A DNA stretch of 64,000 nucleotides from Miltoncostaea marina (lineage in GTDB: Bacteria > Actinomycetota > Thermoleophilia > Miltoncostaeales > Miltoncostaeaceae). Position 1 is the stretch's first letter. Each line of letters begins with the position of its first letter. Below are positions 1-64,000 of this stretch, piece by piece. The notes below the pieces were generated by a model. It made no database searches, was not told the DNA's origin, and was given only the letters and a program-made list of their open reading frames with translations. The translations under genes were made by a program, and so were the position numbers. The stretch lies in the NCBI RefSeq assembly GCF_018141525.1, contig NZ_CP064655.1, positions 1,612,001 through 1,676,000 of the forward strand, written 5' to 3'.

Positions 1-612
1 ATCCGCCGTGCGGCACAGCGAGGGCAGGTCGCGCGTGCGCGAGTGGGCGACGGTGACCGTGGCGGAGCGCGCGGTGAGCAGCAGCGCCATCGGCTTGCCG
101 ACGATCAGGCTGCGCCCCACCACCACCGCCGTGGCGCCCTCGATCTCCACGCCGGCGCGGTCGAGCAGCCACATCACGCCGGCCGGCGTGCACGGCACCG
201 AGCCCGGCTCGCCGCGCACCAGCCGGCCGAGGTTGACCGGCGCGAACCCGTCGACGTCCTTCGCGGGGTCGATCCGGTTCGCGATCAGCACCTCGGAGAG
301 CTGGTCGGGCACGGGCAGCTGCACGAGCATCCCGTCGACCTCGTCGTCGGCGTTGAGCCCGTCGATGACCGCGTCGAGCTCGGCCTGCGTCGTCTCGGCC
401 GGGAGCACGACGCGGCGCGACATCATCCCGGCCTCCTCCGCCGCGCGCGCCTTGCCGGCCTGGTAGAGCTCGGACGCCGGGTCGTCGCCCACCTGGATGC
501 CGACGAGCCCGGGCGGGCGCCCGTGGCGCGCGCGGAACGCCGCCGCGCCCTCGGCCACCTGCGCGCGCAGCTCCGCCGCCGCCGCCTTGCCGTCGATGAT
601 CGTCGCCGCCAT
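1..612 (-). CDS. folD: Bifunctional methylenetetrahydrofolate dehydrogenase/cyclohydrolase FolD (3' end outside window)
   Basis: FolD interconverts 5,10-methylene-, methenyl- and 10-formyl-tetrahydrofolate in cytosolic one-carbon metabolism. The visible 204 residues start MAATIIDGKAAAAELR and contain the catalytic Tyr50 and Lys54 (SELYQAGK), the family signatures QLPVPDQ, DVDGFAPVN and PCTPAGVM, and the nucleotide-binding VVVGRSLIVGKPMALL. The gene runs off the left edge, so the C-terminus is missing only because of the window. Its ATG shares one base with the TGA stop of the upstream helicase gene (TGATG), so the two are probably translationally coupled. Family assignment is secure. Confidence 0.95.
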   Translation of the reverse strand, partial: MAATIIDGKAAAAELRAQVAEGAAAFRARHGRPPGLVGIQVGDDPASELYQAGKARAAEEAGMMSRRVVLPAETTQAELDAVIDGLNADDEVDGMLVQLPVPDQLSEVLIANRIDPAKDVDGFAPVNLGRLVRGEPGSVPCTPAGVMWLLDRAGVEIEGATAVVVGRSLIVGKPMALLLTARSATVTVAHSRTRDLPSLCRTAD

Positions 613-2783
613 CAGCCCACCTTCCGCATGGGCGCCGCGCCGGCCATCAGCCGCCGCTCCGCCCCGTCCTGCGAGAACCGCACCCGCACGAGCTCACCCC
701 CGCTCTCGATCGCCGTCACGACACCCTCGCCGAACGTCGCGTGCAGCACCGAGTCGCCGGTGGCGAGCGCCGGCACCCGGGGCGCGGGCGGGCCGGACCG
801 CCACCCGCCGCCGCCGTCCGCGGGCATACCCGCCAGATGCCCCCGTGAGCGCCGCCCGCCCGCGGGCTCGCGCAGCGCGTCGGCGGGCAGCTCGCCGAGG
901 AACCGCGACGGCAGCCGGTAGTCGCGGCCGCCGTGCATCGCGCGGCTGTCGGCGTGGGTCAGCATGAGGTGGCGCCGCGCCCGCGTGAGCCCCACGTAGA
1001 AGAGGCGCCGCTCCTCCTCGAGGGCCTCCCGCGTGTCCGAGCGGATGTGCGGGAACAGGCCCTCCTCGAGCCCCGTGATCAACACGGTGTCGAACTCGAG
1101 GCCCTTCGCGTTGTGGATGGTCATGAGCGTGACGGCGCCGGTCGACTGATCGACCAGGTCCGCGTCGGCCTGGAGCGCGATGCCCTCGAGGAAGCCCGCG
1201 AGGGTCGCCTGCTCCTCCGAGGCGTCGTACTCGGCCGCCACGCGGACCATCTCCTCGAGGTTCTCGATGCGGCCCTGGGCCTCGAACGTGCCCTCGCGCT
1301 CCAGGGCGTCGCGCAGGCCTGAGCGCTCGAGCACCTCCTCGAGGATGCGGTCGAGCGGCGCGCCGGCCTCCGCCCGCTGCCGCACGTCGGCCAGGAGCGC
1401 CCCGGTGGCCGCCAGCGTCGCCCGCTGGCCGGGCGGCAGACCGGGCACCTCGTCGGGGCGCAGCACGCCCTCCGAGACGGGCGTCTCGCGGGCCGCCGCG
1501 AACGCCTCGAGCTTGGCCACGCAGCCGGGCCCGAGCCCGCGCTTGGGCGCGCCCAGCATGCGCGCCAGGCTGACCCCGTCGGCCGGGTTGGCCACGACCC
1601 GCAGGTACGCGAGCAGGTCGCGCACCTCGGCGCGCTCGTAGAAGCGCGGGCCGCCGACGACGGCGTACGGGACGGCGCGGCGCACGAGCTGGTCCTCGAT
1701 CGCGCGGCTCTGGGCGTTGGTGCGGTAGAAGACCGCGACCTCCGACAGGCTCGCCCCCCGCCCGACCGCGCGGTCGATCTCCGCGGCCACCACCCGCGCC
1801 TCCTCGTGCTCGTCGCGGCACGCCATCACGGTGATCGGCTCGCCGTCGCCGAGGTCGGTCCACAGGCGCTTGGGGTGGCGGTGCGGGTTGCGCTCCACGA
1901 CCGCGTTGGCGGCGCGCAGGATGGTGCCGGTGGAGCGGTAGTTCTGCTCGAGGGCGACCACGTGCGCGTCGGGGTAGTCGCGCTCGAAGTCGAGGATGTT
2001 GCGCACGTCGGCGCCGCGCCAGGAGTAGATGCCCTGGTCGTCGTCGCCCACCGCCACGACGTTGCGCTGCGGCTCGGCGAGCACGCGCACGAGGCGGTAC
2101 TGCGCGTGGTTCGTGTCCTGGTACTCGTCGACCAGGACGTGCTCGAAGCGCGACTGCCAGCGCGCCCGCACGGCGGCGTCCTCCTCCAGCAGCTGCGCGG
2201 TGACCATCAGCAGGTCGTCGAAGTCCATGGCCCCGTTGGCGCGCAGCGCCTCGGCGTAGCGCCGGTACACCCGGGCCACCACCTCGTCGGCGAACGAGCC
2301 GGCCATCGCCGCCATCTCCTCCGGCCCCTGGAGCAGGCTCTTCGCGTCGGAGATGCGGGCCTGCACCGCCCGCGGCGGCGTGCGCTTGGGGTCGATCTCC
2401 TCCTCGACCAGGCAGCGGCGGATGAGCCGCAGCTGGTCGTCGGCGTCGTAGATCGAGAAGTCGCGCGCGTACCCGGCGGCGGGGGCCTCCACGCGGAGGA
2501 TCCGCACGCACGCCGAGTGGAAGGTCGACGCCCAGATCGCGCGCGCCCGCGGGCCGACCAGGCGGCCGATGCGCTCGCGCATCTCGCCGGCCGCCTTGTT
2601 GGTGAAGGTGATCGCGAGGATCGCCTCCGGGCGCACGCCCGCCTCGCCGATGAGGCGGGCGACCCGGTGGGTCAGGACGCGGGTCTTGCCGCTGCCGGCG
2701 CCGGCCAGCACGAGCAGCGGCCCCTCCCCGTGGAGGACGGCCTCGCGCTGCGGTGGGTTGAGGCCGTCGAGCGGGTCGGACAC
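612..2783 (-). CDS. pcrA: ATP-dependent DNA helicase PcrA (UvrD/Rep family)
   Basis: Superfamily 1A 3'-5' helicase acting in excision repair and removal of replication and transcription blocks. The 723-residue protein has Walker A GAGSGKT (residues 28-34), the TFTNKAAGEM motif Ia, VDEYQDTN (motif II), GDDDQGIYSWRGA (motif III) and VGLTRARRHL (motif VI). Its C-terminal tail (ATFGEGVVTAIESGG) matches the Tudor-like domain that in PcrA contacts RNA polymerase. Length is typical. The start is GTG; a TAGCAT box lies seven bases upstream, so the mRNA is probably leaderless. folD follows with a one-base overlap. Confidence 0.96.
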   Translation of the reverse strand: MSDPLDGLNPPQREAVLHGEGPLLVLAGAGSGKTRVLTHRVARLIGEAGVRPEAILAITFTNKAAGEMRERIGRLVGPRARAIWASTFHSACVRILRVEAPAAGYARDFSIYDADDQLRLIRRCLVEEEIDPKRTPPRAVQARISDAKSLLQGPEEMAAMAGSFADEVVARVYRRYAEALRANGAMDFDDLLMVTAQLLEEDAAVRARWQSRFEHVLVDEYQDTNHAQYRLVRVLAEPQRNVVAVGDDDQGIYSWRGADVRNILDFERDYPDAHVVALEQNYRSTGTILRAANAVVERNPHRHPKRLWTDLGDGEPITVMACRDEHEEARVVAAEIDRAVGRGASLSEVAVFYRTNAQSRAIEDQLVRRAVPYAVVGGPRFYERAEVRDLLAYLRVVANPADGVSLARMLGAPKRGLGPGCVAKLEAFAAARETPVSEGVLRPDEVPGLPPGQRATLAATGALLADVRQRAEAGAPLDRILEEVLERSGLRDALEREGTFEAQGRIENLEEMVRVAAEYDASEEQATLAGFLEGIALQADADLVDQSTGAVTLMTIHNAKGLEFDTVLITGLEEGLFPHIRSDTREALEEERRLFYVGLTRARRHLMLTHADSRAMHGGRDYRLPSRFLGELPADALREPAGGRRSRGHLAGMPADGGGGWRSGPPAPRVPALATGDSVLHATFGEGVVTAIESGGELVRVRFSQDGAERRLMAGAAPMRKVG

Positions 2784-2790
2784 CTCCAGG

Positions 2791-2796
2791 ATGCTA
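2791..2796 (-). promoter_or_regulatory. -10 box of a probable leaderless promoter for pcrA
   Basis: On the minus strand TAGCAT ends seven bases before the GTG start of pcrA, which puts the expected transcription start at or next to the start codon. One of nine such TANNNT boxes in the window. No clear -35 element is visible. Confidence 0.5.
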
Positions 2797-2823
2797 CCGG
2801 AGGGGTCCGCCGCCCCGGCCGGC

Positions 2824-3240
2824 TCAGCCCTGCAGGTGGATGCGCACCACGGGGATCACCCGCGAGGTGGCCGCCTCGTACTCCGCGAACTGCGGGTACT
2901 TGGTCTTCATCTCCTCCCAGATGCGATCGCGCTCGTCACCGGTGACCTCCTCGGCGCGGCCGCGCACCGTGCGGTCGCCCAGCTCGACCTCGACCTCCGG
3001 GTTGGCCTTCACGTTGTAGTACCAGTCGGGGTGCGCGTCCTCGCCGGCGCGCGACGCGAACACCACGATCGCGCCGTCCTCCTTGAGGTGCATGAGCGGG
3101 TTGAGCCGCTCCTTGCCGCTCTTCGCGCCCACGCTGTGCAGGATGACGAGCGGGCGGGTCGCGAACTCCTCGACGTGGCCGCCGTTGGCCCGGAACTCCT
3201 CGATGACGGCCCTGTTCCAGCCGGTGAAGTCCATCCCCAT
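2824..3240 (-). CDS. Nitroreductase/deazaflavin-dependent oxidoreductase family protein (DUF385-like)
   Basis: A 138-residue split-barrel protein of the F420-dependent nitroreductase (Ddn-like) family, which uses F420H2 or related flavins to reduce diverse substrates. Diagnostic stretches are the N-terminal GWNRAVIEEFRANGG, the conserved LILHSVGAKSGKERLNPL-like segment (here VILHSVGAKSGKERLNPL), HPDWYYNVKANPEVEVELG and a C-terminal RVIPVVRIHLQG. The start at ATG 3240 was preferred because AGGGGG lies eight bases upstream; an upstream GTG at 3249 is possible. Substrate unknown. No partner gene is adjacent; cysE lies upstream on the same strand with a 60-base gap. Confidence 0.85.
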   Translation of the reverse strand: MGMDFTGWNRAVIEEFRANGGHVEEFATRPLVILHSVGAKSGKERLNPLMHLKEDGAIVVFASRAGEDAHPDWYYNVKANPEVEVELGDRTVRGRAEEVTGDERDRIWEEMKTKYPQFAEYEAATSRVIPVVRIHLQG

Positions 3241-3300
3241 GGTGCACACCCCCTCGTCGTACGCCGGAGTCGCGAGCGTGTCAGAGGGAGGGCCGGCGCG

Positions 3301-4083
3301 CTAGATGCCGGCCCCCGGGTTGAGCCCCAGGATGGAGGCGATCTCGTCCTGCGCGCCGGGCGGGTCGCCCTCGCGCGCCTCGCGCGGGCGGGGCTCGCGG
3401 CCGGCCCGCATGTGCTCGATGTCGCGCTCCAGCTCGGCCACCCGCCGCACCAGGCGGGACATCGCCTCGGCGACCGGGTCGGGCAGCCGCACGTGGTCGA
3501 TGTCGGGGTGGTGCACGTCGCGCACCTTCTGGCCGTCGACCACGACCGCGCGGCCCGGGTTGCCGACGACGGTCGTGTTCGGGGGCACGTCCTTGATGAC
3601 GATCGCGCCGGCGCCCACCTTCGCGCCCTCGCCGATCTCCACCGGGCCGAGCACGCTCGCGCCCGTGCCGACGATGACCCCGTCGCGCACGGTCGGGTGC
3701 CGCTTGCCGACGTCCTTGCCGGTGCCGCCGAGCGTGACCCCCTGGTAGAGGGTGACGTCCTCGCCGATCTCGGTGGTCTCGCCGATCACCACGCCCATGC
3801 CGTGGTCGATGAAGAAGCCCGGGCCGATCGTGGCGCCGGGGTGGATCTCGATGCCGGTGAGCGCGCGCCCGACCTGGCTGACCACGCGGGCGGGCGTGCG
3901 CAGGCCGCGCCGGTAGAGGGCGTGGGCTCCGCGGTGCAGCCAGATCGCGTGCAGCCCGGGGTAGCAGAGCAGGATCTCGGCGAGCGAGGTGGCGGCCGGG
4001 TCGCGCTCGCGCGCGACCTCGATGTCCCGCCCGAGGGAACGCTTGGCGGCCCCGAGCCGCCCGAGCAGCGAGCGCCGGACCAT
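3301..4083 (-). CDS. cysE: Serine O-acetyltransferase (EpsC/short CysE type)
   Basis: Transfers an acetyl group from acetyl-CoA to L-serine, giving O-acetylserine, the substrate of the nearby cysteine synthase. The 260-residue protein has the helical N-terminal part ([17 protein letters not shown]) and a left-handed beta-helix of hexapeptide repeats ([45 protein letters not shown]) including the catalytic His of IDHG. The C-terminal about 60 residues are charged and extend beyond the usual short form. A perfect TATACT lies seven bases before the ATG, indicating a leaderless transcript. Confidence 0.95.
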
Positions 4084-4089
4084 GGTGGC

Positions 4090-4096
4090 TAGTATA
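4090..4096. promoter_or_regulatory. Overlapping divergent -10 boxes, cysE and NIL-domain gene
   Basis: The 38 bases between cysE (minus) and the NIL-domain gene (plus) contain TAGTATA. Read on the minus strand, 4096-4091 is TATACT, seven bases before the cysE ATG (leaderless). Read on the plus strand, 4090-4095 is TAGTAT, which would start an mRNA just ahead of the GAGGAGG ribosome site at 4109-4115. The two promoters would share bases, so their firing may be mutually exclusive. Confidence 0.45.
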
Positions 4097-4121
4097 GGAG
4101 CCTCCCCCGAGGAGGTGCCCC

Positions 4122-4358
4122 CTGACGCGCCGGCGACTGAAGCTCACGTTCCCGGAGCAGCTCATCCGCGAGCCGATCGTCTACACGCTCGGCAAGCGCT
4201 TCGACGTGGTGACCAACATCCGGCGCGCCGACGTGCGCGAGGACACGGGCTGGATCGTCATGGAGGTCACGGGCACCGAGCAGCGCCTCGACGAGGCGCG
4301 GCGCCACCTGGAGTCCCTCGGCGTGCGCGTCGACGACCTGGAGGCGTACCTCGAGTAG
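4122..4358 (+). CDS. Small NIL-domain protein, apparent CTG start
   Basis: A 78-residue protein ([18 protein letters not shown], then [20 protein letters not shown] and a C-terminal half ending DLEAYLE). The pattern LTFPxxLIxEPIVYxLGKxFxVVxNIRxADV is that of the NIL domain, otherwise found at the C-terminus of the methionine importer ATPase MetN and in small proteins or ferredoxins linked to sulfur metabolism. This fits its place between cysE and cysK. No ATG, GTG or TTG is available in frame before the domain; a CTG at 4122 follows a perfect GAGGAGG by six bases. Its role (metal or sulfur-compound sensing, sulfur transfer) is not determined. Confidence 0.85.
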
Positions 4359-4413
4359 CGTCGCCGTCGCCGGGGCGTCCTGCCGGCCGGGACCCTCCCC
4401 CACCGCCCGCGCG

Positions 4414-5028
4414 ATGCGCCTCGAGGGCCTCCGCGCCGACGGTCCCGAGTCGCTGCGCGCGCTGCTCGCGCAGGCCGGCGACCCGCCCTGGGACGCCGAC
4501 GTGGCGGACGACGACCCCGTGCGCGCCCTCCTCGCCGCCGAGGGATTCGAGCCCTACGCGCGCGTCGCCGTCATGGCGCGCGCGGTCGAGGGCCTGCCGG
4601 CGCCGCCCTACGTCTCCGGCGTGAGCGTCGAGCCGTACCGCAACGAGTGGGCCGAGGCCTTCACCGCCGCGGAGGCCATGGCGATGGACGGCCTGGCGAC
4701 CTTCGCCGAGATGGGTCAGCCCACCGGCTACGAGGCCGCCGAGGGCTTCGACGCCTTCGCGGTCGCGCGCGACCGCCGCGACATGCTGGGCTTCGCCCAG
4801 GCGATGGTGCCCGAGGGGTGGATCAACTGGATGGGCGTCGTGCCGCAGGCGCGCCGCCGCGGCATCGGCCGGCTGCTGATCGCCGACCTCGCCCGCCAGG
4901 TGCGCGAGGCGCGCGGCACCCACCTCGCCGCCCTGGTGGAGGTCGACACGCCCGGCCAGGCCTTCCTCGCCGCGCTGGGCTTCCGCGAGCGCGGCGCCCG
5001 GCGCACCCTGCTCATCCGCCGCGCCTGA
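4414..5028 (+). CDS. GNAT-family N-acetyltransferase
   Basis: 204 residues with a C-terminal GNAT fold: the acetyl-CoA loop is VPQARRRGIGRLLIADL (around residues 147-163), preceded by the beta-strand NWMGV and followed by GTHLAALVEVDTPGQAFLAALGFRERG. The N-terminal half (VSVEPYRNEWAEAFTAAEAMAMDG) may form a second, degenerate acetyltransferase half-domain. Substrate cannot be told. It follows the NIL-domain gene by 55 bases on the same strand and could be co-transcribed. Confidence 0.85.
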   Translation: MRLEGLRADGPESLRALLAQAGDPPWDADVADDDPVRALLAAEGFEPYARVAVMARAVEGLPAPPYVSGVSVEPYRNEWAEAFTAAEAMAMDGLATFAEMGQPTGYEAAEGFDAFAVARDRRDMLGFAQAMVPEGWINWMGVVPQARRRGIGRLLIADLARQVREARGTHLAALVEVDTPGQAFLAALGFRERGARRTLLIRRA

Positions 5029-5052
5029 CGCGGCCGCGGCCCCGGAGGGGCC

Positions 5053-5982
<930 letters not shown>

Positions 5983-5990
5983 CGCGCGAG

Positions 5991-5996
5991 ACCCTA
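5991..5996 (-). promoter_or_regulatory. -10 box of a probable leaderless cysK promoter
   Basis: TAGGGT on the minus strand, eight bases before the GTG start of cysK. It lies in the 19-base gap between cysK and the stop of the upstream kinase gene, so cysK may have its own promoter despite the tight spacing. Confidence 0.4.
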
Positions 5997-6001
5997 CCGC
6001 A

Positions 6002-6991
6002 TCAGGTCGCCGGCGATCCCGCCAGATCGCGCAGCGGCGTCTCGGGGCGCGCGCCGTAGTGCGAGATGACCTCGGCGGCGGCCACGGCGCCGATGCGGGC
6101 GCAGTCGGCGAGCGGGGCGCCCCTGGTGAGCCCGTGCAGGAAGCCGGCCGCGAACAGGTCGCCGGCGCCGGTGGTGTCGACCACGTGCTCCACGCGCTTC
6201 GCGGGCACCTCGGCGACCGCGTCGCGCGTCACCACCAGGCAGCCCTCGGCGGAGCGCGTCACCACCGCGATCTCGCAGCGGCCGCGCACCGCCGCCACCG
6301 CGGCCTCCAGGTCGGTGCGGTAGAGGGCGCGGATCTCGGCCTCGTTGGCGAACAGCACGTCCACCCGCCCGTCGACCAGCTCGAGGAACTCGTCGCGGTG
6401 GCGCTCGACGCAGAAGCTGTCCGAGAGGGTCAGCGCCACGCGCCGGCCCGCCGCGTGGGCGGCGTCCATGGCGACGCGGAAGGCCTCCTTCGCCCGCGGC
6501 GGGTCCCAGAGGTAGCCCTCGAGGTAGGTCACCGCCGACGCCGCCACGCGCTCGCCGTCGATGTCCTCGGGCCCGAGGCCGGTGCAGGCGCCCAGGTACG
6601 TGGACATCGTGCGCTGCGCGTCCGGCGTGACCAGGATCAGGCAGCGCGCCGTGCCCGGGCCGTCGGCGGCCGGCGGCGTGTCGAAGGCCACCCCGGCCGC
6701 CCGGATGTCGTGGGCGAAGATGCGCCCGAGCTCGTCGTCGCGGACCTTGCCGATGTAGGCGGCGCGGCCGCCGAGCGAGGCGACGCCGGCGATGGAGTTG
6801 GCGACCGACCCGCCGGAGACCTCGACGCCGGGGCCCATGCGGTCGTAGAGCGCGTCGGCCTGCGCGGCGTCGATCAGCGTCATCGAGCCCTTGGCGAGGC
6901 CGTGCTCGCCGAGGAACGCGTCCTCCGAGCGCGCGAGCACGTCGACGATCGCGTTGCCGATCCCGAGCACGTCGAACTCCGCCTGCGCCAT
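6002..6991 (-). CDS. PfkB-family carbohydrate kinase, adenosine-kinase-like
   Basis: Ribokinase-fold kinase of 329 residues. It has the N-terminal [12 protein letters not shown], the [16 protein letters not shown] substrate-binding segment, the EGYLWDPP strand and the PfkB signature 2 [17 protein letters not shown] with the catalytic Asp. The overall pattern ([24 protein letters not shown]) is that of the adenosine kinase/sugar kinase subgroup, so phosphorylation of a nucleoside or sugar is expected; the exact substrate is unproven. ATG at 6991 was chosen because GGGGAGAGG lies just upstream and the family start motif follows at once. Confidence 0.9.
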
Positions 6992-7062
6992 CCGCGCCTC
7001 TCCCCTCGTCGTGGCCGCCGGGCAGCCTACCCGCGGGGATCCGTTACGGGCCGGTGACGTTC

Positions 7063-7099
7063 CCACCGCCCCCTCCACAGGCTGTGGAGGGGGCGGTGG
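7063..7099 (-). terminator. Perfect 18-bp hairpin terminator
   Basis: CCACCGCCCCCTCCACAG (7063-7080) is exactly complementary to 7082-7099, with one formal loop base. It begins six bases after the stop of the secreted-protein gene (minus strand) and precedes the kinase gene. There is no T-run, as is common for terminators in GC-rich actinobacteria. Confidence 0.75.
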
Positions 7100-7104
7100 C
7101 GCGA

Positions 7105-7614
7105 TCAGATGACGGCGGCCGCCCGGCACACCTCGCCGCCGCGCCGGGCGCGGGCGACGGCGGTGACGCGTGTGCGGGGGCTGCCCGGGGCCACGACGGT
7201 GCGCATCTCGAAGGAGCCGCTCGGCGCGGCGGTCGTCGCCGCGCGGGCCAGCACGCGCGCGGCGTTGCGGCGGATCACGACGCCCCAGCGCCGGCCGTCG
7301 CGGTTCTGGTCGACCTCGAAGTCGACCTCGATGGGGCCGTTCTCGGGGCTCAGCTTGAGCGTCGCCGTGCTGGTGGCGCTGCAGACGCCGCGCACCCGGA
7401 CGTCCGTGCGGTCGCCCCGCCGGCCCGCGTCGTCCCCGCCCCGGCGGGCGGAGTCGTCGGGGGCGCCGCCCCCGGCGCGGGCGGGGGTGTCGTCGGAGCC
7501 GGGCGGGTCGTCGGCGCCCTGGCGGGCGAGCGCGACGGGGGCCGTCGCGACCAGGCCGATGGCGATGGCGGCGGCGCACGCCGCGCGGAGCGTGGCGGTG
7601 GGGGCGGTGGGCAT
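7105..7614 (-). CDS. Secreted protein, paralogue of the next gene
   Basis: 169 residues beginning with a signal peptide (LRAACAAAIAIGLVATAPVALA, cleavage near residue 31), then a low-complexity acidic/Gly segment, then a domain of about 100 residues starting VRVRGVCSATSTATLKLSP and ending GGEVCRAAAVI. The same domain, with the same two cysteines near its ends (probable disulfide), makes up the gene at 7704-8132, so the two are tandem duplicates. I do not recognise the family. AGGAGG lies eight bases before the ATG. A conserved palindrome (7687-7712) lies upstream and a strong hairpin terminator downstream, so it ends the two-component operon or is its target. Confidence 0.75.
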   Translation of the reverse strand: MPTAPTATLRAACAAAIAIGLVATAPVALARQGADDPPGSDDTPARAGGGAPDDSARRGGDDAGRRGDRTDVRVRGVCSATSTATLKLSPENGPIEVDFEVDQNRDGRRWGVVIRRNAARVLARAATTAAPSGSFEMRTVVAPGSPRTRVTAVARARRGGEVCRAAAVI

Positions 7615-7686
7615 CTCGCGTCCTCCTGATCGTGACGCCGGGGTGGCGCCGTGCGGGTCCACGGTCGCCCCGCCGTGGCCGGGGCG

Positions 7687-7712
7687 GCAATCGGACATCT
7701 GTCCTACGACCC
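7687..7712. promoter_or_regulatory. Conserved palindromic site upstream of the first secreted paralogue
   Basis: 26 bp beginning GCAATCGGAC match 8164-8189 at 23 positions. The centre is the inverted repeat GGACA-TC-TGTCC (7693-7704). Both copies lie at the stop codon of the upstream gene and upstream of one of the two secreted paralogues. Candidate binding site for the neighbouring NarL/LuxR-type response regulator. Confidence 0.5.
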
Positions 7713-8132
7713 GGCGACGGTCGCGGCGGCGGAGCACGTCTCGCCGCGGGGCGCCGCCGCGCGCACCCGCACCGCGTCGGGGCCGGTGTAGTCGGGCAGC
7801 GTCACCCGGAACGCGAAGCCGCGGGCCGACCGGGTCGCCCGCACGCGGGCCCGGGCGACGAGGCGCCGCTCGTGGACGACGGTCACCCGCCAGCGGCCCG
7901 CCGTCGGCGTGCGCACGCGCAGGTCGGCGCGGATCCGCCCGTCCTCGGCGCGCAGGCGCAGCTCCGCCCGGCTCGCGCGCCCGCAGGCGCCCGCCACGCG
8001 CACCTCCACGCGGTCGTCGTCCCGGCCGCGCCCGTCGTCGCGGGCCGCCGCGGGCGCCGTGCCACAGAGCGCGGCGGCCGCCGCGCCGGCGAGGGCCAGG
8101 GCGAGCAACCGGCTGGACGGGGTGCGGCCCAC
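7704..8132 (-). CDS. Secreted protein, paralogue of the downstream gene
   Basis: 142 residues with a signal peptide (SSRLLALALAGAAAAALCGTAPAAA) and a domain running from VEVRVAGACGRASRAELRL to ETCSAAATVAGS. The layout matches the product of 7105-7614: a first cysteine after VRVxG(A/V)C, a TxxGRWxVxV(V/I) strand and a second cysteine near the C-terminus. Arginine-rich and acidic linkers suggest an exported, perhaps surface-bound, beta-sandwich. Function unknown. It follows the response-regulator gene by 48 bases, with a copy of the conserved palindrome between them. Confidence 0.75.
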   Translation of the reverse strand: MGRTPSSRLLALALAGAAAAALCGTAPAAARDDGRGRDDDRVEVRVAGACGRASRAELRLRAEDGRIRADLRVRTPTAGRWRVTVVHERRLVARARVRATRSARGFAFRVTLPDYTGPDAVRVRAAAPRGETCSAAATVAGS

Positions 8133-8163
8133 GCCACGAGGGTCGCCGCCCGCCGCGGCCGCC

Positions 8164-8189
8164 GCAATCGGACGTCGGTCCTAGGACCC
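8164..8189. promoter_or_regulatory. Conserved palindromic site upstream of the second secreted paralogue
   Basis: Second copy of the site at 7687-7712, 23 of 26 positions identical. Contains GGAC-GTCG-GTCC and the perfect palindrome GGTCCTAGGACC (8177-8188) spanning the response-regulator stop codon. Confidence 0.5.
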
Positions 8190-8831
8190 CCCCGCCGGCC
8201 CGCCGCCGCCCGGGCCCCCGGCGACGCCGTTGCGGATCGCCCAGAGGGCCGCCTGCGTGCGATCGCCGACGCCGATCGCCCGGAAGATGCTCGTGAGATG
8301 CGCCTTCACCGTCTTCTCGCTGATCGCCAGGCGGTGGGCGATCAGCTTGTTCGGCAGGCCCTCGGCGACCAGCGCGAGCACCTCCCGCTCGCGGGCCGAC
8401 AGGCCGGTCGCGGCGCCGGCCGGCGCCGGCGCCGCGGCGCCCGTCGCGGGCCCCGACCGGCTGGCGAGCAGCGCGCTGGCGGCCCGCGGGTCGAGCGGCG
8501 CCTCGCCCCGGGCGGCCGCCCGGATGCCGCGCTCCACCTCGTCCGGGGTGGCGTCCTTCAGCAGGTAGCCGATCGCGCCGGCGTCGAGGGCGGCCAGGAT
8601 GCGGGCCCGGTCCGAGAACGAGGTCAGGATCACCACCGCCGTCCCCGGGTGGCGCTCGCGGATCATCCGCGTGGCCTCGATCCCGTCGGGCGCGGGCATC
8701 TCGAGGTCCATCAGCACGACGTCGGCGCCGCGCGCGGCGAGGGCCGCGAGGGCCTCGGCGGCCGAGCCCGCCGACGCGGTCACCTCGACCCCGTCGAACG
8801 TGCCGACCAGCTGCGCCAGGCCGGCGCGCAC
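8181..8831 (-). CDS. NarL/LuxR-family response regulator, N-terminus frameshifted
   Basis: Receiver plus LuxR-type HTH. The phospho-acceptor Asp lies in VVLMDLEMP, the switch Thr/Ser in VVILTSF, the Lys in YLLKDA, and the HTH has LSAREREVLALVAEGLPNKLIAHRLAISEKTVKAH split over two helices. From GTG 8831 the protein lacks the first strand and the acidic pair. Those residues are encoded just upstream: GTG at 8865 (overlapping the kinase stop as GTGA) gives VIRVV, but at 8850-8847 two bases appear to be missing, after which DDHAVV continues in the frame used here. So the gene is either broken, translated from the internal GTG, or carries a sequence error. It is partnered with the histidine kinase upstream. 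Confidence 0.85.
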   Translation of the reverse strand: MRAGLAQLVGTFDGVEVTASAGSAAEALAALAARGADVVLMDLEMPAPDGIEATRMIRERHPGTAVVILTSFSDRARILAALDAGAIGYLLKDATPDEVERGIRAAARGEAPLDPRAASALLASRSGPATGAAAPAPAGAATGLSAREREVLALVAEGLPNKLIAHRLAISEKTVKAHLTSIFRAIGVGDRTQAALWAIRNGVAGGPGGGGPAGGS

Positions 8832-8861
8832 GACGGCGTGGTCGTCGCTGCACCACCCGGA

Positions 8862-10184
8862 TCACGCCGGCACCTCGAGCTCGAGCACGGTGCCCCGCCC
8901 CGGCGCCGACGTCACGCGCGCGGCGCCGCCCAGGTGTCGCGCCAGCTCCTCGACGAGCTCGAGGCCCACGTGGCCCTCCGCCCGCCGCCGCGCCCGGGTG
9001 GCCGCGTCGAACCCGTGCCCGTCGTCCTCCACGCGCAGCCGGGCGCGCCCGTCGTCGACCCCGGCGCGGACCTCGATCCGCGCCGGCGCGCCGTGGGCGG
9101 CGGCGTTGCGCAGCCCCTCCGCCGCCGCGCGGTAGAGCAGCTCCTCGCTGCGCTCGGACAGGGCCATGCCCGCCGGCACGTCGACGGTCACGGCGATGCC
9201 GCGCGCCCGCAGCGGGGCGGCCAGGTCCTCGAGCGCCGCGCCGATGCCCTCGTCGTGCAGGCGGCCCGGGTTGATGTCGACGACCGCCGCCCGCAGTCGG
9301 CGGGTGCCCTCCCGCGCCGCGTCGGCGCCGGCGCTGAGCGCCGCCACCGTCGCCGGGTCGGTCCCCGCCGGCGCGCGGCTGGCGGCGGCGGCGAGGCCGA
9401 ACGAGAGCCCGGCGAGGTCCTGCAGCGGGCCGTCGTGCAGGTCGGCGGCCACGCGCCGGCGCTCGAGCGACGACGACTCGAGCGCCGTCTCGAGCAGCGC
9501 CTGGCGCTCGCGCATGCCGTCCCGCAGCCGGCGCGCCATCGACCAGGCGAGCGGCACCTGGACCAGCCACAGCAGCAGCAGCGCGCCGAGGATGACCGGG
9601 GCGAACGCCGTGATCACCTCGCGCCCGCTGGCGGTGATCTCGCTCTCGCGCCGGTAGGCCTCGAACAGCGCCTGGCGACCGCCCGGCGTGCGGATCGGCA
9701 GGTAGACCTCCAGCAGCGAGCCCTGGTCGCGCTCGAAGGCGTTCTCCGGCTGCGACAGGTCGCTCACCTCGGCCTCCGTCTCCCCCGTGCCCAGCACCGC
9801 CCGCTCGTCGGCGCCCAGGCCATACCGGCGCCCGATCAGCCGCGGCTCGTCGCTGTAGGCGATCCGCCCGGCGGGCGTCCAGATCTTCACTCGGACGACG
9901 TCCTCCCCGAGCACCCGCTCCTGCACGACCCGGTCCAGCCGCTCGAGCGCCGCCGGGTCGCCGTCGAGCGCCGCGTCGGTGAGGGCCGGCTCCACGACCC
10001 CCCGTCCGGCCAGCGTGGCGAGGCGGCGGGCGTCGTCGACCGCCTCCCTCTCCCCGATCGGCCGCAGCACGAGGAAGCCCCCGGCCGCGAGCGCGGCCAG
10101 CGCGAGCAGCCCGGCGACCATGAACCGGGCGACCGCCCCCCGCACGGAGGGGCCGCGCCCCGCCGCCGCCACCGCGACCCTCAT
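8862..10184 (-). CDS. Membrane sensor histidine kinase (HisKA_3/HATPase_c)
   Basis: 440 residues. A transmembrane segment (about 21-40), an extracytoplasmic sensor region of about 150 residues (GRIAYSDEPRLIGRRYGL and RDQGSLLEVYLP are CHASE/Cache-like features), a second transmembrane segment (about 191-215), then the DesK/NarX-type dimerisation helix with phospho-accepting His250 (AADLHDGPLQDLAG) and an HATPase with N box (RNAAAHG) and G boxes (DDGHGFD, GHVGLELV). It signals to the response regulator encoded immediately downstream (GTGA overlap of the original start). ATG start seven bases after TAGCCT, so the mRNA is probably leaderless. Confidence 0.92.
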   Translation of the reverse strand: MRVAVAAAGRGPSVRGAVARFMVAGLLALAALAAGGFLVLRPIGEREAVDDARRLATLAGRGVVEPALTDAALDGDPAALERLDRVVQERVLGEDVVRVKIWTPAGRIAYSDEPRLIGRRYGLGADERAVLGTGETEAEVSDLSQPENAFERDQGSLLEVYLPIRTPGGRQALFEAYRRESEITASGREVITAFAPVILGALLLLWLVQVPLAWSMARRLRDGMRERQALLETALESSSLERRRVAADLHDGPLQDLAGLSFGLAAAASRAPAGTDPATVAALSAGADAAREGTRRLRAAVVDINPGRLHDEGIGAALEDLAAPLRARGIAVTVDVPAGMALSERSEELLYRAAAEGLRNAAAHGAPARIEVRAGVDDGRARLRVEDDGHGFDAATRARRRAEGHVGLELVEELARHLGGAARVTSAPGRGTVLELEVPA

Positions 10185-10191
10185 GGCGGCG

Positions 10192-10197
10192 AGGCTA
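10192..10197 (-). promoter_or_regulatory. -10 box of a probable leaderless promoter for the histidine kinase
   Basis: TAGCCT on the minus strand, seven bases before the ATG of the kinase gene. Confidence 0.45.
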
Positions 10198-10211
10198 CAC
10201 GGGGCCCGAGG

Positions 10212-10335
10212 GAGGGCCGCGGGAGTCGACGCGATCGACGCGCGCGGTCGACGCCAATTGGCGCCGACGGCGCCTGCTCGCGGGGCGACGCCAATTGGCG
10301 TCGACGTCGTGCGTCGATCGCGCCTATTCGGCCAG
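10212..10335. repeat. 23-bp-step palindromic repeat, locus A (two pairs), flanked by an 11-bp direct repeat
   Basis: Fills most of the 190-bp gap between the histidine kinase and the proteasome-like gene. Two perfect palindromes containing CCAATTGG (10254-10261 and 10291-10298; the second extends to CGACGCCAATTGGCGTCG) each have a GATC-centred partner exactly 23 bp away (10231-10238 and 10314-10321). GGGGCCCGAGG occurs at both edges (10201-10211 and 10336-10346), like a target-site duplication. The same 23-bp spacing is seen at 29.6, 45.6 and 60.3 kb. Confidence 0.75.
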
Positions 10336-10374
10336 GGGGCCCGAGGACATCCGGTGGCGGGTGCCCCTTGGCGC

Positions 10375-11070
10375 TCAGTCGAGGAGACCGTCGAGCAGTT
10401 CCTGCTCGGCCGCGATCCAGCGCGCGACGCCGTCCCGGGCCGTCGCCATCGCGTCGGCGCCGAGGTGCTCGGCGCCCGCCTCGGTGATGCGGGCGACGTC
10501 GATCTCGAAGCCGACGTTGGGCGAGGTGACGCTCAGCGCCTCGATCACGCGGACTGCGGCGAGGACGCCGTAGCCGACCGGGCGCTCGGTCATCCGGAAG
10601 TGTGCCAGGAGCGCGCCGGCCTGCTGGGCCATGGCCGCGCCGCTGCCGATCGCGTGGAAGCCGATGTCCTCGTACCGGCCCACCAGCCCGTTGGGGTTGA
10701 TCTCGACGATGAAGGGGCCGGTGCGGCCGTAGCCGGCGGCGAGGACGTAGGCCGAGGGCGTCGCCTGCGTGGGCTCGCCCGGGATCTCCGGGATGAAGTG
10801 GTCGTAGTGGTGGCGGAGGATCGGCAGCGCCACCTCCTGGAGCGCGTGGCCGATGTCCAGGGCGGCGAGCACCTCGTCGGCGCGCGCGGTGAGCGCGGCG
10901 TCGATGTCCCTCAGCACGCCGCGCGCGCCGCTGCCGGCCCAGGCGGCGTGGTCGCCGAGGTCGTGGAGCTTCTGGGCGGGGAAGCTCATGCCGCGGTCGT
11001 CGTCGGTGATCTGGCTGTCGGACGCGATCACCAGGCCGTCGGCGCACCGGATCGCCAGGACGACGGTCAT
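10375..11070 (-). CDS. Solo proteasome-like Ntn hydrolase (beta-subunit fold)
   Basis: 231 residues starting MTVVLAIRCADGLVIASDSQIT, the signature of proteasome beta/HslV/Anbu-like subunits. Thr2 would become the N-terminal nucleophile after Met removal, without a propeptide; Asp18 (ASDSQ) is at the position of the catalytic Asp and the Lys33 equivalent lies in FPAQKLHDLG. No alpha subunit, ATPase or prokaryotic ubiquitin-like gene is nearby, so a self-compartmentalised homomer is likely. Start chosen at 11070 because Thr then becomes residue 2 and AGGG lies upstream. Before the satellite integrated, this gene lay directly downstream of the Rrf2 gene. Confidence 0.8.
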   Translation of the reverse strand: MTVVLAIRCADGLVIASDSQITDDDRGMSFPAQKLHDLGDHAAWAGSGARGVLRDIDAALTARADEVLAALDIGHALQEVALPILRHHYDHFIPEIPGEPTQATPSAYVLAAGYGRTGPFIVEINPNGLVGRYEDIGFHAIGSGAAMAQQAGALLAHFRMTERPVGYGVLAAVRVIEALSVTSPNVGFEIDVARITEAGAEHLGADAMATARDGVARWIAAEQELLDGLLD

Positions 11071-11156
11071 GGAGGGCCCTTTCGGTCGGGGACGCACCCT
11101 GCCCTACCCGCTCGCGCTGCCCATCCACCGGGGCGGGGCTGCGGCGCCGGCGCGCT

Positions 11157-11169
11157 AGATGTGGAACAT
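11157..11169. other. attL core
   Basis: AGATGTGGAACAT, identical to the right-end core at 21220. Read on the minus strand it encodes MFHI followed by TAG, the displaced original 3' end of the Rrf2 regulator gene. Confidence 0.8.
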
Positions 11170-11262
11170 CGCCCGGGCGCCGGGACCGATCGGGCGTTTC
11201 TCCTGCAAAACGGCTCCTTCACCGATCGAAGCGAGCTAGCAGGACCACGCATAGCGGCGCAT

Positions 11263-11281
11263 ATTGGTCCACGATTGGTCC
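11263..11281. other. Integrase arm-type sites, left end
   Basis: ATTGGTCCACGATTGGTCC, a pair of ATTGGTCC boxes 11 bp apart, repeated exactly at the right end (21162-21180). Two helically phased boxes near each attachment core are typical of arm-binding sites of tyrosine integrases. Confidence 0.65.
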
Positions 11282-11282
11282 A

Positions 11283-14117
11283 TTACGCCCGGAGCGTCAC
11301 CACGGACGTGGTGCGGGTCGTGCCGCGGTTGATCGCCTCCACCACGGCGGCGCCGAGGTTCCGCTCGTAGATGGCCGCGCCGTTGACGGTCATGAAGACG
11401 TTGACCGATCCGCCCGGCTGGTCGATGTCACCCGAGCCGCGCAGGGCGTTCGTGAACGCCTCGGATGCGCGGGCGCTCTGCTCCGCCGCGTCGGCGCGCG
11501 CGTTGGCCTGGTCGATCTGCGCCTGCTGGTCCGGCGTGGGGCCGGCGTCGGCGGTCGAGTCTCCCTCAGGCGCGCCGGCCGACTCGGCGTCCTCGAGGCG
11601 GTCGAGCTCGGCCTCGTAGAAGATCTCGTTCAGCTCCTCGACGATCGCCTTCTCGACCTCGCGTAGGCCGTCGATGTCCTCCTTCAGGCGCTTGCGCGCG
11701 GCGCGCATCTGCGTGATGAGCACCCGCTTTCGTGCCGGCTTCAGGTCCTTGCGACCGCCGACCTTCTGGATCTGCTCCCACAGGGTGCGGCGGCGGTCCT
11801 GGTACTTGCGGATGAGCCCCTGCACCTGGGCGAGGTTCTTCTGCAGCGCGATACTGGTGGCGCTGCGCTCTGCGTCCTCGCGCGCCTCGGCTGCCCGGGC
11901 GACGGCGTCGGCGCCGCCCTTGGCGAGCTCGCGGGTCCCCGCTGCTCGACCGATGCTCGAAACGCCACGCTGCTGAGCATCGGAGAGCGACGTACCGCGC
12001 ACGCCGCTCGCGGGGTCTCCGGCGCCGGCCGAGAGGATGCTCCGTGCGGCTGCCATCGGGTTCGCCGCGCCGGCGGCCTTGAAGGCGCGGGCGAGGCGCT
12101 GCTGTGGCGTGAGGGGCGGAGCCTTCTCGCTCTGCGGCGTTTCGTGGCCGCTCTCACCGGCCACGCTTCGCTTCGCCGCCGGGGCACGCACCATCGCGCT
12201 CAGAGCGCCCACGCTCGTCGAGCCGAGGTGGAGGTGGGGTCCGCCGTTGACGCCCGTGCCGAGGTAGCCGAGCACCTGTCCGGGCTCGACGCGCTGGCCG
12301 GAGCGCACGGTGACCGACTTCAGGTGCTTGTAGTAGAGCTGGACGCCGTTCGTGTTCAGGTAGACGGCGTGGCCCCAGAAGCGGGGATCCGACGAGAACG
12401 GCCGGATCGCCCCGATGACCCCGGGGCCGGCGGCGACGACGGCGGTCCCGTCGCTGCCCATGAGGTCGTATGCGGCGTCCGACTGCCAGTTGTTCGGCGG
12501 GGCGCTGTAGGAGTGAGTGCCCTGGCCGGGACCGCCGCCGATCCGCGTGCCCGGTGCAGGGTGAACCCAGCCGCCCGAGGCGAAGCTGTCGCCCCCGATG
12601 ACGCCGCCGGTGGCGACCAGGGCGGCGATGATCCGGTCGATGCCGACGATGCGCTGCTGGCGCGGGTTGAGCACGACCTCGCCGGCGTGCGCGGTGATCG
12701 GGATGGCAGCGCCAGGAGGGCCGGGGATGGTGCCGCCCATCTGGCGGAACAGGCCGCGGGCGCCACCGCCGGCGCCGCCGAAGCCGGCGAAGGTGCTCGC
12801 CTGCGCCCGGGCGCCGCTCGAGGAGCCGCCCTCGATGAAGCGGCGCAGCGGCCCCGGCACGAGGCCCCAGATGAAGTCGGTGATCTGCCCGCCGATCGCC
12901 CGCAGGCCGCTCAAGATGCCGCGCACGATGGCGTTGCCGATGTCCTTGCCGAGGGCGAGCACCTGGCGCGGGATCGTGCGGATGAAGTCCATGATCCCGC
13001 CGAAGACCTCGCGCACGACGCCCTGCAGCGAGCGCCACGCCTTGCCCCAGTCGCCGCGGATCACGGCGAGGACCGTCTCGATGATCCCGCGGATGATCCG
13101 CAGGGCGCGCTCGATGGTGCGACGCACAAACTGGAAGACCGTGTTGATGTCGTCGCCGAACTCGTCCCAGAAGCGCCGGGCGTTGCGGACGATCGAGCGG
13201 ATCGTCGGCATTACGTTGGCGTCGATCCACCGCATGACCCGCTGGATGACCCGGCGCGCGCCCTCGAAGGCGTCGGCGGCGGCCTCGCGGATCCCGGGCC
13301 AGTTGCGCTTAATGAAGTTCACCACGTCGCGGATCCGCGGGATGAGCTCGGTCTGGGCGAACCGGGCGAAGCGGGTGATGATTGGCAGCAGGCCCGAGGC
13401 GAATGACTCGGCCGCGTCCTCGGTCATGCGCTGGAGCTGCTGCAGGGCCTCGGTGCTCTCGCCCTCGGCGGAGGCCGCGCCGCCGAACTGCGCCTCCAGC
13501 TCGCGCAGGATGACCTTCTGCGCGTCCATCGTGCGGCCGGACTCGACGAAGTTCTTGATCTGCTCCCGCTGCGTCTCGTTGAAGGTGATGCCGACCCGCT
13601 GGAGCGCCGTGATGCCGCGGACCGGGTCGTTCAGCGCCTTGCCGACCTGGATCGACGCCTGCTGCATGTCGGTCCCCATCGCGACCGACAGGTCGTTGGT
13701 GATGCGGACCGTCTGGTTGAAGATGTCGTTGCCGGCGCCCGCCTCGTTGCGGATGTTGCGGAAGGTGAGGAGCATGTTCGCCCCCGCCTGGACCGCGTCG
13801 TCGGCAGAGCCCGTCTGGCGCTGGATGGCCGCCGCGAGCTTCTCGACCTGGGCGGCGGTGACGTTGGCCGCGCCGCCTGTCGTCTTGATGACGTTCGCCG
13901 TGCGGGCGGCGACCGCCTCCTGCTCGCGCGCCTCGTCCAGGCCGAGCTTGCCGAAGGCGCCGACGGCCGCCGTGCCGGCCGCGGCGGCCGCGCCGAGGGC
14001 GATGCCCATCGACTTGCCCACCCGGCCGATGCGGCTCTCCGCCTGGCCGAGAGCCTTCTGCAGGCCGGAGGCGTCGCCGTCGATGTAGTAGCGGATGCCG
14101 CCGGAGCCGCGGGCCAC
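11283..14117 (-). CDS. Phage tail tape measure protein with M23 peptidase domain
   Basis: 944 residues. The N-terminal third has alanine/glycine-rich hydrophobic helices (GKSMGIALGAAAAAGTAAVGAFGKLGLDEAREQE) and the conserved TMP-family region (AQVGKALNDPVRGITALQRVGITF). Amphipathic helices with W/R repeats follow (NWPGIREAAADAFEGARR, NTVFQFVRRTIERALR). About residues 520-640 form an M23-type metallopeptidase fold (SDAAYDLMG, YYKHLKSVTVRSGQRVEPGQVLGYLG, GPHLHLG), used to open peptidoglycan during DNA entry. The C-terminus is coiled-coil. It sets tail length in siphophages. GTG start overlaps the TAG of the chaperone extension (TAGTG). The stop lies two bases from the arm sites. Confidence 0.92.
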   Translation of the reverse strand: MARGSGGIRYYIDGDASGLQKALGQAESRIGRVGKSMGIALGAAAAAGTAAVGAFGKLGLDEAREQEAVAARTANVIKTTGGAANVTAAQVEKLAAAIQRQTGSADDAVQAGANMLLTFRNIRNEAGAGNDIFNQTVRITNDLSVAMGTDMQQASIQVGKALNDPVRGITALQRVGITFNETQREQIKNFVESGRTMDAQKVILRELEAQFGGAASAEGESTEALQQLQRMTEDAAESFASGLLPIITRFARFAQTELIPRIRDVVNFIKRNWPGIREAAADAFEGARRVIQRVMRWIDANVMPTIRSIVRNARRFWDEFGDDINTVFQFVRRTIERALRIIRGIIETVLAVIRGDWGKAWRSLQGVVREVFGGIMDFIRTIPRQVLALGKDIGNAIVRGILSGLRAIGGQITDFIWGLVPGPLRRFIEGGSSSGARAQASTFAGFGGAGGGARGLFRQMGGTIPGPPGAAIPITAHAGEVVLNPRQQRIVGIDRIIAALVATGGVIGGDSFASGGWVHPAPGTRIGGGPGQGTHSYSAPPNNWQSDAAYDLMGSDGTAVVAAGPGVIGAIRPFSSDPRFWGHAVYLNTNGVQLYYKHLKSVTVRSGQRVEPGQVLGYLGTGVNGGPHLHLGSTSVGALSAMVRAPAAKRSVAGESGHETPQSEKAPPLTPQQRLARAFKAAGAANPMAAARSILSAGAGDPASGVRGTSLSDAQQRGVSSIGRAAGTRELAKGGADAVARAAEAREDAERSATSIALQKNLAQVQGLIRKYQDRRRTLWEQIQKVGGRKDLKPARKRVLITQMRAARKRLKEDIDGLREVEKAIVEELNEIFYEAELDRLEDAESAGAPEGDSTADAGPTPDQQAQIDQANARADAAEQSARASEAFTNALRGSGDIDQPGGSVNVFMTVNGAAIYERNLGAAVVEAINRGTTRTTSVVTLRA

Positions 14118-14212
14118 TACGCCTGCTCCTGCTCCCGCCGGGCGGCCTCCGCCGCCGCGCGCTCCTGCTCCACGATCATGGCCGCGAGATCACGATCGAC
14201 GATCCATGCCTC
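14117..14212 (-). CDS. Tail assembly chaperone C-terminal extension (T frame, probable ribosomal frameshift product)
   Basis: Directly after the chaperone stop, the +1 (equivalently -2) frame is open: EAWIVDRDLAAMIVEQER followed by an alanine/glutamate-rich helix, ending in TAG that overlaps the tape-measure GTG by one base. It has no start of its own in the right place, and phage tail chaperones are classically made as a short and a frameshifted long form (G and GT). Frameshift probably occurs near GGGAAGCGCTGAGG. No textbook slippery heptamer is obvious. Confidence 0.55.
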   Translation of the reverse strand, partial: EAWIVDRDLAAMIVEQERAAAEAARREQEQA

Positions 14213-14642
14213 AGCGCTTCCCGGTCTTAGTCCGAGCAGCGCGCTTGGGCTTGTCCTCCACACCCGCGCCATCTGCGCCGTCGTCTCCGCTTCCGGCGTC
14301 GTCGCGAAATCGGGCGGCCCGCTCGGAGCGCTCCATGAACAGCGACAGCAGCTCGTCGATGTCCAAGGGGTCCAGGTCGATCCACCGCACGCCGTCCGGG
14401 GCGTCCGGGTCCTCCTCGCGCAGCAGGCGCGGCGTGACGAGCATGGCGCGCACGATCTCCTCGCTGATGCGCAGGCCCAGCGCGGGATCCTGCAGCGATC
14501 CGGCCAAGTAGTCGGTGAGGTGCGGCGCGATGTCCTCAGCCGAGAAGATCGCGTAGATGTTCGGCGACGTGCGGACCGTGCCGACGCGCCCGGAGGCGAA
14601 CGTGTGCTCCTCTGTTGAGGGGCTCCAGCCGTTGTCGCTCAC
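14211..14642 (-). CDS. Phage tail assembly chaperone
   Basis: 143 residues. The opening HTFASGRVGTVRTSPNIYAIFS matches the tail-chaperone pattern (a threonine/leucine-rich strand, SGR, VRT/VRRP), followed by an all-helical body (LRISEEIVRAMLVTPRLL, WIDLDPLDIDELLSLFMERSERAARF) and a disordered acidic-basic tail. Position directly upstream of the tape measure gene is diagnostic. GTG start overlaps the preceding stop (GTGA). The C-terminus is probably extended by frameshifting (14117-14212). Confidence 0.82.
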   Translation of the reverse strand: MSDNGWSPSTEEHTFASGRVGTVRTSPNIYAIFSAEDIAPHLTDYLAGSLQDPALGLRISEEIVRAMLVTPRLLREEDPDAPDGVRWIDLDPLDIDELLSLFMERSERAARFRDDAGSGDDGADGAGVEDKPKRAARTKTGKR

Positions 14643-14929
14643 GGGCGCTTTCCTTTTTGAAGGGGGAGTCCGAGCGAGTTTCCGTCAGAAGCGACCTGAC
14701 AGCGGGGTGTGGGCTGGGGCGCCCTGGAGATCTGACCCGCCCCCGCCCCGACCTTGACGCCGCTCACGGTGACCCGCGCCGGCTGCACGTAGAGCACGCC
14801 GCAGACGTGCTCGGAGCGCAGGACGCCGTCTCGGGCCATGGCTTCAATTCCTGAACCGGAGGCGCCCATCTGGGCGGCCGCCTCCTTCACGGTCACGAAA
14901 CCGGCGTCGCCGCGCCCCCAGGAGGTCAC
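14639..14929 (-). CDS. Small HTH-like protein in the structural operon
   Basis: 96 residues. FVTVKEAAAQMGASGSGIEAMARDGVLRSE followed by CGVLYVQPARV resembles the winged HTH of MerR/excisionase-type proteins, although here it sits between capsid and tail genes where head-tail connector genes are usual. The C-terminal 35 residues are disordered. It overlaps both neighbours by four bases (GTGA each side), so it is co-translated with the capsid and the tail chaperone. Either a regulator or an adaptor; not resolved. Confidence 0.65.
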   Translation of the reverse strand: MTSWGRGDAGFVTVKEAAAQMGASGSGIEAMARDGVLRSEHVCGVLYVQPARVTVSGVKVGAGAGQISRAPQPTPRCQVASDGNSLGLPLQKGKRP

Positions 14930-16146
14930 GGCGCCGGCTCGGTCAGGTCGACCTTGCAGAAGGCCTCGGGGTAGTCGATGCCGAAGCCGGCTCGCAGCTC
15001 GGCGCGCCCGACGACCTGGTTCTTGCCGAACAGGTCCGAGTGCTGGTCGCTCACCTCGAAGCGCACCGGGTCTACCTCGTAGAGCGTCGCGCCCTGGCGG
15101 AACGCGCCGACCAGCGCCGTGCCCTCCGGGATGACCGTCGAGGGGACCGCCCGCTTGCCCCAGATGGCGCCGAACTCGCCCTCGGTCATCGGGCCGGCCA
15201 GGTAGGCCCCGTCCGAGGTCTTGTCGAGCCGCATCACCTCGAGGTCGCTCGGGTGGATGACGACCGCCTCGGGCTCGATGTGGTCGAGCCGGATCTCGGT
15301 GATGCCGCGGTGGATCGCGTCGGCGTACGTCTCGCCGGTGGCCCGCGCCGCGGTGTTGATGTTCGCGTTGGTGAGGATGCCCTCGAAGTCGGGTGCCGTG
15401 CCGTCCCCGGAGAGCATCTGCGCGTCGAGCTCGAGCAGCACGCCAAGGATCATCTGCGACTGGATGAAGGACTGCGCCTGCTGCCAGTCGAGCAGGATGG
15501 CGCGGTCGATCGGCTCGGTGAGGTGGGCGATCCAGACGGCTGGCGTCGTCTGCTGGTCGATGGTGTAGATCGACGTCGGCTTCTGCGCCCCGCCGGTGGG
15601 CGCGACCGCCGCGGCGTTGTGCGTGGCGACCGTCTGCTGCAGGTAGGCGATCTGGGGGCCGTCGGCCGGCTTCACCTGCACGAGGCTGCGCAGGAAGGTG
15701 CCGGCCTGGGGGAGCAGGCGCAGCGCGTCGTCGAAGAAGCCCGGCAGCGTCGCGACGGCCGTCCCGGCGAGGAGCGCCTTGGCGCCCACCTGGCCGTTGG
15801 TGCCGCGGAAGTTCTCGATGACGCTCTTGGCGAGGTCCTGACCGGGCGCCGGCCGGGCGGCACGGCTGCCGCCCTCGAGGTGGGCGATCCACCGCTCCTG
15901 CGCCTGCTCGGCCATCTTTGAGGAGGCCTCGAAGGCGGCGTGCAGCTCGTGCAGCTCCTTGAACTCGGGGCTGCCGCCGCTCTTGATCTCCGCGGCGAGC
16001 TGCTCAGGGGTGAGATCCGCGTTCACCTCGCCACGACGCTTGGCGAACGCGGCCCACCTCTCCTTTGCCTCGTTGGTCAGTCGATCGACATCGGCGCGGA
16101 GCTCGTCGCGCACGGGGTCCGGGGGTGCGGTGAGGGCGGGGTTCAT
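14926..16146 (-). CDS. HK97-fold phage major capsid protein
   Basis: 406 residues. N-terminal coiled-coil scaffold-like region (residues about 10-90: VDRLTNEAKERWAAFAKRRGEV, LAAEIKSGG), then the HK97 fold: PAVWIAHLTEPIDRAILLDWQQ, LDAQMLSGDGTAPDFEGIL (the conserved GDG of this family), AVVIHPSDLEVMRLDKTSDGAYL, GKRAVPSTVIPEGTALVGAF, and a C-terminal AGFGIDYPEAFCKVDL. In HK97-type phages a dedicated protease removes the N-terminal part; no such protease is encoded here. Start at ATG 16146 with GGAG upstream. Confidence 0.92.
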   Translation of the reverse strand: MNPALTAPPDPVRDELRADVDRLTNEAKERWAAFAKRRGEVNADLTPEQLAAEIKSGGSPEFKELHELHAAFEASSKMAEQAQERWIAHLEGGSRAARPAPGQDLAKSVIENFRGTNGQVGAKALLAGTAVATLPGFFDDALRLLPQAGTFLRSLVQVKPADGPQIAYLQQTVATHNAAAVAPTGGAQKPTSIYTIDQQTTPAVWIAHLTEPIDRAILLDWQQAQSFIQSQMILGVLLELDAQMLSGDGTAPDFEGILTNANINTAARATGETYADAIHRGITEIRLDHIEPEAVVIHPSDLEVMRLDKTSDGAYLAGPMTEGEFGAIWGKRAVPSTVIPEGTALVGAFRQGATLYEVDPVRFEVSDQHSDLFGKNQVVGRAELRAGFGIDYPEAFCKVDLTEPAP

Positions 16147-16189
16147 GGAAGCGCTCCATGGAGGGGGGCGGGACCGGTCACACGCGCCC

Positions 16190-16272
16190 GATGGTAGCAC
16201 TGAGCGCGGGCGACTCTGTCGTCACCCTTGCGCGGCATTGTTACCACTGGTAGAAGTAGGCCGCTTCCTACT
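16190..16272. promoter_or_regulatory. Divergent control region between capsid operon and XRE-like regulator
   Basis: Within the 140-bp gap lie the palindrome TACCACTGGTA (16242-16252), a half-site ATGGTAGCA (16191-16199), and the inverted repeat AGTAGG-N6-CCTACT (16255-16272) just before the regulator ribosome site. TTGCGC (16228-16233) and TAGAAG (16251-16256), 17 bp apart, could be a promoter for the regulator, with the TACCACTGGTA operator inside it. This is the likely switch region of the element. Confidence 0.5.
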
Positions 16273-16286
16273 CCGAGGAGACAGTC

Positions 16287-17036
16287 ATGGTGAAGGTCCG
16301 GGGGCGAACGCTTGCAGCCCTGAGACAGCGGGCCGGCCTCAGCGAACGGGCCGTCGCGCCCGCGCTGCGCCCGCTCGTGACCCGTGCCAAGGCGAACGAA
16401 GGCCTCGACGCGGCCCGCCAACACCTTCGGCGCCTTGAGCGGGGCGAGGTCACCGAACTCGACCAGGAGACAGCCGAGAAGCTCGCCGCTGCGCTGGGCG
16501 TAGAGGTTGAGGACCTTGAGACTGAACTCCTCTGGGCGCTCGCGAGCACCAGGGGCCTGATCGACCTCGCCGGCCACCTCTTGGCCTGGTCCGACCCGGC
16601 GGAGGCACAGGCACGCCGTGCCGCGCTCGGCATGTCGGGCTGGCCGGCAGCCGAGACCTTCGTCGCCCCCTTCTCGCGAGAGATCCTCGAGCGGTGGATC
16701 GCTGACTCGCTCGGCGTGCCGCTCGACCTCGTGGAGCACGAGGGATCGCTCGTGATCGACGCGGCCGGCGAGAAGTTCATGGCCCTGGTCGATCTCGAGC
16801 TCATCATGCAGGACGCGGAGCTGACGAAGCCACGTGTAGAGGTCGCCCTGACCATCAACGAGCAGTTTCGCAACGAGGGCGGGCTCGTTTACCTGGCGGC
16901 GCGTCAGTACGAGCGGACCCGCCGGCTCGACAAGGCGGACCACCTAAGCGCGGAGGCCGCCGACGCGGCGCGTCGCCTCAAGGTGCTTACAGGCCTCCTG
17001 GAGGACGTCGTCAAGGAGTTCAGCTACCCCAAGTAG
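16287..17036 (+). CDS. XRE-like HTH regulator of the satellite
   Basis: 249 residues. Residues 8-80 form an XRE-type HTH (LAALRQRAGLSERAVAPAL, then LRRLERGEVTELDQETAEKLAAALGVEVEDLE) with an insertion between helices. The remaining 170 residues (YSREILERW-like FSREILERWIADSLGVPLDLV, GEKFMALVDLELIMQD, VYLAARQYERTRRLDKADHL) are of a type I do not recognise. GAGGAG six bases before the ATG. It is transcribed away from the capsid operon across a palindrome-rich gap, as expected of the repressor or master switch of the element. Confidence 0.75.
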   Translation: MVKVRGRTLAALRQRAGLSERAVAPALRPLVTRAKANEGLDAARQHLRRLERGEVTELDQETAEKLAAALGVEVEDLETELLWALASTRGLIDLAGHLLAWSDPAEAQARRAALGMSGWPAAETFVAPFSREILERWIADSLGVPLDLVEHEGSLVIDAAGEKFMALVDLELIMQDAELTKPRVEVALTINEQFRNEGGLVYLAARQYERTRRLDKADHLSAEAADAARRLKVLTGLLEDVVKEFSYPK

Positions 17037-17058
17037 ACCCCGCCCCAGAAACGCGAAA

Positions 17059-17079
17059 GGCGCCCCTGCGCTGGGCGCC
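17059..17079 (+). terminator. Hairpin terminator after the regulator gene
   Basis: GGCGCCC (17059-17065) pairs with GGGCGCC (17073-17079) across a seven-base loop, 22 bases after the regulator stop. No T-run. Confidence 0.5.
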
Positions 17080-17109
17080 CCTCGCTCGATCCTGCTCGAA
17101 AGGACCGTG

Positions 17110-17559
17110 ATGGCTCCGCATACGAAGAGTAGCAGCAGCATCGGCGCCGACACGCTGCGCCGAGCAGCCGCGACAGAAGCGCGGTGGTTCGGTACCGCGG
17201 CCCGCTTCGGTCAGATCACCGTCACCGAAGCGGTCGAGGCGTGCCACGCCCTGCTCCGCAAGCACGCCGCCCCGGAGATCGTGCGCATGGTGCAGCTGGC
17301 GGGCACGCCGCGGCCACGCAACGCCCGGCGCCCCGCTTGCTCGACCCGGTCACGCCGGCCGCGGCGCCGGCAGACGTCCACGCGCAAGGTCCCGCGCGGG
17401 CCCGACGACGACTCGCCCCCGGAACCCGTACGGACTGCGAGCGACCTGACTAGGGGGTGTCGCTCTGAGCGCCGCAGCGATGCGATGCGCCCCTCCCGGC
17501 GGGTGACGGTCCTGCGGGCGCTGCTTGAGGCGCTCGAGCGGGCGGAGGTGGCGCCTTGA
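17110..17559 (+). CDS. Hypothetical satellite protein
   Basis: 149 residues, first gene of the rightward operon. The first 65 residues (SIGADTLRRAAATEARWFGTAARFGQITVTEAVEAC) form a plausible helical domain; the middle (residues 70-130) is rich in Arg, Pro and Ser and may be disordered or nucleic-acid binding; the end (VLRALLEALERAEVAP) is helical. No family recognised. AAAGGA precedes the ATG. Its TGA overlaps the TTG start of the next gene. In the middle region another frame also looks protein-like, so a frameshift relative to relatives cannot be excluded. Confidence 0.55.
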   Translation: MAPHTKSSSSIGADTLRRAAATEARWFGTAARFGQITVTEAVEACHALLRKHAAPEIVRMVQLAGTPRPRNARRPACSTRSRRPRRRQTSTRKVPRGPDDDSPPEPVRTASDLTRGCRSERRSDAMRPSRRVTVLRALLEALERAEVAP

Positions 17560-17726
17560 TACCGATTCCGCCGCCGCCCGACGTCCTGGCCGCCGAGCTC
17601 GCGCATGACCCTGAGCGCGCGTGCGAGTGGATTGTCCACATGTGGTACGCCGCCCTCGAGCTCGAGCGCGAGGTCGACGAGCTGCGCGCGCACGTCGCCG
17701 ACCTGCAGCTCGAGGTCGGGCTGTGA
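17556..17726 (+). CDS. Small coiled-coil protein of the satellite
   Basis: 56 residues from a TTG that overlaps the preceding stop (TTGA) to a TGA that overlaps the ATPase start (GTGA). Sequence begins MIPIPPPPDVLAAELAHDPE and continues CEWIVHMWYAALELEREVDELRAHVADLQLE, a clear heptad helix. Both four-base overlaps support a real gene that is easy to miss. Function unknown. Confidence 0.6.
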   Translation: MIPIPPPPDVLAAELAHDPERACEWIVHMWYAALELEREVDELRAHVADLQLEVGL

Positions 17727-18940
17727 ACCGCGAGGACGGCTACCGGGCCGACGCGCTCCTCGATGCGTGGACCCGCGACAACGAGAAGCTGTTCACCGAG
17801 GAAGAGCGCCGGCTGATGAACCGGCGCCTGATCGAGTTCGACGAGCCGCCGATCGAGATCAAGACGCCGCGGGCGATCGCGGCGGCCGCCATGGAAAAGT
17901 ACGAGGCGGCCGCCCAGCGACCCAAGGCGGTCGAAGGACTCAGCTCATGGGAGCCGGCCCTCGACTGGGATGCGGCGCTCGCGCCTCCGCCGCCTCCGTC
18001 GATCCTCAGCGGGGAAACCGGCGCCCTGCTCTACGCCGGCAAGCGGCACATCGTCTCGGGCGAGTCCGAGACGATGAAGTCGTGGTTGGCACTCGCCGCG
18101 GTCGCCGAAGTGGCCCGCGAGGGCCTCTTCGCGGTGTTCGTGGACGCCGACGACATGGGGCAGGCGTCCGTGATGGAGCGCCTGCGCGACGACCTGGGCG
18201 TGCCCGAGCGTCTTGTGCGCGAGCACGTGCTCTACATCGCTCCCGAGACGCGCTTCGACCCGGAGGCCGACCGGATCGTCGCTCGCCTCGTCAGGGATCA
18301 CGCCGTGGTGCTGGCGGTCATCGACGCCCTCAACCCTGCGCTCCGGCTGCAGGGTCTGTCCAACCTCGCCACGGACGACATCGAGGACTTCCTGCGGCTC
18401 GTGGTTGGCGCTTTCCATCGGCGCGGGGTCGCGACGCTGATCGTGGACCACCTGCCGAAGAACTCCGAGAACCGCGGGCGGTACTCGATCGGCTCGGAGC
18501 GCAAGTTGAGCGGCGTCGATGTCGCGTTCGGCGTCGAGTTGGTGGGCGAGGCCATGACGCGGGATCGGCCGTTCGCGTCCGTGGCGATCAAGTGTCATAA
18601 GGACCGTCCGGGCTGGCACAGACGCTCGAGCGGGCGGCGCCTCGGCACCTTCGAGATAGACCTCCGGGAGTCTCCGCAGTGGGCGCTGAAGCTCGCCGCG
18701 GAGGGGGTGGGCCAAAGCAAGGTCGCGGAGATGGCCGAAAGGGTGGGCCAAGTCATGGGCCAACACCCGGAGGTCACACAGACCCGGTGTGCCGAGATCC
18801 TAGGCGTGGAGCGGGATAACGGCACATTCCGTAGGGGGTGGGCCATGGCCCGGGCCAAGTGGGAATCTGGCCCGGGCGGGCCATCCGCCCCCCTATACGG
18901 GGGCGGTGGCCCCCGGCCCGGCCCGGAGGGCGGCCGATGA
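17723..18940 (+). CDS. RepA/AAA_25-type ATPase
   Basis: 405 residues. N-terminal 95 residues are helical; then a RecA-like ATPase with an atypical P-loop GESETMKS (113-120; Lys119 and Ser120 kept, the usual Gly before Lys is Met), a Walker B strand VVLAVIDALNPALRL, VATLIVDHLPKNSENRGRYSIGS and a sensor strand ASVAIKCHKDR. The C-terminus has a winged-helix-like region (VGQVMGQHPEVTQTRCAEILGV). Such proteins act as replicative helicases or helicase loaders in plasmids and phages, so this is the replication candidate of the element. GTG start overlaps the previous stop. Confidence 0.8.
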   Translation: MNREDGYRADALLDAWTRDNEKLFTEEERRLMNRRLIEFDEPPIEIKTPRAIAAAAMEKYEAAAQRPKAVEGLSSWEPALDWDAALAPPPPPSILSGETGALLYAGKRHIVSGESETMKSWLALAAVAEVAREGLFAVFVDADDMGQASVMERLRDDLGVPERLVREHVLYIAPETRFDPEADRIVARLVRDHAVVLAVIDALNPALRLQGLSNLATDDIEDFLRLVVGAFHRRGVATLIVDHLPKNSENRGRYSIGSERKLSGVDVAFGVELVGEAMTRDRPFASVAIKCHKDRPGWHRRSSGRRLGTFEIDLRESPQWALKLAAEGVGQSKVAEMAERVGQVMGQHPEVTQTRCAEILGVERDNGTFRRGWAMARAKWESGPGGPSAPLYGGGGPRPGPEGGR

Positions 18941-19335
18941 GCGCCCTCCTGACCCTCGCCCAAGCCGCCCCGCTCGTCGGCTGCCGAGACCCGCGGACGG
19001 CTCGGAAGCGGCTCGCGGCTCTCGGCGTCCCTGTCGTGACCTTCGATGGCCGGCACTACGTCGATGAGTCCGAGGTCCGGCGAGCCCTCCGGGCCCACGC
19101 CACGCCCCTAACCGATGGTCGCCCCCCGATCGGTCAGGGGGTCCAGCTTGCCCGCGGCGCGCGCCTGTGGGACGTTCGGCCGGAAACAGAAGTGGGGCCG
19201 CGCGGTGGGAGCCGCCGACCCCGTGGCAGCCGGGAGCGCGAACTCCAGGCCGCATCGAGAGCCTACGCGACCCCGCAGGCTCCCTTGGCGACCTCGTCGA
19301 CCTCCTCGGCCAACCGATCAGAGGAGGAACGATGA
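18937..19335 (+). CDS. HTH DNA-binding protein, excisionase-like
   Basis: 132 residues. The N-terminal 55 residues (LTLAQAAPLVGCRDPRTARKRLAALGVPVV, then GRHYVDESEVRRAL) form a MerR/excisionase-type winged helix. The C-terminal 75 residues are disordered and basic. Starts in an ATGA overlap with the ATPase and ends in another with the next gene. A recombination directionality factor or transcription regulator is likely. Confidence 0.7.
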   Translation: MSALLTLAQAAPLVGCRDPRTARKRLAALGVPVVTFDGRHYVDESEVRRALRAHATPLTDGRPPIGQGVQLARGARLWDVRPETEVGPRGGSRRPRGSRERELQAASRAYATPQAPLATSSTSSANRSEEER

Positions 19336-19661
19336 CCACCCCCACGAGCGCGACCATCGAGGTCGTCGCGCGCACCGCCGCAACGACGGTGGGCGAACTT
19401 GCCGCCGGCTGCCAGCTCCGGCCGGAATGGATCAGCGTCGCGCTTCACGCTTGCATGTCGCTGTATCTCGCGGATCGGAAGTTCTCCCCTGTTGAGCTGC
19501 GCGGCGAGAACCTGCGGTCGGTGCTCGCCTGCGCCGAGTTCGTGCGCGAGGAGAACCGGCAGACTCTCGACGGTTCGGACGGGAGCTGGGACACGTCGTC
19601 GTTGCGATCGCAGCTCGAGGCGGCCGAGTCCCTGCTCGAGTACATGGAGGCGGTCCGATGA
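19332..19661 (+). CDS. Hypothetical satellite protein
   Basis: 109 residues, mostly helical (VGELAAGCQLRPEWISVALHA, LRSVLACAEFVREENRQTL, LRSQLEAAESLLEYMEAV). No family recognised. ATGA overlaps on both sides place it firmly in the early operon. GAGGAA precedes the ATG. Confidence 0.65.
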   Translation: MTTPTSATIEVVARTAATTVGELAAGCQLRPEWISVALHACMSLYLADRKFSPVELRGENLRSVLACAEFVREENRQTLDGSDGSWDTSSLRSQLEAAESLLEYMEAVR

Positions 19662-20044
19662 CGTCGCGCCCATCCATGGCCGACCTCGAGCGGATGCTGC
19701 TCATCGCCCTGCGCGACCCCGCTGCCACCCTGGTCGAGAACTCGTTCCACGACTCGACCGCCTTGGTGGCCGAGTTCGCCGACGCCGGCCTCGTGCTGGG
19801 GTGGCTGCGCGCTCGCGCGGAGCCGGACTGGTGGGACATGCTCGCGGTCGGCGCCGCGATCGAGCGCTCGGCCCGCCGCTTGATCGCGGCGAACAGGCAG
19901 ATGATCCGATGGATCGACGAAGAGGACGAGCGCGGAGAGCTAGCCGCCGAGGACGACGACCGCGCGCGACAGCGTGAGGAGATCGCCCTCGCGGAGGCCG
20001 TCCTCGCTGCCCTCACCGAGGCCGAGAAGGCGGTTTCCGCATGA
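19658..20044 (+). CDS. Hypothetical satellite protein
   Basis: 128 residues, helical and acidic at the C-terminus (MIRWIDEEDERGELAAEDDD, then REEIALAEAVLAALTEAE). No family recognised. Co-translated with both neighbours by ATGA overlaps; directly upstream of the integrase. Confidence 0.65.
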   Translation: MTSRPSMADLERMLLIALRDPAATLVENSFHDSTALVAEFADAGLVLGWLRARAEPDWWDMLAVGAAIERSARRLIAANRQMIRWIDEEDERGELAAEDDDRARQREEIALAEAVLAALTEAEKAVSA

Positions 20045-21162
20045 CGATCGACGCCCGCGGCGGCGCGTTCCGGGCGCGGGTGCGCCGCCGCGGGGTCAAC
20101 CTGACCCGCACCTTTCCCTCGCTCGCCGAGGCGCAGGCGTGGCGCCACAGCGTCATCGCGGCCCTCGAGCGAGGCGGGGCGCCTCCCGACGTGGCGCCGG
20201 TATTCGAGGAGGACGCGACCCCGCTGGTGACGTCGGAGCCGATCACTGTCCTCGATGCGTGCCGCGAGTGGGCCGTCGGCGCCCTACGCGGCACCGTGCG
20301 GACACGTAGCGGCCGTCGCTACCGGGAGTCGTCGGTCCATACCTGCGAGTACCGCCTACGGCTGCACGTCCTTCCCTACCTCGGTCGCCTGCCGGTCGGC
20401 GCCCTCACCGCGGGGACCGTCCGCCGCTGGCTCGAGGAACTGGAGGCCGACACGAGCCCCACGACCGCCCGGCTGGCGCTGGACGCGCTGCGACCGGCTA
20501 TGCGGCGCCTGGTGGAGCACGAGGTCATCCCGGTCAACCCGTGCGCCGGGGTGCGCCCCCCGGCCGCCGGCGAGGAGGCGCGGCCGATCCGGTTCCTGAC
20601 GCCCGACGAGGGGCGGGCGCTACGCAATGCCGCGGACGCGGACGGGCACCCGCGCATCGGAGCCTTCGTGGACCTGGGGCTCGCCACGGGGGCGCGCCGG
20701 GGTGAGCTGCTCGCGCTCCGATGGGCCGACGTGGACCTCGAGGCGCGCGAGGTGATGGTCCGGGCGTCCTTCAACCTGCGCACCCGCGAGACGGGGCCCA
20801 CGAAGTCAGGGAAGGGGCGCGAGGTCCCGATCGGCGCCCAGGTGGCCGCACGGATGCGGCGCTACCGGCTCGCGGTCGGTCGGCCAGGCGACGACGAGCG
20901 AGTGTTCCCGTTCGACCCCCGGGAAGCGTTCGGACGGGTCCGCACCGTCCTCCCCGCCCCCCTGCCGACCATCCACTCGATGCGGCACTCTGCGGCGACG
21001 TGGTGGCTCGCCAGCGGCCTCACCGTCCACGCGGTCGCCGAACTGCTCGGCCACGCGGACCCGACGCTCGTGCTCAAGCGCTACGGCCACGCCCTGCCGG
21101 CCGAGCGCAGCACCGCCGGTGAGCGCCTCGAGGCGTTCCTCGAGGGCGCCGGCGGCCCCTGA
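20041..21162 (+). CDS. int: Tyrosine-type site-specific integrase
   Basis: 373 residues. N-terminal arm-binding domain (FRARVRRRGVNLTRTFPSLAEAQAWR), a SAM-like core-binding domain (YRLRLHVLPYLGRLPVGALTAGTV), and the catalytic domain with Arg in GLATGARRGELLALRW, HSMRHSAATW (HxxR), LGHADP (second His) and the nucleophile Tyr in LKRYGH. All catalytic residues are present, so it should be active. It lies 58 bases from the right attachment core and its last bases merge into the arm sites. It is the last gene of the early operon. Confidence 0.95.
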   Translation: MTIDARGGAFRARVRRRGVNLTRTFPSLAEAQAWRHSVIAALERGGAPPDVAPVFEEDATPLVTSEPITVLDACREWAVGALRGTVRTRSGRRYRESSVHTCEYRLRLHVLPYLGRLPVGALTAGTVRRWLEELEADTSPTTARLALDALRPAMRRLVEHEVIPVNPCAGVRPPAAGEEARPIRFLTPDEGRALRNAADADGHPRIGAFVDLGLATGARRGELLALRWADVDLEAREVMVRASFNLRTRETGPTKSGKGREVPIGAQVAARMRRYRLAVGRPGDDERVFPFDPREAFGRVRTVLPAPLPTIHSMRHSAATWWLASGLTVHAVAELLGHADPTLVLKRYGHALPAERSTAGERLEAFLEGAGGP

Positions 21163-21180
21163 TTGGTCCACGATTGGTCC
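21162..21180. other. Integrase arm-type sites, right end
   Basis: ATTGGTCCACGATTGGTCC, identical to 11263-11281, starting at the last base of the integrase stop codon. Confidence 0.65.
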
Positions 21181-21194
21181 AAGGCGCCCGGGAA

Positions 21195-21216
21195 GTAGCC
21201 CGTTTGCAGGGGCTAC
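21195..21216. terminator. Hairpin between convergent integrase and Rrf2 genes
   Basis: GTAGCCC (21195-21201) pairs with GGGCTAC (21210-21216), loop GTTTGCAG. It sits two bases from the Rrf2 stop and can serve both strands. It belongs to the element, so integration gave Rrf2 a new terminator. Confidence 0.5.
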
Positions 21217-21217
21217 C

Positions 21218-21631
21218 TCAGATGTGGAACATGGGCGCGTCCTGCGCCCGCGCCTCGCGCTCGACCATGTCGGCGATGGTGAGCCCCTCGAGCAGCTCGG
21301 CCAGGGCGGCGCGGGCGGCGGTCCAGACGAAGCCCGAGCCGTTGGCGTCGGCGTCGGGCGGGGCGGTGATGCGGCCGTCGACCGTCTCGACGACCTCGAG
21401 GATCGTCACCTCGGCCGGCGGGCGGCGGAACGAGTAGCCGCCCTTCACGCCCCGCTGGCTCCCGAGCACCCCGGCCCGGCGCAGGCCGGCGAAGAGCTGC
21501 TCCAGGAAGTGGAGCGGGATGCCGCGGGCCTCCGCGACCTCCATGATCGGCACGGGCCCGCCGGAGCCACGCTGCGCCAGCTCGGTGAGCGCGAGCACCG
21601 CGGAGCGGCTCTTCTCGGTGATCGTGATCAG
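21218..21631 (-). CDS. Rrf2-family transcriptional regulator, apparent CTG start
   Basis: About 137 residues. The Rrf2 winged helix is clear: ITITEKSRSAVLALTEL, VPIMEVAEARGIPLHFLEQLF, LRRAGVLGSQRGVKGGYSF and the C-terminal LTIADMVE. The three cysteines that ligate an Fe-S cluster in IscR/NsrR are absent, so it does not look like an Fe-S sensor. The true N-terminus (MITITEKS) needs a CTG at 21631, which has GGGAG six bases upstream; the first conventional start, GTG 21598, would cut into helix 1. The satellite is integrated at its last codons (MFHI), which are rebuilt exactly with a TGA in place of TAG. Confidence 0.85.
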   Translation of the reverse strand: MITITEKSRSAVLALTELAQRGSGGPVPIMEVAEARGIPLHFLEQLFAGLRRAGVLGSQRGVKGGYSFRRPPAEVTILEVVETVDGRITAPPDADANGSGFVWTAARAALAELLEGLTIADMVEREARAQDAPMFHI

Positions 21632-21635
21632 GGTG

Positions 21636-21667
21636 AACTCCCGGAAACCTGGACCTGTTCGGGAGTT
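21636..21667. promoter_or_regulatory. Inverted repeat over the Rrf2 ribosome-binding site
   Basis: AACTCCCG (21636-21643) and CGGGAGTT (21660-21667) are perfect complements 16 bases apart. The Shine-Dalgarno GGGAG of the Rrf2 gene is part of one arm. It may be the autoregulatory operator of Rrf2, or a hairpin that hides the ribosome site. Confidence 0.5.
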
Positions 21668-21692
21668 TAGCGGAGGAACCCCCGCCGGGCGA

Positions 21693-22148
21693 TCAGGCGT
21701 CGTCGAGCAGCACGTTGACGTAGCCCTCGCGCGTGAACGTCGGCTCGTGCGGCTTCCCCGCCTTGACGCGGCGCTGGTAGATGCGCTCGAGGGAGTCGAT
21801 CCAGGCGTCGAGGTCGCCGACCATGAACTCGTAGACGCACTCCGAGGTGTGCAGGAGCAGGCGCGGTCTGCGCCCGCCCTCGGGCATGTCGCCCGGCGAG
21901 CGCGGGAAGCGCTCGACCTCGAGGATGTCGTCGAGCGGGATCTCGCGCCGCTTGGCGCGCATGATCGTGTCGAGGATCGTCGGCACGAACACGAGCCGGT
22001 CGTCGGTCGCGTACAGCTCGCCGTGGCGGGAGAGCCAGCCGTTCTGCAGGTCGGCGCCCGAGCGCTTGAGGATCGTCTCGTCGTCCCGCGGGCGGTCGGC
22101 GTTCGGGACGCGCGGCAGCCTGCGGCTGGCCTTGGCCGCGCCGGCCAT
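21693..22148 (-). CDS. GRAM/PH-like domain protein
   Basis: 151 residues. NGWLSRHGELYATDDRLVFVPTILDTIM followed by REIPLDDILEVERFP and LLLHTSECVYEFMVGDLDAWIDSLERIY is the strand-strand-helix plan of GRAM/PH-like domains, which bind lipids or proteins. Cytoplasmic, no membrane segment. A second ATG in frame at 22157 reads as GTG and is less likely, because ATG 22148 overlaps the stop of a short upstream reading frame. Role unknown. Confidence 0.7.
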   Translation of the reverse strand: MAGAAKASRRLPRVPNADRPRDDETILKRSGADLQNGWLSRHGELYATDDRLVFVPTILDTIMRAKRREIPLDDILEVERFPRSPGDMPEGGRRPRLLLHTSECVYEFMVGDLDAWIDSLERIYQRRVKAGKPHEPTFTREGYVNVLLDDA

Positions 22149-22234
22149 CAGCGCCACCGGTCGCGCGATGCGTGGGCGGGGCGTGGTGATGCGGCCATCT
22201 GTCTGTGCTCCTTCACCGGGCTCCGGGCGGACAC
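22148..22234 (-). CDS. Possible 28-residue leader peptide
   Basis: A short frame (MSARSPVKEHRQMAASPRPA...) starts at a GTG five bases after TAGACT (22245-22240) and its TGA overlaps the GRAM gene ATG (TGATG). The promoter-like box and the coupling argue for translation; the sequence itself is not conserved in any way I can judge. Confidence 0.3.
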   Translation of the reverse strand: MSARSPVKEHRQMAASPRPAHASRDRWR

Positions 22235-22360
22235 CGGCCAGTCTAGCGGGGCACCCCGACGGGCCGGGGCGCCCCCCGCCGGTGGTGGGGGGCCGTGCCG
22301 TCCGACCCCACCGGTAGCGTCACCGGCGGAACAGGCCGCCTCCGCCAGCGGGGTCATCCG

Positions 22361-22795
22361 ATGGACACGTACGACGCCTGGCTCGCCGACTTCAGGACCC
22401 GCCTCGCGCAGCACGACGCCGGGGTGGCGGCCCTGGCCCGCGACCTGGCCTCCCGGACGCCCTGGAGGGTGCACGCGGTCGGCAGCCCCGGCTTCGACGC
22501 CCCGCCGGCCACGGCCGGGCAGCCGGCCGACGTCCACTGCGAGCGCGAGGGCGTGCGGCCGCCGCTCTGCTTCGAGGTGGAGCTGCCCGAGACGCTCGTG
22601 CGGCGCTCGACGCTCGCGCGCCTGCGCGCGCTGACCGACCACGGCATCGAGCCCCGGGTCGTGCTCGTGGCCTCGCCGTGGGACCACGAGCAGCGCATCG
22701 CCGAGGCGCGGCGGCTGCTCGCCCGCGCCGGCCTGGCGCTCGCCGTGGCCGCGATCGCCCCGGACGAGGAGCGCATCACGGGGGCCGACTGGTAG
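22361..22795 (+). CDS. Hypothetical protein
   Basis: 144 residues, cytosolic. After a helical start (AWLADFRTRLAQHDAGVAAL) there is an alternating strand-helix pattern (CFEVELPETLVRRSTLARLRAL, PRVVLVASPWDHEQRIAEARRLL, GLALAVAAI), reminiscent of PD-(D/E)XK nuclease-like or Rossmann folds, but no catalytic motif can be fixed. TAGCGT at 22314-22319 may be its -10 box. A divergent 200-bp region separates it from the GRAM gene; a strong hairpin follows. Confidence 0.6.
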   Translation: MDTYDAWLADFRTRLAQHDAGVAALARDLASRTPWRVHAVGSPGFDAPPATAGQPADVHCEREGVRPPLCFEVELPETLVRRSTLARLRALTDHGIEPRVVLVASPWDHEQRIAEARRLLARAGLALAVAAIAPDEERITGADW

Positions 22796-22860
22796 GGGGT
22801 CCGACCGGGGCGCCGCGGCCGTCCCCTTCCCCCTTCGGCCGCGGCACCCGCCCGGAAACG

Positions 22861-22890
22861 GCGAGGGCGCCGGTCGGACGGCGCCCTCGC
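22861..22890. terminator. Bidirectional hairpin terminator
   Basis: GCGAGGGCGCC (22861-22871) and GGCGCCCTCGC (22880-22890) form a perfect 11-bp stem with loop GGTCGGAC between two convergent genes. Confidence 0.75.
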
Positions 22891-22913
22891 GATCCCCGCG
22901 TCCCGCCCCGGGG

Positions 22914-24992
22914 TCAGTCCAGGAACGGGATGATGAGCAGGGCGACGATGTTCGCCACCTTGATCATCGGGTTGACGGCCGGGCCGGCGGTGTCCTTGTA
23001 GGGGTCGCCGACCGTGTCGCCGGTCACCGCCGCCTTGTGGGCGACGGAGCCCTTCCCGCCGTGGTGGCCGTCCTCGATCATCTTCTTGGCGTTGTCCCAG
23101 GCGCCGCCGCCGGAGGTCATCGAGATCGCGACGAAGATGCCGGTCACGATGACGCCGAGCAGCAGGCCCCCGAGCATCTCGCGGCCGTTGCTGACCCCGA
23201 AGATGAACGCGGTGACGATCGGGAACAGGATCGGGATCGCCGCCGGCAGCAGCATCTCGCGCTGCGCCGAGGCGGTCACGATGCGCACGCAGCGGGCGTA
23301 GTCCGGCCGCTCGGTGCCCTCCATGATGCCGGGGTGCTCGCGGAACTGGCGGCGCACCTCCTCCACCACCTGCCCGCCGGCCTTGCCGACCGCCTCCATG
23401 GAGTAGGCGGCGAAGAGGAACGGCATCATGCCGCCGATGAACAGCCCGATCACGATGAACGGGTTGATGAGGCTGAAGTCGACCACCGTGCCGGGGTCGA
23501 TGACCGCCCCCAGCTCCTCGACGTAGGAGACGAACAGCACCACGGCCGCCAGGCCGGCCGAGCCGATCGCGTAGCCCTTCGTCACGGCCTTGGTGGTGTT
23601 GCCGACCGCGTCGAGCGGGTCGGTGATGGCGCGCACGCCCTCGGGCAGCTCGGCCATCTCGGCGATGCCGCCGGCGTTGTCGGTGATCGGGCCGAAGGCG
23701 TCGAGCGCCACGACCACGCCCGCCATCGAGAGCATCGCCATCACGGCCACGCCGATGCCGTAGAAGCCGCCGAGCTCGTACGAGCCCGCGATCGCCAGGC
23801 CGATCACCACGATCGGCGCGGCGGTGGCCTTCAGGCCGACGGCGAGGCCGGCGATGATGTTGGTCGCGTCGCCGGTCTCCGACGCCCGCGCGATCTTCTT
23901 CACCGGCGGCCACAGGGTGCCCGTGAAGTACTCCGTGATCGCCACGAGGGCGATGGTCACGCCGATGCCGATGACCGCGCACCAGAAGTAGTCGAGCCAC
24001 TCGCCGGCGCCCTCGACCACCTCGGCGCCGTCCATCAGCCAGTAGGTGACCGGCAGGAAGCCCGCGATCGCGAGCAGCGCGGCGACGCCGAGCCCGGTGT
24101 AGAGGGCCCCCGTGACCGAGCCGTTCGGCCCCACCCGCACGAACCAGGTGCCGATGATCGACGCGATGATCGACACGCCGCCCAGGGCGAGCGGGTAGAT
24201 CAGCGCGTTGGCGAAGTCGGCGAGGAAGAGCGAGCCGAGGAACATGACCGCCACGGTGGTGACCGCGTAGGTCTCGAACAGGTCGGCCGCCATGCCGGCG
24301 CAGTCGCCGACGTTGTCGCCCACGTTGTCGGCGATCACCGCCGGGTTGCGCGGGTCGTCCTCGGGGATGCCGGCCTCGACCTTGCCCACGAGGTCGGCGC
24401 CCACGTCGGCGCCCTTCGTGAAGATGCCGCCGCCGAGGCGGGCGAACACGCTGATCAGGCTCGAGCCGAAGGCCAGGCCGACGAGCGGCAGGACGTCGTC
24501 GGACCCCTCGCCCAGCACGAGGAAGTAGCCGGCCACCGACAGCAGGCCGAGGCCCACCACCAGCAGGCCGGTCACGGCGCCGCCCTTGAACGCGACCCCG
24601 AGGGCCGGCGAGAGGCCGTGCTTGGCGGCCTCGGCCGTGCGCACGTTGGTGCGCACCGAGACGTTCATGCCGATGAAGCCGGCCGCGGCCGAGGCCACGG
24701 CGCCGATCAGGAAGCCGATCGCCGCCTTCCACCCCAGCAGGTTCGAGTCGACCGCCTCGCCGAGGAGGCCGATGAGCACGAAGAGGACGGCGGCGACGCC
24801 GGCGATGATCGTGTACTGGCGCGTGAGGTAGGCCTGCGCGCCCTCCTGCACCGCCTTCGCGATCGCGCGCATGCGCTCGTCGCCGGTCGGCTGCTTGAGG
24901 AGATAGACCGTGAGCCCGATGCCGTAGGCAACGGCCAGCAGGCCGATGACCACAGCGAGCCATGTTGTGTTGTCCGACAAGAAGTCGGCCAC
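22914..24992 (-). CDS. hppA: Membrane-bound proton-translocating pyrophosphatase, K+-independent type
   Basis: 692 residues, about 16 transmembrane segments. It hydrolyses pyrophosphate and pumps H+ across the membrane. Motifs: [20 protein letters not shown] and [19 protein letters not shown] (substrate and Mg sites), [12 protein letters not shown], and near the C-terminus [17 protein letters not shown]. The segment [16 protein letters not shown] has Lys where K+-dependent enzymes have Ala, so the K+-independent H+ class is expected. GTG 24992 was chosen for its GGAGGG six bases upstream and because [17 protein letters not shown] begins the first helix. Ends beside a hairpin terminator. Confidence 0.95.
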
Positions 24993-25180
24993 GTCGCTCC
25001 CTCCGAGATCGGTTGGCGAGCGCACACCCCGGCCCACCGGGCCGAGACGCTCCGGTTTTGCTGTGGCTCGCGCCTCGACGGGAGAACGCTGCGCCGTACG
25101 CGGCGGTTTTCTACCACACCGCCCCGGACGTTGTGCCGATCATCACGCGCGTCCACGGCCCGCCGCGGCGGGCCGTGGGC

Positions 25181-25666
25181 TCAGGTGGCGGCGCCGCCCC
25201 CCGGCCTCGGGGTGCCCGGCGGCACCCACAGGCGCGACGCCGGGTCGGGCGCCGGCCGGCCCCGAGGCGCCTCGCCCCCGGGCGGCGGCGATCCGGCCCC
25301 GGGCGGCGGGGTGCCGCCACCCTGGTCGCCGCCGGCGGGCGGCTCCTCCACGGCGCGGGCGTACGCCATCTGCAGCACGGCCAGCGGCTCGCGGAACGGC
25401 CGCACCTGCGCGGCGCCGAGCTCGCGCTCGGCCACCTCGAGCAGCGCGCGCAGGGCCTCGATCGCCTGGCGGGCCTGGGTCAGGTCGCGGGCCTCGTCGC
25501 GCGTCGGCCCCATGCCGAGCCGGATGCCCGCCATGTCGATGAACGTCGCCATCGACTGCAGCAGCACGTCCCGCACCGGCGTGCGCGCGAGCCGCTCGGC
25601 CATCATCGCCGCGAGCTCCTCCGGGCTGGGCGCGGCGCCGGCGCCCTGCGGCTGGTCGGTGCTCAT
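25181..25666 (-). CDS. DUF1844-like protein
   Basis: 161 residues. VLLQSMATFIDMAGIRLGM, then EARDLTQARQAIEALRALLEVAE and a C-terminal helix before AYARA match the small helical DUF1844 family. The last 60 residues are Pro/Gly-rich and disordered. ATG overlaps the stop of the ligase gene (ATGA). In many actinobacteria DUF1844 genes lie near translation genes; no such link here. Function unknown. Confidence 0.7.
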   Translation of the reverse strand: MSTDQPQGAGAAPSPEELAAMMAERLARTPVRDVLLQSMATFIDMAGIRLGMGPTRDEARDLTQARQAIEALRALLEVAERELGAAQVRPFREPLAVLQMAYARAVEEPPAGGDQGGGTPPPGAGSPPPGGEAPRGRPAPDPASRLWVPPGTPRPGGGAAT

Positions 25667-26856
25667 GCCGCCCCCGCGGGGGTCGCCACGACCTCCTCGG
25701 CCGAGCGGCGGGTGCGCTCGACGTTCTCGGCGTGCATCGCGCGCGGGTCGCCGAGCGCCTCCAGCCGCTCGATCTGCCGCATGGCCCCGTTGCCCTCGGC
25801 CAGCATGCGCCGCACGCCGGCGATGTGGGGCTCGATGCCGAGGGGGCCGTGCACGTGGGCCGACCAGTCGATCAGCTCCTCGATGGCCGTCGTCGTCGGA
25901 CGCTCGATGCCGCGGTCGAGATCGATGAGCCTGCCCTCCAGTCCGTTGCGCTGGGCGCGCCAGATGTTCTCCTCGATGAGGCCGGTCGGGTGCGCGGGCA
26001 GCGGCCGGCCCGCGTCCGCGTCGGCGGCGAAGGCCGCGACGCAGGCGAGCGCCATCGCCCCCAGGGCGAGCGCGTCGGCCATCTCGGTCTGGCCGTCGCA
26101 GATGCGCACCTCGACGGTGCCGAAGCTCAGATGCGGCCGCACGCTCCACCAGATCTGCGTGCCCTCCACGATGGAGCCGGTGCGCTCCAGCATGCCGACG
26201 AAGGCCGCGTACTCGTCCCAGTCGCGATAGGGGTCGGGCACGCCGCAGCGCGGAAAGCTCTTCGTGAAGACCTGGGTGCGCGTGGAGTGCAGCCGGGTGG
26301 CCCGTCCCAGGTAGACGGCGCTGTTGGCCGACAGGGCGAGCAGCTCGGGCAGCACGCTGCGCATCGCGGTCGAGACGGCCACGGCGCGGTCGGCCCCGCG
26401 CACGCCGACGTGCAGGTGCAGCGACCAGGTGTTGTTGGTCCACGCGATGTACCCGAGCTCGCCCTCGACGCGCCGGTAGTGCGGCGTGTCGATGATGCGC
26501 TGCTCCTGCCAGGGGCTGAACGGGTGGACGCCCGAGACGCCGAGCGCGATGCCCAGCCGGTCGGCGAGCGCCAGCGTGGCCAGCCGGCCCTCCACCAGCT
26601 CGCGACCCGCGTCGGCGTAGGTGGCGTGCGCGCGGGTCTTGAACTCCACCTCGCTCGCGATCAGCTCGCCCGCCAGGCGCCCGCGCAGCGGCTCCTCGGC
26701 GGCCGCCATAAGCTCCTCGTAGCGGTTCGTCAGCGCGAGCGTCGCCGGGTCGAGGAGCTGGTACTCCTCCTCGATGCCGATCGTGAAGTCGGTCGACTCC
26801 TCGAACCGCTCGCGCGCGCCGGACAGGACGCCGGGAAGGGAGTCGCCGTGGGCCAT
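25663..26856 (-). CDS. YbdK-type carboxylate-amine ligase (GCS2 family)
   Basis: 397 residues. The glutamate-cysteine-ligase fold is shown by FTIGIEEEYQLLDP, ELIASEVEFKTRAHATYADAGREL, GVSGVHPFSPW, NTWSLHLHVGVRG, FTKSFPRCGVPDPYRDWDEY, SIVEGTQIWWSVRPHLSFGTVEVRICD and ENIWRAQRNGLEG. Proteins of this branch are ATP-dependent carboxylate-amine ligases with weak glutamate-cysteine ligase activity; the real substrate is open. ATG 26856 was chosen because TAGACT (26870-26865) ends eight bases before it, leaving no room for a start further upstream. Confidence 0.9.
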   Translation of the reverse strand: MAHGDSLPGVLSGARERFEESTDFTIGIEEEYQLLDPATLALTNRYEELMAAAEEPLRGRLAGELIASEVEFKTRAHATYADAGRELVEGRLATLALADRLGIALGVSGVHPFSPWQEQRIIDTPHYRRVEGELGYIAWTNNTWSLHLHVGVRGADRAVAVSTAMRSVLPELLALSANSAVYLGRATRLHSTRTQVFTKSFPRCGVPDPYRDWDEYAAFVGMLERTGSIVEGTQIWWSVRPHLSFGTVEVRICDGQTEMADALALGAMALACVAAFAADADAGRPLPAHPTGLIEENIWRAQRNGLEGRLIDLDRGIERPTTTAIEELIDWSAHVHGPLGIEPHIAGVRRMLAEGNGAMRQIERLEALGDPRAMHAENVERTRRSAEEVVATPAGAA

Positions 26857-26864
26857 CCAGGGCG

Positions 26865-26870
26865 AGTCTA
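26865..26870 (-). promoter_or_regulatory. -10 box of a probable leaderless promoter for the GCS2-family gene
   Basis: TAGACT on the minus strand, eight bases before ATG 26856. The identical hexamer precedes the M20 peptidase gene. Confidence 0.5.
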
Positions 26871-26911
26871 GCAACGCCCCGCCGGCCCCCGACCTGCCGC
26901 CGGGACCCCCG

Positions 26912-27538
26912 TCAGGAGAGGTAGAAGTACAGCGCGTGCAGCAGCTCGACCGCGGGGCTCGAGGTGTGCACGGTCACGTCGGACGGCACGGTGAGCAGGG
27001 CGTCCGAGTAGTTGAAGATGATCTTCACCCCCGCGGCGACCAGGTCGTCGGCCACCTCCTGGGCGGCCGCGCCCGGCACGGCGAGCACGCCGACCATCAC
27101 CCCGTCGTCGCCGGCCACGACGTCGGGCAGCTCCCGGTAGTGACGCACCGGGATGTCGGCGAGCGTCGTGCCAACGCGCTCGGGGTCGACGTCGAAGATC
27201 GCGGAGATGCGGAAGCCGTGGTCGGCGAAGACGCCCGAGGTGGCGATGGCGGCGCCGAGGTTGCCGGCGCCGAACAGGGCGATGTTGTGCTGGCCCGACG
27301 TGCGCAGGATCTTGCGGATCTGCTCGATCAGCGAGTCGATGTCGTACCCGACGCCCCGCTTGCCGAACTTGCCGAAGCCGGACAGGTCGCGGCGGATCTG
27401 CGTCGGATTGACGTTCGTGTACTCGGAGATCGCCTGCGACGAGATGCTGGTCTTGCCCATCTTCTTGGCCTGGGTCAGGACCTGGAGATAGCGCGAGAGG
27501 CGTGCGGCGACCCCCAGCGTCAGACGATCGGTGGCCAT
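26912..27538 (-). CDS. rex: Redox-sensing transcriptional repressor Rex
   Basis: 208 residues. N-terminal winged helix (AARLSRYLQVLTQAKKMGKTSISSQAISEYTNVNPTQIRRDLS split over helices) and C-terminal Rossmann domain (ALFGAGNLGAAIATS, ISAIFDVDPERVG). Rex senses the NADH/NAD+ ratio and represses respiratory and fermentative genes, of which pta-ackA further along the window are plausible examples. A Rex-box-like palindrome lies 30 bp upstream, suggesting autoregulation. Confidence 0.95.
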   Translation of the reverse strand: MATDRLTLGVAARLSRYLQVLTQAKKMGKTSISSQAISEYTNVNPTQIRRDLSGFGKFGKRGVGYDIDSLIEQIRKILRTSGQHNIALFGAGNLGAAIATSGVFADHGFRISAIFDVDPERVGTTLADIPVRHYRELPDVVAGDDGVMVGVLAVPGAAAQEVADDLVAAGVKIIFNYSDALLTVPSDVTVHTSSPAVELLHALYFYLS

Positions 27539-27567
27539 GGGCCCGGATTCCCTTGGACGCGAGGACT

Positions 27568-27585
27568 TTGTGACAGCTTGGTCAA
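27568..27585. promoter_or_regulatory. Candidate Rex operator
   Basis: TTGTGACAGCTTGGTCAA, an imperfect palindrome 30 bp before the rex ATG. The left half TTGTGA equals the Rex consensus half-site; the right half (TTGACC in reverse) is degenerate. No other such site was seen in the window. Confidence 0.5.
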
Positions 27586-27647
27586 TCTACGCCCCGGCGG
27601 CGGTCGTCCGCAAGAGCACAAGCGGGTGACGAAATTCCCGGCCCTGG

Positions 27648-30317
27648 TCAGCCGAGCCGGAAGGGCGCGCTCTGCCGCCGCAGCCGCGTGCCGTCGCCCG
27701 CCGACGCCGTCACGCGCAGGCGGTAGCGCCCCGCGGGCACGTCGAGCCCCGAGGCGAGCCGGCGGGCCACGAGGAACCGGTACGTGCCCGCGGGCCAGGA
27801 GGCGTCCTGCTCGCCGCCGGCCACGGGCAGCGGCGCCCCGCCGGCGGCGGGCACCAGCGCCAGCCGCACCCCGTGGACGCGGGCGCTCACCAGGCGGGCG
27901 CCCGCGCGCCGCAGCAGGCCCAGGCGCACCCGCACCTCGGCCAGGCCGCCGTCGGCGCGCACCTCCGGGCGGCCCAGCGCGTCCCGCCGCCCCCCGGCCG
28001 GCCGGAGCGGCACGACGGGCACCCGCGCGGCGACGGCGCCCGCGTCGTCGAGCAACACGAGATGGCCCGAGGTGGCGTCCGGCAGGCGCAGCGTCACGGC
28101 CCGCCGGCCGCCCGCGGGCACCGTGATCCGCGACGTGAGCACGGCCTCCCCGGCGCCGGCGCCGGGGTCGAGCAGCAGCTCGTAGTCGCCGCCGCCCCCG
28201 GTGAGGTCGCTGAGCACGATCCGGGCGCGGGCCTCGCCGCGCGTGGCGCGGGTGGCCACGACGGCGGGCTCCACCCGCACCGCCCCCCCGGCCGGGAGCG
28301 CCGCCACGCCGCCGCCCTGACGCTCGAGCGGGACGCCGCCGAGCGGCCGGCCGGCCTGCACGAGCAGCGAGTGGACGGCCCGCGGGCCGAGCTCGGGCCG
28401 CTCGACGCGCAGCCGCAGCGCGATCGCGGCCACCTCCGCCGCCGCGGCGCTCGTGCCGGTGAGCGGCGCCGTGGCGTGCCGGCCGTCCGGGCCGCGGCCC
28501 GGCCAGGCCGCCTCGCGGTCGACCGCGGGCGCCACCAGGTCGGGCTTCGGGCGCCCGTCGAGGGTCGGCCCCCACGACGAGAAGGAGGCGACCCCCGGCG
28601 CGGCCGCCGCCGTGGCGCGCGGGCGCAGGGCGACGCGCAGGTCGCCGCTGCGGGCGAGCAGGCGCGCCAGCGCGGCGCCCTGGGCGCGGCCCATCCCCAC
28701 CACCGGCAGGGGCAGCCCCGACGACCCGGGGATCGCCGGGAACGCGCCGTCGCCGTCCTCGTCCCACACCGCGATCGCGGCCGCCCCGGCGGCCGCCGCC
28801 CGGCCGGCGGTCTCGGCGATCGGCGCCCCGCCGCGCGCGACGACCACCAGCGCCCCCTCGACGGCGCTCGTGCCGTCCGGCCGCGCGAAGTCCTCGGGCG
28901 CGCCGCCCTGCGCCACGCCGGCCTCGTCGCGCAGCACCACGACCGGCAGCGCGCGGTCGTCGGGCTGCGGGCCCATCAGCGGCAGCGGGCCGAGGCGCGC
29001 GCCCGCGGGGCCGAGCCGGGCCTCCAGGTCGGCCGTGCGGGGCGTCGCGGGCGCGGCGACCCCGCCCACCGCGATCACCGTCGGGCCGGCCGCCGGGCCG
29101 CCGACCGACCCCGGTCGCGTGAACGTGGGCCCGTCGTTGCCCGCCGGGGCCACGACGGTGGCCCCCACCCGGTCCGCCGCGGCCACGGCCGCGGCGACGG
29201 GGTCCTCCCCCGCCCCCTCGAAGCCGGCCGCCAGGCCGAGCAGCACGACCTCGGCCGCGTCGTCGGTGGCGCCGTCGCCGTCCGGGTCGACCGCCCGCTC
29301 GAGCGCCGCCAGCACCCGGTCGGTGCGCGCCAGCGGCCGCAGCCGGCCGCCGACCGGCTCGCGCGACACCACCCGGTAGGCGAGCAGGCGCGGCACGTCG
29401 GCGGGCGCGAGGCCCGCGAGCGCGGCGGAGCGCAGCACGAGGCTCGCCATCTGGGTGCCGTGGGCCTCTGCGGCCGGGTCGGCCGGGTCGGGCGACGGGT
29501 CGGCGTCCCCGTCCACCAGGTCGGCGCCCCCGATCACCGGGAACGTCGGCCCCATCCCGCCCCCGAGCCACGGGTGCGAGACGTCCACCCCGGCGTCGAT
29601 GAGGGCGATGTGGGCCGGGCCCTCGGCGGCCCCCGGGGCGTCCGTGCCGATCGGCGTCGACGGCTCGCGCCGATCGGCGTCGACGGCGCCGTCGGTGCCC
29701 TCGGGCGCGTCGGCGGGGTCCGTGCCGATCGGCGTCGACCGCTCGTGCCAATTGGCGTCGACCCCCTCGCCGGGCGCCTCGGGCCCCTCGGCCCGGGCCG
29801 GGGCGAGGAAGCCGACCGGGACGACCCCGATCACGTCGGACAGGGCGGCCAGCGCCTCGAGCCGGCCGGCCGGCAGGGTGACGGCCACGGCGTTGACCAG
29901 CACCCGGTAGCGGAAGGTCACCGTGGCGCCGAGGCTCTCGAGGATCGGCACCAGCCGCTCCTGGCGCTCGGCGACGGCCCGGGCGGCGGCGGCGCGGTCG
30001 CCCGGGTCGGCGGCGGCCGCCGGCTCGCCGGACAGCAGCAGGATCACCGTCTCGGCGTCGCCCGGCGTCGGCAGCTGTGGGGCGCGGAAGGCCTCGAGGG
30101 TGTCGCGCCAGGCGCCGGCGGCCAGCAGGCCGGCGGCCGCGGGGGCCTGCGCGGACGGCGGGGCGAGGGCCGCCGCGGCGGCGGCGGCCGGGCGGCGGGC
30201 CTCCGCGGCGCCCGCGCCGTCGTCCCGGGCGTAGGCGATCGCGGGCGCCATGAGCGCGGCGGCGCCGATCGCGCCGATCGCGACCTGGGCCCGCCGGCGC
30301 GGACGCCGCGCGCTCAC
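27648..30317 (-). CDS. Large secreted subtilisin-family (S8) serine protease
   Basis: 889 residues. Arg-rich N-terminus plus hydrophobic signal (VAIGAIGAAALMAPAIAYA), an inhibitor-like prodomain (about 100-180), a linker built from a palindromic DNA repeat (about 185-225), then the catalytic domain with Asp (ALIDAGVDVSHP), His (EAHGTQMASLV), oxyanion Asn (APAGNDGPT) and Ser (LTGTSAAAAEVAA). A PA-like insert lies between His/Asn and Ser, and beta-sandwich domains follow. All catalytic residues are intact. Translated from GTG 30317 that overlaps the tsaD stop, an unusual operon position for an exported protease. Confidence 0.9.
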   Translation of the reverse strand: MSARRPRRRAQVAIGAIGAAALMAPAIAYARDDGAGAAEARRPAAAAAAALAPPSAQAPAAAGLLAAGAWRDTLEAFRAPQLPTPGDAETVILLLSGEPAAAADPGDRAAAARAVAERQERLVPILESLGATVTFRYRVLVNAVAVTLPAGRLEALAALSDVIGVVPVGFLAPARAEGPEAPGEGVDANWHERSTPIGTDPADAPEGTDGAVDADRREPSTPIGTDAPGAAEGPAHIALIDAGVDVSHPWLGGGMGPTFPVIGGADLVDGDADPSPDPADPAAEAHGTQMASLVLRSAALAGLAPADVPRLLAYRVVSREPVGGRLRPLARTDRVLAALERAVDPDGDGATDDAAEVVLLGLAAGFEGAGEDPVAAAVAAADRVGATVVAPAGNDGPTFTRPGSVGGPAAGPTVIAVGGVAAPATPRTADLEARLGPAGARLGPLPLMGPQPDDRALPVVVLRDEAGVAQGGAPEDFARPDGTSAVEGALVVVARGGAPIAETAGRAAAAGAAAIAVWDEDGDGAFPAIPGSSGLPLPVVGMGRAQGAALARLLARSGDLRVALRPRATAAAAPGVASFSSWGPTLDGRPKPDLVAPAVDREAAWPGRGPDGRHATAPLTGTSAAAAEVAAIALRLRVERPELGPRAVHSLLVQAGRPLGGVPLERQGGGVAALPAGGAVRVEPAVVATRATRGEARARIVLSDLTGGGGDYELLLDPGAGAGEAVLTSRITVPAGGRRAVTLRLPDATSGHLVLLDDAGAVAARVPVVPLRPAGGRRDALGRPEVRADGGLAEVRVRLGLLRRAGARLVSARVHGVRLALVPAAGGAPLPVAGGEQDASWPAGTYRFLVARRLASGLDVPAGRYRLRVTASAGDGTRLRRQSAPFRLG
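29644..29763. repeat. 23-bp-step palindromic repeat, locus B, translated inside the subtilase
   Basis: Cores CCGATCGG at 29647 and 29670, CCGATCGG at 29725 and CCAATTGG at 29748: two pairs with an exact 23-bp step, 78 bp apart. On the minus strand they add the repeated peptide VDAxxxExSTPIGTD to the linker between prodomain and catalytic domain. Confidence 0.8.
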
Positions 30318-31336
30318 GCCGCGATGCCCCCCGGCGGGGCGGTCGCCACCGCGTCGAGGCCGAGGTAATCGGGCCAGGGCACCTCGTCGGTGAACTGGGC
30401 GGCCGCGCCGATCATCGCCGCGTTGTCGGTGCAGAGGGAGCGGTCGGGCACCGCGACGCGCAGGCCGGCCCGCTCGGCGCCCTCGGCGACGAGCGCGCGC
30501 AGGCGGCCGTTGGCGGCCACGCCGCCGCCGAGGGCGACGGTCGGCACGCCCTCCTCGACGGCCGCCGCGATCAGCCGGTCGGCCAGGGGCCGCACCACGG
30601 CCTCCTGGTACGACGCCGCCAGGTCGGCGCGCTCGGCGTCGCCGAGCGGCTCGCCGTCGCGCTCCCGGACGACGTAGAGCAGCGAGGTCTTGACGCCGGC
30701 GAACGAGAAGTCGCGCACGCCGGCGCCGCGCAGCGCGACGGGGAAGGCGTGCGCGGCGCGGTCGCCGCCTGACGCGAGGCGCTCGAGGGCGGGCCCCCCG
30801 GGGTAGCCGAGGCCGAGCAGGCGCGCGCCCTTGTCGATCGCCTCGCCCGCCGCGTCGTCGATCGTCTGCCCCAGCAGGACCGGCGCGCGCAGATCGCGCA
30901 CGAGGTCGAGGCGGGTGTGCCCGCCGGAGGCCACCAGGCTCACGAAGGGCGGGTCGAGGGCGACCGGATCCAGCCAGGACGCCGCGATGTGCCCGTGGAT
31001 GTGGTCGACCATCAGCAGGGGCTTTCGCGCCGCGTAGGCGATCGCCTTCGCCGTCGCCACGCCGATGAGGAGCGCGCCGATCAGGCCCGGCCGCTGGGTG
31101 ACCGCGACTGCCCGCACGTCGGCCAGCGCGAGACCGGCCGCGGCGAGCGCCTCGTCGACGACCCCGTTGACCGTGCCCAGGTGGTGGCGCGCGGCCACCT
31201 CGGGGACGACGCCGCCGTACGGCGCGTGCATCTCGGCCTGCGAGGCGACCACGTTCGAGCGGATGCGCCGCCCCTCGACGACGGCGGCCGCCGTCTCGTC
31301 GCACGAGGTCTCGATTGCCAGGATCGGCCCGTTCAC
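30314..31336 (-). CDS. tsaD: tRNA N6-adenosine threonylcarbamoyltransferase
   Basis: 340 residues. Transfers the threonylcarbamoyl group to A37 of ANN-decoding tRNAs with TsaB and TsaE. Shows LAIETSCDETAAAVV, the metal-binding HIHGH, the nucleotide-binding SGGHTRL and GGGVAANGRLR. GTG start overlaps the rimI stop (GTGA); the stop overlaps the subtilase start. Part of the compact udg-tsaE-tsaB-rimI-tsaD operon. Confidence 0.96.
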   Translation of the reverse strand: MNGPILAIETSCDETAAAVVEGRRIRSNVVASQAEMHAPYGGVVPEVAARHHLGTVNGVVDEALAAAGLALADVRAVAVTQRPGLIGALLIGVATAKAIAYAARKPLLMVDHIHGHIAASWLDPVALDPPFVSLVASGGHTRLDLVRDLRAPVLLGQTIDDAAGEAIDKGARLLGLGYPGGPALERLASGGDRAAHAFPVALRGAGVRDFSFAGVKTSLLYVVRERDGEPLGDAERADLAASYQEAVVRPLADRLIAAAVEEGVPTVALGGGVAANGRLRALVAEGAERAGLRVAVPDRSLCTDNAAMIGAAAQFTDEVPWPDYLGLDAVATAPPGGIAA

Positions 31337-31824
31337 GTGTACGCGTCCTCCGGTCCGCCGCCGCGCCACATGATGATCGCGTCCTCCCCGTTGTCCGAGT
31401 AGTACCCCGGGCGGAGCCCGTGCTCCATGAAGCCCTTGCGCCGGTACAGGTTGATCGCGGTGCCGTTGGAGACGCGGACCTCCAGGGTGAACCCGAGGTG
31501 CGCGCGCCGCCCGGCCCGCTCGAAGAGCACGTCCAGCATCCTGCCCGCGATGCCCTGGCGCCGGTGCGCCTCGCGCACGCAGACGTTGAGGATGTGCCAC
31601 ACGTCCGCGTACCGCGACACCATGACGTACCCCAGGATGTCGCCGCCGCGGTCGGCCACGAGGTCGATGGTGCCGGGCCGGCCGAGCTCCGACACGAACA
31701 TCGACCGGGTCCACGGCGTGGCCGAGGTCGCGGTCTCGATGGCGACCACCTGGGGGACGTCCCCGAGCCGCATCTCGCGGATCTTCACGCGCGGCTCGGG
31801 CGGCGGGCGCTTGCCCCGCGGCAC
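31333..31824 (-). CDS. rimI: Ribosomal-protein-alanine N-acetyltransferase-like RimI
   Basis: 163 residues. GNAT fold with the acetyl-CoA loop REAHRRQGIAGRMLDVLFE, strand DVWHILNVCV and the C-terminal NLYRRKGFMEHGLRPGYYSDNGEDAIIMW, which is the RimI signature. GTG start shares one base with the tsaB stop (TAGTG). Position between tsaB and tsaD is the usual one for rimI in bacteria. Confidence 0.92.
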   Translation of the reverse strand: MPRGKRPPPEPRVKIREMRLGDVPQVVAIETATSATPWTRSMFVSELGRPGTIDLVADRGGDILGYVMVSRYADVWHILNVCVREAHRRQGIAGRMLDVLFERAGRRAHLGFTLEVRVSNGTAINLYRRKGFMEHGLRPGYYSDNGEDAIIMWRGGGPEDAYT

Positions 31825-32525
31825 TACGCCTCCGGCGCCGCGGCGGCCGCCCGCCGCCGGTTGACCTCCGCGTCGGGCAGGCGCGCGTAGACCGGGCGGG
31901 CGGGCAGCCCGGCGCCGTCGCGCACGCGGCGCACGAGCGCGGCCGCGCGCACCCGGTGGGCCGCCGAGCCCGGCGGCAGGATGGTCCGCAGCGGCCCCGG
32001 CAGCGCCTCGCCACCCGCCGCCACGCCGTCGCCGCCGATCGCGACGGGCTCGCCGAGCCGCTCGAGCAGCGCCGACAGGTCGCCGGGCGCGATGGCCTGC
32101 GGGGGCGCAAGCTCGTCGAGCCCGCCCCCGCGCGGGCGGTAGACGGCGGCGAAGAGCTCCCGGCGGCGGGCGTCGAGCACCGGCGCCACCAGCGGCGCGT
32201 CCGGCGCGGCGGCGGCGAGCCCGAGCGCCAGTGCCTCGAGCGACGAGGCGCCCGTCACCGGCACGCCGAGCGCCTGCCCCAGCCCCAGGGCCGTCGCCAG
32301 CCCGATGCGCAGGCCGGTGAAGCCGCCGGGGCCGACCCCGACCACGATGTCGCGGAGGTCGTCGGCCGAGGCGCCGGCCGCGGTCAGGAGGCCGTGGGCC
32401 GCCTCCAGCACCCGACGCCCCGAGCCCGGCTCGGGGGCGAGCCACAGCTCGGCGACGGGTTCCTCACCCCGGACGAGCGCCAGGCTCGGGCTCGCTGTTG
32501 AGGTGTCGAGCGCGAAGGTCGGCAA
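31824..32525 (-). CDS. tsaB: tRNA threonylcarbamoyladenosine biosynthesis protein TsaB
   Basis: 233 residues of the ASKHA fold: FALDTSTASPSLALVRG, VGPGGFTGLRIGLATALGL and VLDARRRELFAAVYR are TsaB hallmarks. TsaB is the scaffold partner of TsaD. The start is a TTG at 32525, since no other start precedes the conserved ALDTST strand; this makes the gene overlap tsaE by 62 bases, unusually long for this window. Confidence 0.93.
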   Translation of the reverse strand: MPTFALDTSTASPSLALVRGEEPVAELWLAPEPGSGRRVLEAAHGLLTAAGASADDLRDIVVGVGPGGFTGLRIGLATALGLGQALGVPVTGASSLEALALGLAAAAPDAPLVAPVLDARRRELFAAVYRPRGGGLDELAPPQAIAPGDLSALLERLGEPVAIGGDGVAAGGEALPGPLRTILPPGSAAHRVRAAALVRRVRDGAGLPARPVYARLPDAEVNRRRAAAAAPEA

Positions 32526-32988
32526 GCTGGCGGCCGAGACCGGCGAGGAGCTGCGGATCCCGGGCGACCAACAGTACCAGCCGCCGGTCGCCGCCCCCGT
32601 GGCGCAGCTCAAGCTCGATGCGCGGCTCCGGCAGCGCCTCGAGGATCGCGTCGGGCCACTCGACGAACGCGATCGCGTCACCGGCCACGGCGTCGCGCAG
32701 CAGCTCGGCCTCCTCGTCGTCCGGGCCGCCCAGGCGGTAGGCGTCGACGTGCGCCACCGGGGCGCGCGCGCCCTCGTAGCGCTGGGCGACGGTGAACGTC
32801 GGGCTCGTGACCGGGCCGCTCACGCCGAGCGCCCGCGCCACCGCGCGCACGAGCGTCGTCTTGCCGGCGCCGAGCTCGCCGCGCAGCAGCACGAGGTCGC
32901 CCGGGCGCAGGGCCTCGGCCAGCAGCGCGCCGAGGGCCGCGGTGGCCCCCGGCCCGTCGCTCTCCCAGGTGAGCGGCGCCGTGCTCAG
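32464..32988 (-). CDS. tsaE: tRNA threonylcarbamoyladenosine biosynthesis ATPase TsaE, apparent CTG start
   Basis: 174 residues. P-loop GELGAGKTTLVRAVARALG, then SPTFTVAQRYEG, HVDAYRLG and FVEWPD are the TsaE signature; it drives turnover of the t6A complex. The first codon appears to be a CTG that overlaps the stop of the glycosylase gene (CTGA); no ATG, GTG or TTG exists before the P-loop region. The C-terminus runs 62 bases into tsaB. Confidence 0.93.
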   Translation of the reverse strand: MSTAPLTWESDGPGATAALGALLAEALRPGDLVLLRGELGAGKTTLVRAVARALGVSGPVTSPTFTVAQRYEGARAPVAHVDAYRLGGPDDEEAELLRDAVAGDAIAFVEWPDAILEALPEPRIELELRHGGGDRRLVLLVARDPQLLAGLGRQLADLRARHLNSEPEPGARPG

Positions 32989-33707
32989 AAGAGGCCGAGC
33001 TGCTCGGCGGACGCGGACGCGGGCACGCCGGCGCCGGCGTGCACCGGCTGCGCGGCAGGGTCCGGCTCGCGCGCGGGCACCGCCGGGGGCGGCGCGGGCG
33101 GCGCGGGCGCGGAGGACGGCGCGGCGCGCGCCACGAGCTCCGGGATGCGGGCGAAGTCGGCCTCGAGCGTGGTGAGCATCGCGCGCGTGTAGAGCGCCGC
33201 GGCCGGGTGGAAGAGGGGGTAGAGCAGCACCGGCTGGCCCCCGATCTCGATCGGCAGCTCGTGGCCGTGCACCCGCGAGATGCCGTCGGGCCGCCCGGAG
33301 AGCAGCTTCGTCGCGAAGTTGCCCAGCGTGCAGACCACCCGGGGGCGCACGAGCGCGACCTGGCGGAACAGGTGCGGCTCGCAGGCGCTGATCTCGGCCG
33401 GCTGCGGGTCGCGGTTGCCCGGCGGACGGCACTTGAGGACGTTCGCGATGAAGACGTCCTCGCGGCGCAGGCCGATGCCTTCGATGAGCCGGGTGAGCAG
33501 CTTGCCCGACTGGCCCACGAACGGCATGCCCTGCACGTCCTCGTGGTAGCCGGGCGCCTCGCCCACGAACATCACGTCCGCGTCGAGGCGGCCGCTGCCC
33601 ACCACCACCTGGGTGCGGGTGCGGCTGAGGGCGCAGCGGATGCAGCCCGCCACCTCCTCGCGGTGGTACGCCTCGAGGGCGGCGACGCGGTCGGCCGGCT
33701 CCGACAT
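32985..33707 (-). CDS. udg: Uracil-DNA glycosylase, family 4 (Fe-S)
   Basis: 240 residues. Removes uracil from DNA. Cys22 and Cys25 (GCIRC) plus Cys residues in AEISACEPH and RVVCTLG make the 4Fe-4S cluster; the active-site loop is [23 protein letters not shown] in two parts and the second motif is PLFHPAA. The C-terminal 45 residues are Pro/Ala-rich. TAGTGT lies six bases before the ATG, so this gene starts the leaderless t6A operon. Confidence 0.93.
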
Positions 33708-33713
33708 GCCGTC

Positions 33714-33719
33714 ACACTA
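33714..33719 (-). promoter_or_regulatory. -10 box of a probable leaderless promoter for the udg-t6A-subtilase operon
   Basis: TAGTGT on the minus strand, six bases before the ATG of the glycosylase gene. Confidence 0.5.
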
Positions 33720-33781
33720 GCGGGGCGGTCGGCCGTCCCGGGCCCCCACCGGGGCCGTTTGTCGGCCGTCGCGGGCGGCGG

Positions 33782-33787
33782 TATGCT
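33782..33787 (+). promoter_or_regulatory. Candidate -10 box of the pantothenate operon
   Basis: TATGCT, a good -10 match, 120 bases before the panC ATG. The transcript would have a leader of about 110 bases, in contrast to the leaderless genes around it. I see no known riboswitch in the leader. Confidence 0.35.
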
Positions 33788-33907
33788 GCCCCGGCCGTCA
33801 GCCCCCTGCCCGGCATCCCACCCTGGGAGTTGGAGCGCGAGGCGCCGGATGACGAAGCCCGTGCGCGGGCCCCTCGGCGTGTCCGGGACGGCGAGCGGTG
33901 CATCCCC

Positions 33908-35215
33908 ATGCCCCAGTCCCGGACATCCCCTCCCCCCTCCCGCCGCGCGGACGTCGTCCGCACCGTGGCGGACCTGCGCCAGCGGGTGGCGGCCATGCGC
34001 GCGGCCGGGCGGCGGATCGCGGTGGTGATGACCATGGGCGCGTTCCACGAAGGGCACCTCGACCTGATGCGCCGCGCCGGCGCCGACGGCCACGCGGTCG
34101 TCGTGACCCTGTTCGTCAACCCGACCCAGTTCGGCGCGGGCGAGGACCTCGCCGCCTACCCGCGCGACGAGGCCCGCGACGTGGCGCTGGCCTCGCGCCA
34201 GGGCGTGGAGCTGGTCTTCGCGCCGGACGCCGCGGAGGTCTACCCCGAGGGCTTCGCCACCGCGATCACGGTCGGCGGGCCGAGCGCGGGCCTGGAGGGC
34301 GCGGCGCGCCCGCACCACTTCGCCGGCGTGGCCACCGTGGTCGCCAAGCTGCTGCTGATGGTGCGGCCCGACCGGGCGGTCTTCGGCCAGAAGGACGCCC
34401 AGCAGGTGGCCGTCGTCCGGCGCCTGATGACCGACCTCCACCTCGACGACGTCGAGCTGGTGGTCGCCCCCACCACGCGCGAGGCCGACGGCCTCGCGAT
34501 GAGCAGCCGCAACGCCTACCTGGGCCCGGACGACCGCGCCGCGGCGCCGGCCCTGAGCCGCGCCCTGCGCGCCGCCGAGGCGCTCGTCGCCGAGGGCGAG
34601 CGCGACGCCGCCCGCATCGAGGCCCGCGCGCGGGCGGTCGTGGAGGCCGAGCCGCGCTGCGAGCTGGAGTACGCCACCGTCGTGGACCGCGACACCTTCC
34701 GGCCGCTCGCGCGGCTGGACGGCGAGGACGCCCTGCTGGTCGTCGCCGCCCGGGTCGGGCCCGCGCGCCTCATCGACAACGTCCCGCTTCCGAACCCCAC
34801 CCGGAGGGCACACGTGCCGCCTCGCACCCGCACGATGCTGAAGAGCAAGATCCACCGCGCGACCGTCACGGACGCGAACCTGAACTACGTCGGGAGCGTC
34901 ACCGTCGACACCGACCTGCTCGAGGCCGCGGACATCCGGCCCTATGAGCACGTCTGCGTGCTGAACATCAACACGGGCGCCCGCTTCGAGACGTACGCGA
35001 TCGAGGGTCCCGCCGGCGGCGGCGACATCTGTCTGAACGGCGCGGCCGCCCGCCTCGCGCAGCCGGGCGACCTCGTCATCATCCTGACCTACGCCCAGTA
35101 CGACGAGTCGGAGCTCGAGGGCTTCGAGCCCGTGGTCGTGCACGTCGACTCGGCCAACCGGCAGGTCGACCTGACCACGCCCGAGGGCGTCCCGGTCGTC
35201 TGGGAGCAGCGATGA
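33908..35215 (+). CDS. panCD: Pantothenate synthetase and aspartate decarboxylase in one reading frame (PanC-PanD)
   Basis: 435 residues. Residues 10-295 are Pan[54 protein letters not shown]-like end. After the linker [10 protein letters not shown], residues 303-435 are Pan[15 protein letters not shown], the self-cleavage site YVGS (Gly-Ser, which generates the pyruvoyl group), [10 protein letters not shown] and [12 protein letters not shown]. There is no stop between them. GGAGG at 34803-34807, six bases before an in-frame GTG at 34814, could also give free PanD. PanB follows with an ATGA overlap, so the operon makes the whole pantoate and beta-alanine branch. Start of PanC at ATG 33908 is the first that fits the family; a TTG at 33830 is possible. 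Confidence 0.9.
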
Positions 35216-35985
35216 CCACCCCCCTGTCGGCCGCGGCGATCCGGGCCCGCAAGGGCGGCGCGCGGCTGGTGATGCTGACGGCCTACGACTACCCGACCGC
35301 CCGCGCGCTCGACGAGAGCGGGCTCGACATCCTGCTGGTGGGCGACAGCCTCGGCGAGGTGGAGCTCGGCTACGACACCACGCGGGCGGTGTCGCTCGAG
35401 ATGATGGCCCACCACGTGCGGGCGGTGCGCAACGGCGCCTCCGCGACGCACGTGTGCGGCGACCTGACCGCCGGGAGTTACGCCACGCCCGGGCAGGCCG
35501 TGGCGAGCGCGCGGCGGCTGGTGGAGGCGGGCGCCGACTCGGTCAAGCTCGAGGGCGGCCTGGTGGCGCAGGTGGAGGCGATCATCGCCGCCGGCATCCC
35601 CGTGATCGGCCACGTGGGGCTGCTGCCCCAGACCGCCGAGGTCTACCGGCGCGAGGGCACGACGCCGGAGGAGGCCGATCGCATCGCGGCCGAGGCCCGG
35701 GCGCTCGACGCGGCGGGCGTCTGCGCGCTCGTGATCGAGGCGGTCCCGGCCGAGCTGGCCGAGCGGATCACCGCCGAGGTCGGGTGCCCGACGATCGGCA
35801 TCGCCGCCGGCCCGGAGTGCGACGGCCAGGTGCTCGTGGTGACGGACCTCGTCGGCGGGCTGCCGAGCGCGCCGCGCTTCGTGAAGCCGAAGGCCGACGT
35901 GTACGGCGCGGTCGTGGGCGCGGCCCGCGCCTTCGCCGCGGAGGTGCGCGGGGCGGCCGCCGCGGAGGCCCGCCGGGCCGTGTGA
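35212..35985 (+). CDS. panB: 3-methyl-2-oxobutanoate hydroxymethyltransferase
   Basis: 257 residues. First step of pantoate formation. Shows [52 protein letters not shown] and [15 protein letters not shown], all PanB signatures with metal ligands Asp in GDS and in CGDL. ATG in an ATGA overlap with panC-panD. A 17-bp hairpin ends the operon. Confidence 0.96.
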
Positions 35986-36007
35986 TCCCCCGGCGGCGGG
36001 GGTGGCC

Positions 36008-36045
36008 CGGCCCGGTCCCCCGCCGCCCGGCGGGGGACCGGGCCG
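36008..36045. terminator. Perfect 17-bp bidirectional terminator
   Basis: CGGCCCGGTCCCCCGCC (36008-36024) pairs with 36029-36045 around a GCCC loop, between the convergent panB and fumC genes. Confidence 0.8.
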
Positions 36046-36055
36046 GGCCGGCGGG

Positions 36056-37378
36056 TCAGGCCCCGGCGGAGGACCCCGCGGCGATCGTGCGGAGGTCGAG
36101 CGCCTCGTCGAGCACCGACTCCTCGACGCCGTGCTCGCGGGCCACCTCGCGCAGGCCGCGGCCGGAGTCGGTCGCGTCCTTCACGATGGCGGTCGCCTTG
36201 TCGTAGCCGATGAACGGGTTGAGCGCCGTCGCCACGGCGAGGGTGCCCTCCGCGCTGCGCTCCAGGCCGGCCTCGTTGGGCCTGATGCCGGCGACGCACT
36301 TGTCGGCGAACAGCCGCGACGTGGTCGTGAGCAGGTGGATCGAGCCGAGCAGGTTGCGGGCGAGCAGCGGGATGCGCACGTTGAGCTCGAACTGGCCCTG
36401 CATGCCGCCGATCGTGATGGCGGCGTCGTTGCCGATCACCTGGGCCGACACCTGGAGGACGACCTCCGGGATGACCGGGTTGACCTTGCCCGGCATGATC
36501 GACGAGCCCTTCTGCAGCTCCGGCAGGAAGATCTCGCCGATGCCGCAGCGCGGGCCGCTGCCGAGCAGCGCGATGTCGTTGGCGATCTTCGTGAGCGAGA
36601 CGGCGACGACCTTCAGCGCGCCCGACACCTCGACGAGGGCGTCGCGGGCGGCCTGGGCCTCGAACGGGTCGGCCGGGGCCGAGATCGGCAGGCCGGTGTC
36701 GCCCGCCAGGCGCGCGCGCACCCGCTCGGCGAACTCCGGGTGGGTGTTGAGGCCCGTGCCGGTGGCGGTGCCGCCCAGCGGGATCTGACCCAGGCGCTCC
36801 GTGGTGTCGGCCACCCGGTCGCGGCCTTGGCGCACCTGCGCGGCGTAGCCCGCGAACTCCTGGCCGAGCGTGACCGGCACCGCGTCCATCAGGTGGGTGC
36901 GGCCGGCCTTGACGTGGTCGGCGAACTCCCCGGCCTTCGCCGCGAGGGCGTCGCCGAGGTGGTCGAGCGCCGGCAGCAGCCGCTCCACGACCTCCTGCAG
37001 GGCGGCGCAGTGCACCGCCGACGGGAACACGTCGTTGGAGCTCTGCCCCATGTTGACGTGGTCGTTGGGGTGCGCCCCCTCGCCGGCGAGGTTCGCGATG
37101 ACCTCGTTGGCGTTCATGTTGGACGACGTGCCCGAGCCCGTCTGGAAGACGTCGATCGGGAACTGGTCGTCGTGCTGCCCGGCCGCCACGGCGTCCGCCG
37201 CGGTCGCGATCCGCTCGGCGAGGTCCGCGTCGAGCAGCCCGAGCTCGGCGTTGACCCGCGCCGCGGCCCCCTTGACCCGCCCGAGCCAGCGCACCACCGG
37301 GAGCGGCACCCGCTCGCCCGACACCGGGAAGTTCTCGACCGCCTTGCGGGTTTCCCCGCCCCAGAGCTCCGCCACCAT
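36056..37378 (-). CDS. fumC: Fumarate hydratase class II
   Basis: 440 residues. Fumarate/malate interconversion in the TCA cycle. SSNMNANEVIANLA, THPND-like HPNDHVNMGQSSND, GRTHLMDAVPVTLGQEF, TATGTGLNTHPEF and the catalytic loop GSSIMPGKVNP are present. The N-terminus is shorter than usual: from ATG 37378 the protein starts at MVAELWGGETRKAVENFPVSG, omitting about 15 residues before the WGxxT motif. GGGGG lies upstream of this ATG, and TAGGAT at 37419-37414 could be the -10 box. Confidence 0.95.
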   Translation of the reverse strand: MVAELWGGETRKAVENFPVSGERVPLPVVRWLGRVKGAAARVNAELGLLDADLAERIATAADAVAAGQHDDQFPIDVFQTGSGTSSNMNANEVIANLAGEGAHPNDHVNMGQSSNDVFPSAVHCAALQEVVERLLPALDHLGDALAAKAGEFADHVKAGRTHLMDAVPVTLGQEFAGYAAQVRQGRDRVADTTERLGQIPLGGTATGTGLNTHPEFAERVRARLAGDTGLPISAPADPFEAQAARDALVEVSGALKVVAVSLTKIANDIALLGSGPRCGIGEIFLPELQKGSSIMPGKVNPVIPEVVLQVSAQVIGNDAAITIGGMQGQFELNVRIPLLARNLLGSIHLLTTTSRLFADKCVAGIRPNEAGLERSAEGTLAVATALNPFIGYDKATAIVKDATDSGRGLREVAREHGVEESVLDEALDLRTIAAGSSAGA

Positions 37379-37416
37379 GGTCCCCCTGATGATCGACGTC
37401 AGTGCGACCGCCGATC

Positions 37417-38760
37417 CTACAAGGGCGGCGCCCCCGGCCCGAGCCGCCCCAGCCCGCGCAGGATCTCCATCGCCGCGAGCGTGCCGGCGCCCAGGTGATC
37501 GACGCGCAGGTGCTCGTCCGGCCCGTGGATGGCGTCGTCGGGCAGGCCGAACCCGGTGAGCACCGTCGGCACCCCGCGCGCGGCGAGCACGGCCACGACC
37601 GGCAGCGTGCCGCCCAGTCGCACGGGGGCCGGGCGCCAGCCCGTCGCCCGCTCGACGCCCTCCGCGGCGGCGACCAGCACCGGGTGCTCCGGGTCGAGGG
37701 CGGCCGGCAGGGCGACGCCGAGGTCCTCGATCTCGACGTCGGCGGCCGCCGGCGCGGCGGCCCGCAGCAGGTCGTCGAGCATCGCGGCCAGCGCGTGGGC
37801 GTCCTGCCCCGGCGCGACGCGCAGGGAGAGCGTGGCCACCGCCTCGCCCGGGATGTTGGTCTTCACCGCCGACGGCTCGCCCACGGCGATGCCGTGCACG
37901 TCGAGCGAGGGCAGCGCCAGCGTGCGCAGGTGGAAGCCCTCCTCGGCGCCGGCGTCGGCCGGCCGCAGCCCGGCCTCGCGCAGCGCCTGCCCGCCCGGCG
38001 GCAGCTCGGCCCACGCCTCGACCTCCGCCGGCCCGGCGGGCGCCACCCCGGCGTAGAGGCTCTCCACCAGCCGGCCGCCGTGCGGGGCCACCGCGGCGAG
38101 GATGCCGACGAGGGCGTGGGCGGCGTTGAGCGCTGCGCCGCCGAACAGGCCGCTGTGGGCGTCCGAAGCCGCCGTGCGCACGCGCACCCGGCGGTAGACC
38201 ATGCCCCGCACCCCGGTGCAGATCGCCGGGCGCCCCGGCGCGATCATCGGGCTGTCGAAGATCACCGCCGCGAGGGCCTCGCGCGTGTCGGCCGCGAGGT
38301 GGTCCAGCGCCGACGTGCCGCCGCTCTCCTCCTCGCCCTCCACCACGAACGCCGCGCGCACCGGCAGCTCGCCGGCGGCCGCGAGGCGCTGCACCGCGGC
38401 GATGAGCATGAACAGGTTGCCCTTGTCATCGCTGGCCCCGCGCGCGTAGAGGTTCCCGTCGCGCACCGTCGGCTCGAACGCCGGCGTGGTCCACAGCTCC
38501 GACGGGCCGGGCGGCTGCACGTCGTAGTGCCCGTAGAGGACCACGCGCGGGGCGTGCGGGTCGCCGGAGCTGGCCGGGACCTCGCCCAGCACCAGGGGGT
38601 GGCGCCCGCCGTGGCGCACCTCCGCGGTGCCCCCCGCGCGCAGGATCTCGCCGGCGACCATCGCCGCGGCGGCGGCCATGTCGGGCTCGTGCTCGGGCAG
38701 CGCGCTGACGCTCGGCACGCGCAGCAGGGCGTAGAGGCGGTCGAGCTCCTCGGGGGTCAC
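37417..38760 (-). CDS. M20-family metallopeptidase (dipeptidase-like)
   Basis: 447 residues. Zn ligands in VVLYGHYDVQPP (His, bridging Asp), EGEEESGG (Glu pair) and a late His; the dimerisation lid domain lies in the middle (RVRVRTAASDAHSGLFGG). This is the ArgE/DapE/carnosinase branch that processes dipeptides. It follows the CHAT operon by 37 bases but has its own TAGACT box six bases before its GTG start, so it is probably a separate leaderless unit. Confidence 0.9.
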   Translation of the reverse strand: MTPEELDRLYALLRVPSVSALPEHEPDMAAAAAMVAGEILRAGGTAEVRHGGRHPLVLGEVPASSGDPHAPRVVLYGHYDVQPPGPSELWTTPAFEPTVRDGNLYARGASDDKGNLFMLIAAVQRLAAAGELPVRAAFVVEGEEESGGTSALDHLAADTREALAAVIFDSPMIAPGRPAICTGVRGMVYRRVRVRTAASDAHSGLFGGAALNAAHALVGILAAVAPHGGRLVESLYAGVAPAGPAEVEAWAELPPGGQALREAGLRPADAGAEEGFHLRTLALPSLDVHGIAVGEPSAVKTNIPGEAVATLSLRVAPGQDAHALAAMLDDLLRAAAPAAADVEIEDLGVALPAALDPEHPVLVAAAEGVERATGWRPAPVRLGGTLPVVAVLAARGVPTVLTGFGLPDDAIHGPDEHLRVDHLGAGTLAAMEILRGLGRLGPGAPPL

Positions 38761-38766
38761 GCGGCG

Positions 38767-38772
38767 AGTCTA
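38767..38772 (-). promoter_or_regulatory. -10 box of a probable leaderless promoter for the M20 peptidase
   Basis: TAGACT on the minus strand, six bases before GTG 38760. It separates the peptidase from the upstream CHAT operon. Confidence 0.5.
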
Positions 38773-38797
38773 CGGGCGGGCCCGGCCGACGGGCGGC

Positions 38798-40186
38798 TCA
38801 GGCGTCGAGCGGCGGCAGCGCGGCCGTCGGGTCGCCCAGCAGCACGAGGCTCTGGCGGTCGAACGCGGACAGCCGCAGCCACGTCAGCTCCTCGCGCACC
38901 GAGGTGTCGCCGTGGTCGAGCTGCTCCCGGCGCCGCGCCCACGCCGTGTGGAGCACCCCGACGCCCTCGCGGTACTCCCGGAAGGCGTACCCGAGCGGCT
39001 GGCCGTGGAAGAGGTTCGACGACAGGGCCGTCACGATGTGCGCGCCGAGCTTCTGGCCCGTCTCCGGCACCCGCAGCGTCCAGTCGAACGTCGGCTCGAC
39101 GTGGCCGAGCACGGCCCGCACGGGCCGCGGGCGGCCGAGCAGGGCGAGCGCGGCCGGCGCCACCACCGAGCCGAGCGCGGCGACGGCCTCCACGGTGGCC
39201 CGGGCGGTCGAGCCGGCGGCGAGCAGGTCGGCGAACTGGCTGGTCCCGGCGGCGCCGGCCGAGCAGCAGGCCTGGGCGTACCAGACCGCCCCGTGCGGCA
39301 CCGACCGGGCCAGGTCCGCGACGGGCACGGGCGCGAGGCCGGCGTCGACCGGCAGGCCCAGCGTCGCCGCCATCGCCCCCGGGGGCGCGAGCGGCATGGT
39401 GGCCCCGTGGCTCGAGGTGACGACGAGCGCCGGCGAGCGGCCGGCCGCCGCGTCGACCAGCGCGGGCCCGGTGGCCTCGGCGCCGGCCAGGACGAGCAGG
39501 CGCTCGAGGGTGCCGGAGAGCGCTTCCGCCAGGGGGGCGGCGATGGCCGCCCGCATGAGGGAGGTGATGTCGCCGCCGCCGTGGTCGACCGCCCACACGA
39601 GGGGCGCGGCGAGGTCGACGGCGGCGCCCGCCCAGCCGTCGAGCAGGGCGCCGACGTAGTGGCCGAGCGCGTCCCCCGACAGCGGCAGGCGGCCGACCGC
39701 GTGACGCACCGCCAGCGCGTACTGCACCGACCAGGGGATCGCCTCGGGGCCGGCCGCGATGAGGACGTAGCGCGGCAGCCGGTTGCGCGCGGTGCCGAAC
39801 GGCGTGAGCCCGATCGCGGGATCCTGCGAGGTGCCGTCGGCGTAGGCGCGCCGCACGAAGCGGTCGCCCAGCGCGGGCGTCCAGCGCAGTACGACGGTGC
39901 CCGGCCGGGCCGCGATCAGCTCGCGCACCGGCTCGGGCGCGTCCGCCCCGGCGGCGAGCTGCGCCGGGGTCCACGAGCCCGCCTCCGCCTCGGGCAGCAG
40001 CACGCCGTAGCCCACCTCGGGGTCCCACCAGGCCGTGGGGTCGGCCGGCGCGCCGAACGCCAGCTCCTGCTGGGAGTGCGGCAGGCCGGCGCGCGCCCCC
40101 CAGCCGGCGGCGCCGCGGTCCAGGTCGCCGCTCGCCGCCTCCGCGCCCGTCCACGCGTCGAGCTGGAGCGAGCCGGGGAGCGTCAT
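38798..40186 (-). CDS. CHAT/caspase-like cysteine protease
   Basis: 462 residues. A caspase-like dyad is visible: His260-Gly (VVTSSHGATM) and Cys307/308 in WYAQACCSAGAAG, close to the QACxG box of C14 caspases. An upstream AIPWSVQY corresponds to the conserved PWE segment of CHAT domains, and MPETGQKLGAH-like sequence (VPETGQKLGAHIV) lies in the C-terminal third. No membrane segment or other domain. Last gene of a four-gene operon; its ATG overlaps the stop of the preceding CHAT gene (ATGA). Substrate unknown; it could be the executioner or the activator of the hydrolase. Confidence 0.75.
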   Translation of the reverse strand: MTLPGSLQLDAWTGAEAASGDLDRGAAGWGARAGLPHSQQELAFGAPADPTAWWDPEVGYGVLLPEAEAGSWTPAQLAAGADAPEPVRELIAARPGTVVLRWTPALGDRFVRRAYADGTSQDPAIGLTPFGTARNRLPRYVLIAAGPEAIPWSVQYALAVRHAVGRLPLSGDALGHYVGALLDGWAGAAVDLAAPLVWAVDHGGGDITSLMRAAIAAPLAEALSGTLERLLVLAGAEATGPALVDAAAGRSPALVVTSSHGATMPLAPPGAMAATLGLPVDAGLAPVPVADLARSVPHGAVWYAQACCSAGAAGTSQFADLLAAGSTARATVEAVAALGSVVAPAALALLGRPRPVRAVLGHVEPTFDWTLRVPETGQKLGAHIVTALSSNLFHGQPLGYAFREYREGVGVLHTAWARRREQLDHGDTSVREELTWLRLSAFDRQSLVLLGDPTAALPPLDA

Positions 40187-41532
40187 CCGCCGACGCCGGC
40201 CAGCCGCTCGCGCAGCGCCCGGATGCGGGCCTCGACGTCGGCGACCACCGCGGGCGGCGTCCACGCCGGGTCGAGCCCGGCCCGGAAGGCCTCGAACTGG
40301 TCGAGCGCCCCGCGCAGCCGGGCGTACTCCTCGGCCGAGGGCGCCCGCCCGCCGTCCGGACGCGCCGTCGCGTCGTCGCCGCGCGCGGCGGGCGGCGCGG
40401 GCGCGGGCGGGACGTAGACGCGCAGCGCCTGGTCCTGGACGTAGAGGATCGGGTCCGACCAGGTGTCCGCCGAGGCGTCCCGGCGGCCGAGCGCCGCGCG
40501 GGCGTCGTTCAGCACCGTGCACCAGTCGAGCTCGCGCACGCCCGCCTCCCCGCCGGCCGGCGCGGCCACGTCGCCCACCACCTCCATCACCCGCGGGTAG
40601 AGGGCGGCGCAGAAGCGGTTGGCGTCCTCCAGGTCGACCACGCGGCGCATGCCGATCGCCGCGGGCAGGCCGGCGTTGACCAGGTCGTGGGCGAGGGCGG
40701 GCCCCTCCGAGGCGTCGGCGCTCGCGCACGCGCAGACCACGACCATCCAGACGTCGCAGGGCGCGATCGCCGCCGCGACCGCGGTGGCGCTCAGCACGAC
40801 CCCGCCGGGCGGCTCGCCGGCGTCGAAGTCGCCGAGGGTCCCGAAGGCGAGGGCGCGCAGCCCCTCCGCCACCCGCCCGCCGTGGCAGAGCAGGTGCAGC
40901 AGGTCCGGCTGCGCGGCGGCCAGCCGGCGCTCCAGGTCGGGCGTGACCGGCTCCGCGGTGACCCGCTCGTCGCCCCACTCGGCCACCAGGTCGAGCACGC
41001 GCTGCTCGCCGCTGATGACGTGGAGGCGGGCGCCGACGGCCGTCGCCGGCGCGTCGTCGAGCGCGGCCCGCAGCGCCTCGAGCTGCGGCACGCCGGAGCG
41101 GCCCACCGCGGCCAGCACGGCGACGATGCGGAAGGGCCGGGCGAGCACCCGGTCGCGCTGCGTCCGCCGCCAGCGGGCGATCCGGGCCAGGGGCCACCGA
41201 CGGTCGAGCGCCATGAAGCCGTGCGGCCCGGCGTAGAGCTGCTCCCACGGCAGCTCGTCGGCCGCGGCGGCCTCCATGTGGAAGAGCAGCGGCAGCGGGT
41301 CGCCGGCCGGCGGGATCGCGAGCGCGTTGTCGATGCAGGCCCGGACGGGCGGGTGGGCGCGGAGCCGCTCGAGCAGGTCGGCGCCCCGCTCGCGGGCCCC
41401 CGCGCCGCGGGGCGGCGTCACGTCGATCGGGTCGAGGCGGTGCATGTCCGGGATGTCGAGCGGGGCCTCGCTCAGCCGCAGCAGCGTACGGTCGTCGCCC
41501 AGCCGCGCGAAGGAGACGACCGCGCGGTTCAC
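40183..41532 (-). CDS. CHAT-domain protease
   Basis: 449 residues. DELPWEQLYAGPHGFMAL is the start of a CHAT domain, the catalytic His217 is in DLLHLLCHGGRV and the Cys in WMVVVCACASADAS (Cys267 or 269). The last 60 residues (SAEEYARLRGALDQFEAFRAGL) are a coiled coil, suited to oligomerisation. GTG start overlaps the upstream gene stop (GTGA) and its stop overlaps the next start, so dosage of the three CHAT proteins is coupled. Confidence 0.8.
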   Translation of the reverse strand: MNRAVVSFARLGDDRTLLRLSEAPLDIPDMHRLDPIDVTPPRGAGARERGADLLERLRAHPPVRACIDNALAIPPAGDPLPLLFHMEAAAADELPWEQLYAGPHGFMALDRRWPLARIARWRRTQRDRVLARPFRIVAVLAAVGRSGVPQLEALRAALDDAPATAVGARLHVISGEQRVLDLVAEWGDERVTAEPVTPDLERRLAAAQPDLLHLLCHGGRVAEGLRALAFGTLGDFDAGEPPGGVVLSATAVAAAIAPCDVWMVVVCACASADASEGPALAHDLVNAGLPAAIGMRRVVDLEDANRFCAALYPRVMEVVGDVAAPAGGEAGVRELDWCTVLNDARAALGRRDASADTWSDPILYVQDQALRVYVPPAPAPPAARGDDATARPDGGRAPSAEEYARLRGALDQFEAFRAGLDPAWTPPAVVADVEARIRALRERLAGVGG

Positions 41533-42923
41533 GGCGCGCCCGTCGCGTGCCGGGCGACGAGGTCGCGCAGGTCGGCGAGCGCCTGCGCCGTGCCGGCGTC
41601 GTAGGCGCCCCCGGCGCCGGGAGCCGGGCCGCGCTTCACCAGCTCGGCCACGGCGCGGTCGACGAACCGCTCGCTGGCCGCGACCCAGGTCGGCACGTGG
41701 TCCTCCGACGCGAACGTCCGCTGGATCGACGCGCCGGCCTCCGGGCTCGCGAGCGCGCCGGGCGCGGGCGGGGCTGGGAGCGGCGCCTCCTCGGCGACCG
41801 GCGAGGTGGGCGGGCCGGCGGCGGCGGCCGCCGGCCAGGGGTGCGCGAGGTTCTGCTGCACGTGCTCCGGCTGCAGGTACGCGAACAGCGACGGCGCGCG
41901 CGGCACGGGCGTCTCCCCCGTGGCGTCGGCCGCGAAGGCATGCGCCCACGCCAGCGCGTCCCCGCCGGGGTCGTCCCCGGCGTCGCAGTAGACCGTGGGC
42001 CCGGGCCGCCGCTGCCCCAGCGCGTCGGCCATCACGCGCGTCGCGGTGTCGGAGCGGTTCTCGGGCGGCGAGCCGAACGAGATCAGCCCCGCGCCGACGC
42101 GGTCGGCGAGGCGCTCGACGTCCTCCGCGGTGACGAACACGCAGCGGTCCCACCCGCCGGGCGCGCCGGGGTCGGGCGGCAGCGCGATGAGCGGCTGCTC
42201 GCCGTCGAAGGCGGCGGGGCTCACGGCGTGGAAGGCCCGCACGGCGCGGCGGCCGAGCCCCTCCACGATCCAGTCCGCCCAGCGCGTGCGCCCGCGCGGC
42301 GCGGCGTCCTGGCGGTCGCCCGCGGGCGCGGCCGCGGCCGGGTCGTGCACCCGAAGCCACCCCTGCGGCCCGCCGCCCGCGGCGTCGAGGTGGCGGGCGG
42401 TGCCGGCGTCGGGGAACAGGTCGACCTCCGCCGCCATGCGATCCCGCAGCGTGGCGGCGAGCCTGCGCGCGTGGCCCGCGGCCCACTGCGGATCCTCCAC
42501 CGCGTTGACGACGAGGGCCACGGTCCAGGAGCGGCCCGCGTCGGTCGCGACCGGCAGGCGATCGGGCACCCGCAGCACCGGGAGGTCGGTCGCGGCCACG
42601 AGCTCGCGCTCCCAGGGGACGCCGCCCAGATAGCCGTACGGCGGCACGAGGCGCAGCCACAGGGCGGCCTGCCGTCCCAGGCGGCGCTCGAGGCCGTCGG
42701 CGACCGCCTCGACCAGCGCGTGCGGCACTGCGAGCCGTGACGGGGCGACGCGGTCGCGCGCCAGGCCGAACCCCTCCAGCGGGTCGACGCGCGTCCACAG
42801 CCGCCGCGGGCTGTCGCCCTCGTAGACGGTGAGGTCGCTGTGCACGGACGGCTGCTCCAGGGCCACCTCGAGCCGCACGCGCAGCACCGACAGGCGCCAC
42901 GTCTCGATCAGGAGCTCGGCCAC
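41529..42923 (-). CDS. Degenerate CHAT-like protein
   Basis: 464 residues with the same overall plan as its neighbours: an N-terminal beta-rich region, YLGGVPWERELV (PWE motif), and a Rossmann-like second half. The His region reads RAFHAVSPAAF and the Cys strand GAGLISFGSPPENRSD, with no Cys at the expected place, so it is probably inactive. A proline-rich linker leads to a helical C-terminus (ASERFVDRAVAELVKRG). A regulatory or sensing subunit is the most natural role. Assignment rests on motif order, neighbours and length, not on a strong family match. Confidence 0.6.
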   Translation of the reverse strand: MAELLIETWRLSVLRVRLEVALEQPSVHSDLTVYEGDSPRRLWTRVDPLEGFGLARDRVAPSRLAVPHALVEAVADGLERRLGRQAALWLRLVPPYGYLGGVPWERELVAATDLPVLRVPDRLPVATDAGRSWTVALVVNAVEDPQWAAGHARRLAATLRDRMAAEVDLFPDAGTARHLDAAGGGPQGWLRVHDPAAAAPAGDRQDAAPRGRTRWADWIVEGLGRRAVRAFHAVSPAAFDGEQPLIALPPDPGAPGGWDRCVFVTAEDVERLADRVGAGLISFGSPPENRSDTATRVMADALGQRRPGPTVYCDAGDDPGGDALAWAHAFAADATGETPVPRAPSLFAYLQPEHVQQNLAHPWPAAAAAGPPTSPVAEEAPLPAPPAPGALASPEAGASIQRTFASEDHVPTWVAASERFVDRAVAELVKRGPAPGAGGAYDAGTAQALADLRDLVARHATGAP

Positions 42924-42978
42924 GCGTCCCCCCGTCGCGTCCCGGCCTCCCGCGCCGGCCGCCTCGCATGCGCGCCGG

Positions 42979-44313
42979 TCACGACGGCGCCGTCAGGGAG
43001 TGGAGGGCCCACCAGGTCGGCGGGCCGCTGATGTCGCCGTGGCCGCCGATCGCGGGGGCCCCGTCGATCGCGACCGAGCCGTCGACCGCGACGACGCGCC
43101 CCCGCGACAGGTCGTACGCATCGGTCGGCGCGCGGGCCGGCGAGCGGGCGAGCTCGTCGTCCCCCAGCCCGGCCGGGCCGTAGCCGCCGAGCGCGCCGTA
43201 CAGGTCCGTGTCGCCGATCGCCGCGATGTCGGGCTCGCCCACGTGCCCGCTGCGGATGGCGAGGTGGAAGAAGCGGTGCAGCGGCTCGTCGTGCCGCGAC
43301 CAGGTGGTCACCACGGGCATCGCGACACGGTCCAGGACCGGCCGGTACCCGCCCGCGCCCGCGGCGCCCGGCAGCGCGCCGGCGAAGCACCACCGGTTCA
43401 CGGCCGGCTGCAGCAGCAGCGCGCAGTGCGCCGGGCGGGCGGCCGCGGCGCGCGCCAGCGCCGACAGCACGACGCGGGCGCCGAAGGAGTGCCCGGCCAG
43501 ATGCAGGCGCGCGGGGCCGCCCCCGAGGATCGCCTCCACCAGCCGGGCCACGCCGCGGGCGCCCACCCGGCCGGCGCGTGCCTTCATCGTCCACAGCGAG
43601 CCCAGGCGGAGCAGCGTCCGCGGGTCCAGAGCCGCGCCCCCCGCCGCGACCGGGGCCGCCCCCGCCCCGGCGCCGACGGTCCCGAAGTCCTCGCCGTCCC
43701 CCGGCGGGGCGGCGTCGCCCTCGACGAGCAGCCAGGACGCGAGCAGGTCCTCCGGCGCGGGCCGGGGCGGCCCCTCGTCGTCGTCGTCCTCCCCGGCCAG
43801 CGCGCGGCTCACCAGCGCGGCCGCCCGCCGCGCGTCCGCGTCGTCCAGCGCGGTGGCGCCGTCGACGAGCTCCCCGAGCTCGGCGCGCCCCTCCTCGTCG
43901 AGCGAGGTCCCGACCAGGCGCAGCATCTCCTCCGCCTCACGGGCGTCCCCGCCCTCCGGGTCGGGCGCCGCCGCGATCGCCGGCCCGGCCTCCCACGGCA
44001 TCACGAAGCTCGTCGAGGGCCAGATGACGCCCGCCAGCACCGGCCGGTAGCCGGGCGGTGCCGGCAGCCCGTACCGGCGCCGCTGCTCGATGTAGCCCGC
44101 GGCGAACCGGCGGTAGCGGTCGAGCGCCGTCGCGAAGACGTTGTTCCACCCGTGCGCCACCAGGAAGACGTCGGTCGCCGCGGCGGCGGCGCCGAGGAAG
44201 TGCTCGGTCGTGCGGGGGCTCGCCGGCCGGCCGTCGGCGTCGAAGCGCAGCAGGTAGAGGTCGGCGGTGGCGCCACCGCCGATCGGGAGCCGCTCGTATG
44301 GTCCGACGGCCAC
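42979..44313 (-). CDS. Alpha/beta hydrolase associated with CHAT proteins
   Basis: 444 residues, first gene of the operon. Oxyanion strand ATDVFLVAHGWNNVF (48-61), nucleophile elbow RLHLAGHSFGARVVLSAL with Ser276, and a C-terminal SRHDEP and GGHGDIS that can supply Asp and His. A long acidic, probably disordered insert (140-225) separates the first strands from the elbow. Lipase or esterase activity is expected; in a conflict system it could attack membranes. GTG 44313 was preferred over an upstream GTG because GGGGAG precedes it. Gap to the next gene is 55 bases. Confidence 0.75.
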   Translation of the reverse strand: MAVGPYERLPIGGGATADLYLLRFDADGRPASPRTTEHFLGAAAAATDVFLVAHGWNNVFATALDRYRRFAAGYIEQRRRYGLPAPPGYRPVLAGVIWPSTSFVMPWEAGPAIAAAPDPEGGDAREAEEMLRLVGTSLDEEGRAELGELVDGATALDDADARRAAALVSRALAGEDDDDEGPPRPAPEDLLASWLLVEGDAAPPGDGEDFGTVGAGAGAAPVAAGGAALDPRTLLRLGSLWTMKARAGRVGARGVARLVEAILGGGPARLHLAGHSFGARVVLSALARAAAARPAHCALLLQPAVNRWCFAGALPGAAGAGGYRPVLDRVAMPVVTTWSRHDEPLHRFFHLAIRSGHVGEPDIAAIGDTDLYGALGGYGPAGLGDDELARSPARAPTDAYDLSRGRVVAVDGSVAIDGAPAIGGHGDISGPPTWWALHSLTAPS

Positions 44314-44345
44314 GCTCTCCCCTGGGACGCACGCGCCGTGTGCCC

Positions 44346-44351
44346 ACGCTA
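44346..44351 (-). promoter_or_regulatory. Candidate -10 box of the CHAT-hydrolase operon
   Basis: TAGCGT on the minus strand, 32 bases before GTG 44313 and 71 bases after the glycosylase stop. The 108-bp gap suggests that the operon has its own promoter. Confidence 0.35.
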
Positions 44352-44421
44352 TTGCGACCACCCCGTCGCGGTCCACGGGCGGGCGCCCGGGTCGTGGCCG
44401 GCGCGGCCGCCGCCGCCGGCC

Positions 44422-45456
44422 TCAGGCCACCAGCAGCGCCAGTCGCTCGCCCTCGTCCTCCAGCGCGCGCTGCTCGGCGGCGGCCAGGCGGCGCCACGGG
44501 TCCAGGACGACGCGCCCGCCGGCCGTCCGCCACGTGCCCGCGACCGTCCCGTCCACGACGAACGTCGGGAACGAGTGCGGCGTGCGGGTGGAGAAGATCC
44601 GCGGCCGGTCCTCCTCGCGCAGGATCCCGGCGCGGCGGGCGTGCACCAGCAGCACGGCGTCCCAGGTGGGCAGGAAGCGCGGCGGCGCGGGGGTCTGGGG
44701 GTCGGGCAGGGGCGCCCGGGGGTCGTCGAGCAGCTCGCGGCCGTCCTCGTCGCGCAGGCGCCGCAGGTCCATCCCGGCCAGCGCCGCCGCGACCGGCCCG
44801 ACCGGCAGGCCGGCCCAGTCGGCGACCTCCGCGGCCGTCGCCGGGCCGAAGGCGGCCAGGCGGCGGCGCGCGACATGCGCGGTCGCCTGCTCGGGCGTCA
44901 TCGCGGGCTCGGGCCCCACCCAGGCGCGGGCGTCGCCGTAGCGATCGGCCCGGCGGCGCTCCCAGGTGCCCGAGGGCGGCACCCGCACCAGGTCCACCCA
45001 GAAGCCGACCCCCGCGGCCCGCTCCCTGCCGAGCAGCTCCTCCATCCCCCGCCGCGTCACCGGCCCCTCCGCCAGGCGCGGCCGCAGCAGCTCCGCCGCC
45101 GCCCGCATGTCGTCACCGGTGAGGCTGCGCCGGGTGCGCAGGAACAGCGCTCGGCCGCGCTCGCGGGAGGCGATCGCGAACGGCCAGTAGTCCTCCGCCG
45201 CGACGGCGTGGATCGTCGCGCGCAGGAGCGTCGCCTGCACCAGCCGGCGGCGATCGAGCGCCCGCGTGACGGCGGCGCGCTCCAGGCCCCGGCACCGGCT
45301 CCACAGCCCGATGTAGATCGACGGCGCGTACTGCGCCTGGATCCCCCCGACCCGCCGGGCCGCCCGCGCCGGCGAGGCCGCGAAGCGCTCGATCAACCCC
45401 TGGCGAGCGAGCAGCGCCCGGTTGAGCCCCCGCCGGCTGAGGATGCGCTCGGCCAC
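44422..45456 (-). CDS. AlkZ/YcaQ-like winged-helix DNA glycosylase (HTH_42)
   Basis: 344 residues. RRVGGIQAQYAPSIYIGLWSR carries the QxQ-type motif (Gln-Ala-Gln) of AlkZ enzymes, and LVQATLLRATIHAVAAEDYWPF, TPEQATAHVARRRLAAFGPATAAEVADWAGL and FLPTWDAVLLVHARR follow the winged-helix triplet of the family. These enzymes unhook alkylated bases or interstrand crosslinks. GTG 45456 is the first start fitting the family (MAERILSRRGLNRALLARQGL); upstream lies a repeat array. Confidence 0.8.
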   Translation of the reverse strand: MAERILSRRGLNRALLARQGLIERFAASPARAARRVGGIQAQYAPSIYIGLWSRCRGLERAAVTRALDRRRLVQATLLRATIHAVAAEDYWPFAIASRERGRALFLRTRRSLTGDDMRAAAELLRPRLAEGPVTRRGMEELLGRERAAGVGFWVDLVRVPPSGTWERRRADRYGDARAWVGPEPAMTPEQATAHVARRRLAAFGPATAAEVADWAGLPVGPVAAALAGMDLRRLRDEDGRELLDDPRAPLPDPQTPAPPRFLPTWDAVLLVHARRAGILREEDRPRIFSTRTPHSFPTFVVDGTVAGTWRTAGGRVVLDPWRRLAAAEQRALEDEGERLALLVA

Positions 45457-45529
45457 GGGCCGCAGCCTCGCCCGGCCGCCCTCGGCCCGCAAGCTCTGGC
45501 CGCCGGGGCGGCGAGGGCGGACATCGGGG

Positions 45530-46040
45530 CGGTTCCGCCCGGGATCGCCGGTGCCTGACGGGATGCGCCAATTGGCGCATCCCGCATGCGCCAATCGGCA
45601 GCCCCCCGGACGCACCAGCGGGGCCCGGTCGCTCACCGCGCCGTCGGCCGGCCCGGGCACGAGGCCGCCATCCCACCTGGCCTCGCCCGGCGGACGACCG
45701 CCGGCTCGGGTCCTCCGCCGACCGTCGCGGACGACGTGGCGATTCCGTACAGGATCGCCGCCGCCTGGGGCGACGCGCCAATTGGCGCGACCCGCATGCG
45801 CCAATCGCGCCGTCGCCTGGACGCGACCCCGGGGGCCTGGTCGGCCGCCGCGCCCCCGCGCCGTCGGCCGGCCCGGGCGCCCGGCCGCCATCCCACCCGG
45901 CCTCGCCGGGCGAGCGACCGCCGCTACGGATCGTCCGCGGGCCGTCGTCGCGGTCGACCTGGCGTTTCAGCGCCGAATCGCCGGTGCCTGGTGCGATGCG
46001 CCATTTGGCGCGGGGCGCATGCGCCAATCGCGCAAACGCC
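45530..46040. repeat. 23-bp-step palindromic repeat, locus C: three tandem copies of a 210-223-bp unit
   Basis: The 612-bp gap between the glycosylase start and the UPF0182 stop is filled by copies starting at 45530, 45741 and 45964 (last truncated). Each begins with a similar 39-bp run ending GATGCGCC or GACGCGCC and holds a palindrome pair at exactly 23 bp: CCAATTGG 45568 with CCAATCGG 45591; CCAATTGG 45778 with CCAATCGC 45801; CCATTTGG 46001 with CCAATCGC 46024. Copies 1 and 2 also share about 50 bp around GCGCCGTCGGCCGGCCCGGG. No convincing gene is present. Confidence 0.8.
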
Positions 46041-46068
46041 CCCAGGCGCCCCCGCCCCGGGGTCCCGC

Positions 46069-49000
46069 TCAGCCCGCCTGGGCCGCCTGGTTCGCCCCCT
46101 GGAGGAGGCGCTCGAAGCGACGGAGGTGGCGGGCGGCGGCGACGTAGTCGCCGGCCGCCCAGGCCCGGCGGTAGGCCTCGTAGGCCGCCGCGGCGTCGCG
46201 GACGAGGTCGTCGATGGCGCCCGCGGGGGCGCCGCCGGGCGTGCCGTCCGATCCGCCGGCCGCGCCGCCGCCGCCGTCGCCGGCCGGCGCGCCGGGGTCG
46301 TCGCCCTGGGCCGCCAGCGCGAGGTCGAGGGCCTCGAGGAAGGTCGAGGCCGAGTGGATCTGCCCGTCGCCGAGGGAGACGACCACCTGCCAGAGGGTCG
46401 GCAGGCTGTCGGCGGAGGTGTCGAGGTAGAGCGGCTGGACGTAGAGCAGCCCCTCGCCGATCGGGACGACGATCGTGTTGCCGCGCAGCACCTGGTCGCG
46501 GCGCAGGCCGATCTGGGCGGAGAGCTCGGCGTCGCGGGCGACGGAGGCGACGAAGGTGTCGACCGAGTCGAGCGCGTCCTCGGCGACGTCGAAGCGCAGC
46601 AGGCGCAGGCGGCCGAAGCGCTCGGGGGCGCTCTCGGCCGTGAGCCAGGCCGAGAAGGCGATGCCGCGGCCCTCGGTGGCGGGCTTGAAGTAGCGGAGCG
46701 CGAGGAAGCGCTCCTCGGATTCCCCGGGCAGGACGGCGTACGAGTAGCGGGCGGGCGAGGTGATGCGCCGGCCCTCGGTGCCGCGGCCGGTGGTCTCGAC
46801 GGTCGGCGCCCACGCGTCGTCGTTGGAGAAGAAGCGCTCCGTGTCGGTGACGTGGAAGCGCTGGAGCGCCGCCGCCTGGAAGTCGAACTGGTCCTCGCCG
46901 TAGCGCAGGTGGGCGGCGATGCCGTCGGGCATCGCCGCGGCGTCGGAGAAGAGCTCCGGGTAGACGCGCCGCCAGGTCGCGATCAGCGGGTCCTCGTCGT
47001 CCATCACGTAGAGCGCGGTCTCGCCGGAGTAGGCGTCCATCACGGCGGTGATCGCGTGCCGCTGGTAGGAGGCGCCACCGAAGTGGGCGCCGTACGGGTA
47101 GCGGTCGGTGCGGGTGTACGCGTTCTGCATCACCCACAGCCGGCCGCCCTCGGCCACGAAGTAGGGGTCGGCGTCGAGGCGCAGGAAGGGGGCGAGCCGG
47201 CCCAGCCGGGCCGGCAGGTCGCGGTGCATGAGCAGCTGCGCCTCGGCGGTGTCGACGCGCGAGAGCGCGTTCCACAGCTGCCGCCCGCCACCCACGAACG
47301 GCAGGCCGCCGAGCTCGAGGGTGAGCGCGAGGCGGTGGTCCTCGACGTCGACCCCGGCGCCCTCCCAGCGCTCGGCGGGCGCGTTGGTGAACCCGTCCGG
47401 CTGGTCGGTGTTGACGATCGCGAAGGGCATGCCGCGCTGGGCGCCGTGGTAGATCTCGGGCCGCTCGAGCGGCGGGTCGAGGCCGCGCGTCGGCAGGCCG
47501 CCGACCACGAACGCCGGCCGGCCGGAGTCGTCGATGCGGTTGACCGGCGCCATCGCCACGCCGCGCCCGTGCGTGAACGAGAAGTGGCGGCGCTGGAAGT
47601 CGGTGATCGCCGCGTAGTCGACCTCGCGGCCGAACACGAACAGCGTCTGCGGCCGGCCGTCGCGCACGTAGCGGTCGAGGTCGGCGTCGTGGCAGGTGTA
47701 GTAGCGGTTGAGCGCCTGGAGGCGCCGGCATGCGGCGAGGCCGGCCTCGAGGTCGAGGAACCGCAGCGAGCCGACCGAGGCGGGCGCCGCCTCGATGGCC
47801 GCCCGGCTGACCCCGCCGCGCCGGTACTCGGCGGCGGTCGCCTCGACCTCGTCGATGCCGGCGGCGGCGCGGGTGGAGTCGAGCGTCGCGGCGATGTTCT
47901 CGCGCTCCACCTGCAGCGTGGAGCCGCGCAGGGCGACCGCGTCGTAGAGCGCCGTGGCGGCCGGCGCGAGGGCGAGCGACAGCACGGCCACCGCGCCGGC
48001 GGCGGCGCCGAGCGTCCAGGCCGGCAGCCGGAAGGGCGCCTGGTTGGCGCGCAGCGCGGCGCTCGCCTGGTCGGCGATCGCGCGCGCCAGCCGGCCGCCC
48101 GGCCGCAGCTCGGCGGCGAGCGGCGCGAGGGCGAGCAGCAGCACCAGCCACCACGGCGTCGCGAGCACCGCCAGGGCGAGCACCACGAGCCCGAGCACCG
48201 CGAGGGCCGTGCGCGCCACGGCGATGGTCCGCGCGCCCGCGAGCCGCCGGCGCGCCTGGGGCACCGCCAGCGCCGCCACGCCCAGGCCGGCGGCGAGGAT
48301 GACCCCGCTCACCACCGTGGCGGTCGGGATGCCGACGTCGCGCATCGCCCGCCCCGGGCCGGCGATCAGCTCGCCCCCGCCGTGGAGCGTCTCGTAGCGG
48401 CGGAACCATGTGAGCACCGCCAGCGCGACCAGGGCGAGCCCGCCGTAGACCGCCGCCAGCGCGCCCGCCCGCTCGATGAGGCGCCGGCGCACGCCCAGCG
48501 GGTGGTCGACGACGGCCGCGTAGATCGCCACGCCGGCGATGCCGAGGAGCGCGACCACGAGGCCGCCGAGGGCGAGGCCGCTCAGGTCGACGACGACTGG
48601 GAGGGTGAACACGTAGAAGGAGGGGTCGCGCCCGAAGACCGGGTCCCCCTCCCCGCCGAACGCCACCGCCTCGCCGGCCGCGAGGATCGCGTCGCGGCGC
48701 GACAGCAGCGCCGGCACGAGCACCAGCGCCGACACCACGAAGGTCGCCGCGCCGGCCGTCCAGCCCACCCGGCGCTGGCGCAGCATGCCCGCCCGGCGGC
48801 CCGTCACGAGGCCGATCGGCAGCGCCAGCGCCAGCGCCCCGGCCAGGCCCGCGCCGGCGAGCAGGAACGACGCGCGCAGCGCGGTCGAGTAGGCGCCCCC
48901 CATCCCGAGGCTGTCGAAAAACGCCGCCGAGAGGGTGATGCGCGCCCACAGCCGCAGCGCCAGGTACGCCAGCAGCAGCGCCACGGCGACGACCGCGATC

Positions 49001-49071
49001 GCGGGGACGGCCAGCGACGCGGCGGGGCGGCGGCGGCGGGGCGGGCGGTCTGGGTCGGGCGCTGGTCGCAG
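46069..49071 (-). CDS. UPF0182 family membrane protein, apparent CTG start
   Basis: 1000 residues. Seven hydrophobic segments in the first 330 residues (for example AIAVVAVALLLAYLALRLW and ALVLVPALL), then a large extracytoplasmic domain with the family stretches RYYTCHDADLDRYV, HFSFTHGRGVAMAPVN and DPYFVAEGGRLWVMQNAYTRTDRYPY. The C-terminus is Gly/Pro-rich, then helical. The family is common in actinobacteria and of unknown function. No ATG, GTG or TTG precedes TM1; CTG 49071 has GAGG six bases upstream. Confidence 0.92.
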   Translation of the reverse strand: MRPAPDPDRPPRRRRPAASLAVPAIAVVAVALLLAYLALRLWARITLSAAFFDSLGMGGAYSTALRASFLLAGAGLAGALALALPIGLVTGRRAGMLRQRRVGWTAGAATFVVSALVLVPALLSRRDAILAAGEAVAFGGEGDPVFGRDPSFYVFTLPVVVDLSGLALGGLVVALLGIAGVAIYAAVVDHPLGVRRRLIERAGALAAVYGGLALVALAVLTWFRRYETLHGGGELIAGPGRAMRDVGIPTATVVSGVILAAGLGVAALAVPQARRRLAGARTIAVARTALAVLGLVVLALAVLATPWWLVLLLALAPLAAELRPGGRLARAIADQASAALRANQAPFRLPAWTLGAAAGAVAVLSLALAPAATALYDAVALRGSTLQVERENIAATLDSTRAAAGIDEVEATAAEYRRGGVSRAAIEAAPASVGSLRFLDLEAGLAACRRLQALNRYYTCHDADLDRYVRDGRPQTLFVFGREVDYAAITDFQRRHFSFTHGRGVAMAPVNRIDDSGRPAFVVGGLPTRGLDPPLERPEIYHGAQRGMPFAIVNTDQPDGFTNAPAERWEGAGVDVEDHRLALTLELGGLPFVGGGRQLWNALSRVDTAEAQLLMHRDLPARLGRLAPFLRLDADPYFVAEGGRLWVMQNAYTRTDRYPYGAHFGGASYQRHAITAVMDAYSGETALYVMDDEDPLIATWRRVYPELFSDAAAMPDGIAAHLRYGEDQFDFQAAALQRFHVTDTERFFSNDDAWAPTVETTGRGTEGRRITSPARYSYAVLPGESEERFLALRYFKPATEGRGIAFSAWLTAESAPERFGRLRLLRFDVAEDALDSVDTFVASVARDAELSAQIGLRRDQVLRGNTIVVPIGEGLLYVQPLYLDTSADSLPTLWQVVVSLGDGQIHSASTFLEALDLALAAQGDDPGAPAGDGGGGAAGGSDGTPGGAPAGAIDDLVRDAAAAYEAYRRAWAAGDYVAAARHLRRFERLLQGANQAAQAG

Positions 49072-49091
49072 GATGATCCTCGGGCGGAAGA

Positions 49092-49916
49092 CTACGCGGC
49101 GGCGATGAGCGCCACGCCGGCCAGGGCGATCCCCGCGCCGGCGGCCTGGAGACGGCCGAGCCGCTCGCCGAGCAGGGCGCCGGCCAGGGCCAGGGTGGCG
49201 ACCGGGTAGAGCGAGCCCAGCACCGCCACCACGCTGACGTAGCCGTGCTGGGTGCCGGCCGCGAAGAGCAGGTTCGCTCCCGAGTCGAGCACGCCGGCGG
49301 CGGCGGCGAGCCCCACCGCCGCCCGCGGCATGCCCCGCGCGACGCCCAGCACGAGCAGCGCCGCGATTGCGAACGGCACGGAGCCCATCCGCGCCGAGGC
49401 CAGCGCCCAGAGCGCGCTGTCGGAGGCAGCCTCGGCCAGCAGGGTGAAGAACCCGCCGAAGCCGAGCGCGGCGGCCAGCGCCAACCCCACCCCCCGGCGG
49501 CCGGCGGGCCCGGGCGCCCGCGACGCGATGCTCGCGCCGGCGAGGGCGACCGCCATCCCCGCCAGGGCGAGCGCGCCCGGCGCCGCGCCGCGGGCCAGGT
49601 CGGCGACGAGCGGCACCAGCGCGCCGAGCGCGCTGACCGGGGCCACGAGGCTCATGGTGCCGACGGCCAGCGCGCGATAGAAGGCGGCGAGGCCCACCGC
49701 GCCGCAGACGCCCGCGGCGCAGCCGAACAGGATGTCGCGCGCGGGCGGCACGCCGGGGCGCAGGATCGCCAGCCCGGCCAGGGCGAGCGCCAGGCCCACC
49801 GACTGCTGGAGCGCCACGGCGGCCAGCGCCGCCGCGCGCCGGCTCGCCAGGCCGCCCATGAAGTCGGCCACGCCCCACGACAGGCCCGAGGCCAGGCCCA
49901 GCAGCACCGCCAGCAC
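49092..49916 (-). CDS. EamA/DMT-family transporter
   Basis: 274 residues, ten hydrophobic helices in two homologous halves (GLASGLSWGVADFMGGLASRR at the start of the first; ALGFGGFFTLLAEAASDS at the start of the second), both with the conserved WG/FG entry. Drug/metabolite exporter superfamily; substrate unknown. Stop is 20 bases before the UPF0182 start and the gene follows the reductase gene by 18 bases, so all may be one operon with uvrA. Confidence 0.88.
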   Translation of the reverse strand: MLAVLLGLASGLSWGVADFMGGLASRRAAALAAVALQQSVGLALALAGLAILRPGVPPARDILFGCAAGVCGAVGLAAFYRALAVGTMSLVAPVSALGALVPLVADLARGAAPGALALAGMAVALAGASIASRAPGPAGRRGVGLALAAALGFGGFFTLLAEAASDSALWALASARMGSVPFAIAALLVLGVARGMPRAAVGLAAAAGVLDSGANLLFAAGTQHGYVSVVAVLGSLYPVATLALAGALLGERLGRLQAAGAGIALAGVALIAAA

Positions 49917-49934
49917 GTGAGGGGCGGGCCCCGG

Positions 49935-50896
49935 CTACGCGGCGGCGGGCAGGGCGCCGCGGCCGTGCGGCGCCCACAGGTCCAGCTCCGGCCCCTTCGG
50001 CACGATGCCGGTCGGGTTGATGGAGTCGTGGGTCAGGTAGTAGTGGCGCTTGATGTGGTCGAAGTCGACCGTGTCCGCCACCCCGGGGTGCTGGAACAGC
50101 TCGCGCAGGTACGGCGCCAGGTGCTCGTAGTCGGCGATGCGGCGCAGGTTGCACTTGAAGTGCAGGGCGTAGACGGCGTCGAAGCGCACGAGCGTGGTGA
50201 ACAGGCGCCAGTCGGCCTCGGTGATGCGGTCGCCGGCCAGGTAGCGCTGGCGCCCCAGGCGGCGGTCGAGGTCGTCGAGCGTCGCGAACAGCTCGTCGAA
50301 GGCCTCCTCGTAGGCCTCCTGGGTGGTCGCGAACCCCGCCCGGTACACGCCGTTGTTGACCGTCCGGTACACGAGGTCGTTGACCGCGTCGATCTCGTCG
50401 CGCAGCTCCTGGGGGTAGAGGTCGAGCGACGCGTCGCCCCACCGGTCCCACTCGCGGTTGAGCATCCGCACGATCTCGGCCGACTCGTTGTTGACGATGC
50501 GGCCGGTCTCGCGGTCCCAGAGCACGGGCACGGTGACCCGCCCCGAGAAGTCGGGCGCCGTGGCGGTGTAGGCCTCGGACAGGAAGCGGAAGCCGTTGAC
50601 CGGGTCGGGGCCGTGGCCGGGGCCCTCGCGGAACGCCCAGCCCCGCTCGTCGCGCACCGGGTCGACCACCGACATCGTGATGACGTCCTCCAGGCGCTTG
50701 AGCCGGCGCACGATGATCGCGCGGTGGGCCCACGGGCAGGCCCGCGACACGTAGAGGTGGTAGCGCCCGGGCTCCGCCCGGTGGCCGGAGGAGCCGTCGG
50801 CGGTCACCCGGTCGCGGAACCGGCTGACCTGGCGCACGAAGCGCCCGCGGTCGTCGGTCTCGGCCCCGAACTGCGCGCGGGCGCGCGCGTCCGCGC

Positions 50897-50900
<4 letters not shown>
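49935..50900 (-). CDS. Glutathionyl-hydroquinone-reductase-like protein (ECM4/YqjG family)
   Basis: 321 residues. N-terminal thioredoxin-like fold with the catalytic Cys in [17 protein letters not shown], the substrate and thiol loop [20 protein letters not shown], and a helical C-terminal domain with [17 protein letters not shown] and the Tyr cluster around [13 protein letters not shown]. These enzymes remove a thiol from S-glutathionyl-hydroquinones; actinobacteria often use mycothiol instead of glutathione, so the natural thiol is uncertain. ATG overlaps the uvrA stop (ATGA). Confidence 0.92.
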
Positions 50901-53770
<2,870 letters not shown>

Positions 53771-53776
53771 CGGATC

Positions 53777-53782
53777 AGTGTA
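53777..53782 (-). promoter_or_regulatory. -10 box of a probable leaderless uvrA promoter
   Basis: TACACT on the minus strand, six bases before the ATG. I see no LexA-type box near it. Confidence 0.5.
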
Positions 53783-54037
53783 GTGCGACCCCCGGCGTCG
53801 CCGCCGTGCCCGCCGCGCGGGGTGGCACGCGCCCGACGAGGGTGCAGTGGCCCCCGCCCTGGGTACATACGTCTCCAAGATGCGCCCGCCTCCCCCCTCG
53901 GCGGTGCTATCACCAGTGAAGCCACGATCGACGACCCCGTCGCTCATGTGCGAGACAGCCGAGCCGATAGCGGGGTCCCTGGCCTCTCGCCGACGATCCG
54001 GCCACGACGCCCGCCGACGACGACCCGAAGGACTCCG

Positions 54038-56281
54038 GTGCACCGCAACGACACGGGCCTGACCGACCCGTCCTCGTCCCTCCGACGCGCGCTCGCGCTC
54101 GTCGCCCTGGTCCTCGCCGCCGCCCTCGCGCTCGTCGCGGGGCCCGCCGCGGCCGCCGAGGCGCCCGAGCAGGTGCCCGCCAGCGTCGTCGAGCCGCTCG
54201 GCGGCGTCGACGCGCCGGCCGTGGTGCCGTACCGCCAGATCGTCGGCGCGGCCGACGCCCGCAACCTCAACGCCGCCGTCGTCGACACCTCCGCCTACTG
54301 GGTGTCGGCCGTCGACCGCGAGGGGCACATCATCGCGGCGCGCATCCCGCGGCCGCAGCCCGGCCGCGACTTCGCGCAGACGACGGCCGGGGCCGCGGCG
54401 CCGCCGCAGCGCGGCGCAGCCCCCGGGCCGTTCGAGCTCGCCACCTTCCTGCGCGAGCACTCCGTGGCGGTGCTGCAGCCGGCCGCGGCCGAGCCCGACT
54501 CCGGCGGCGCCCTCAGCGGCCCCATGCGCTACCTGATCATCCCGCTGTCGGTCGCGGTCATCGCGGCCCTGTTCGTGGGCAGCGTCATGCTCATCCGGCG
54601 CGCGCGGGGCGGCGGCGCGGGCGGCCGCGGCGGCGCGGCCGGCCACGGCAAGATCCGCAAGAACGCCCAAGTCGAGCCGCCCTCGGTGCGCTTCGGCGAC
54701 GTCGCCGGATGCGACGAGGCGGTCGAGGAGCTGCGCGAGGTGGTCACCTTCCTCCGCGAGCCCGAGCGCTTCCGCCGCGTCGGCGCCCGCATGCCGCGCG
54801 GCGTGATCCTGCACGGCCCGCCCGGCACCGGGAAGACCCTCCTCGCCAAGGCCGTGGCGGGCGAGGCCGGCGTGCCCTTCTTCGCGCTGTCCGGCTCGGA
54901 CTTCGTGGACACGTTCGTGGGCGTGGGCGCCTCCCGGGTGCGCGACCTGTTCGCGACCGCGCGCAAGAGCGAGACCGGCGCGATCATCTTCTTCGACGAG
55001 ATCGACGCGATCGGCCGGGCCCGCGGGGCCGGCATGAGCGGCGCCGACTCCGAGCGGGAGGGCACGCTCAACCAGCTGCTGGTGGAGCTCGACGGCTTCG
55101 GCGCGCGCGACAGGATCGTGGTGGTGGCGGCGACGAACCGGCTCGACATGCTCGACGCGGCCCTGCTGCGGCCGGGCCGCTTCGACCGACGGGTGCAGGT
55201 GGGCCTGCCGGCCGAGACCGGCCGCCTGGCGATCCTGCGGCTGCACTCGCGCGGCATGCCGATCGCCGAGCCCGAGTCGCTGGCGCGACTCGCCGCGGTG
55301 ACCGCGGGCTTCGCCGGCGCGGACCTCGCCAACATCGTCAACGAGGCGGCGATCATGGCCGCCCGCGCCGGGCGCGGCACCATCCTGGGCGAGGACCTGG
55401 ACGAGGGCCTGCTGCGCGCCGTCGCCGGGCCGCAGCGCGCCGACCGACGCATCGCGGAGGGCGAGCTGGAGACGATCGCCTGGCACGAGGCGGGCCACGC
55501 CCTGGCGGCCGAGCTCTGCCCCACCCACCACAAGGCGCAGCGCGTCACCATCCTCAGCCGCGGCGACGCCGGCGGCCTGGCCCTCTACGGCAGCCAGGAT
55601 CGCGCCCTCACCTCGCAGCAGCACCTGCACGAGCGCATGGTCGTCGCGATGGCCGGCCGCGCCGCCGAGCAGATCCGCTTCGGGATCATCTCCTCGGGCG
55701 CGGCGAACGACCTGGAGCAGGTCAACGGGATGGCCCGCGAGGCCGTCGAGCGGCTCGGCTTCTCGCCGCGCGTCGGGCAGATCATCACATCGTCGGGCCC
55801 GCACGGCTCCACCCCGCTCTCGGGCGAGGTGCGCCGGATCATCGACGAGGAGATCGGCCGCATGGTCGACGCGGCCTACGCGGACGCCGTGGCCCTGCTC
55901 ACCGACCACCGCGAGGAGCTCGACGCCCTGGCCGAGCTGCTGCTCGCTCAGGAGCAGATCGACCGGGCCGACATCGACCTGCTGCTGGCCGGTCTGTCCG
56001 GCGGCGGGCGGCGGCTGCCCTCGCGCGCCGACGCCCTGCCGACCGCGCGCCCCGTCGCCCAGGCCGCGCCCCCCGTGGCGCTGCCCGAGCCGGAGCCGGT
56101 CACGGCGGCGCCCGTGCCGGCGCGGCGGCCCGCGCGCCGGCGCCTGCCGGCGGTCCCGCTGCCGTCGCACCGGGGCCGGCGGGTGCTGGCCGGCGTCGAG
56201 TCGGCCGCGGCGACGCTCTACGCCGTGGCCCTGCCGCGCGTCGCCCGGCGGCGCCGCCGCAAGGGGCCGGGCCTGGCCTGA
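54038..56281 (+). CDS. FtsH-family AAA+ zinc metalloprotease (probable second-type FtsH)
   Basis: 747 residues. Signal/TM segment ([19 protein letters not shown]), a 130-residue extracytoplasmic domain, a second TM ([22 protein letters not shown]), AAA with Walker A GPPGTGKT, Walker [13 protein letters not shown] and [22 protein letters not shown], then the protease with HEAGH. The aromatic pore motif reads [17 protein letters not shown] where FtsH has FVEMFVGVGA. The C-terminus adds 80 residues rich in Arg, Pro and Ala, unlike standard FtsH, so a specialised paralogue is likely. GTG start with AAGGA five bases upstream. Confidence 0.9.
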
Positions 56282-56342
56282 CGCGCTGCTGGCGCGCGGC
56301 GCCCGGGTTTCGGGGGCGCCGCCCGCGCGGCATCATCCCGGG

Positions 56343-58433
56343 GTGCCGACGAAGAGCCTGTACGTCGCGTCGCCGGAGGGTCACACCGGCAAGTCGGTCG
56401 TGGCCCTGGGCCTCGCGGAGGTCCTGAGCAGCCGCGTCCGCAGCGTCGGCGTGTTCCGCCCGGTCACCCGCGCGGCCGCCGGCGACGACCGCCCGCTGGG
56501 GGTGCTGCTGGGCCGGCTCGACGCCGACGTCCCGCCCGAGTCGTGCGTGGGCGTCACCTACGACGCCGTCCACGCCGACCCCGACGCCGCGCTGGCCGCC
56601 ATCGTGGAGCGCTATCGCGACGCCTCCCGCGACCGCGACGTGGTGATCATCCTCGGCTCCGACTACACCGACGTCGCGAGCCCGGCGGAGCTCGCCTTCA
56701 ACGCGCGCGTGGCCGCCAACCTCGGCGCGCCCGTGCTGCTGGTGGTCAGCGGGCGGGGGCGTTCGCCCGAGGAGATCGTCCAGCTCGTGGCGATCGGCCG
56801 CGGCGAGCTCGCGCAGGGGCTCGCGCGCACGGCGGCCGTGGTCGTCAACCGCTGCGACGCGGGGGCGCTCGAGGACGTGCGCGCGTCGCTCGCGGGCACC
56901 GGCCTGCCGACGTGGGCGCTGCCGGAGATCCCGCTCCTGTCGGCGCCGCTCGTCAAGGACCTGATGGGCGCGCTCGACGGCACCCTGCTGCTCGGCGACC
57001 CGGCCCTGCTGGAGCGCGCCGCCGAGGAGATGCTCGTGTGCGGCATGAACGTGGAGCACGTGCTCGAGCGGCTGGTCGATGGCCAGCTGTGCGTGGCGGC
57101 CGGCGACCGCCCCGAACTGCTGGCGGCGCTGGCGGCCGCCCACGCGGCCCCCGGCATGCCGACGCTCGCCGGCGTGGTGCTGAACGGCGGCTACCACCCG
57201 GGCGACGAGGTGGTGCGGCTCGTCCAGGCCCTCGACGAGCACCTGCCCGTGGTCATGACCGACCACAACTCCTACGACGCCGCCCGCATCGTCGCCACCA
57301 CGCGCGGCGGTCTCGGCGACAGCCGTCGCAAGGTCGACACGGCGCTGGGCGTGTTCGAGCGGCACGTGCCGGCCGACGAGCTGATGACCATCCTCGACGT
57401 GCCGGCGAGCGACGTGGTCACGCCGCTGATGTTCGAGGCGATGATCATCGAGCGGGCGCGGGCCGGGCGGCGGCACATCGTGCTGCCCGAGGGCGACGAC
57501 GAGCGCGTGCTGCGGGCGGCGTCGACGCTCCTGTCGCGGGGGGTCGTCGATCTCACCCTGCTCGGCCCCGAGGCCGCCCTGCGCGCCCGGGCGGTGGCGC
57601 TGGGGCTCGACCTGCGGGGCGCGCGGATCGTGGAGCCTGCGACCTCCGACCTGCTGGAGCCCTACGCCGTCGAGTACACCCGGCTGCGCGCCCACCGCGG
57701 CATGACGCTCGAGCGCGCCCGCGCGATCGTGGCCGACGTCTCCTACTTCGGGACGATGATGGTCCACATGGGCGACGCCGACGGCATGGTCTCGGGCGCC
57801 GCGCACTCGACGGCGCACACGATCACGCCGTCCTTCGAGATCATCAGGACGCGGCCGGGCGTCTCCGTGGCCTCGTCGGTGTTCTTCATGTGCCTGGCCG
57901 ACCGGGTGCTGGTGTACGGCGACTGCGCCGTCATCCCCGACCCCACCGTCGAGCAGCTCGCCGACATCGCGATCTCGGCCGCCGGCACCGCGGCCTGGTT
58001 CGGCATCGAGCCGCGCATCGCGATGCTGTCGTACTCCACCGGCGCCTCGGGCAGCGGGGCCGGCGTGGACAAGGTGCGCGACGCCACCGGGCTGGTGCGC
58101 GAGCGCCGGCCCGACCTGCTGGTCGACGGGCCGCTCCAGTACGACGCGGCGGTCGACGCCTCGGTGGCCCGCACGAAGATGCCCGGGTCCGACGTGGCCG
58201 GCCGGGCGACGGTGTTCGTCTTCCCCGACCTCAACACCGGCAACAACACGTACAAGGCCGTGCAGCGCACGGCGGGCGCGGTCGCCGTGGGCCCCGTGCT
58301 GCAGGGGCTCAACAAGCCGGTCAACGACCTCTCGCGCGGGGCGACCGTGCGGGACATCGTGAACACGATCGCGATCACCGCCGTGCAGGCGGCGGCGATG
58401 GACGCCGAGCGCGAGGCGGCGGCGGCCGGGTGA
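56343..58433 (+). CDS. pta: Phosphate acetyltransferase, long form with N-terminal DRTGG/CobB-like domain
   Basis: 696 residues. Residues 1-350 are a P-loop-like domain (YVASPEGHTGKSVVALGLAE) plus a DRTGG domain, which give allosteric control in long Pta enzymes. Residues 370-690 are the catalytic PTA domain: RRHIVLPEGDDERVLRAAS, SGAAHSTAHTITPSFEI, PDPTVEQLADIAISA, VFPDLNTGNNTYKAVQRTAG. It interconverts acetyl-CoA and acetyl phosphate. GTG start; the stop overlaps the ackA GTG (GTGA). Confidence 0.96.
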   Translation: MPTKSLYVASPEGHTGKSVVALGLAEVLSSRVRSVGVFRPVTRAAAGDDRPLGVLLGRLDADVPPESCVGVTYDAVHADPDAALAAIVERYRDASRDRDVVIILGSDYTDVASPAELAFNARVAANLGAPVLLVVSGRGRSPEEIVQLVAIGRGELAQGLARTAAVVVNRCDAGALEDVRASLAGTGLPTWALPEIPLLSAPLVKDLMGALDGTLLLGDPALLERAAEEMLVCGMNVEHVLERLVDGQLCVAAGDRPELLAALAAAHAAPGMPTLAGVVLNGGYHPGDEVVRLVQALDEHLPVVMTDHNSYDAARIVATTRGGLGDSRRKVDTALGVFERHVPADELMTILDVPASDVVTPLMFEAMIIERARAGRRHIVLPEGDDERVLRAASTLLSRGVVDLTLLGPEAALRARAVALGLDLRGARIVEPATSDLLEPYAVEYTRLRAHRGMTLERARAIVADVSYFGTMMVHMGDADGMVSGAAHSTAHTITPSFEIIRTRPGVSVASSVFFMCLADRVLVYGDCAVIPDPTVEQLADIAISAAGTAAWFGIEPRIAMLSYSTGASGSGAGVDKVRDATGLVRERRPDLLVDGPLQYDAAVDASVARTKMPGSDVAGRATVFVFPDLNTGNNTYKAVQRTAGAVAVGPVLQGLNKPVNDLSRGATVRDIVNTIAITAVQAAAMDAEREAAAAG

Positions 58434-59674
58434 GCGGCGCCGTCCTCGTGCTCAACTGCGGCTCGTCGTCGATCAAGTACGAGCTGCTGCGCCCGCGCGA
58501 GGGCGCGCGGGTGGCGCGCGGCCTGGTCGAGCGCATCGGCGAGGGCTCGGCCGCCGTGCGGCACGTCCACGCCGGGGCGACCACCTCGCGCGAGGAGGCG
58601 CTCCCCACCCACCGCGACGCGCTCCGCACGGTGCTGGGGCTGTTCGACGAGGCCGGGCCCCCGCTGGCCGAGGCGGGCGTGGTGGCCGTGGGCCACCGCG
58701 TGGTGATGGGCGGCCGCCGCTTCGACCGGCCCACGCTCATCGACGAGGAGGTGGTCGCGACCATCGACCGCCTCTCCCCGCTCGCGCCGCTGCACAACCC
58801 GCCCAACCTGGCCGGCATCACGGTGGCGCGCGAGCTGCTGCCGGGGGTGCCGCACGTCGCGGTCTTCGACACCGCCTTCTTCCATGACCTGCCGCCGGCG
58901 GCCGCCACCTACGCCATCGACCGCGCGACGGCCGAGGCGCACGGCATCCGCCGCTACGGCTTCCACGGCACCTCGCACCGCTGGGTCTCGCGCAGGGGTC
59001 CCGAGGCGATCGGCCGCGGCCCCGACGGGCTGCGCCAGGTGATCCTCCACCTCGGCAACGGCGCCTCCGCCTCGGCGGTGGTCGACGGCGCTCCGGTCGA
59101 CACGTCCATGGGCCTCACGCCGCTCGAGGGCCTCGTGATGGGCACCCGGGGCGGCGACATCGACCCCGGCGTGCTGCTGCACCTGCACCGCGCGGCCGGC
59201 ATGGGGGTCGACGAGATCGACGACCTCCTCAACCGCCGCTCCGGGCTGAAGGGGCTGAGCGGGCGCAACGACATGCGCGAGGTGCGCCGCCTGGCCGAGG
59301 CCGGCGACGCCGACGCCCGGCTGGCGCTCGACGTGGCCGCCCACCGGCTGCGCAAGTACGTGGGCGCCTACGCCGCGACCATGGGCGGCATCGACCTGCT
59401 CGCCTTCACCGGCGGCATCGGCGAGAACGACGCCGCCACCCGCGCCGCGACCGCGGAGGGGCTCGGCTTCCTCGGCGTCGCGGTCGACCCGGCGCGCAAC
59501 GCGGCGCCCGGCGACGGCCCCCGGCGCATCTCGCCCGACGGCGCGGCGGTCGACGTGCTGGTGGTGCCGACCGACGAGGAGCTGGCGATCGCCCTCGACA
59601 CGATGGCGGTCGTGGAGGGGGCGGCGGACCCGGCGACCGCGGGGGCGGCGGCGGCGGCCACGCCGCCCGCCTGA
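58430..59674 (+). CDS. ackA: Acetate kinase
   Basis: 414 residues. Converts acetyl phosphate and ADP to acetate and ATP, completing the Pta-AckA route. VLVLNCGSSSIKYELL, FDTAFFHDLP, RRYGFHGTSHRWVS, LHLGNGASASAV and DLLAFTGGIGENDA are the acetokinase signatures. GTG start in a GTGA overlap with pta. Downstream genes follow closely (5 bases), so the nitroreductase could share the transcript. Rex, encoded at 26.9 kb, is a plausible regulator of such genes but no Rex box was found here. Confidence 0.97.
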   Translation: MSGAVLVLNCGSSSIKYELLRPREGARVARGLVERIGEGSAAVRHVHAGATTSREEALPTHRDALRTVLGLFDEAGPPLAEAGVVAVGHRVVMGGRRFDRPTLIDEEVVATIDRLSPLAPLHNPPNLAGITVARELLPGVPHVAVFDTAFFHDLPPAAATYAIDRATAEAHGIRRYGFHGTSHRWVSRRGPEAIGRGPDGLRQVILHLGNGASASAVVDGAPVDTSMGLTPLEGLVMGTRGGDIDPGVLLHLHRAAGMGVDEIDDLLNRRSGLKGLSGRNDMREVRRLAEAGDADARLALDVAAHRLRKYVGAYAATMGGIDLLAFTGGIGENDAATRAATAEGLGFLGVAVDPARNAAPGDGPRRISPDGAAVDVLVVPTDEELAIALDTMAVVEGAADPATAGAAAAATPPA

Positions 59675-59678
59675 GCCC

Positions 59679-60329
59679 GTGGAGCCGCCCTCCGCAGACG
59701 AGCTCCTCTCCACGACGCGGAGCGTCCGTCGCCGGCTGGACCTGACCCGGCCGGTCGAGCGACGCCTGATCGAGGAGTGCCTCGCGCTGGCCCAGCAGGC
59801 CCCGAGCGGCGGCAACCGGCAGGGCGCCGTGTTCGTCGTGGTCACCGACCCCGGCAGCCGCCGGGCCCTCGGCGAGCTGTACCGCTCCGCGTGGGACCGC
59901 TACCTGGCCGAGGGCGTCGGCGCCGGCAGGCCCGGCGCGGCCGCGACCCCGTCGACGCCCGCCCAGCAGCGCCGCATCGGCCGCTCGGCGGCGCACCTCG
60001 CGGAGCACCTCGGCGAGGTGCCGGTCCACGTCATCCCCTGCCACCGCGGCCGCACCGAGGGCGCGCCCCAGGTGGTCCAGGCGTCGGCGTGGGGGTCGGT
60101 GCTGCCGGCTGCCTGGAGCTTCATGCTCGCCGCCCGCGCGCGCGGCCTCGGGTCGGCCTGGACCACCCTCCACCTCTTCCACGAGCGCGAGGCGGCCGAG
60201 CTCCTCGGCATCCCGTACGAGGAGTACTCGCAGGCCGCCCTCATCCCCGTCGCCCACGTGGTGGGGTCGGGGTTCCGGCCGGCGCCCCGGGCTCCGCTCG
60301 GGGAGTTCGCCCGGTGGGAGGCCTGGTAG
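59679..60329 (+). CDS. Nitroreductase-family FMN oxidoreductase
   Basis: 216 residues. STTRSVRRRLDLTRPV with the Arg pair for FMN phosphate, APSGGNRQG, and the C-terminal GLGSAWTTLHLF and EYSQAALIPVAHVVGSGF are the nitroreductase pattern. Reduces nitro groups, quinones or enones with NAD(P)H; substrate unknown. GTG start five bases after ackA. Followed by a tandem repeat array. Confidence 0.9.
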   Translation: MEPPSADELLSTTRSVRRRLDLTRPVERRLIEECLALAQQAPSGGNRQGAVFVVVTDPGSRRALGELYRSAWDRYLAEGVGAGRPGAAATPSTPAQQRRIGRSAAHLAEHLGEVPVHVIPCHRGRTEGAPQVVQASAWGSVLPAAWSFMLAARARGLGSAWTTLHLFHEREAAELLGIPYEEYSQAALIPVAHVVGSGFRPAPRAPLGEFARWEAW

Positions 60330-60336
60330 GGGGCTC

Positions 60337-60450
60337 GCGCCAAGTGGCGCGCGGGGTCCACGCCAAGTGGCGCGCTGGCTTCGCGCCAAGTGGCGCGCGG
60401 GCTTCGCGCCGAATGGCGCGCGGGGTCCGCGTCGAATGGCGCGACGGCGG
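60337..60450. repeat. 23-bp-step palindromic repeat, locus D: five tandem units
   Basis: Cores CCAAGTGG at 60340, 60363 and 60386, CCGAATGG at 60409 and TCGAATGG at 60432: five units with an exact 23-bp step and spacers such as CGCGGGGTC and CGCGGGCTT. They start 10 bases after the nitroreductase stop and end 80 bases before the VOC gene. The spacers are too short and too alike for a CRISPR array. Confidence 0.85.
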
Positions 60451-60530
60451 ACGCGGCGCCCGCGATGCCGTCCGCCGTGTCCGCGACCATGGCCGCAGCC
60501 GCCGTCGCCACCCACGAGGAGAACCGGACC

Positions 60531-60974
60531 GTGCTCCCGCCACGCCTCAGCGTCGTGACCCTGTTCACCGATGACGTGCCCGGCCTGCGCCGCTTCTACG
60601 AGGGCCTCGGGTGGCCCCACGCGGGCCCGCCGCGCGACGACCACGCCGCGTTCACGATGGGTGGCGCCGCCCTGGCGCTGTGGACGCTCGACGAGGCCGG
60701 GCCGGAGGTGGTGGCGCCGGTCCGGGCGCTCGGACACCCGGCGCCGACGGCGACGCTGGCGGTCAACGTGCGCTCCGGCGAGGAGGTCGACGCCGCGGTC
60801 GAGGCGGCGCGGCGGGCCGGGGCGACGATCGTCACCGAGCCGGAGGACAAGCCGTGGGGCGGGCGGTCGGCGGTCTTCTGCGACCCCGGCGGCACGGCCT
60901 GGGAGGTCACCTGGGCGCCGGGGGCGACGGTCGGCGACGAGCCGGCCGTGCGGTGGGGGCACGACCCGGCCTGA
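60531..60974 (+). CDS. VOC-family (glyoxalase/bleomycin-resistance fold) protein
   Basis: 147 residues. RLSVVTLFTDDVPGLRRFYEGLGW begins the first beta-alpha-beta-beta-beta module, HAAFTMGGAALALW ends it; the second module has VNVRSGEEVDAAVEAARRAGATIVTEP and WGGRSAVFCDPGGTAWEVTWAP. The metal ligands of true glyoxalase I are not complete. GTG 60531 was chosen because GAGGAG lies nine bases upstream. Function open. Confidence 0.88.
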   Translation: MLPPRLSVVTLFTDDVPGLRRFYEGLGWPHAGPPRDDHAAFTMGGAALALWTLDEAGPEVVAPVRALGHPAPTATLAVNVRSGEEVDAAVEAARRAGATIVTEPEDKPWGGRSAVFCDPGGTAWEVTWAPGATVGDEPAVRWGHDPA

Positions 60975-61038
60975 CGGCGGCCGACCGCGCCCTGCGGCGC
61001 CCGACGCGGCCGGAGGGCGCGTGCGGCGCCGGACGAGC

Positions 61039-61072
61039 GCGCGCGCCGGCCGACGCCGCGGCCGGCGCGCGC
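61039..61072. terminator. Bidirectional hairpin terminator
   Basis: GCGCGCGCCGGCC (61039-61051) pairs perfectly with 61060-61072; loop of eight. It lies between the convergent VOC gene and the small gene after uvrB. Confidence 0.7.
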
Positions 61073-61079
61073 GGGGCCC

Positions 61080-61325
61080 TCAGGCGACGGGCCGCTCGCC
61101 CTCGCCGCCCGCGGCCTCCCACTTACGCAGCAGCTCCTCGTGGCGCCGGCGGCGCTCGCGCTCCTCGTCCCAGGGCAGGTCGGCCGCGGGCGCGCGGCCC
61201 CACCCGTCGCCCCAGAAGGGCCCGGGCACGGGCAGCCCCTGCAGGGCGGCGAACAGGTCGTCCTCCTCCAGGCCGGGCGCGGCCAGGGACCGGAAGACGA
61301 CATCGTCCGGTCCCTGGCCGCTCAC
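61080..61325 (-). CDS. Small conserved-looking protein downstream of uvrB
   Basis: 81 residues. [30 protein letters not shown] and [29 protein letters not shown]; acidic then a basic C-terminal helix, no membrane segment. GTG start overlaps the uvrB stop (GTGA), which supports it as a real translated gene. No family recognised. Confidence 0.65.
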
Positions 61326-63478
61326 CGCCGGCGGCTCCTTCCGGCCGCCCGGCGCTGCGACGTGCGCGGCACGGGCGCCGAGCCGCCGCGCCGCGGGCGT
61401 CCCGCGCCGCCCGCCCCGTCGCCCCCCTCGTCGCCGGGGGCGCCGCCGGCCGGGGCGGCCCCCTCCCCGGCGTCGGAGCGCTCGCGCTGCTCGCGGCGCA
61501 GGTCGGCGATCTCGTCGCGCAGGCGGGCGGCGAGCTCGAACCGCAGGTCCTCGGCGGCGGCGAACATCTCCTGCTCGCGCTCGATGATCATCCGCTCGAG
61601 CTCGTCGGCGCCGACGTCGGCCAGGGCGTCGGGCTCGCCGCGGCGGCGGGCGCGTGGCGCCTCGGGCCCCTCGTCGAGCCCGAGCAGCTCCACGATGTCC
61701 GAGACGCCCTTCGTGATGGAGGCCGGCGTGATGCCGTGCTCCTCGTTGTAGGCGACCTGGATCTCGCGGCGCCGGTTGGTCTCGTCGATGGCGGTCCGCA
61801 TGGCGTCGGTCTCGCGGTCGGCGTACATCACCACCCGGCCGGCCACGTTGCGGGCGGCCCGCCCGATCGTCTGGATGAGCGACGTGGTGCCGCGGAGGAA
61901 GCCCTCCTTGTCCGCGTCGAGGATCGCCACGAGCGAAACCTCGGGCAGGTCGAGGCCCTCGCGCAGCAGGTTGACCCCCACCAGCACGTCGAACTCGCCG
62001 AGGCGCAGCGACCGCACGATGCGGATGCGCTCGAGCGTGTCGATCTCGGAGTGCAGGTAGCGGGCCCGGACGCCGGCCTCGACCAGGTACTCGGTGAGGT
62101 CCTCGGCCATCTTCTTGGTGAGCGTGGTGACCAGCGCGCGCTCGTCGCGCTCGACCACGGTGCGGATCTCGCCGAGCAGGTCGTCGATCTGGTGATGCGT
62201 CGGCCGCACCTCGACCGCCGGGTCGACGAGCCCGGTGGGCCGGATGATCTGCTCGACCACGTTCTCCGAGGCGCGCTGCTCGAACTCGCCCGGGGTCGCG
62301 GAGACGAAGATGAGCTGCCCCACCCGGTCGAGGAACTCCGGCAGCTGCAGCGGCCGGTTGTCGAGCGCCGACGGCAGGCGGAAGCCGGCGTCGATCAGCG
62401 CCAGCTTGCGCGAGCGGTCGCCCTCGTACATGCCGCGCAGCTGCCCCATCGTGTTGTGCGACTCGTCGATGAAGCAGAGGTAGTCGTCGGGGAAGAAGTC
62501 GAGCAGCGTGTACGGCGGCTCGCCCGGGCTGCGGCCGTCGAGGATGCGCGAGTAGTTCTCGATGCCCGAGCAGAAGCCGAGCTCGCGGATCATCTCCATG
62601 TCGTACTCGGTGCGCTGGCGCAGGCGGTGCGCCTCGACGAGCCTGCCCGCCGACTCGAACATCGCCACCTGCTGCTCGAGCTCCTCGCGGATCTCCCGCA
62701 GCGACCGGTCGATGGTCTCGGGCGGGGTGATGTAGTGGGTCGCCGGGTAGATCGCGACGTGGCCGAGCTCGGCGATGATCTCCCCGGTGAGCGGGTCGTA
62801 CTCGTGGACGCGCTCCACCTCGTCGCCGAACATGGAGACGCGGTAGGCCGTCTCGGAGTCGGCCGGCTGCACCTCGAGCGTGTCGCCGCGCACCCGGAAG
62901 CGGCCGCGGTCCAGCGCCGTGTCGTTGCGCTGGTACTGCGTCTCCACCAGCCGGCGGTACATGGCCTCGCGGGGGTACTCCTCCCCCACCGTCAGCAGCA
63001 GCACCCGGTCGGCGTAGAGCTTCGGCGAGCCGACGCCGTAGATGCACGACACCGAGGCCACGATCACCACGTCGCGCCGGGCGAGCAGGGCCGCGGTGGC
63101 GGCGTGGCGCAGGCGGTCGATCTCGTCGTTGATCGACGAGTCCTTCTCGATGTACGTGTCCGTGGCCGCGATGTAGGCCTCGGGCTGGTAGTAGTCGTAG
63201 TACGAGACGAAGTACTCGACGGCCGCGCCGGGCAGCAGCTCGCGGAACTCGTTGCAGAGCTGCGCGGCCAAGGTCTTGTTGTGCGCGATGACCAGCGCCG
63301 GCCGCCGTGCCCGCGCGATCGTCTGCGCCATCGTGAACGTCTTGCCCGAGCCGGTGACGCCGAGCAGCGTCTGGTAGCGGTCGCCGCGGGCCAGCCCGGC
63401 CGACAGCTCCTCGATGGCCTTGGGCTGGTCGCCCGTGGGGGTGTAGGCCGGGGAGACCTCGAACGGGACCGTCGCCAT
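61322..63478 (-). CDS. uvrB: Excinuclease ABC subunit B
   Basis: 718 residues. Helicase-like damage-verification subunit that receives DNA from UvrA. Walker [14 protein letters not shown], beta-hairpin [36 protein letters not shown], motif [10 protein letters not shown] and the C-terminal UVR motif ([20 protein letters not shown]). The last 50 residues after the UVR motif are an extra Gly/Arg-rich tail. ATG six bases after TACCCT (leaderless). Confidence 0.97.
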
Positions 63479-63484
63479 GCGGAC

Positions 63485-63490
63485 AGGGTA
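63485..63490 (-). promoter_or_regulatory. -10 box of a probable leaderless uvrB promoter
   Basis: TACCCT on the minus strand, six bases before the uvrB ATG, the same arrangement as for uvrA. Confidence 0.5.
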
Positions 63491-63601
63491 GCGCCGCCGT
63501 CGGCGTCCCCTCCGATGCCGCCGCCGGGCCAAGGCGGGGGGCGGCCGGTTTCGGCGGCGGGCCAACGAGCGGGCGCCGGGCCCCGGCCTATCGTGCCCTC
63601 C

Positions 63602-63709
63602 GTGAAGTGCGGCGGATCCGGGAGGCCGCCTCGCTTCACACCTGGCCCCGCGACCGGGACGCGGGGCTTCGCACCTCGGCCGGCGGCGTCGCGACGGCGC
63701 CGCCGGCCG
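63602..63709. other. Two large inverted repeats in the uvrB-VOC gap
   Basis: The 305-bp divergent gap 63479-63783 has no gene. It holds GTGAAG...CTTCAC arms (63602-63615 with 63626-63639, one mismatch and one wobble) and a perfect 12-bp stem CGGCCGGCGGCG (63677-63688) with 63698-63709. They may be folded leader RNA of the plus-strand VOC gene or protein-binding sites. Confidence 0.45.
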
Positions 63710-63783
63710 TGACACCCCGGGTGCGGCGTCGCGGCGGTGTGCGAGGCTGGCGGGCGTCACACGCGCCACGGAGGCCCGCCGCC

Positions 63784-64000
63784 ATGCCGTTCGAGCTCGA
63801 CCACACCATGATCCGCGTCCTCGACGAGGAGCGCTCGCTCGCCTTCTACGGCGTGCTGGGCTTCGACGAGCGCCGCCGCGCGCGGGTGGGCGGCGATACG
63901 GCCACCGTCATCTTCCTCGGCCTGCCCGGCGACGGCGCCCGGCTCGAGCTGACCCTCAACGACGGCCGCACCGAACCCTACGGGCACGGCGAGGCCTACG
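63784..64000 (+). CDS. Lactoylglutathione-lyase-like VOC protein (3' end outside window)
   Basis: 72 residues visible: [53 protein letters not shown] and EPYGHGEAY. His7 (DHTMIRV) and Glu in ARLELTLN match the first two metal ligands of glyoxalase I, and [10 protein letters not shown] is typical of the lyase branch. GGAGG lies nine bases before the ATG. Truncated by the window edge. Confidence 0.85.

Follow-up and report, generated by a model that had tools for sequence, protein, structure and literature searches.

The stretch of DNA analysed here (the window, 64,000 nucleotides of a Miltoncostaea marina contig) contains a compact run of four genes, g1 to g4, which raises the question of whether a serine hydrolase and three protease-like proteins constitute a single device and what such a device would do. 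An earlier note, made from the letters of this DNA, had read them as an operon of an alpha/beta hydrolase and three CHAT/caspase-like proteins, one of them dead, and had proposed that the hydrolase is a membrane-attacking effector, perhaps activated by proteolysis. The operon itself was confirmed: all four ORFs were found on the minus strand, with the positions assigned to them (Table 1), the overlaps are real (4 bp at both g2/g3 and g3/g4; the gap between g1 and g2 amounts to 55 bp), and the motifs GHSFG, SSHG/QACCSAG and LCHGG/VCACAS are all present. The GC content by codon position (0.80-0.84/0.55-0.59/0.98-0.99 in g1-g4) is that expected of genuine coding sequences, and ribosome sites of the GGGGAGAG or GGGGGG type precede the starts of g1 and g2; the long antisense ORFs across the operon are regarded as by-products because of the extreme GC3. 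Since transmembrane or signal segments were found in none of the quartet proteins, the module is taken to be cytosolic.

Table 1. Positions of the operon, its genes and their predicted functional sites within the window.
Feature	Position	Strand	Remarks
Whole operon, g1-g4	38798-44313	minus	four ORFs fill the stretch
g1, predicted alpha/beta hydrolase (DUF900-like), 444 aa	42979..44313	minus	GTG start, GGGGAGAG ribosome site; 33/36 relatives match PF05990
g1 acidic, low-conservation insert, ~residues 136-225	43639..43908	minus	common to 36 relatives
g1 nucleophile elbow GHSFG (Ser276)	43480..43494	minus	triad partners Asp342 (43288-43290), His425 (43039-43041)
g2, predicted CHAT-fold pseudo-protease, 464 aa	41529..42923	minus	g2-g3 hhalign; AlphaFold
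g2 Pro236, at CHAT catalytic His position	42216-42218	minus	His in only 9/35
g2 Pro286, at CHAT catalytic Cys position	42066..42068	minus	Pro in 28/35, Cys in 0/35
g3, predicted CHAT protease, 449 aa	40183..41532	minus	Pfam CHAT; SAVED-CHAT 8tl0 profile match
g3 catalytic dyad span, His217 (40882-40884) to Cys269 (40726-40728)	40726..40884	minus	invariant 36/36
g4, predicted gingipain-like clan CD cysteine protease, 462 aa	38798..40186	minus	AlphaFold; Foldseek
g4 catalytic dyad span, His260-Gly261 (His 39407-39409) to Cys307-Cys308 (39263-39268)	39263..39409	minus	41/41

The protease-like proteins turned out to be less uniform than the earlier note had assumed. Judged by its sequence, g3 is a true CHAT protein: it matches the Pfam CHAT family (PF12770) with 35.3 bits (cut-off 24, E 1.1e-8), its nearest solved chain is the SAVED-CHAT protein 8tl0 (profile match, E 3.5e-6), and Gly218 is as invariant among the 36 relatives as the two dyad residues His217 and Cys269. 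The Cys-less paralogue is g2, the first of the three. None of its 35 relatives belongs to a Pfam family (the gathering score of CHAT, PF12770, is not reached), and neither the sequence search of the PDB nor Foldseek with the g2 AlphaFold model (pLDDT 87, pTM 0.88) gave anything significant; the profile-profile comparison of g2 with g3 (hhalign), however, aligned 226 columns with a probability of 96.5% and E 8.5e-10, which identifies g2 as a probable CHAT-fold homologue devoid of the catalytic dyad. As the position of the cysteine is never occupied by Cys and that of the histidine only rarely by His, g2 is interpreted as a conserved pseudo-protease.

The third protein, g4, falls outside the CHAT proteins: its profile comparison with g3 was weak (probability 13%), and the fold of its AlphaFold model (pLDDT 94, pTM 0.93) is nearest to the gingipains (Foldseek: gingipain K (Kgp), E 2e-6, TM 0.46; RgpB, E 1.7e-5; probability 1.00), at an identity of 9-12%. 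Weaker matches were those to separase and, further down, to SAVED-CHAT and Craspase. Both the His260-Gly261 and the Cys307-Cys308 pair are invariant and each follows directly on a beta strand, which is how they are placed in clan CD proteases; among the 41 relatives neither a Pfam family nor a hydrophobic N-terminal segment (signal peptide) was detected, and the PDB sequence search likewise gave no match. According to the model, g4 would thus be a gingipain-like clan CD protease by fold that stands outside the C25 sequence family. CHAT or caspase folds, as expected in the earlier note, were therefore found, and its trio is to be reworded: from the folds and active sites of g2, g3 and g4, it would comprise a dead and a live CHAT protein together with a gingipain-like protease.

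The g1 protein itself has no convincing Pfam match and remains below the PF05990 threshold; its relatives match DUF900 (best E 4.9e-8), and the triad Ser276, Asp342 and His425 is unchanged in all 36 of them, as is His54-Gly55. The serine-hydrolase identity read from the GHSFG elbow was thereby upheld, and g1 is most plausibly a DUF900-type alpha/beta hydrolase. Likewise real and conserved is the long acidic insert: it precedes the nucleophile, measures 90-104 aa in all 36 relatives, carries an excess of acidic over basic residues of +7 to +19 in 35 of them, and shows a column conservation of 0.31-0.45 versus 0.6-0.8 in the core. The supposed attack on membranes, in contrast, found no support, the matches being confined to DUF900 and generic hydrolase families and the sequence search of the PDB with g1 yielding nothing significant; a membrane is a conceivable target of g1, and the acidic insert a conceivable cleavage site. 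The invariant catalytic residues of g1, g3 and g4 indicate that selection keeps three active enzymes.

The distribution of the genes was followed with g4 as the search query, which retrieved 45 genome loci with g4 relatives (that none of these loci lacks g4 is therefore in part an effect of ascertainment). The quartet was found in the same order at 31 loci by tblastn, and a further one (L010) was added for a divergent g2 seen in clustering; the resulting 32 of 45 loci bear out the earlier expectation that the four genes occur together in other genomes, reject a chance adjacency, and belong to Actinomycetota, Pseudomonadota, Chloroflexota and Gemmatimonadota. The distance matrices of g1-g4 are correlated pairwise at 0.68-0.79, which exceeds all 2000 permutations. 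That the quartet is a conserved module is regarded as nearly certain. Its spread is patchy and mobile: the quartet occurs in 2 of the 42 genomes of the order (one being a short partial match at a contig end) and in 2 of the 397 of the phylum, it is also located on five plasmids, of which two were typed as conjugative (separate plasmid searches with g1 and g4 retrieved the identical five records), and the tree requires six phylum changes versus a minimum of three, the Variovorax-Gemmatimonadaceae pair being supported. In a congeneric genome, the winged-helix and M20 peptidase genes that flank the operon (named by reading) are parted by just one small gene, read as a GNAT acetyltransferase, and this site is thus considered the orthologous site without the quartet. 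An origin from phages or prophages was rejected, as no quartet relatives were found in phage records or viral contigs; for an interpretation as conflict module, this absence is neutral. A near relative of one family member was not found in E. coli genomes. The families also differ in their rate of evolution: g2 and g3 evolve fastest (mean identity of 24% and 27%, respectively, versus 39% for g1 and 43% for g4), as expected for a sensing module.

Deviating loci reveal which parts of the quartet can be exchanged. In two Bradyrhizobium loci, a papain-family protease occupies the place of g1, and two other loci (L016, L019) keep g2-g3-g4 in the absence of g1. Where the CHAT pair is absent, other genes stand just upstream of g1: in L029 an Hsp70 and a clostripain gene in a tight run, in L025 a Ser/Thr kinase gene whose end meets the start of g1, and in L030 a caspase-like gene; one further locus (L027) has the full quartet plus an upstream caspase. 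In Tahibacter (L040), g3 and nearly all of g2 have been lost, while g4 and g1 with intact triad persist; a 52-residue g2 remnant between them (L040:8714-8974, plus strand) marks a natural deletion of the CHAT pair, and this retention of g1 and g4 argues against a role of the CHAT pair in restraining g1. At L039:7105-14634, an integrase gene comes first, and g4 follows in one direction with the genes for an LCAT-like hydrolase, a caspase fused to VMAP-C, and a MoxR-type AAA protein. In Cellulomonas (L041), a subtilisin gene and two CHAT genes are oriented divergently to g4.

Several neighbours of these loci are recorded as observations of their own. The two CHAT genes and the subtilisin of Cellulomonas adjoin a gene for a 1279-aa TPR protein (L041:1053-4892, minus strand) with a C-terminal FHIPEP match (E 3.6e-12). 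About 2.5 kb downstream of g2-g3-g4 in L016, a trypsin-like protease is fused to a DNA/RNA non-specific endonuclease (L016:12944-15232, plus strand), which recalls protease-nuclease immune pairs. The caspase-like gene of L030 is overlapped by a 606-aa ORF (L030:4402-6222, plus strand), in which some 430 residues of unknown sequence precede a complete C-terminal ribosomal protein S5; a g1 hydrolase gene follows. Downstream of the g1-g4 pair of L025, a PLD-like ORF (by eye) and a C14 caspase gene are located on the opposite strand (L025:10460-13353, minus strand).

The search of the phylum with g1 yielded 14 further genomes; loci were fetched for 13 hydrolase matches, and 12 hydrolases entered the tree, in which they form a sister clade that lacks g2-g4. 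These hydrolases keep a counterpart of the g1 insert segment (140-171 aa), and an S8 subtilisin gene is located immediately upstream in 7 of the 12 loci; the five Streptomyces-type members have no adjoining protease. Hydrolases of the g1 type are thus repeatedly paired with unrelated proteases, which favors a protease-controlled hydrolase, whereas the Streptomyces-type members count against it. One of these five, a g1-like hydrolase (L097:7479-8864, plus strand), has its nucleophile serine replaced (GHG) and is apparently dead; its relatives adjoin NamZ-like genes. In L091:5833-10601 (minus strand), the genes for a subtilisin and a g1-like hydrolase form a compact run with those for a C14 caspase and a protein of 138 aa; the idea that this small gene represents an EACC1-type component was dropped, as Pfam gave no match for it.

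A position beside known defence genes, as anticipated in the earlier note, was not borne out: defence genes were not enriched in the neighbourhood of the quartet, the 77 immediate flanking ORFs examined with Pfam and PADLOC belonging to ordinary metabolic families with generic PADLOC matches only. Among the system-specific PADLOC-DB models for known anti-phage systems, the single match was a partial one of SAVED_CHAT to g3, in which the CHAT part alone was covered. Upstream of the quartet on a conjugative Bradyrhizobium plasmid (L049:1-7070), DUF1156 and DUF499-HEPN_Swt1 genes (candidate defence) are present. These plasmid genes, the integrase and VMAP-C genes of L039 and the trypsin-endonuclease fusion of L016 are weak hints in favor of defence; the quartet might have an antiphage role.

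Based on these results, the quartet is tentatively interpreted as a conflict module that is complete in itself, moves horizontally and centres on a serine hydrolase under protease control, a reading to which slightly less than an even chance is given. Its central element, the control of the hydrolase by the proteases, is considered marginally probable: in this part, the claim of the earlier note is sustained by the pairing with subtilisins in the sister clade and by the papain swap, and cleavage of g1 itself would be the presumptive step. A suicide or immune output of the quartet is rated more cautiously, as somewhat short of an even chance. The hydrolase g1 would be the output enzyme, restrained through its acidic insert, and g3 and g4 would act as cysteine proteases, either in series or in a complex. 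The dead paralogue g2, whose retention despite the missing cysteine was counted in favor of a conflict module, may be paired with g3 as receptor or scaffold, comparable to cFLIP and caspase-8; the sensor role considered for it in the earlier note is likewise conjectural. A danger signal, probably sensed via the fast-evolving g2/g3 pair, would switch on g3 and, in turn, g4; the proteases would then cut or release g1, which might hydrolyse an essential lipid or ester component of the cell, with the result that the cell stops. The order of this cascade, the substrate of the hydrolase, the trigger and the death of the cell are all conjectural elements of the model. In its most far-reaching form, the module would represent a whole undescribed class of immune or cell-death systems, i.e. 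a bacterial protease cascade with a built-in pseudo-protease, in which a dead and a live CHAT protein, paired like cFLIP and caspase-8, pass the signal to a new gingipain-like protease family that unlocks a gated serine hydrolase, with exchangeable outputs (papain or DUF900 hydrolase) and inputs (CHAT pair, Hsp70-clostripain or kinase); this generalization is rather unlikely.

The exchange of partners can also be read differently. If proteases and hydrolase were parallel effectors, g3 and g4 would cut cellular proteins and g1 would separately attack lipids or esters, neither acting on the other; the papain in the place of g1 at two loci implies that proteolysis itself can be the output, and the persistence of g2-g3-g4 in the loci devoid of g1 agrees with such independence. 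The recurrence of same-type hydrolases with unrelated protease folds (S8, clan CD), the tight gene coupling and the retained insert nevertheless point to a specific relation, and parallel action is judged rather improbable. The tight coupling and co-inheritance of the four genes would equally suit a toxin with its guards, in which g2/g3 (and g4) are antitoxin-like inhibitors that sequester a constitutively active g1 until proteolysis removes the inhibitor; g1 and g4, however, occur without the CHAT pair in L040, L025 and L029, so that g2/g3 are not needed to restrain g1, and this arrangement is very unlikely.

A role outside of conflict would accord with the ordinary metabolic flanks, devoid of defence enrichment, and with the fact that DUF900, the closest described domain, has no known function: rather than being a defence or suicide device, the quartet would then carry out regulatory or stress proteolysis, or form a processing pathway whose hydrolase alters one particular small molecule or peptide. 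Rarity and patchiness across the phylum, plasmid mobility and the exchange of the output gene are more in keeping with conflict systems than with metabolism, as is the VMAP-C/MoxR cluster beside an integrase in L039, and the regulatory interpretation is accordingly held to be unlikely. Returning to the protease-controlled hydrolase, its wider interest lies in the effectors activated by proteases (gasdermins, Csx30, pro-nucleases), a rapidly expanding subject in which bacterial immunity and the death of animal cells are connected. The contribution of the quartet would be a hydrolase as output and, for bacteria, a protease partner that is conserved although catalytically dead. Two of its families, g2 and g4, have no Pfam model. 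As the system is compact and coherent (four cytosolic proteins with invariant active sites), it is directly testable with three point mutants.

In the open literature searched, a description of the quartet, or of DUF900 in conflict systems, was not found; it is best regarded as a variant of known protease-plus-effector conflict modules, undescribed as far as this search reached. With the gingipains (peptidase family C25), g4 has in common the fold match to Kgp and RgpB as well as the His-Gly and Cys dyad; it differs in its predicted cytosolic location, in lacking a signal peptide and a Pfam match, and in its operon context, which is another one in the secreted gingipains. The CHAT domain of g3 with its intact dyad resembles those of SAVED-CHAT/type III CRISPR, the CBASS CHAT proteases and Craspase (TPR-CHAT), whereas the quartet operon contains no SAVED, TPR, CARF or Cas component. 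The VMAP (MoxR-vWA) ternary conflict systems include pairs of a caspase and an alpha/beta-hydrolase (Kaur et al. 2020, PMC7159879): in both cases a clan CD protease is found beside an alpha/beta hydrolase, and g4 in L039 indeed stands beside such a cluster. In contrast to these pairs, the quartet has CHAT and gingipain-like proteases instead of C14, a DUF900-like hydrolase and a dead CHAT partner; MoxR, vWA and VMAP genes are absent from the operon and its flanks and accompany g4 solely in L039. Gated pro-nucleases, including the caspase-nuclease canu loci, are activated by partner proteases (Tuck et al. 2025, PMC12799240); like the VMAP pairs, they are taken as a precedent for the proposed module. 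Their output is an MBL nuclease, whereas that of the quartet would be a serine hydrolase, presumably cleaved, with two cysteine proteases and a pseudo-protease at its side; common to both are an enzyme gene beside a protease gene and the combination of different protease classes with the same kind of output enzyme.
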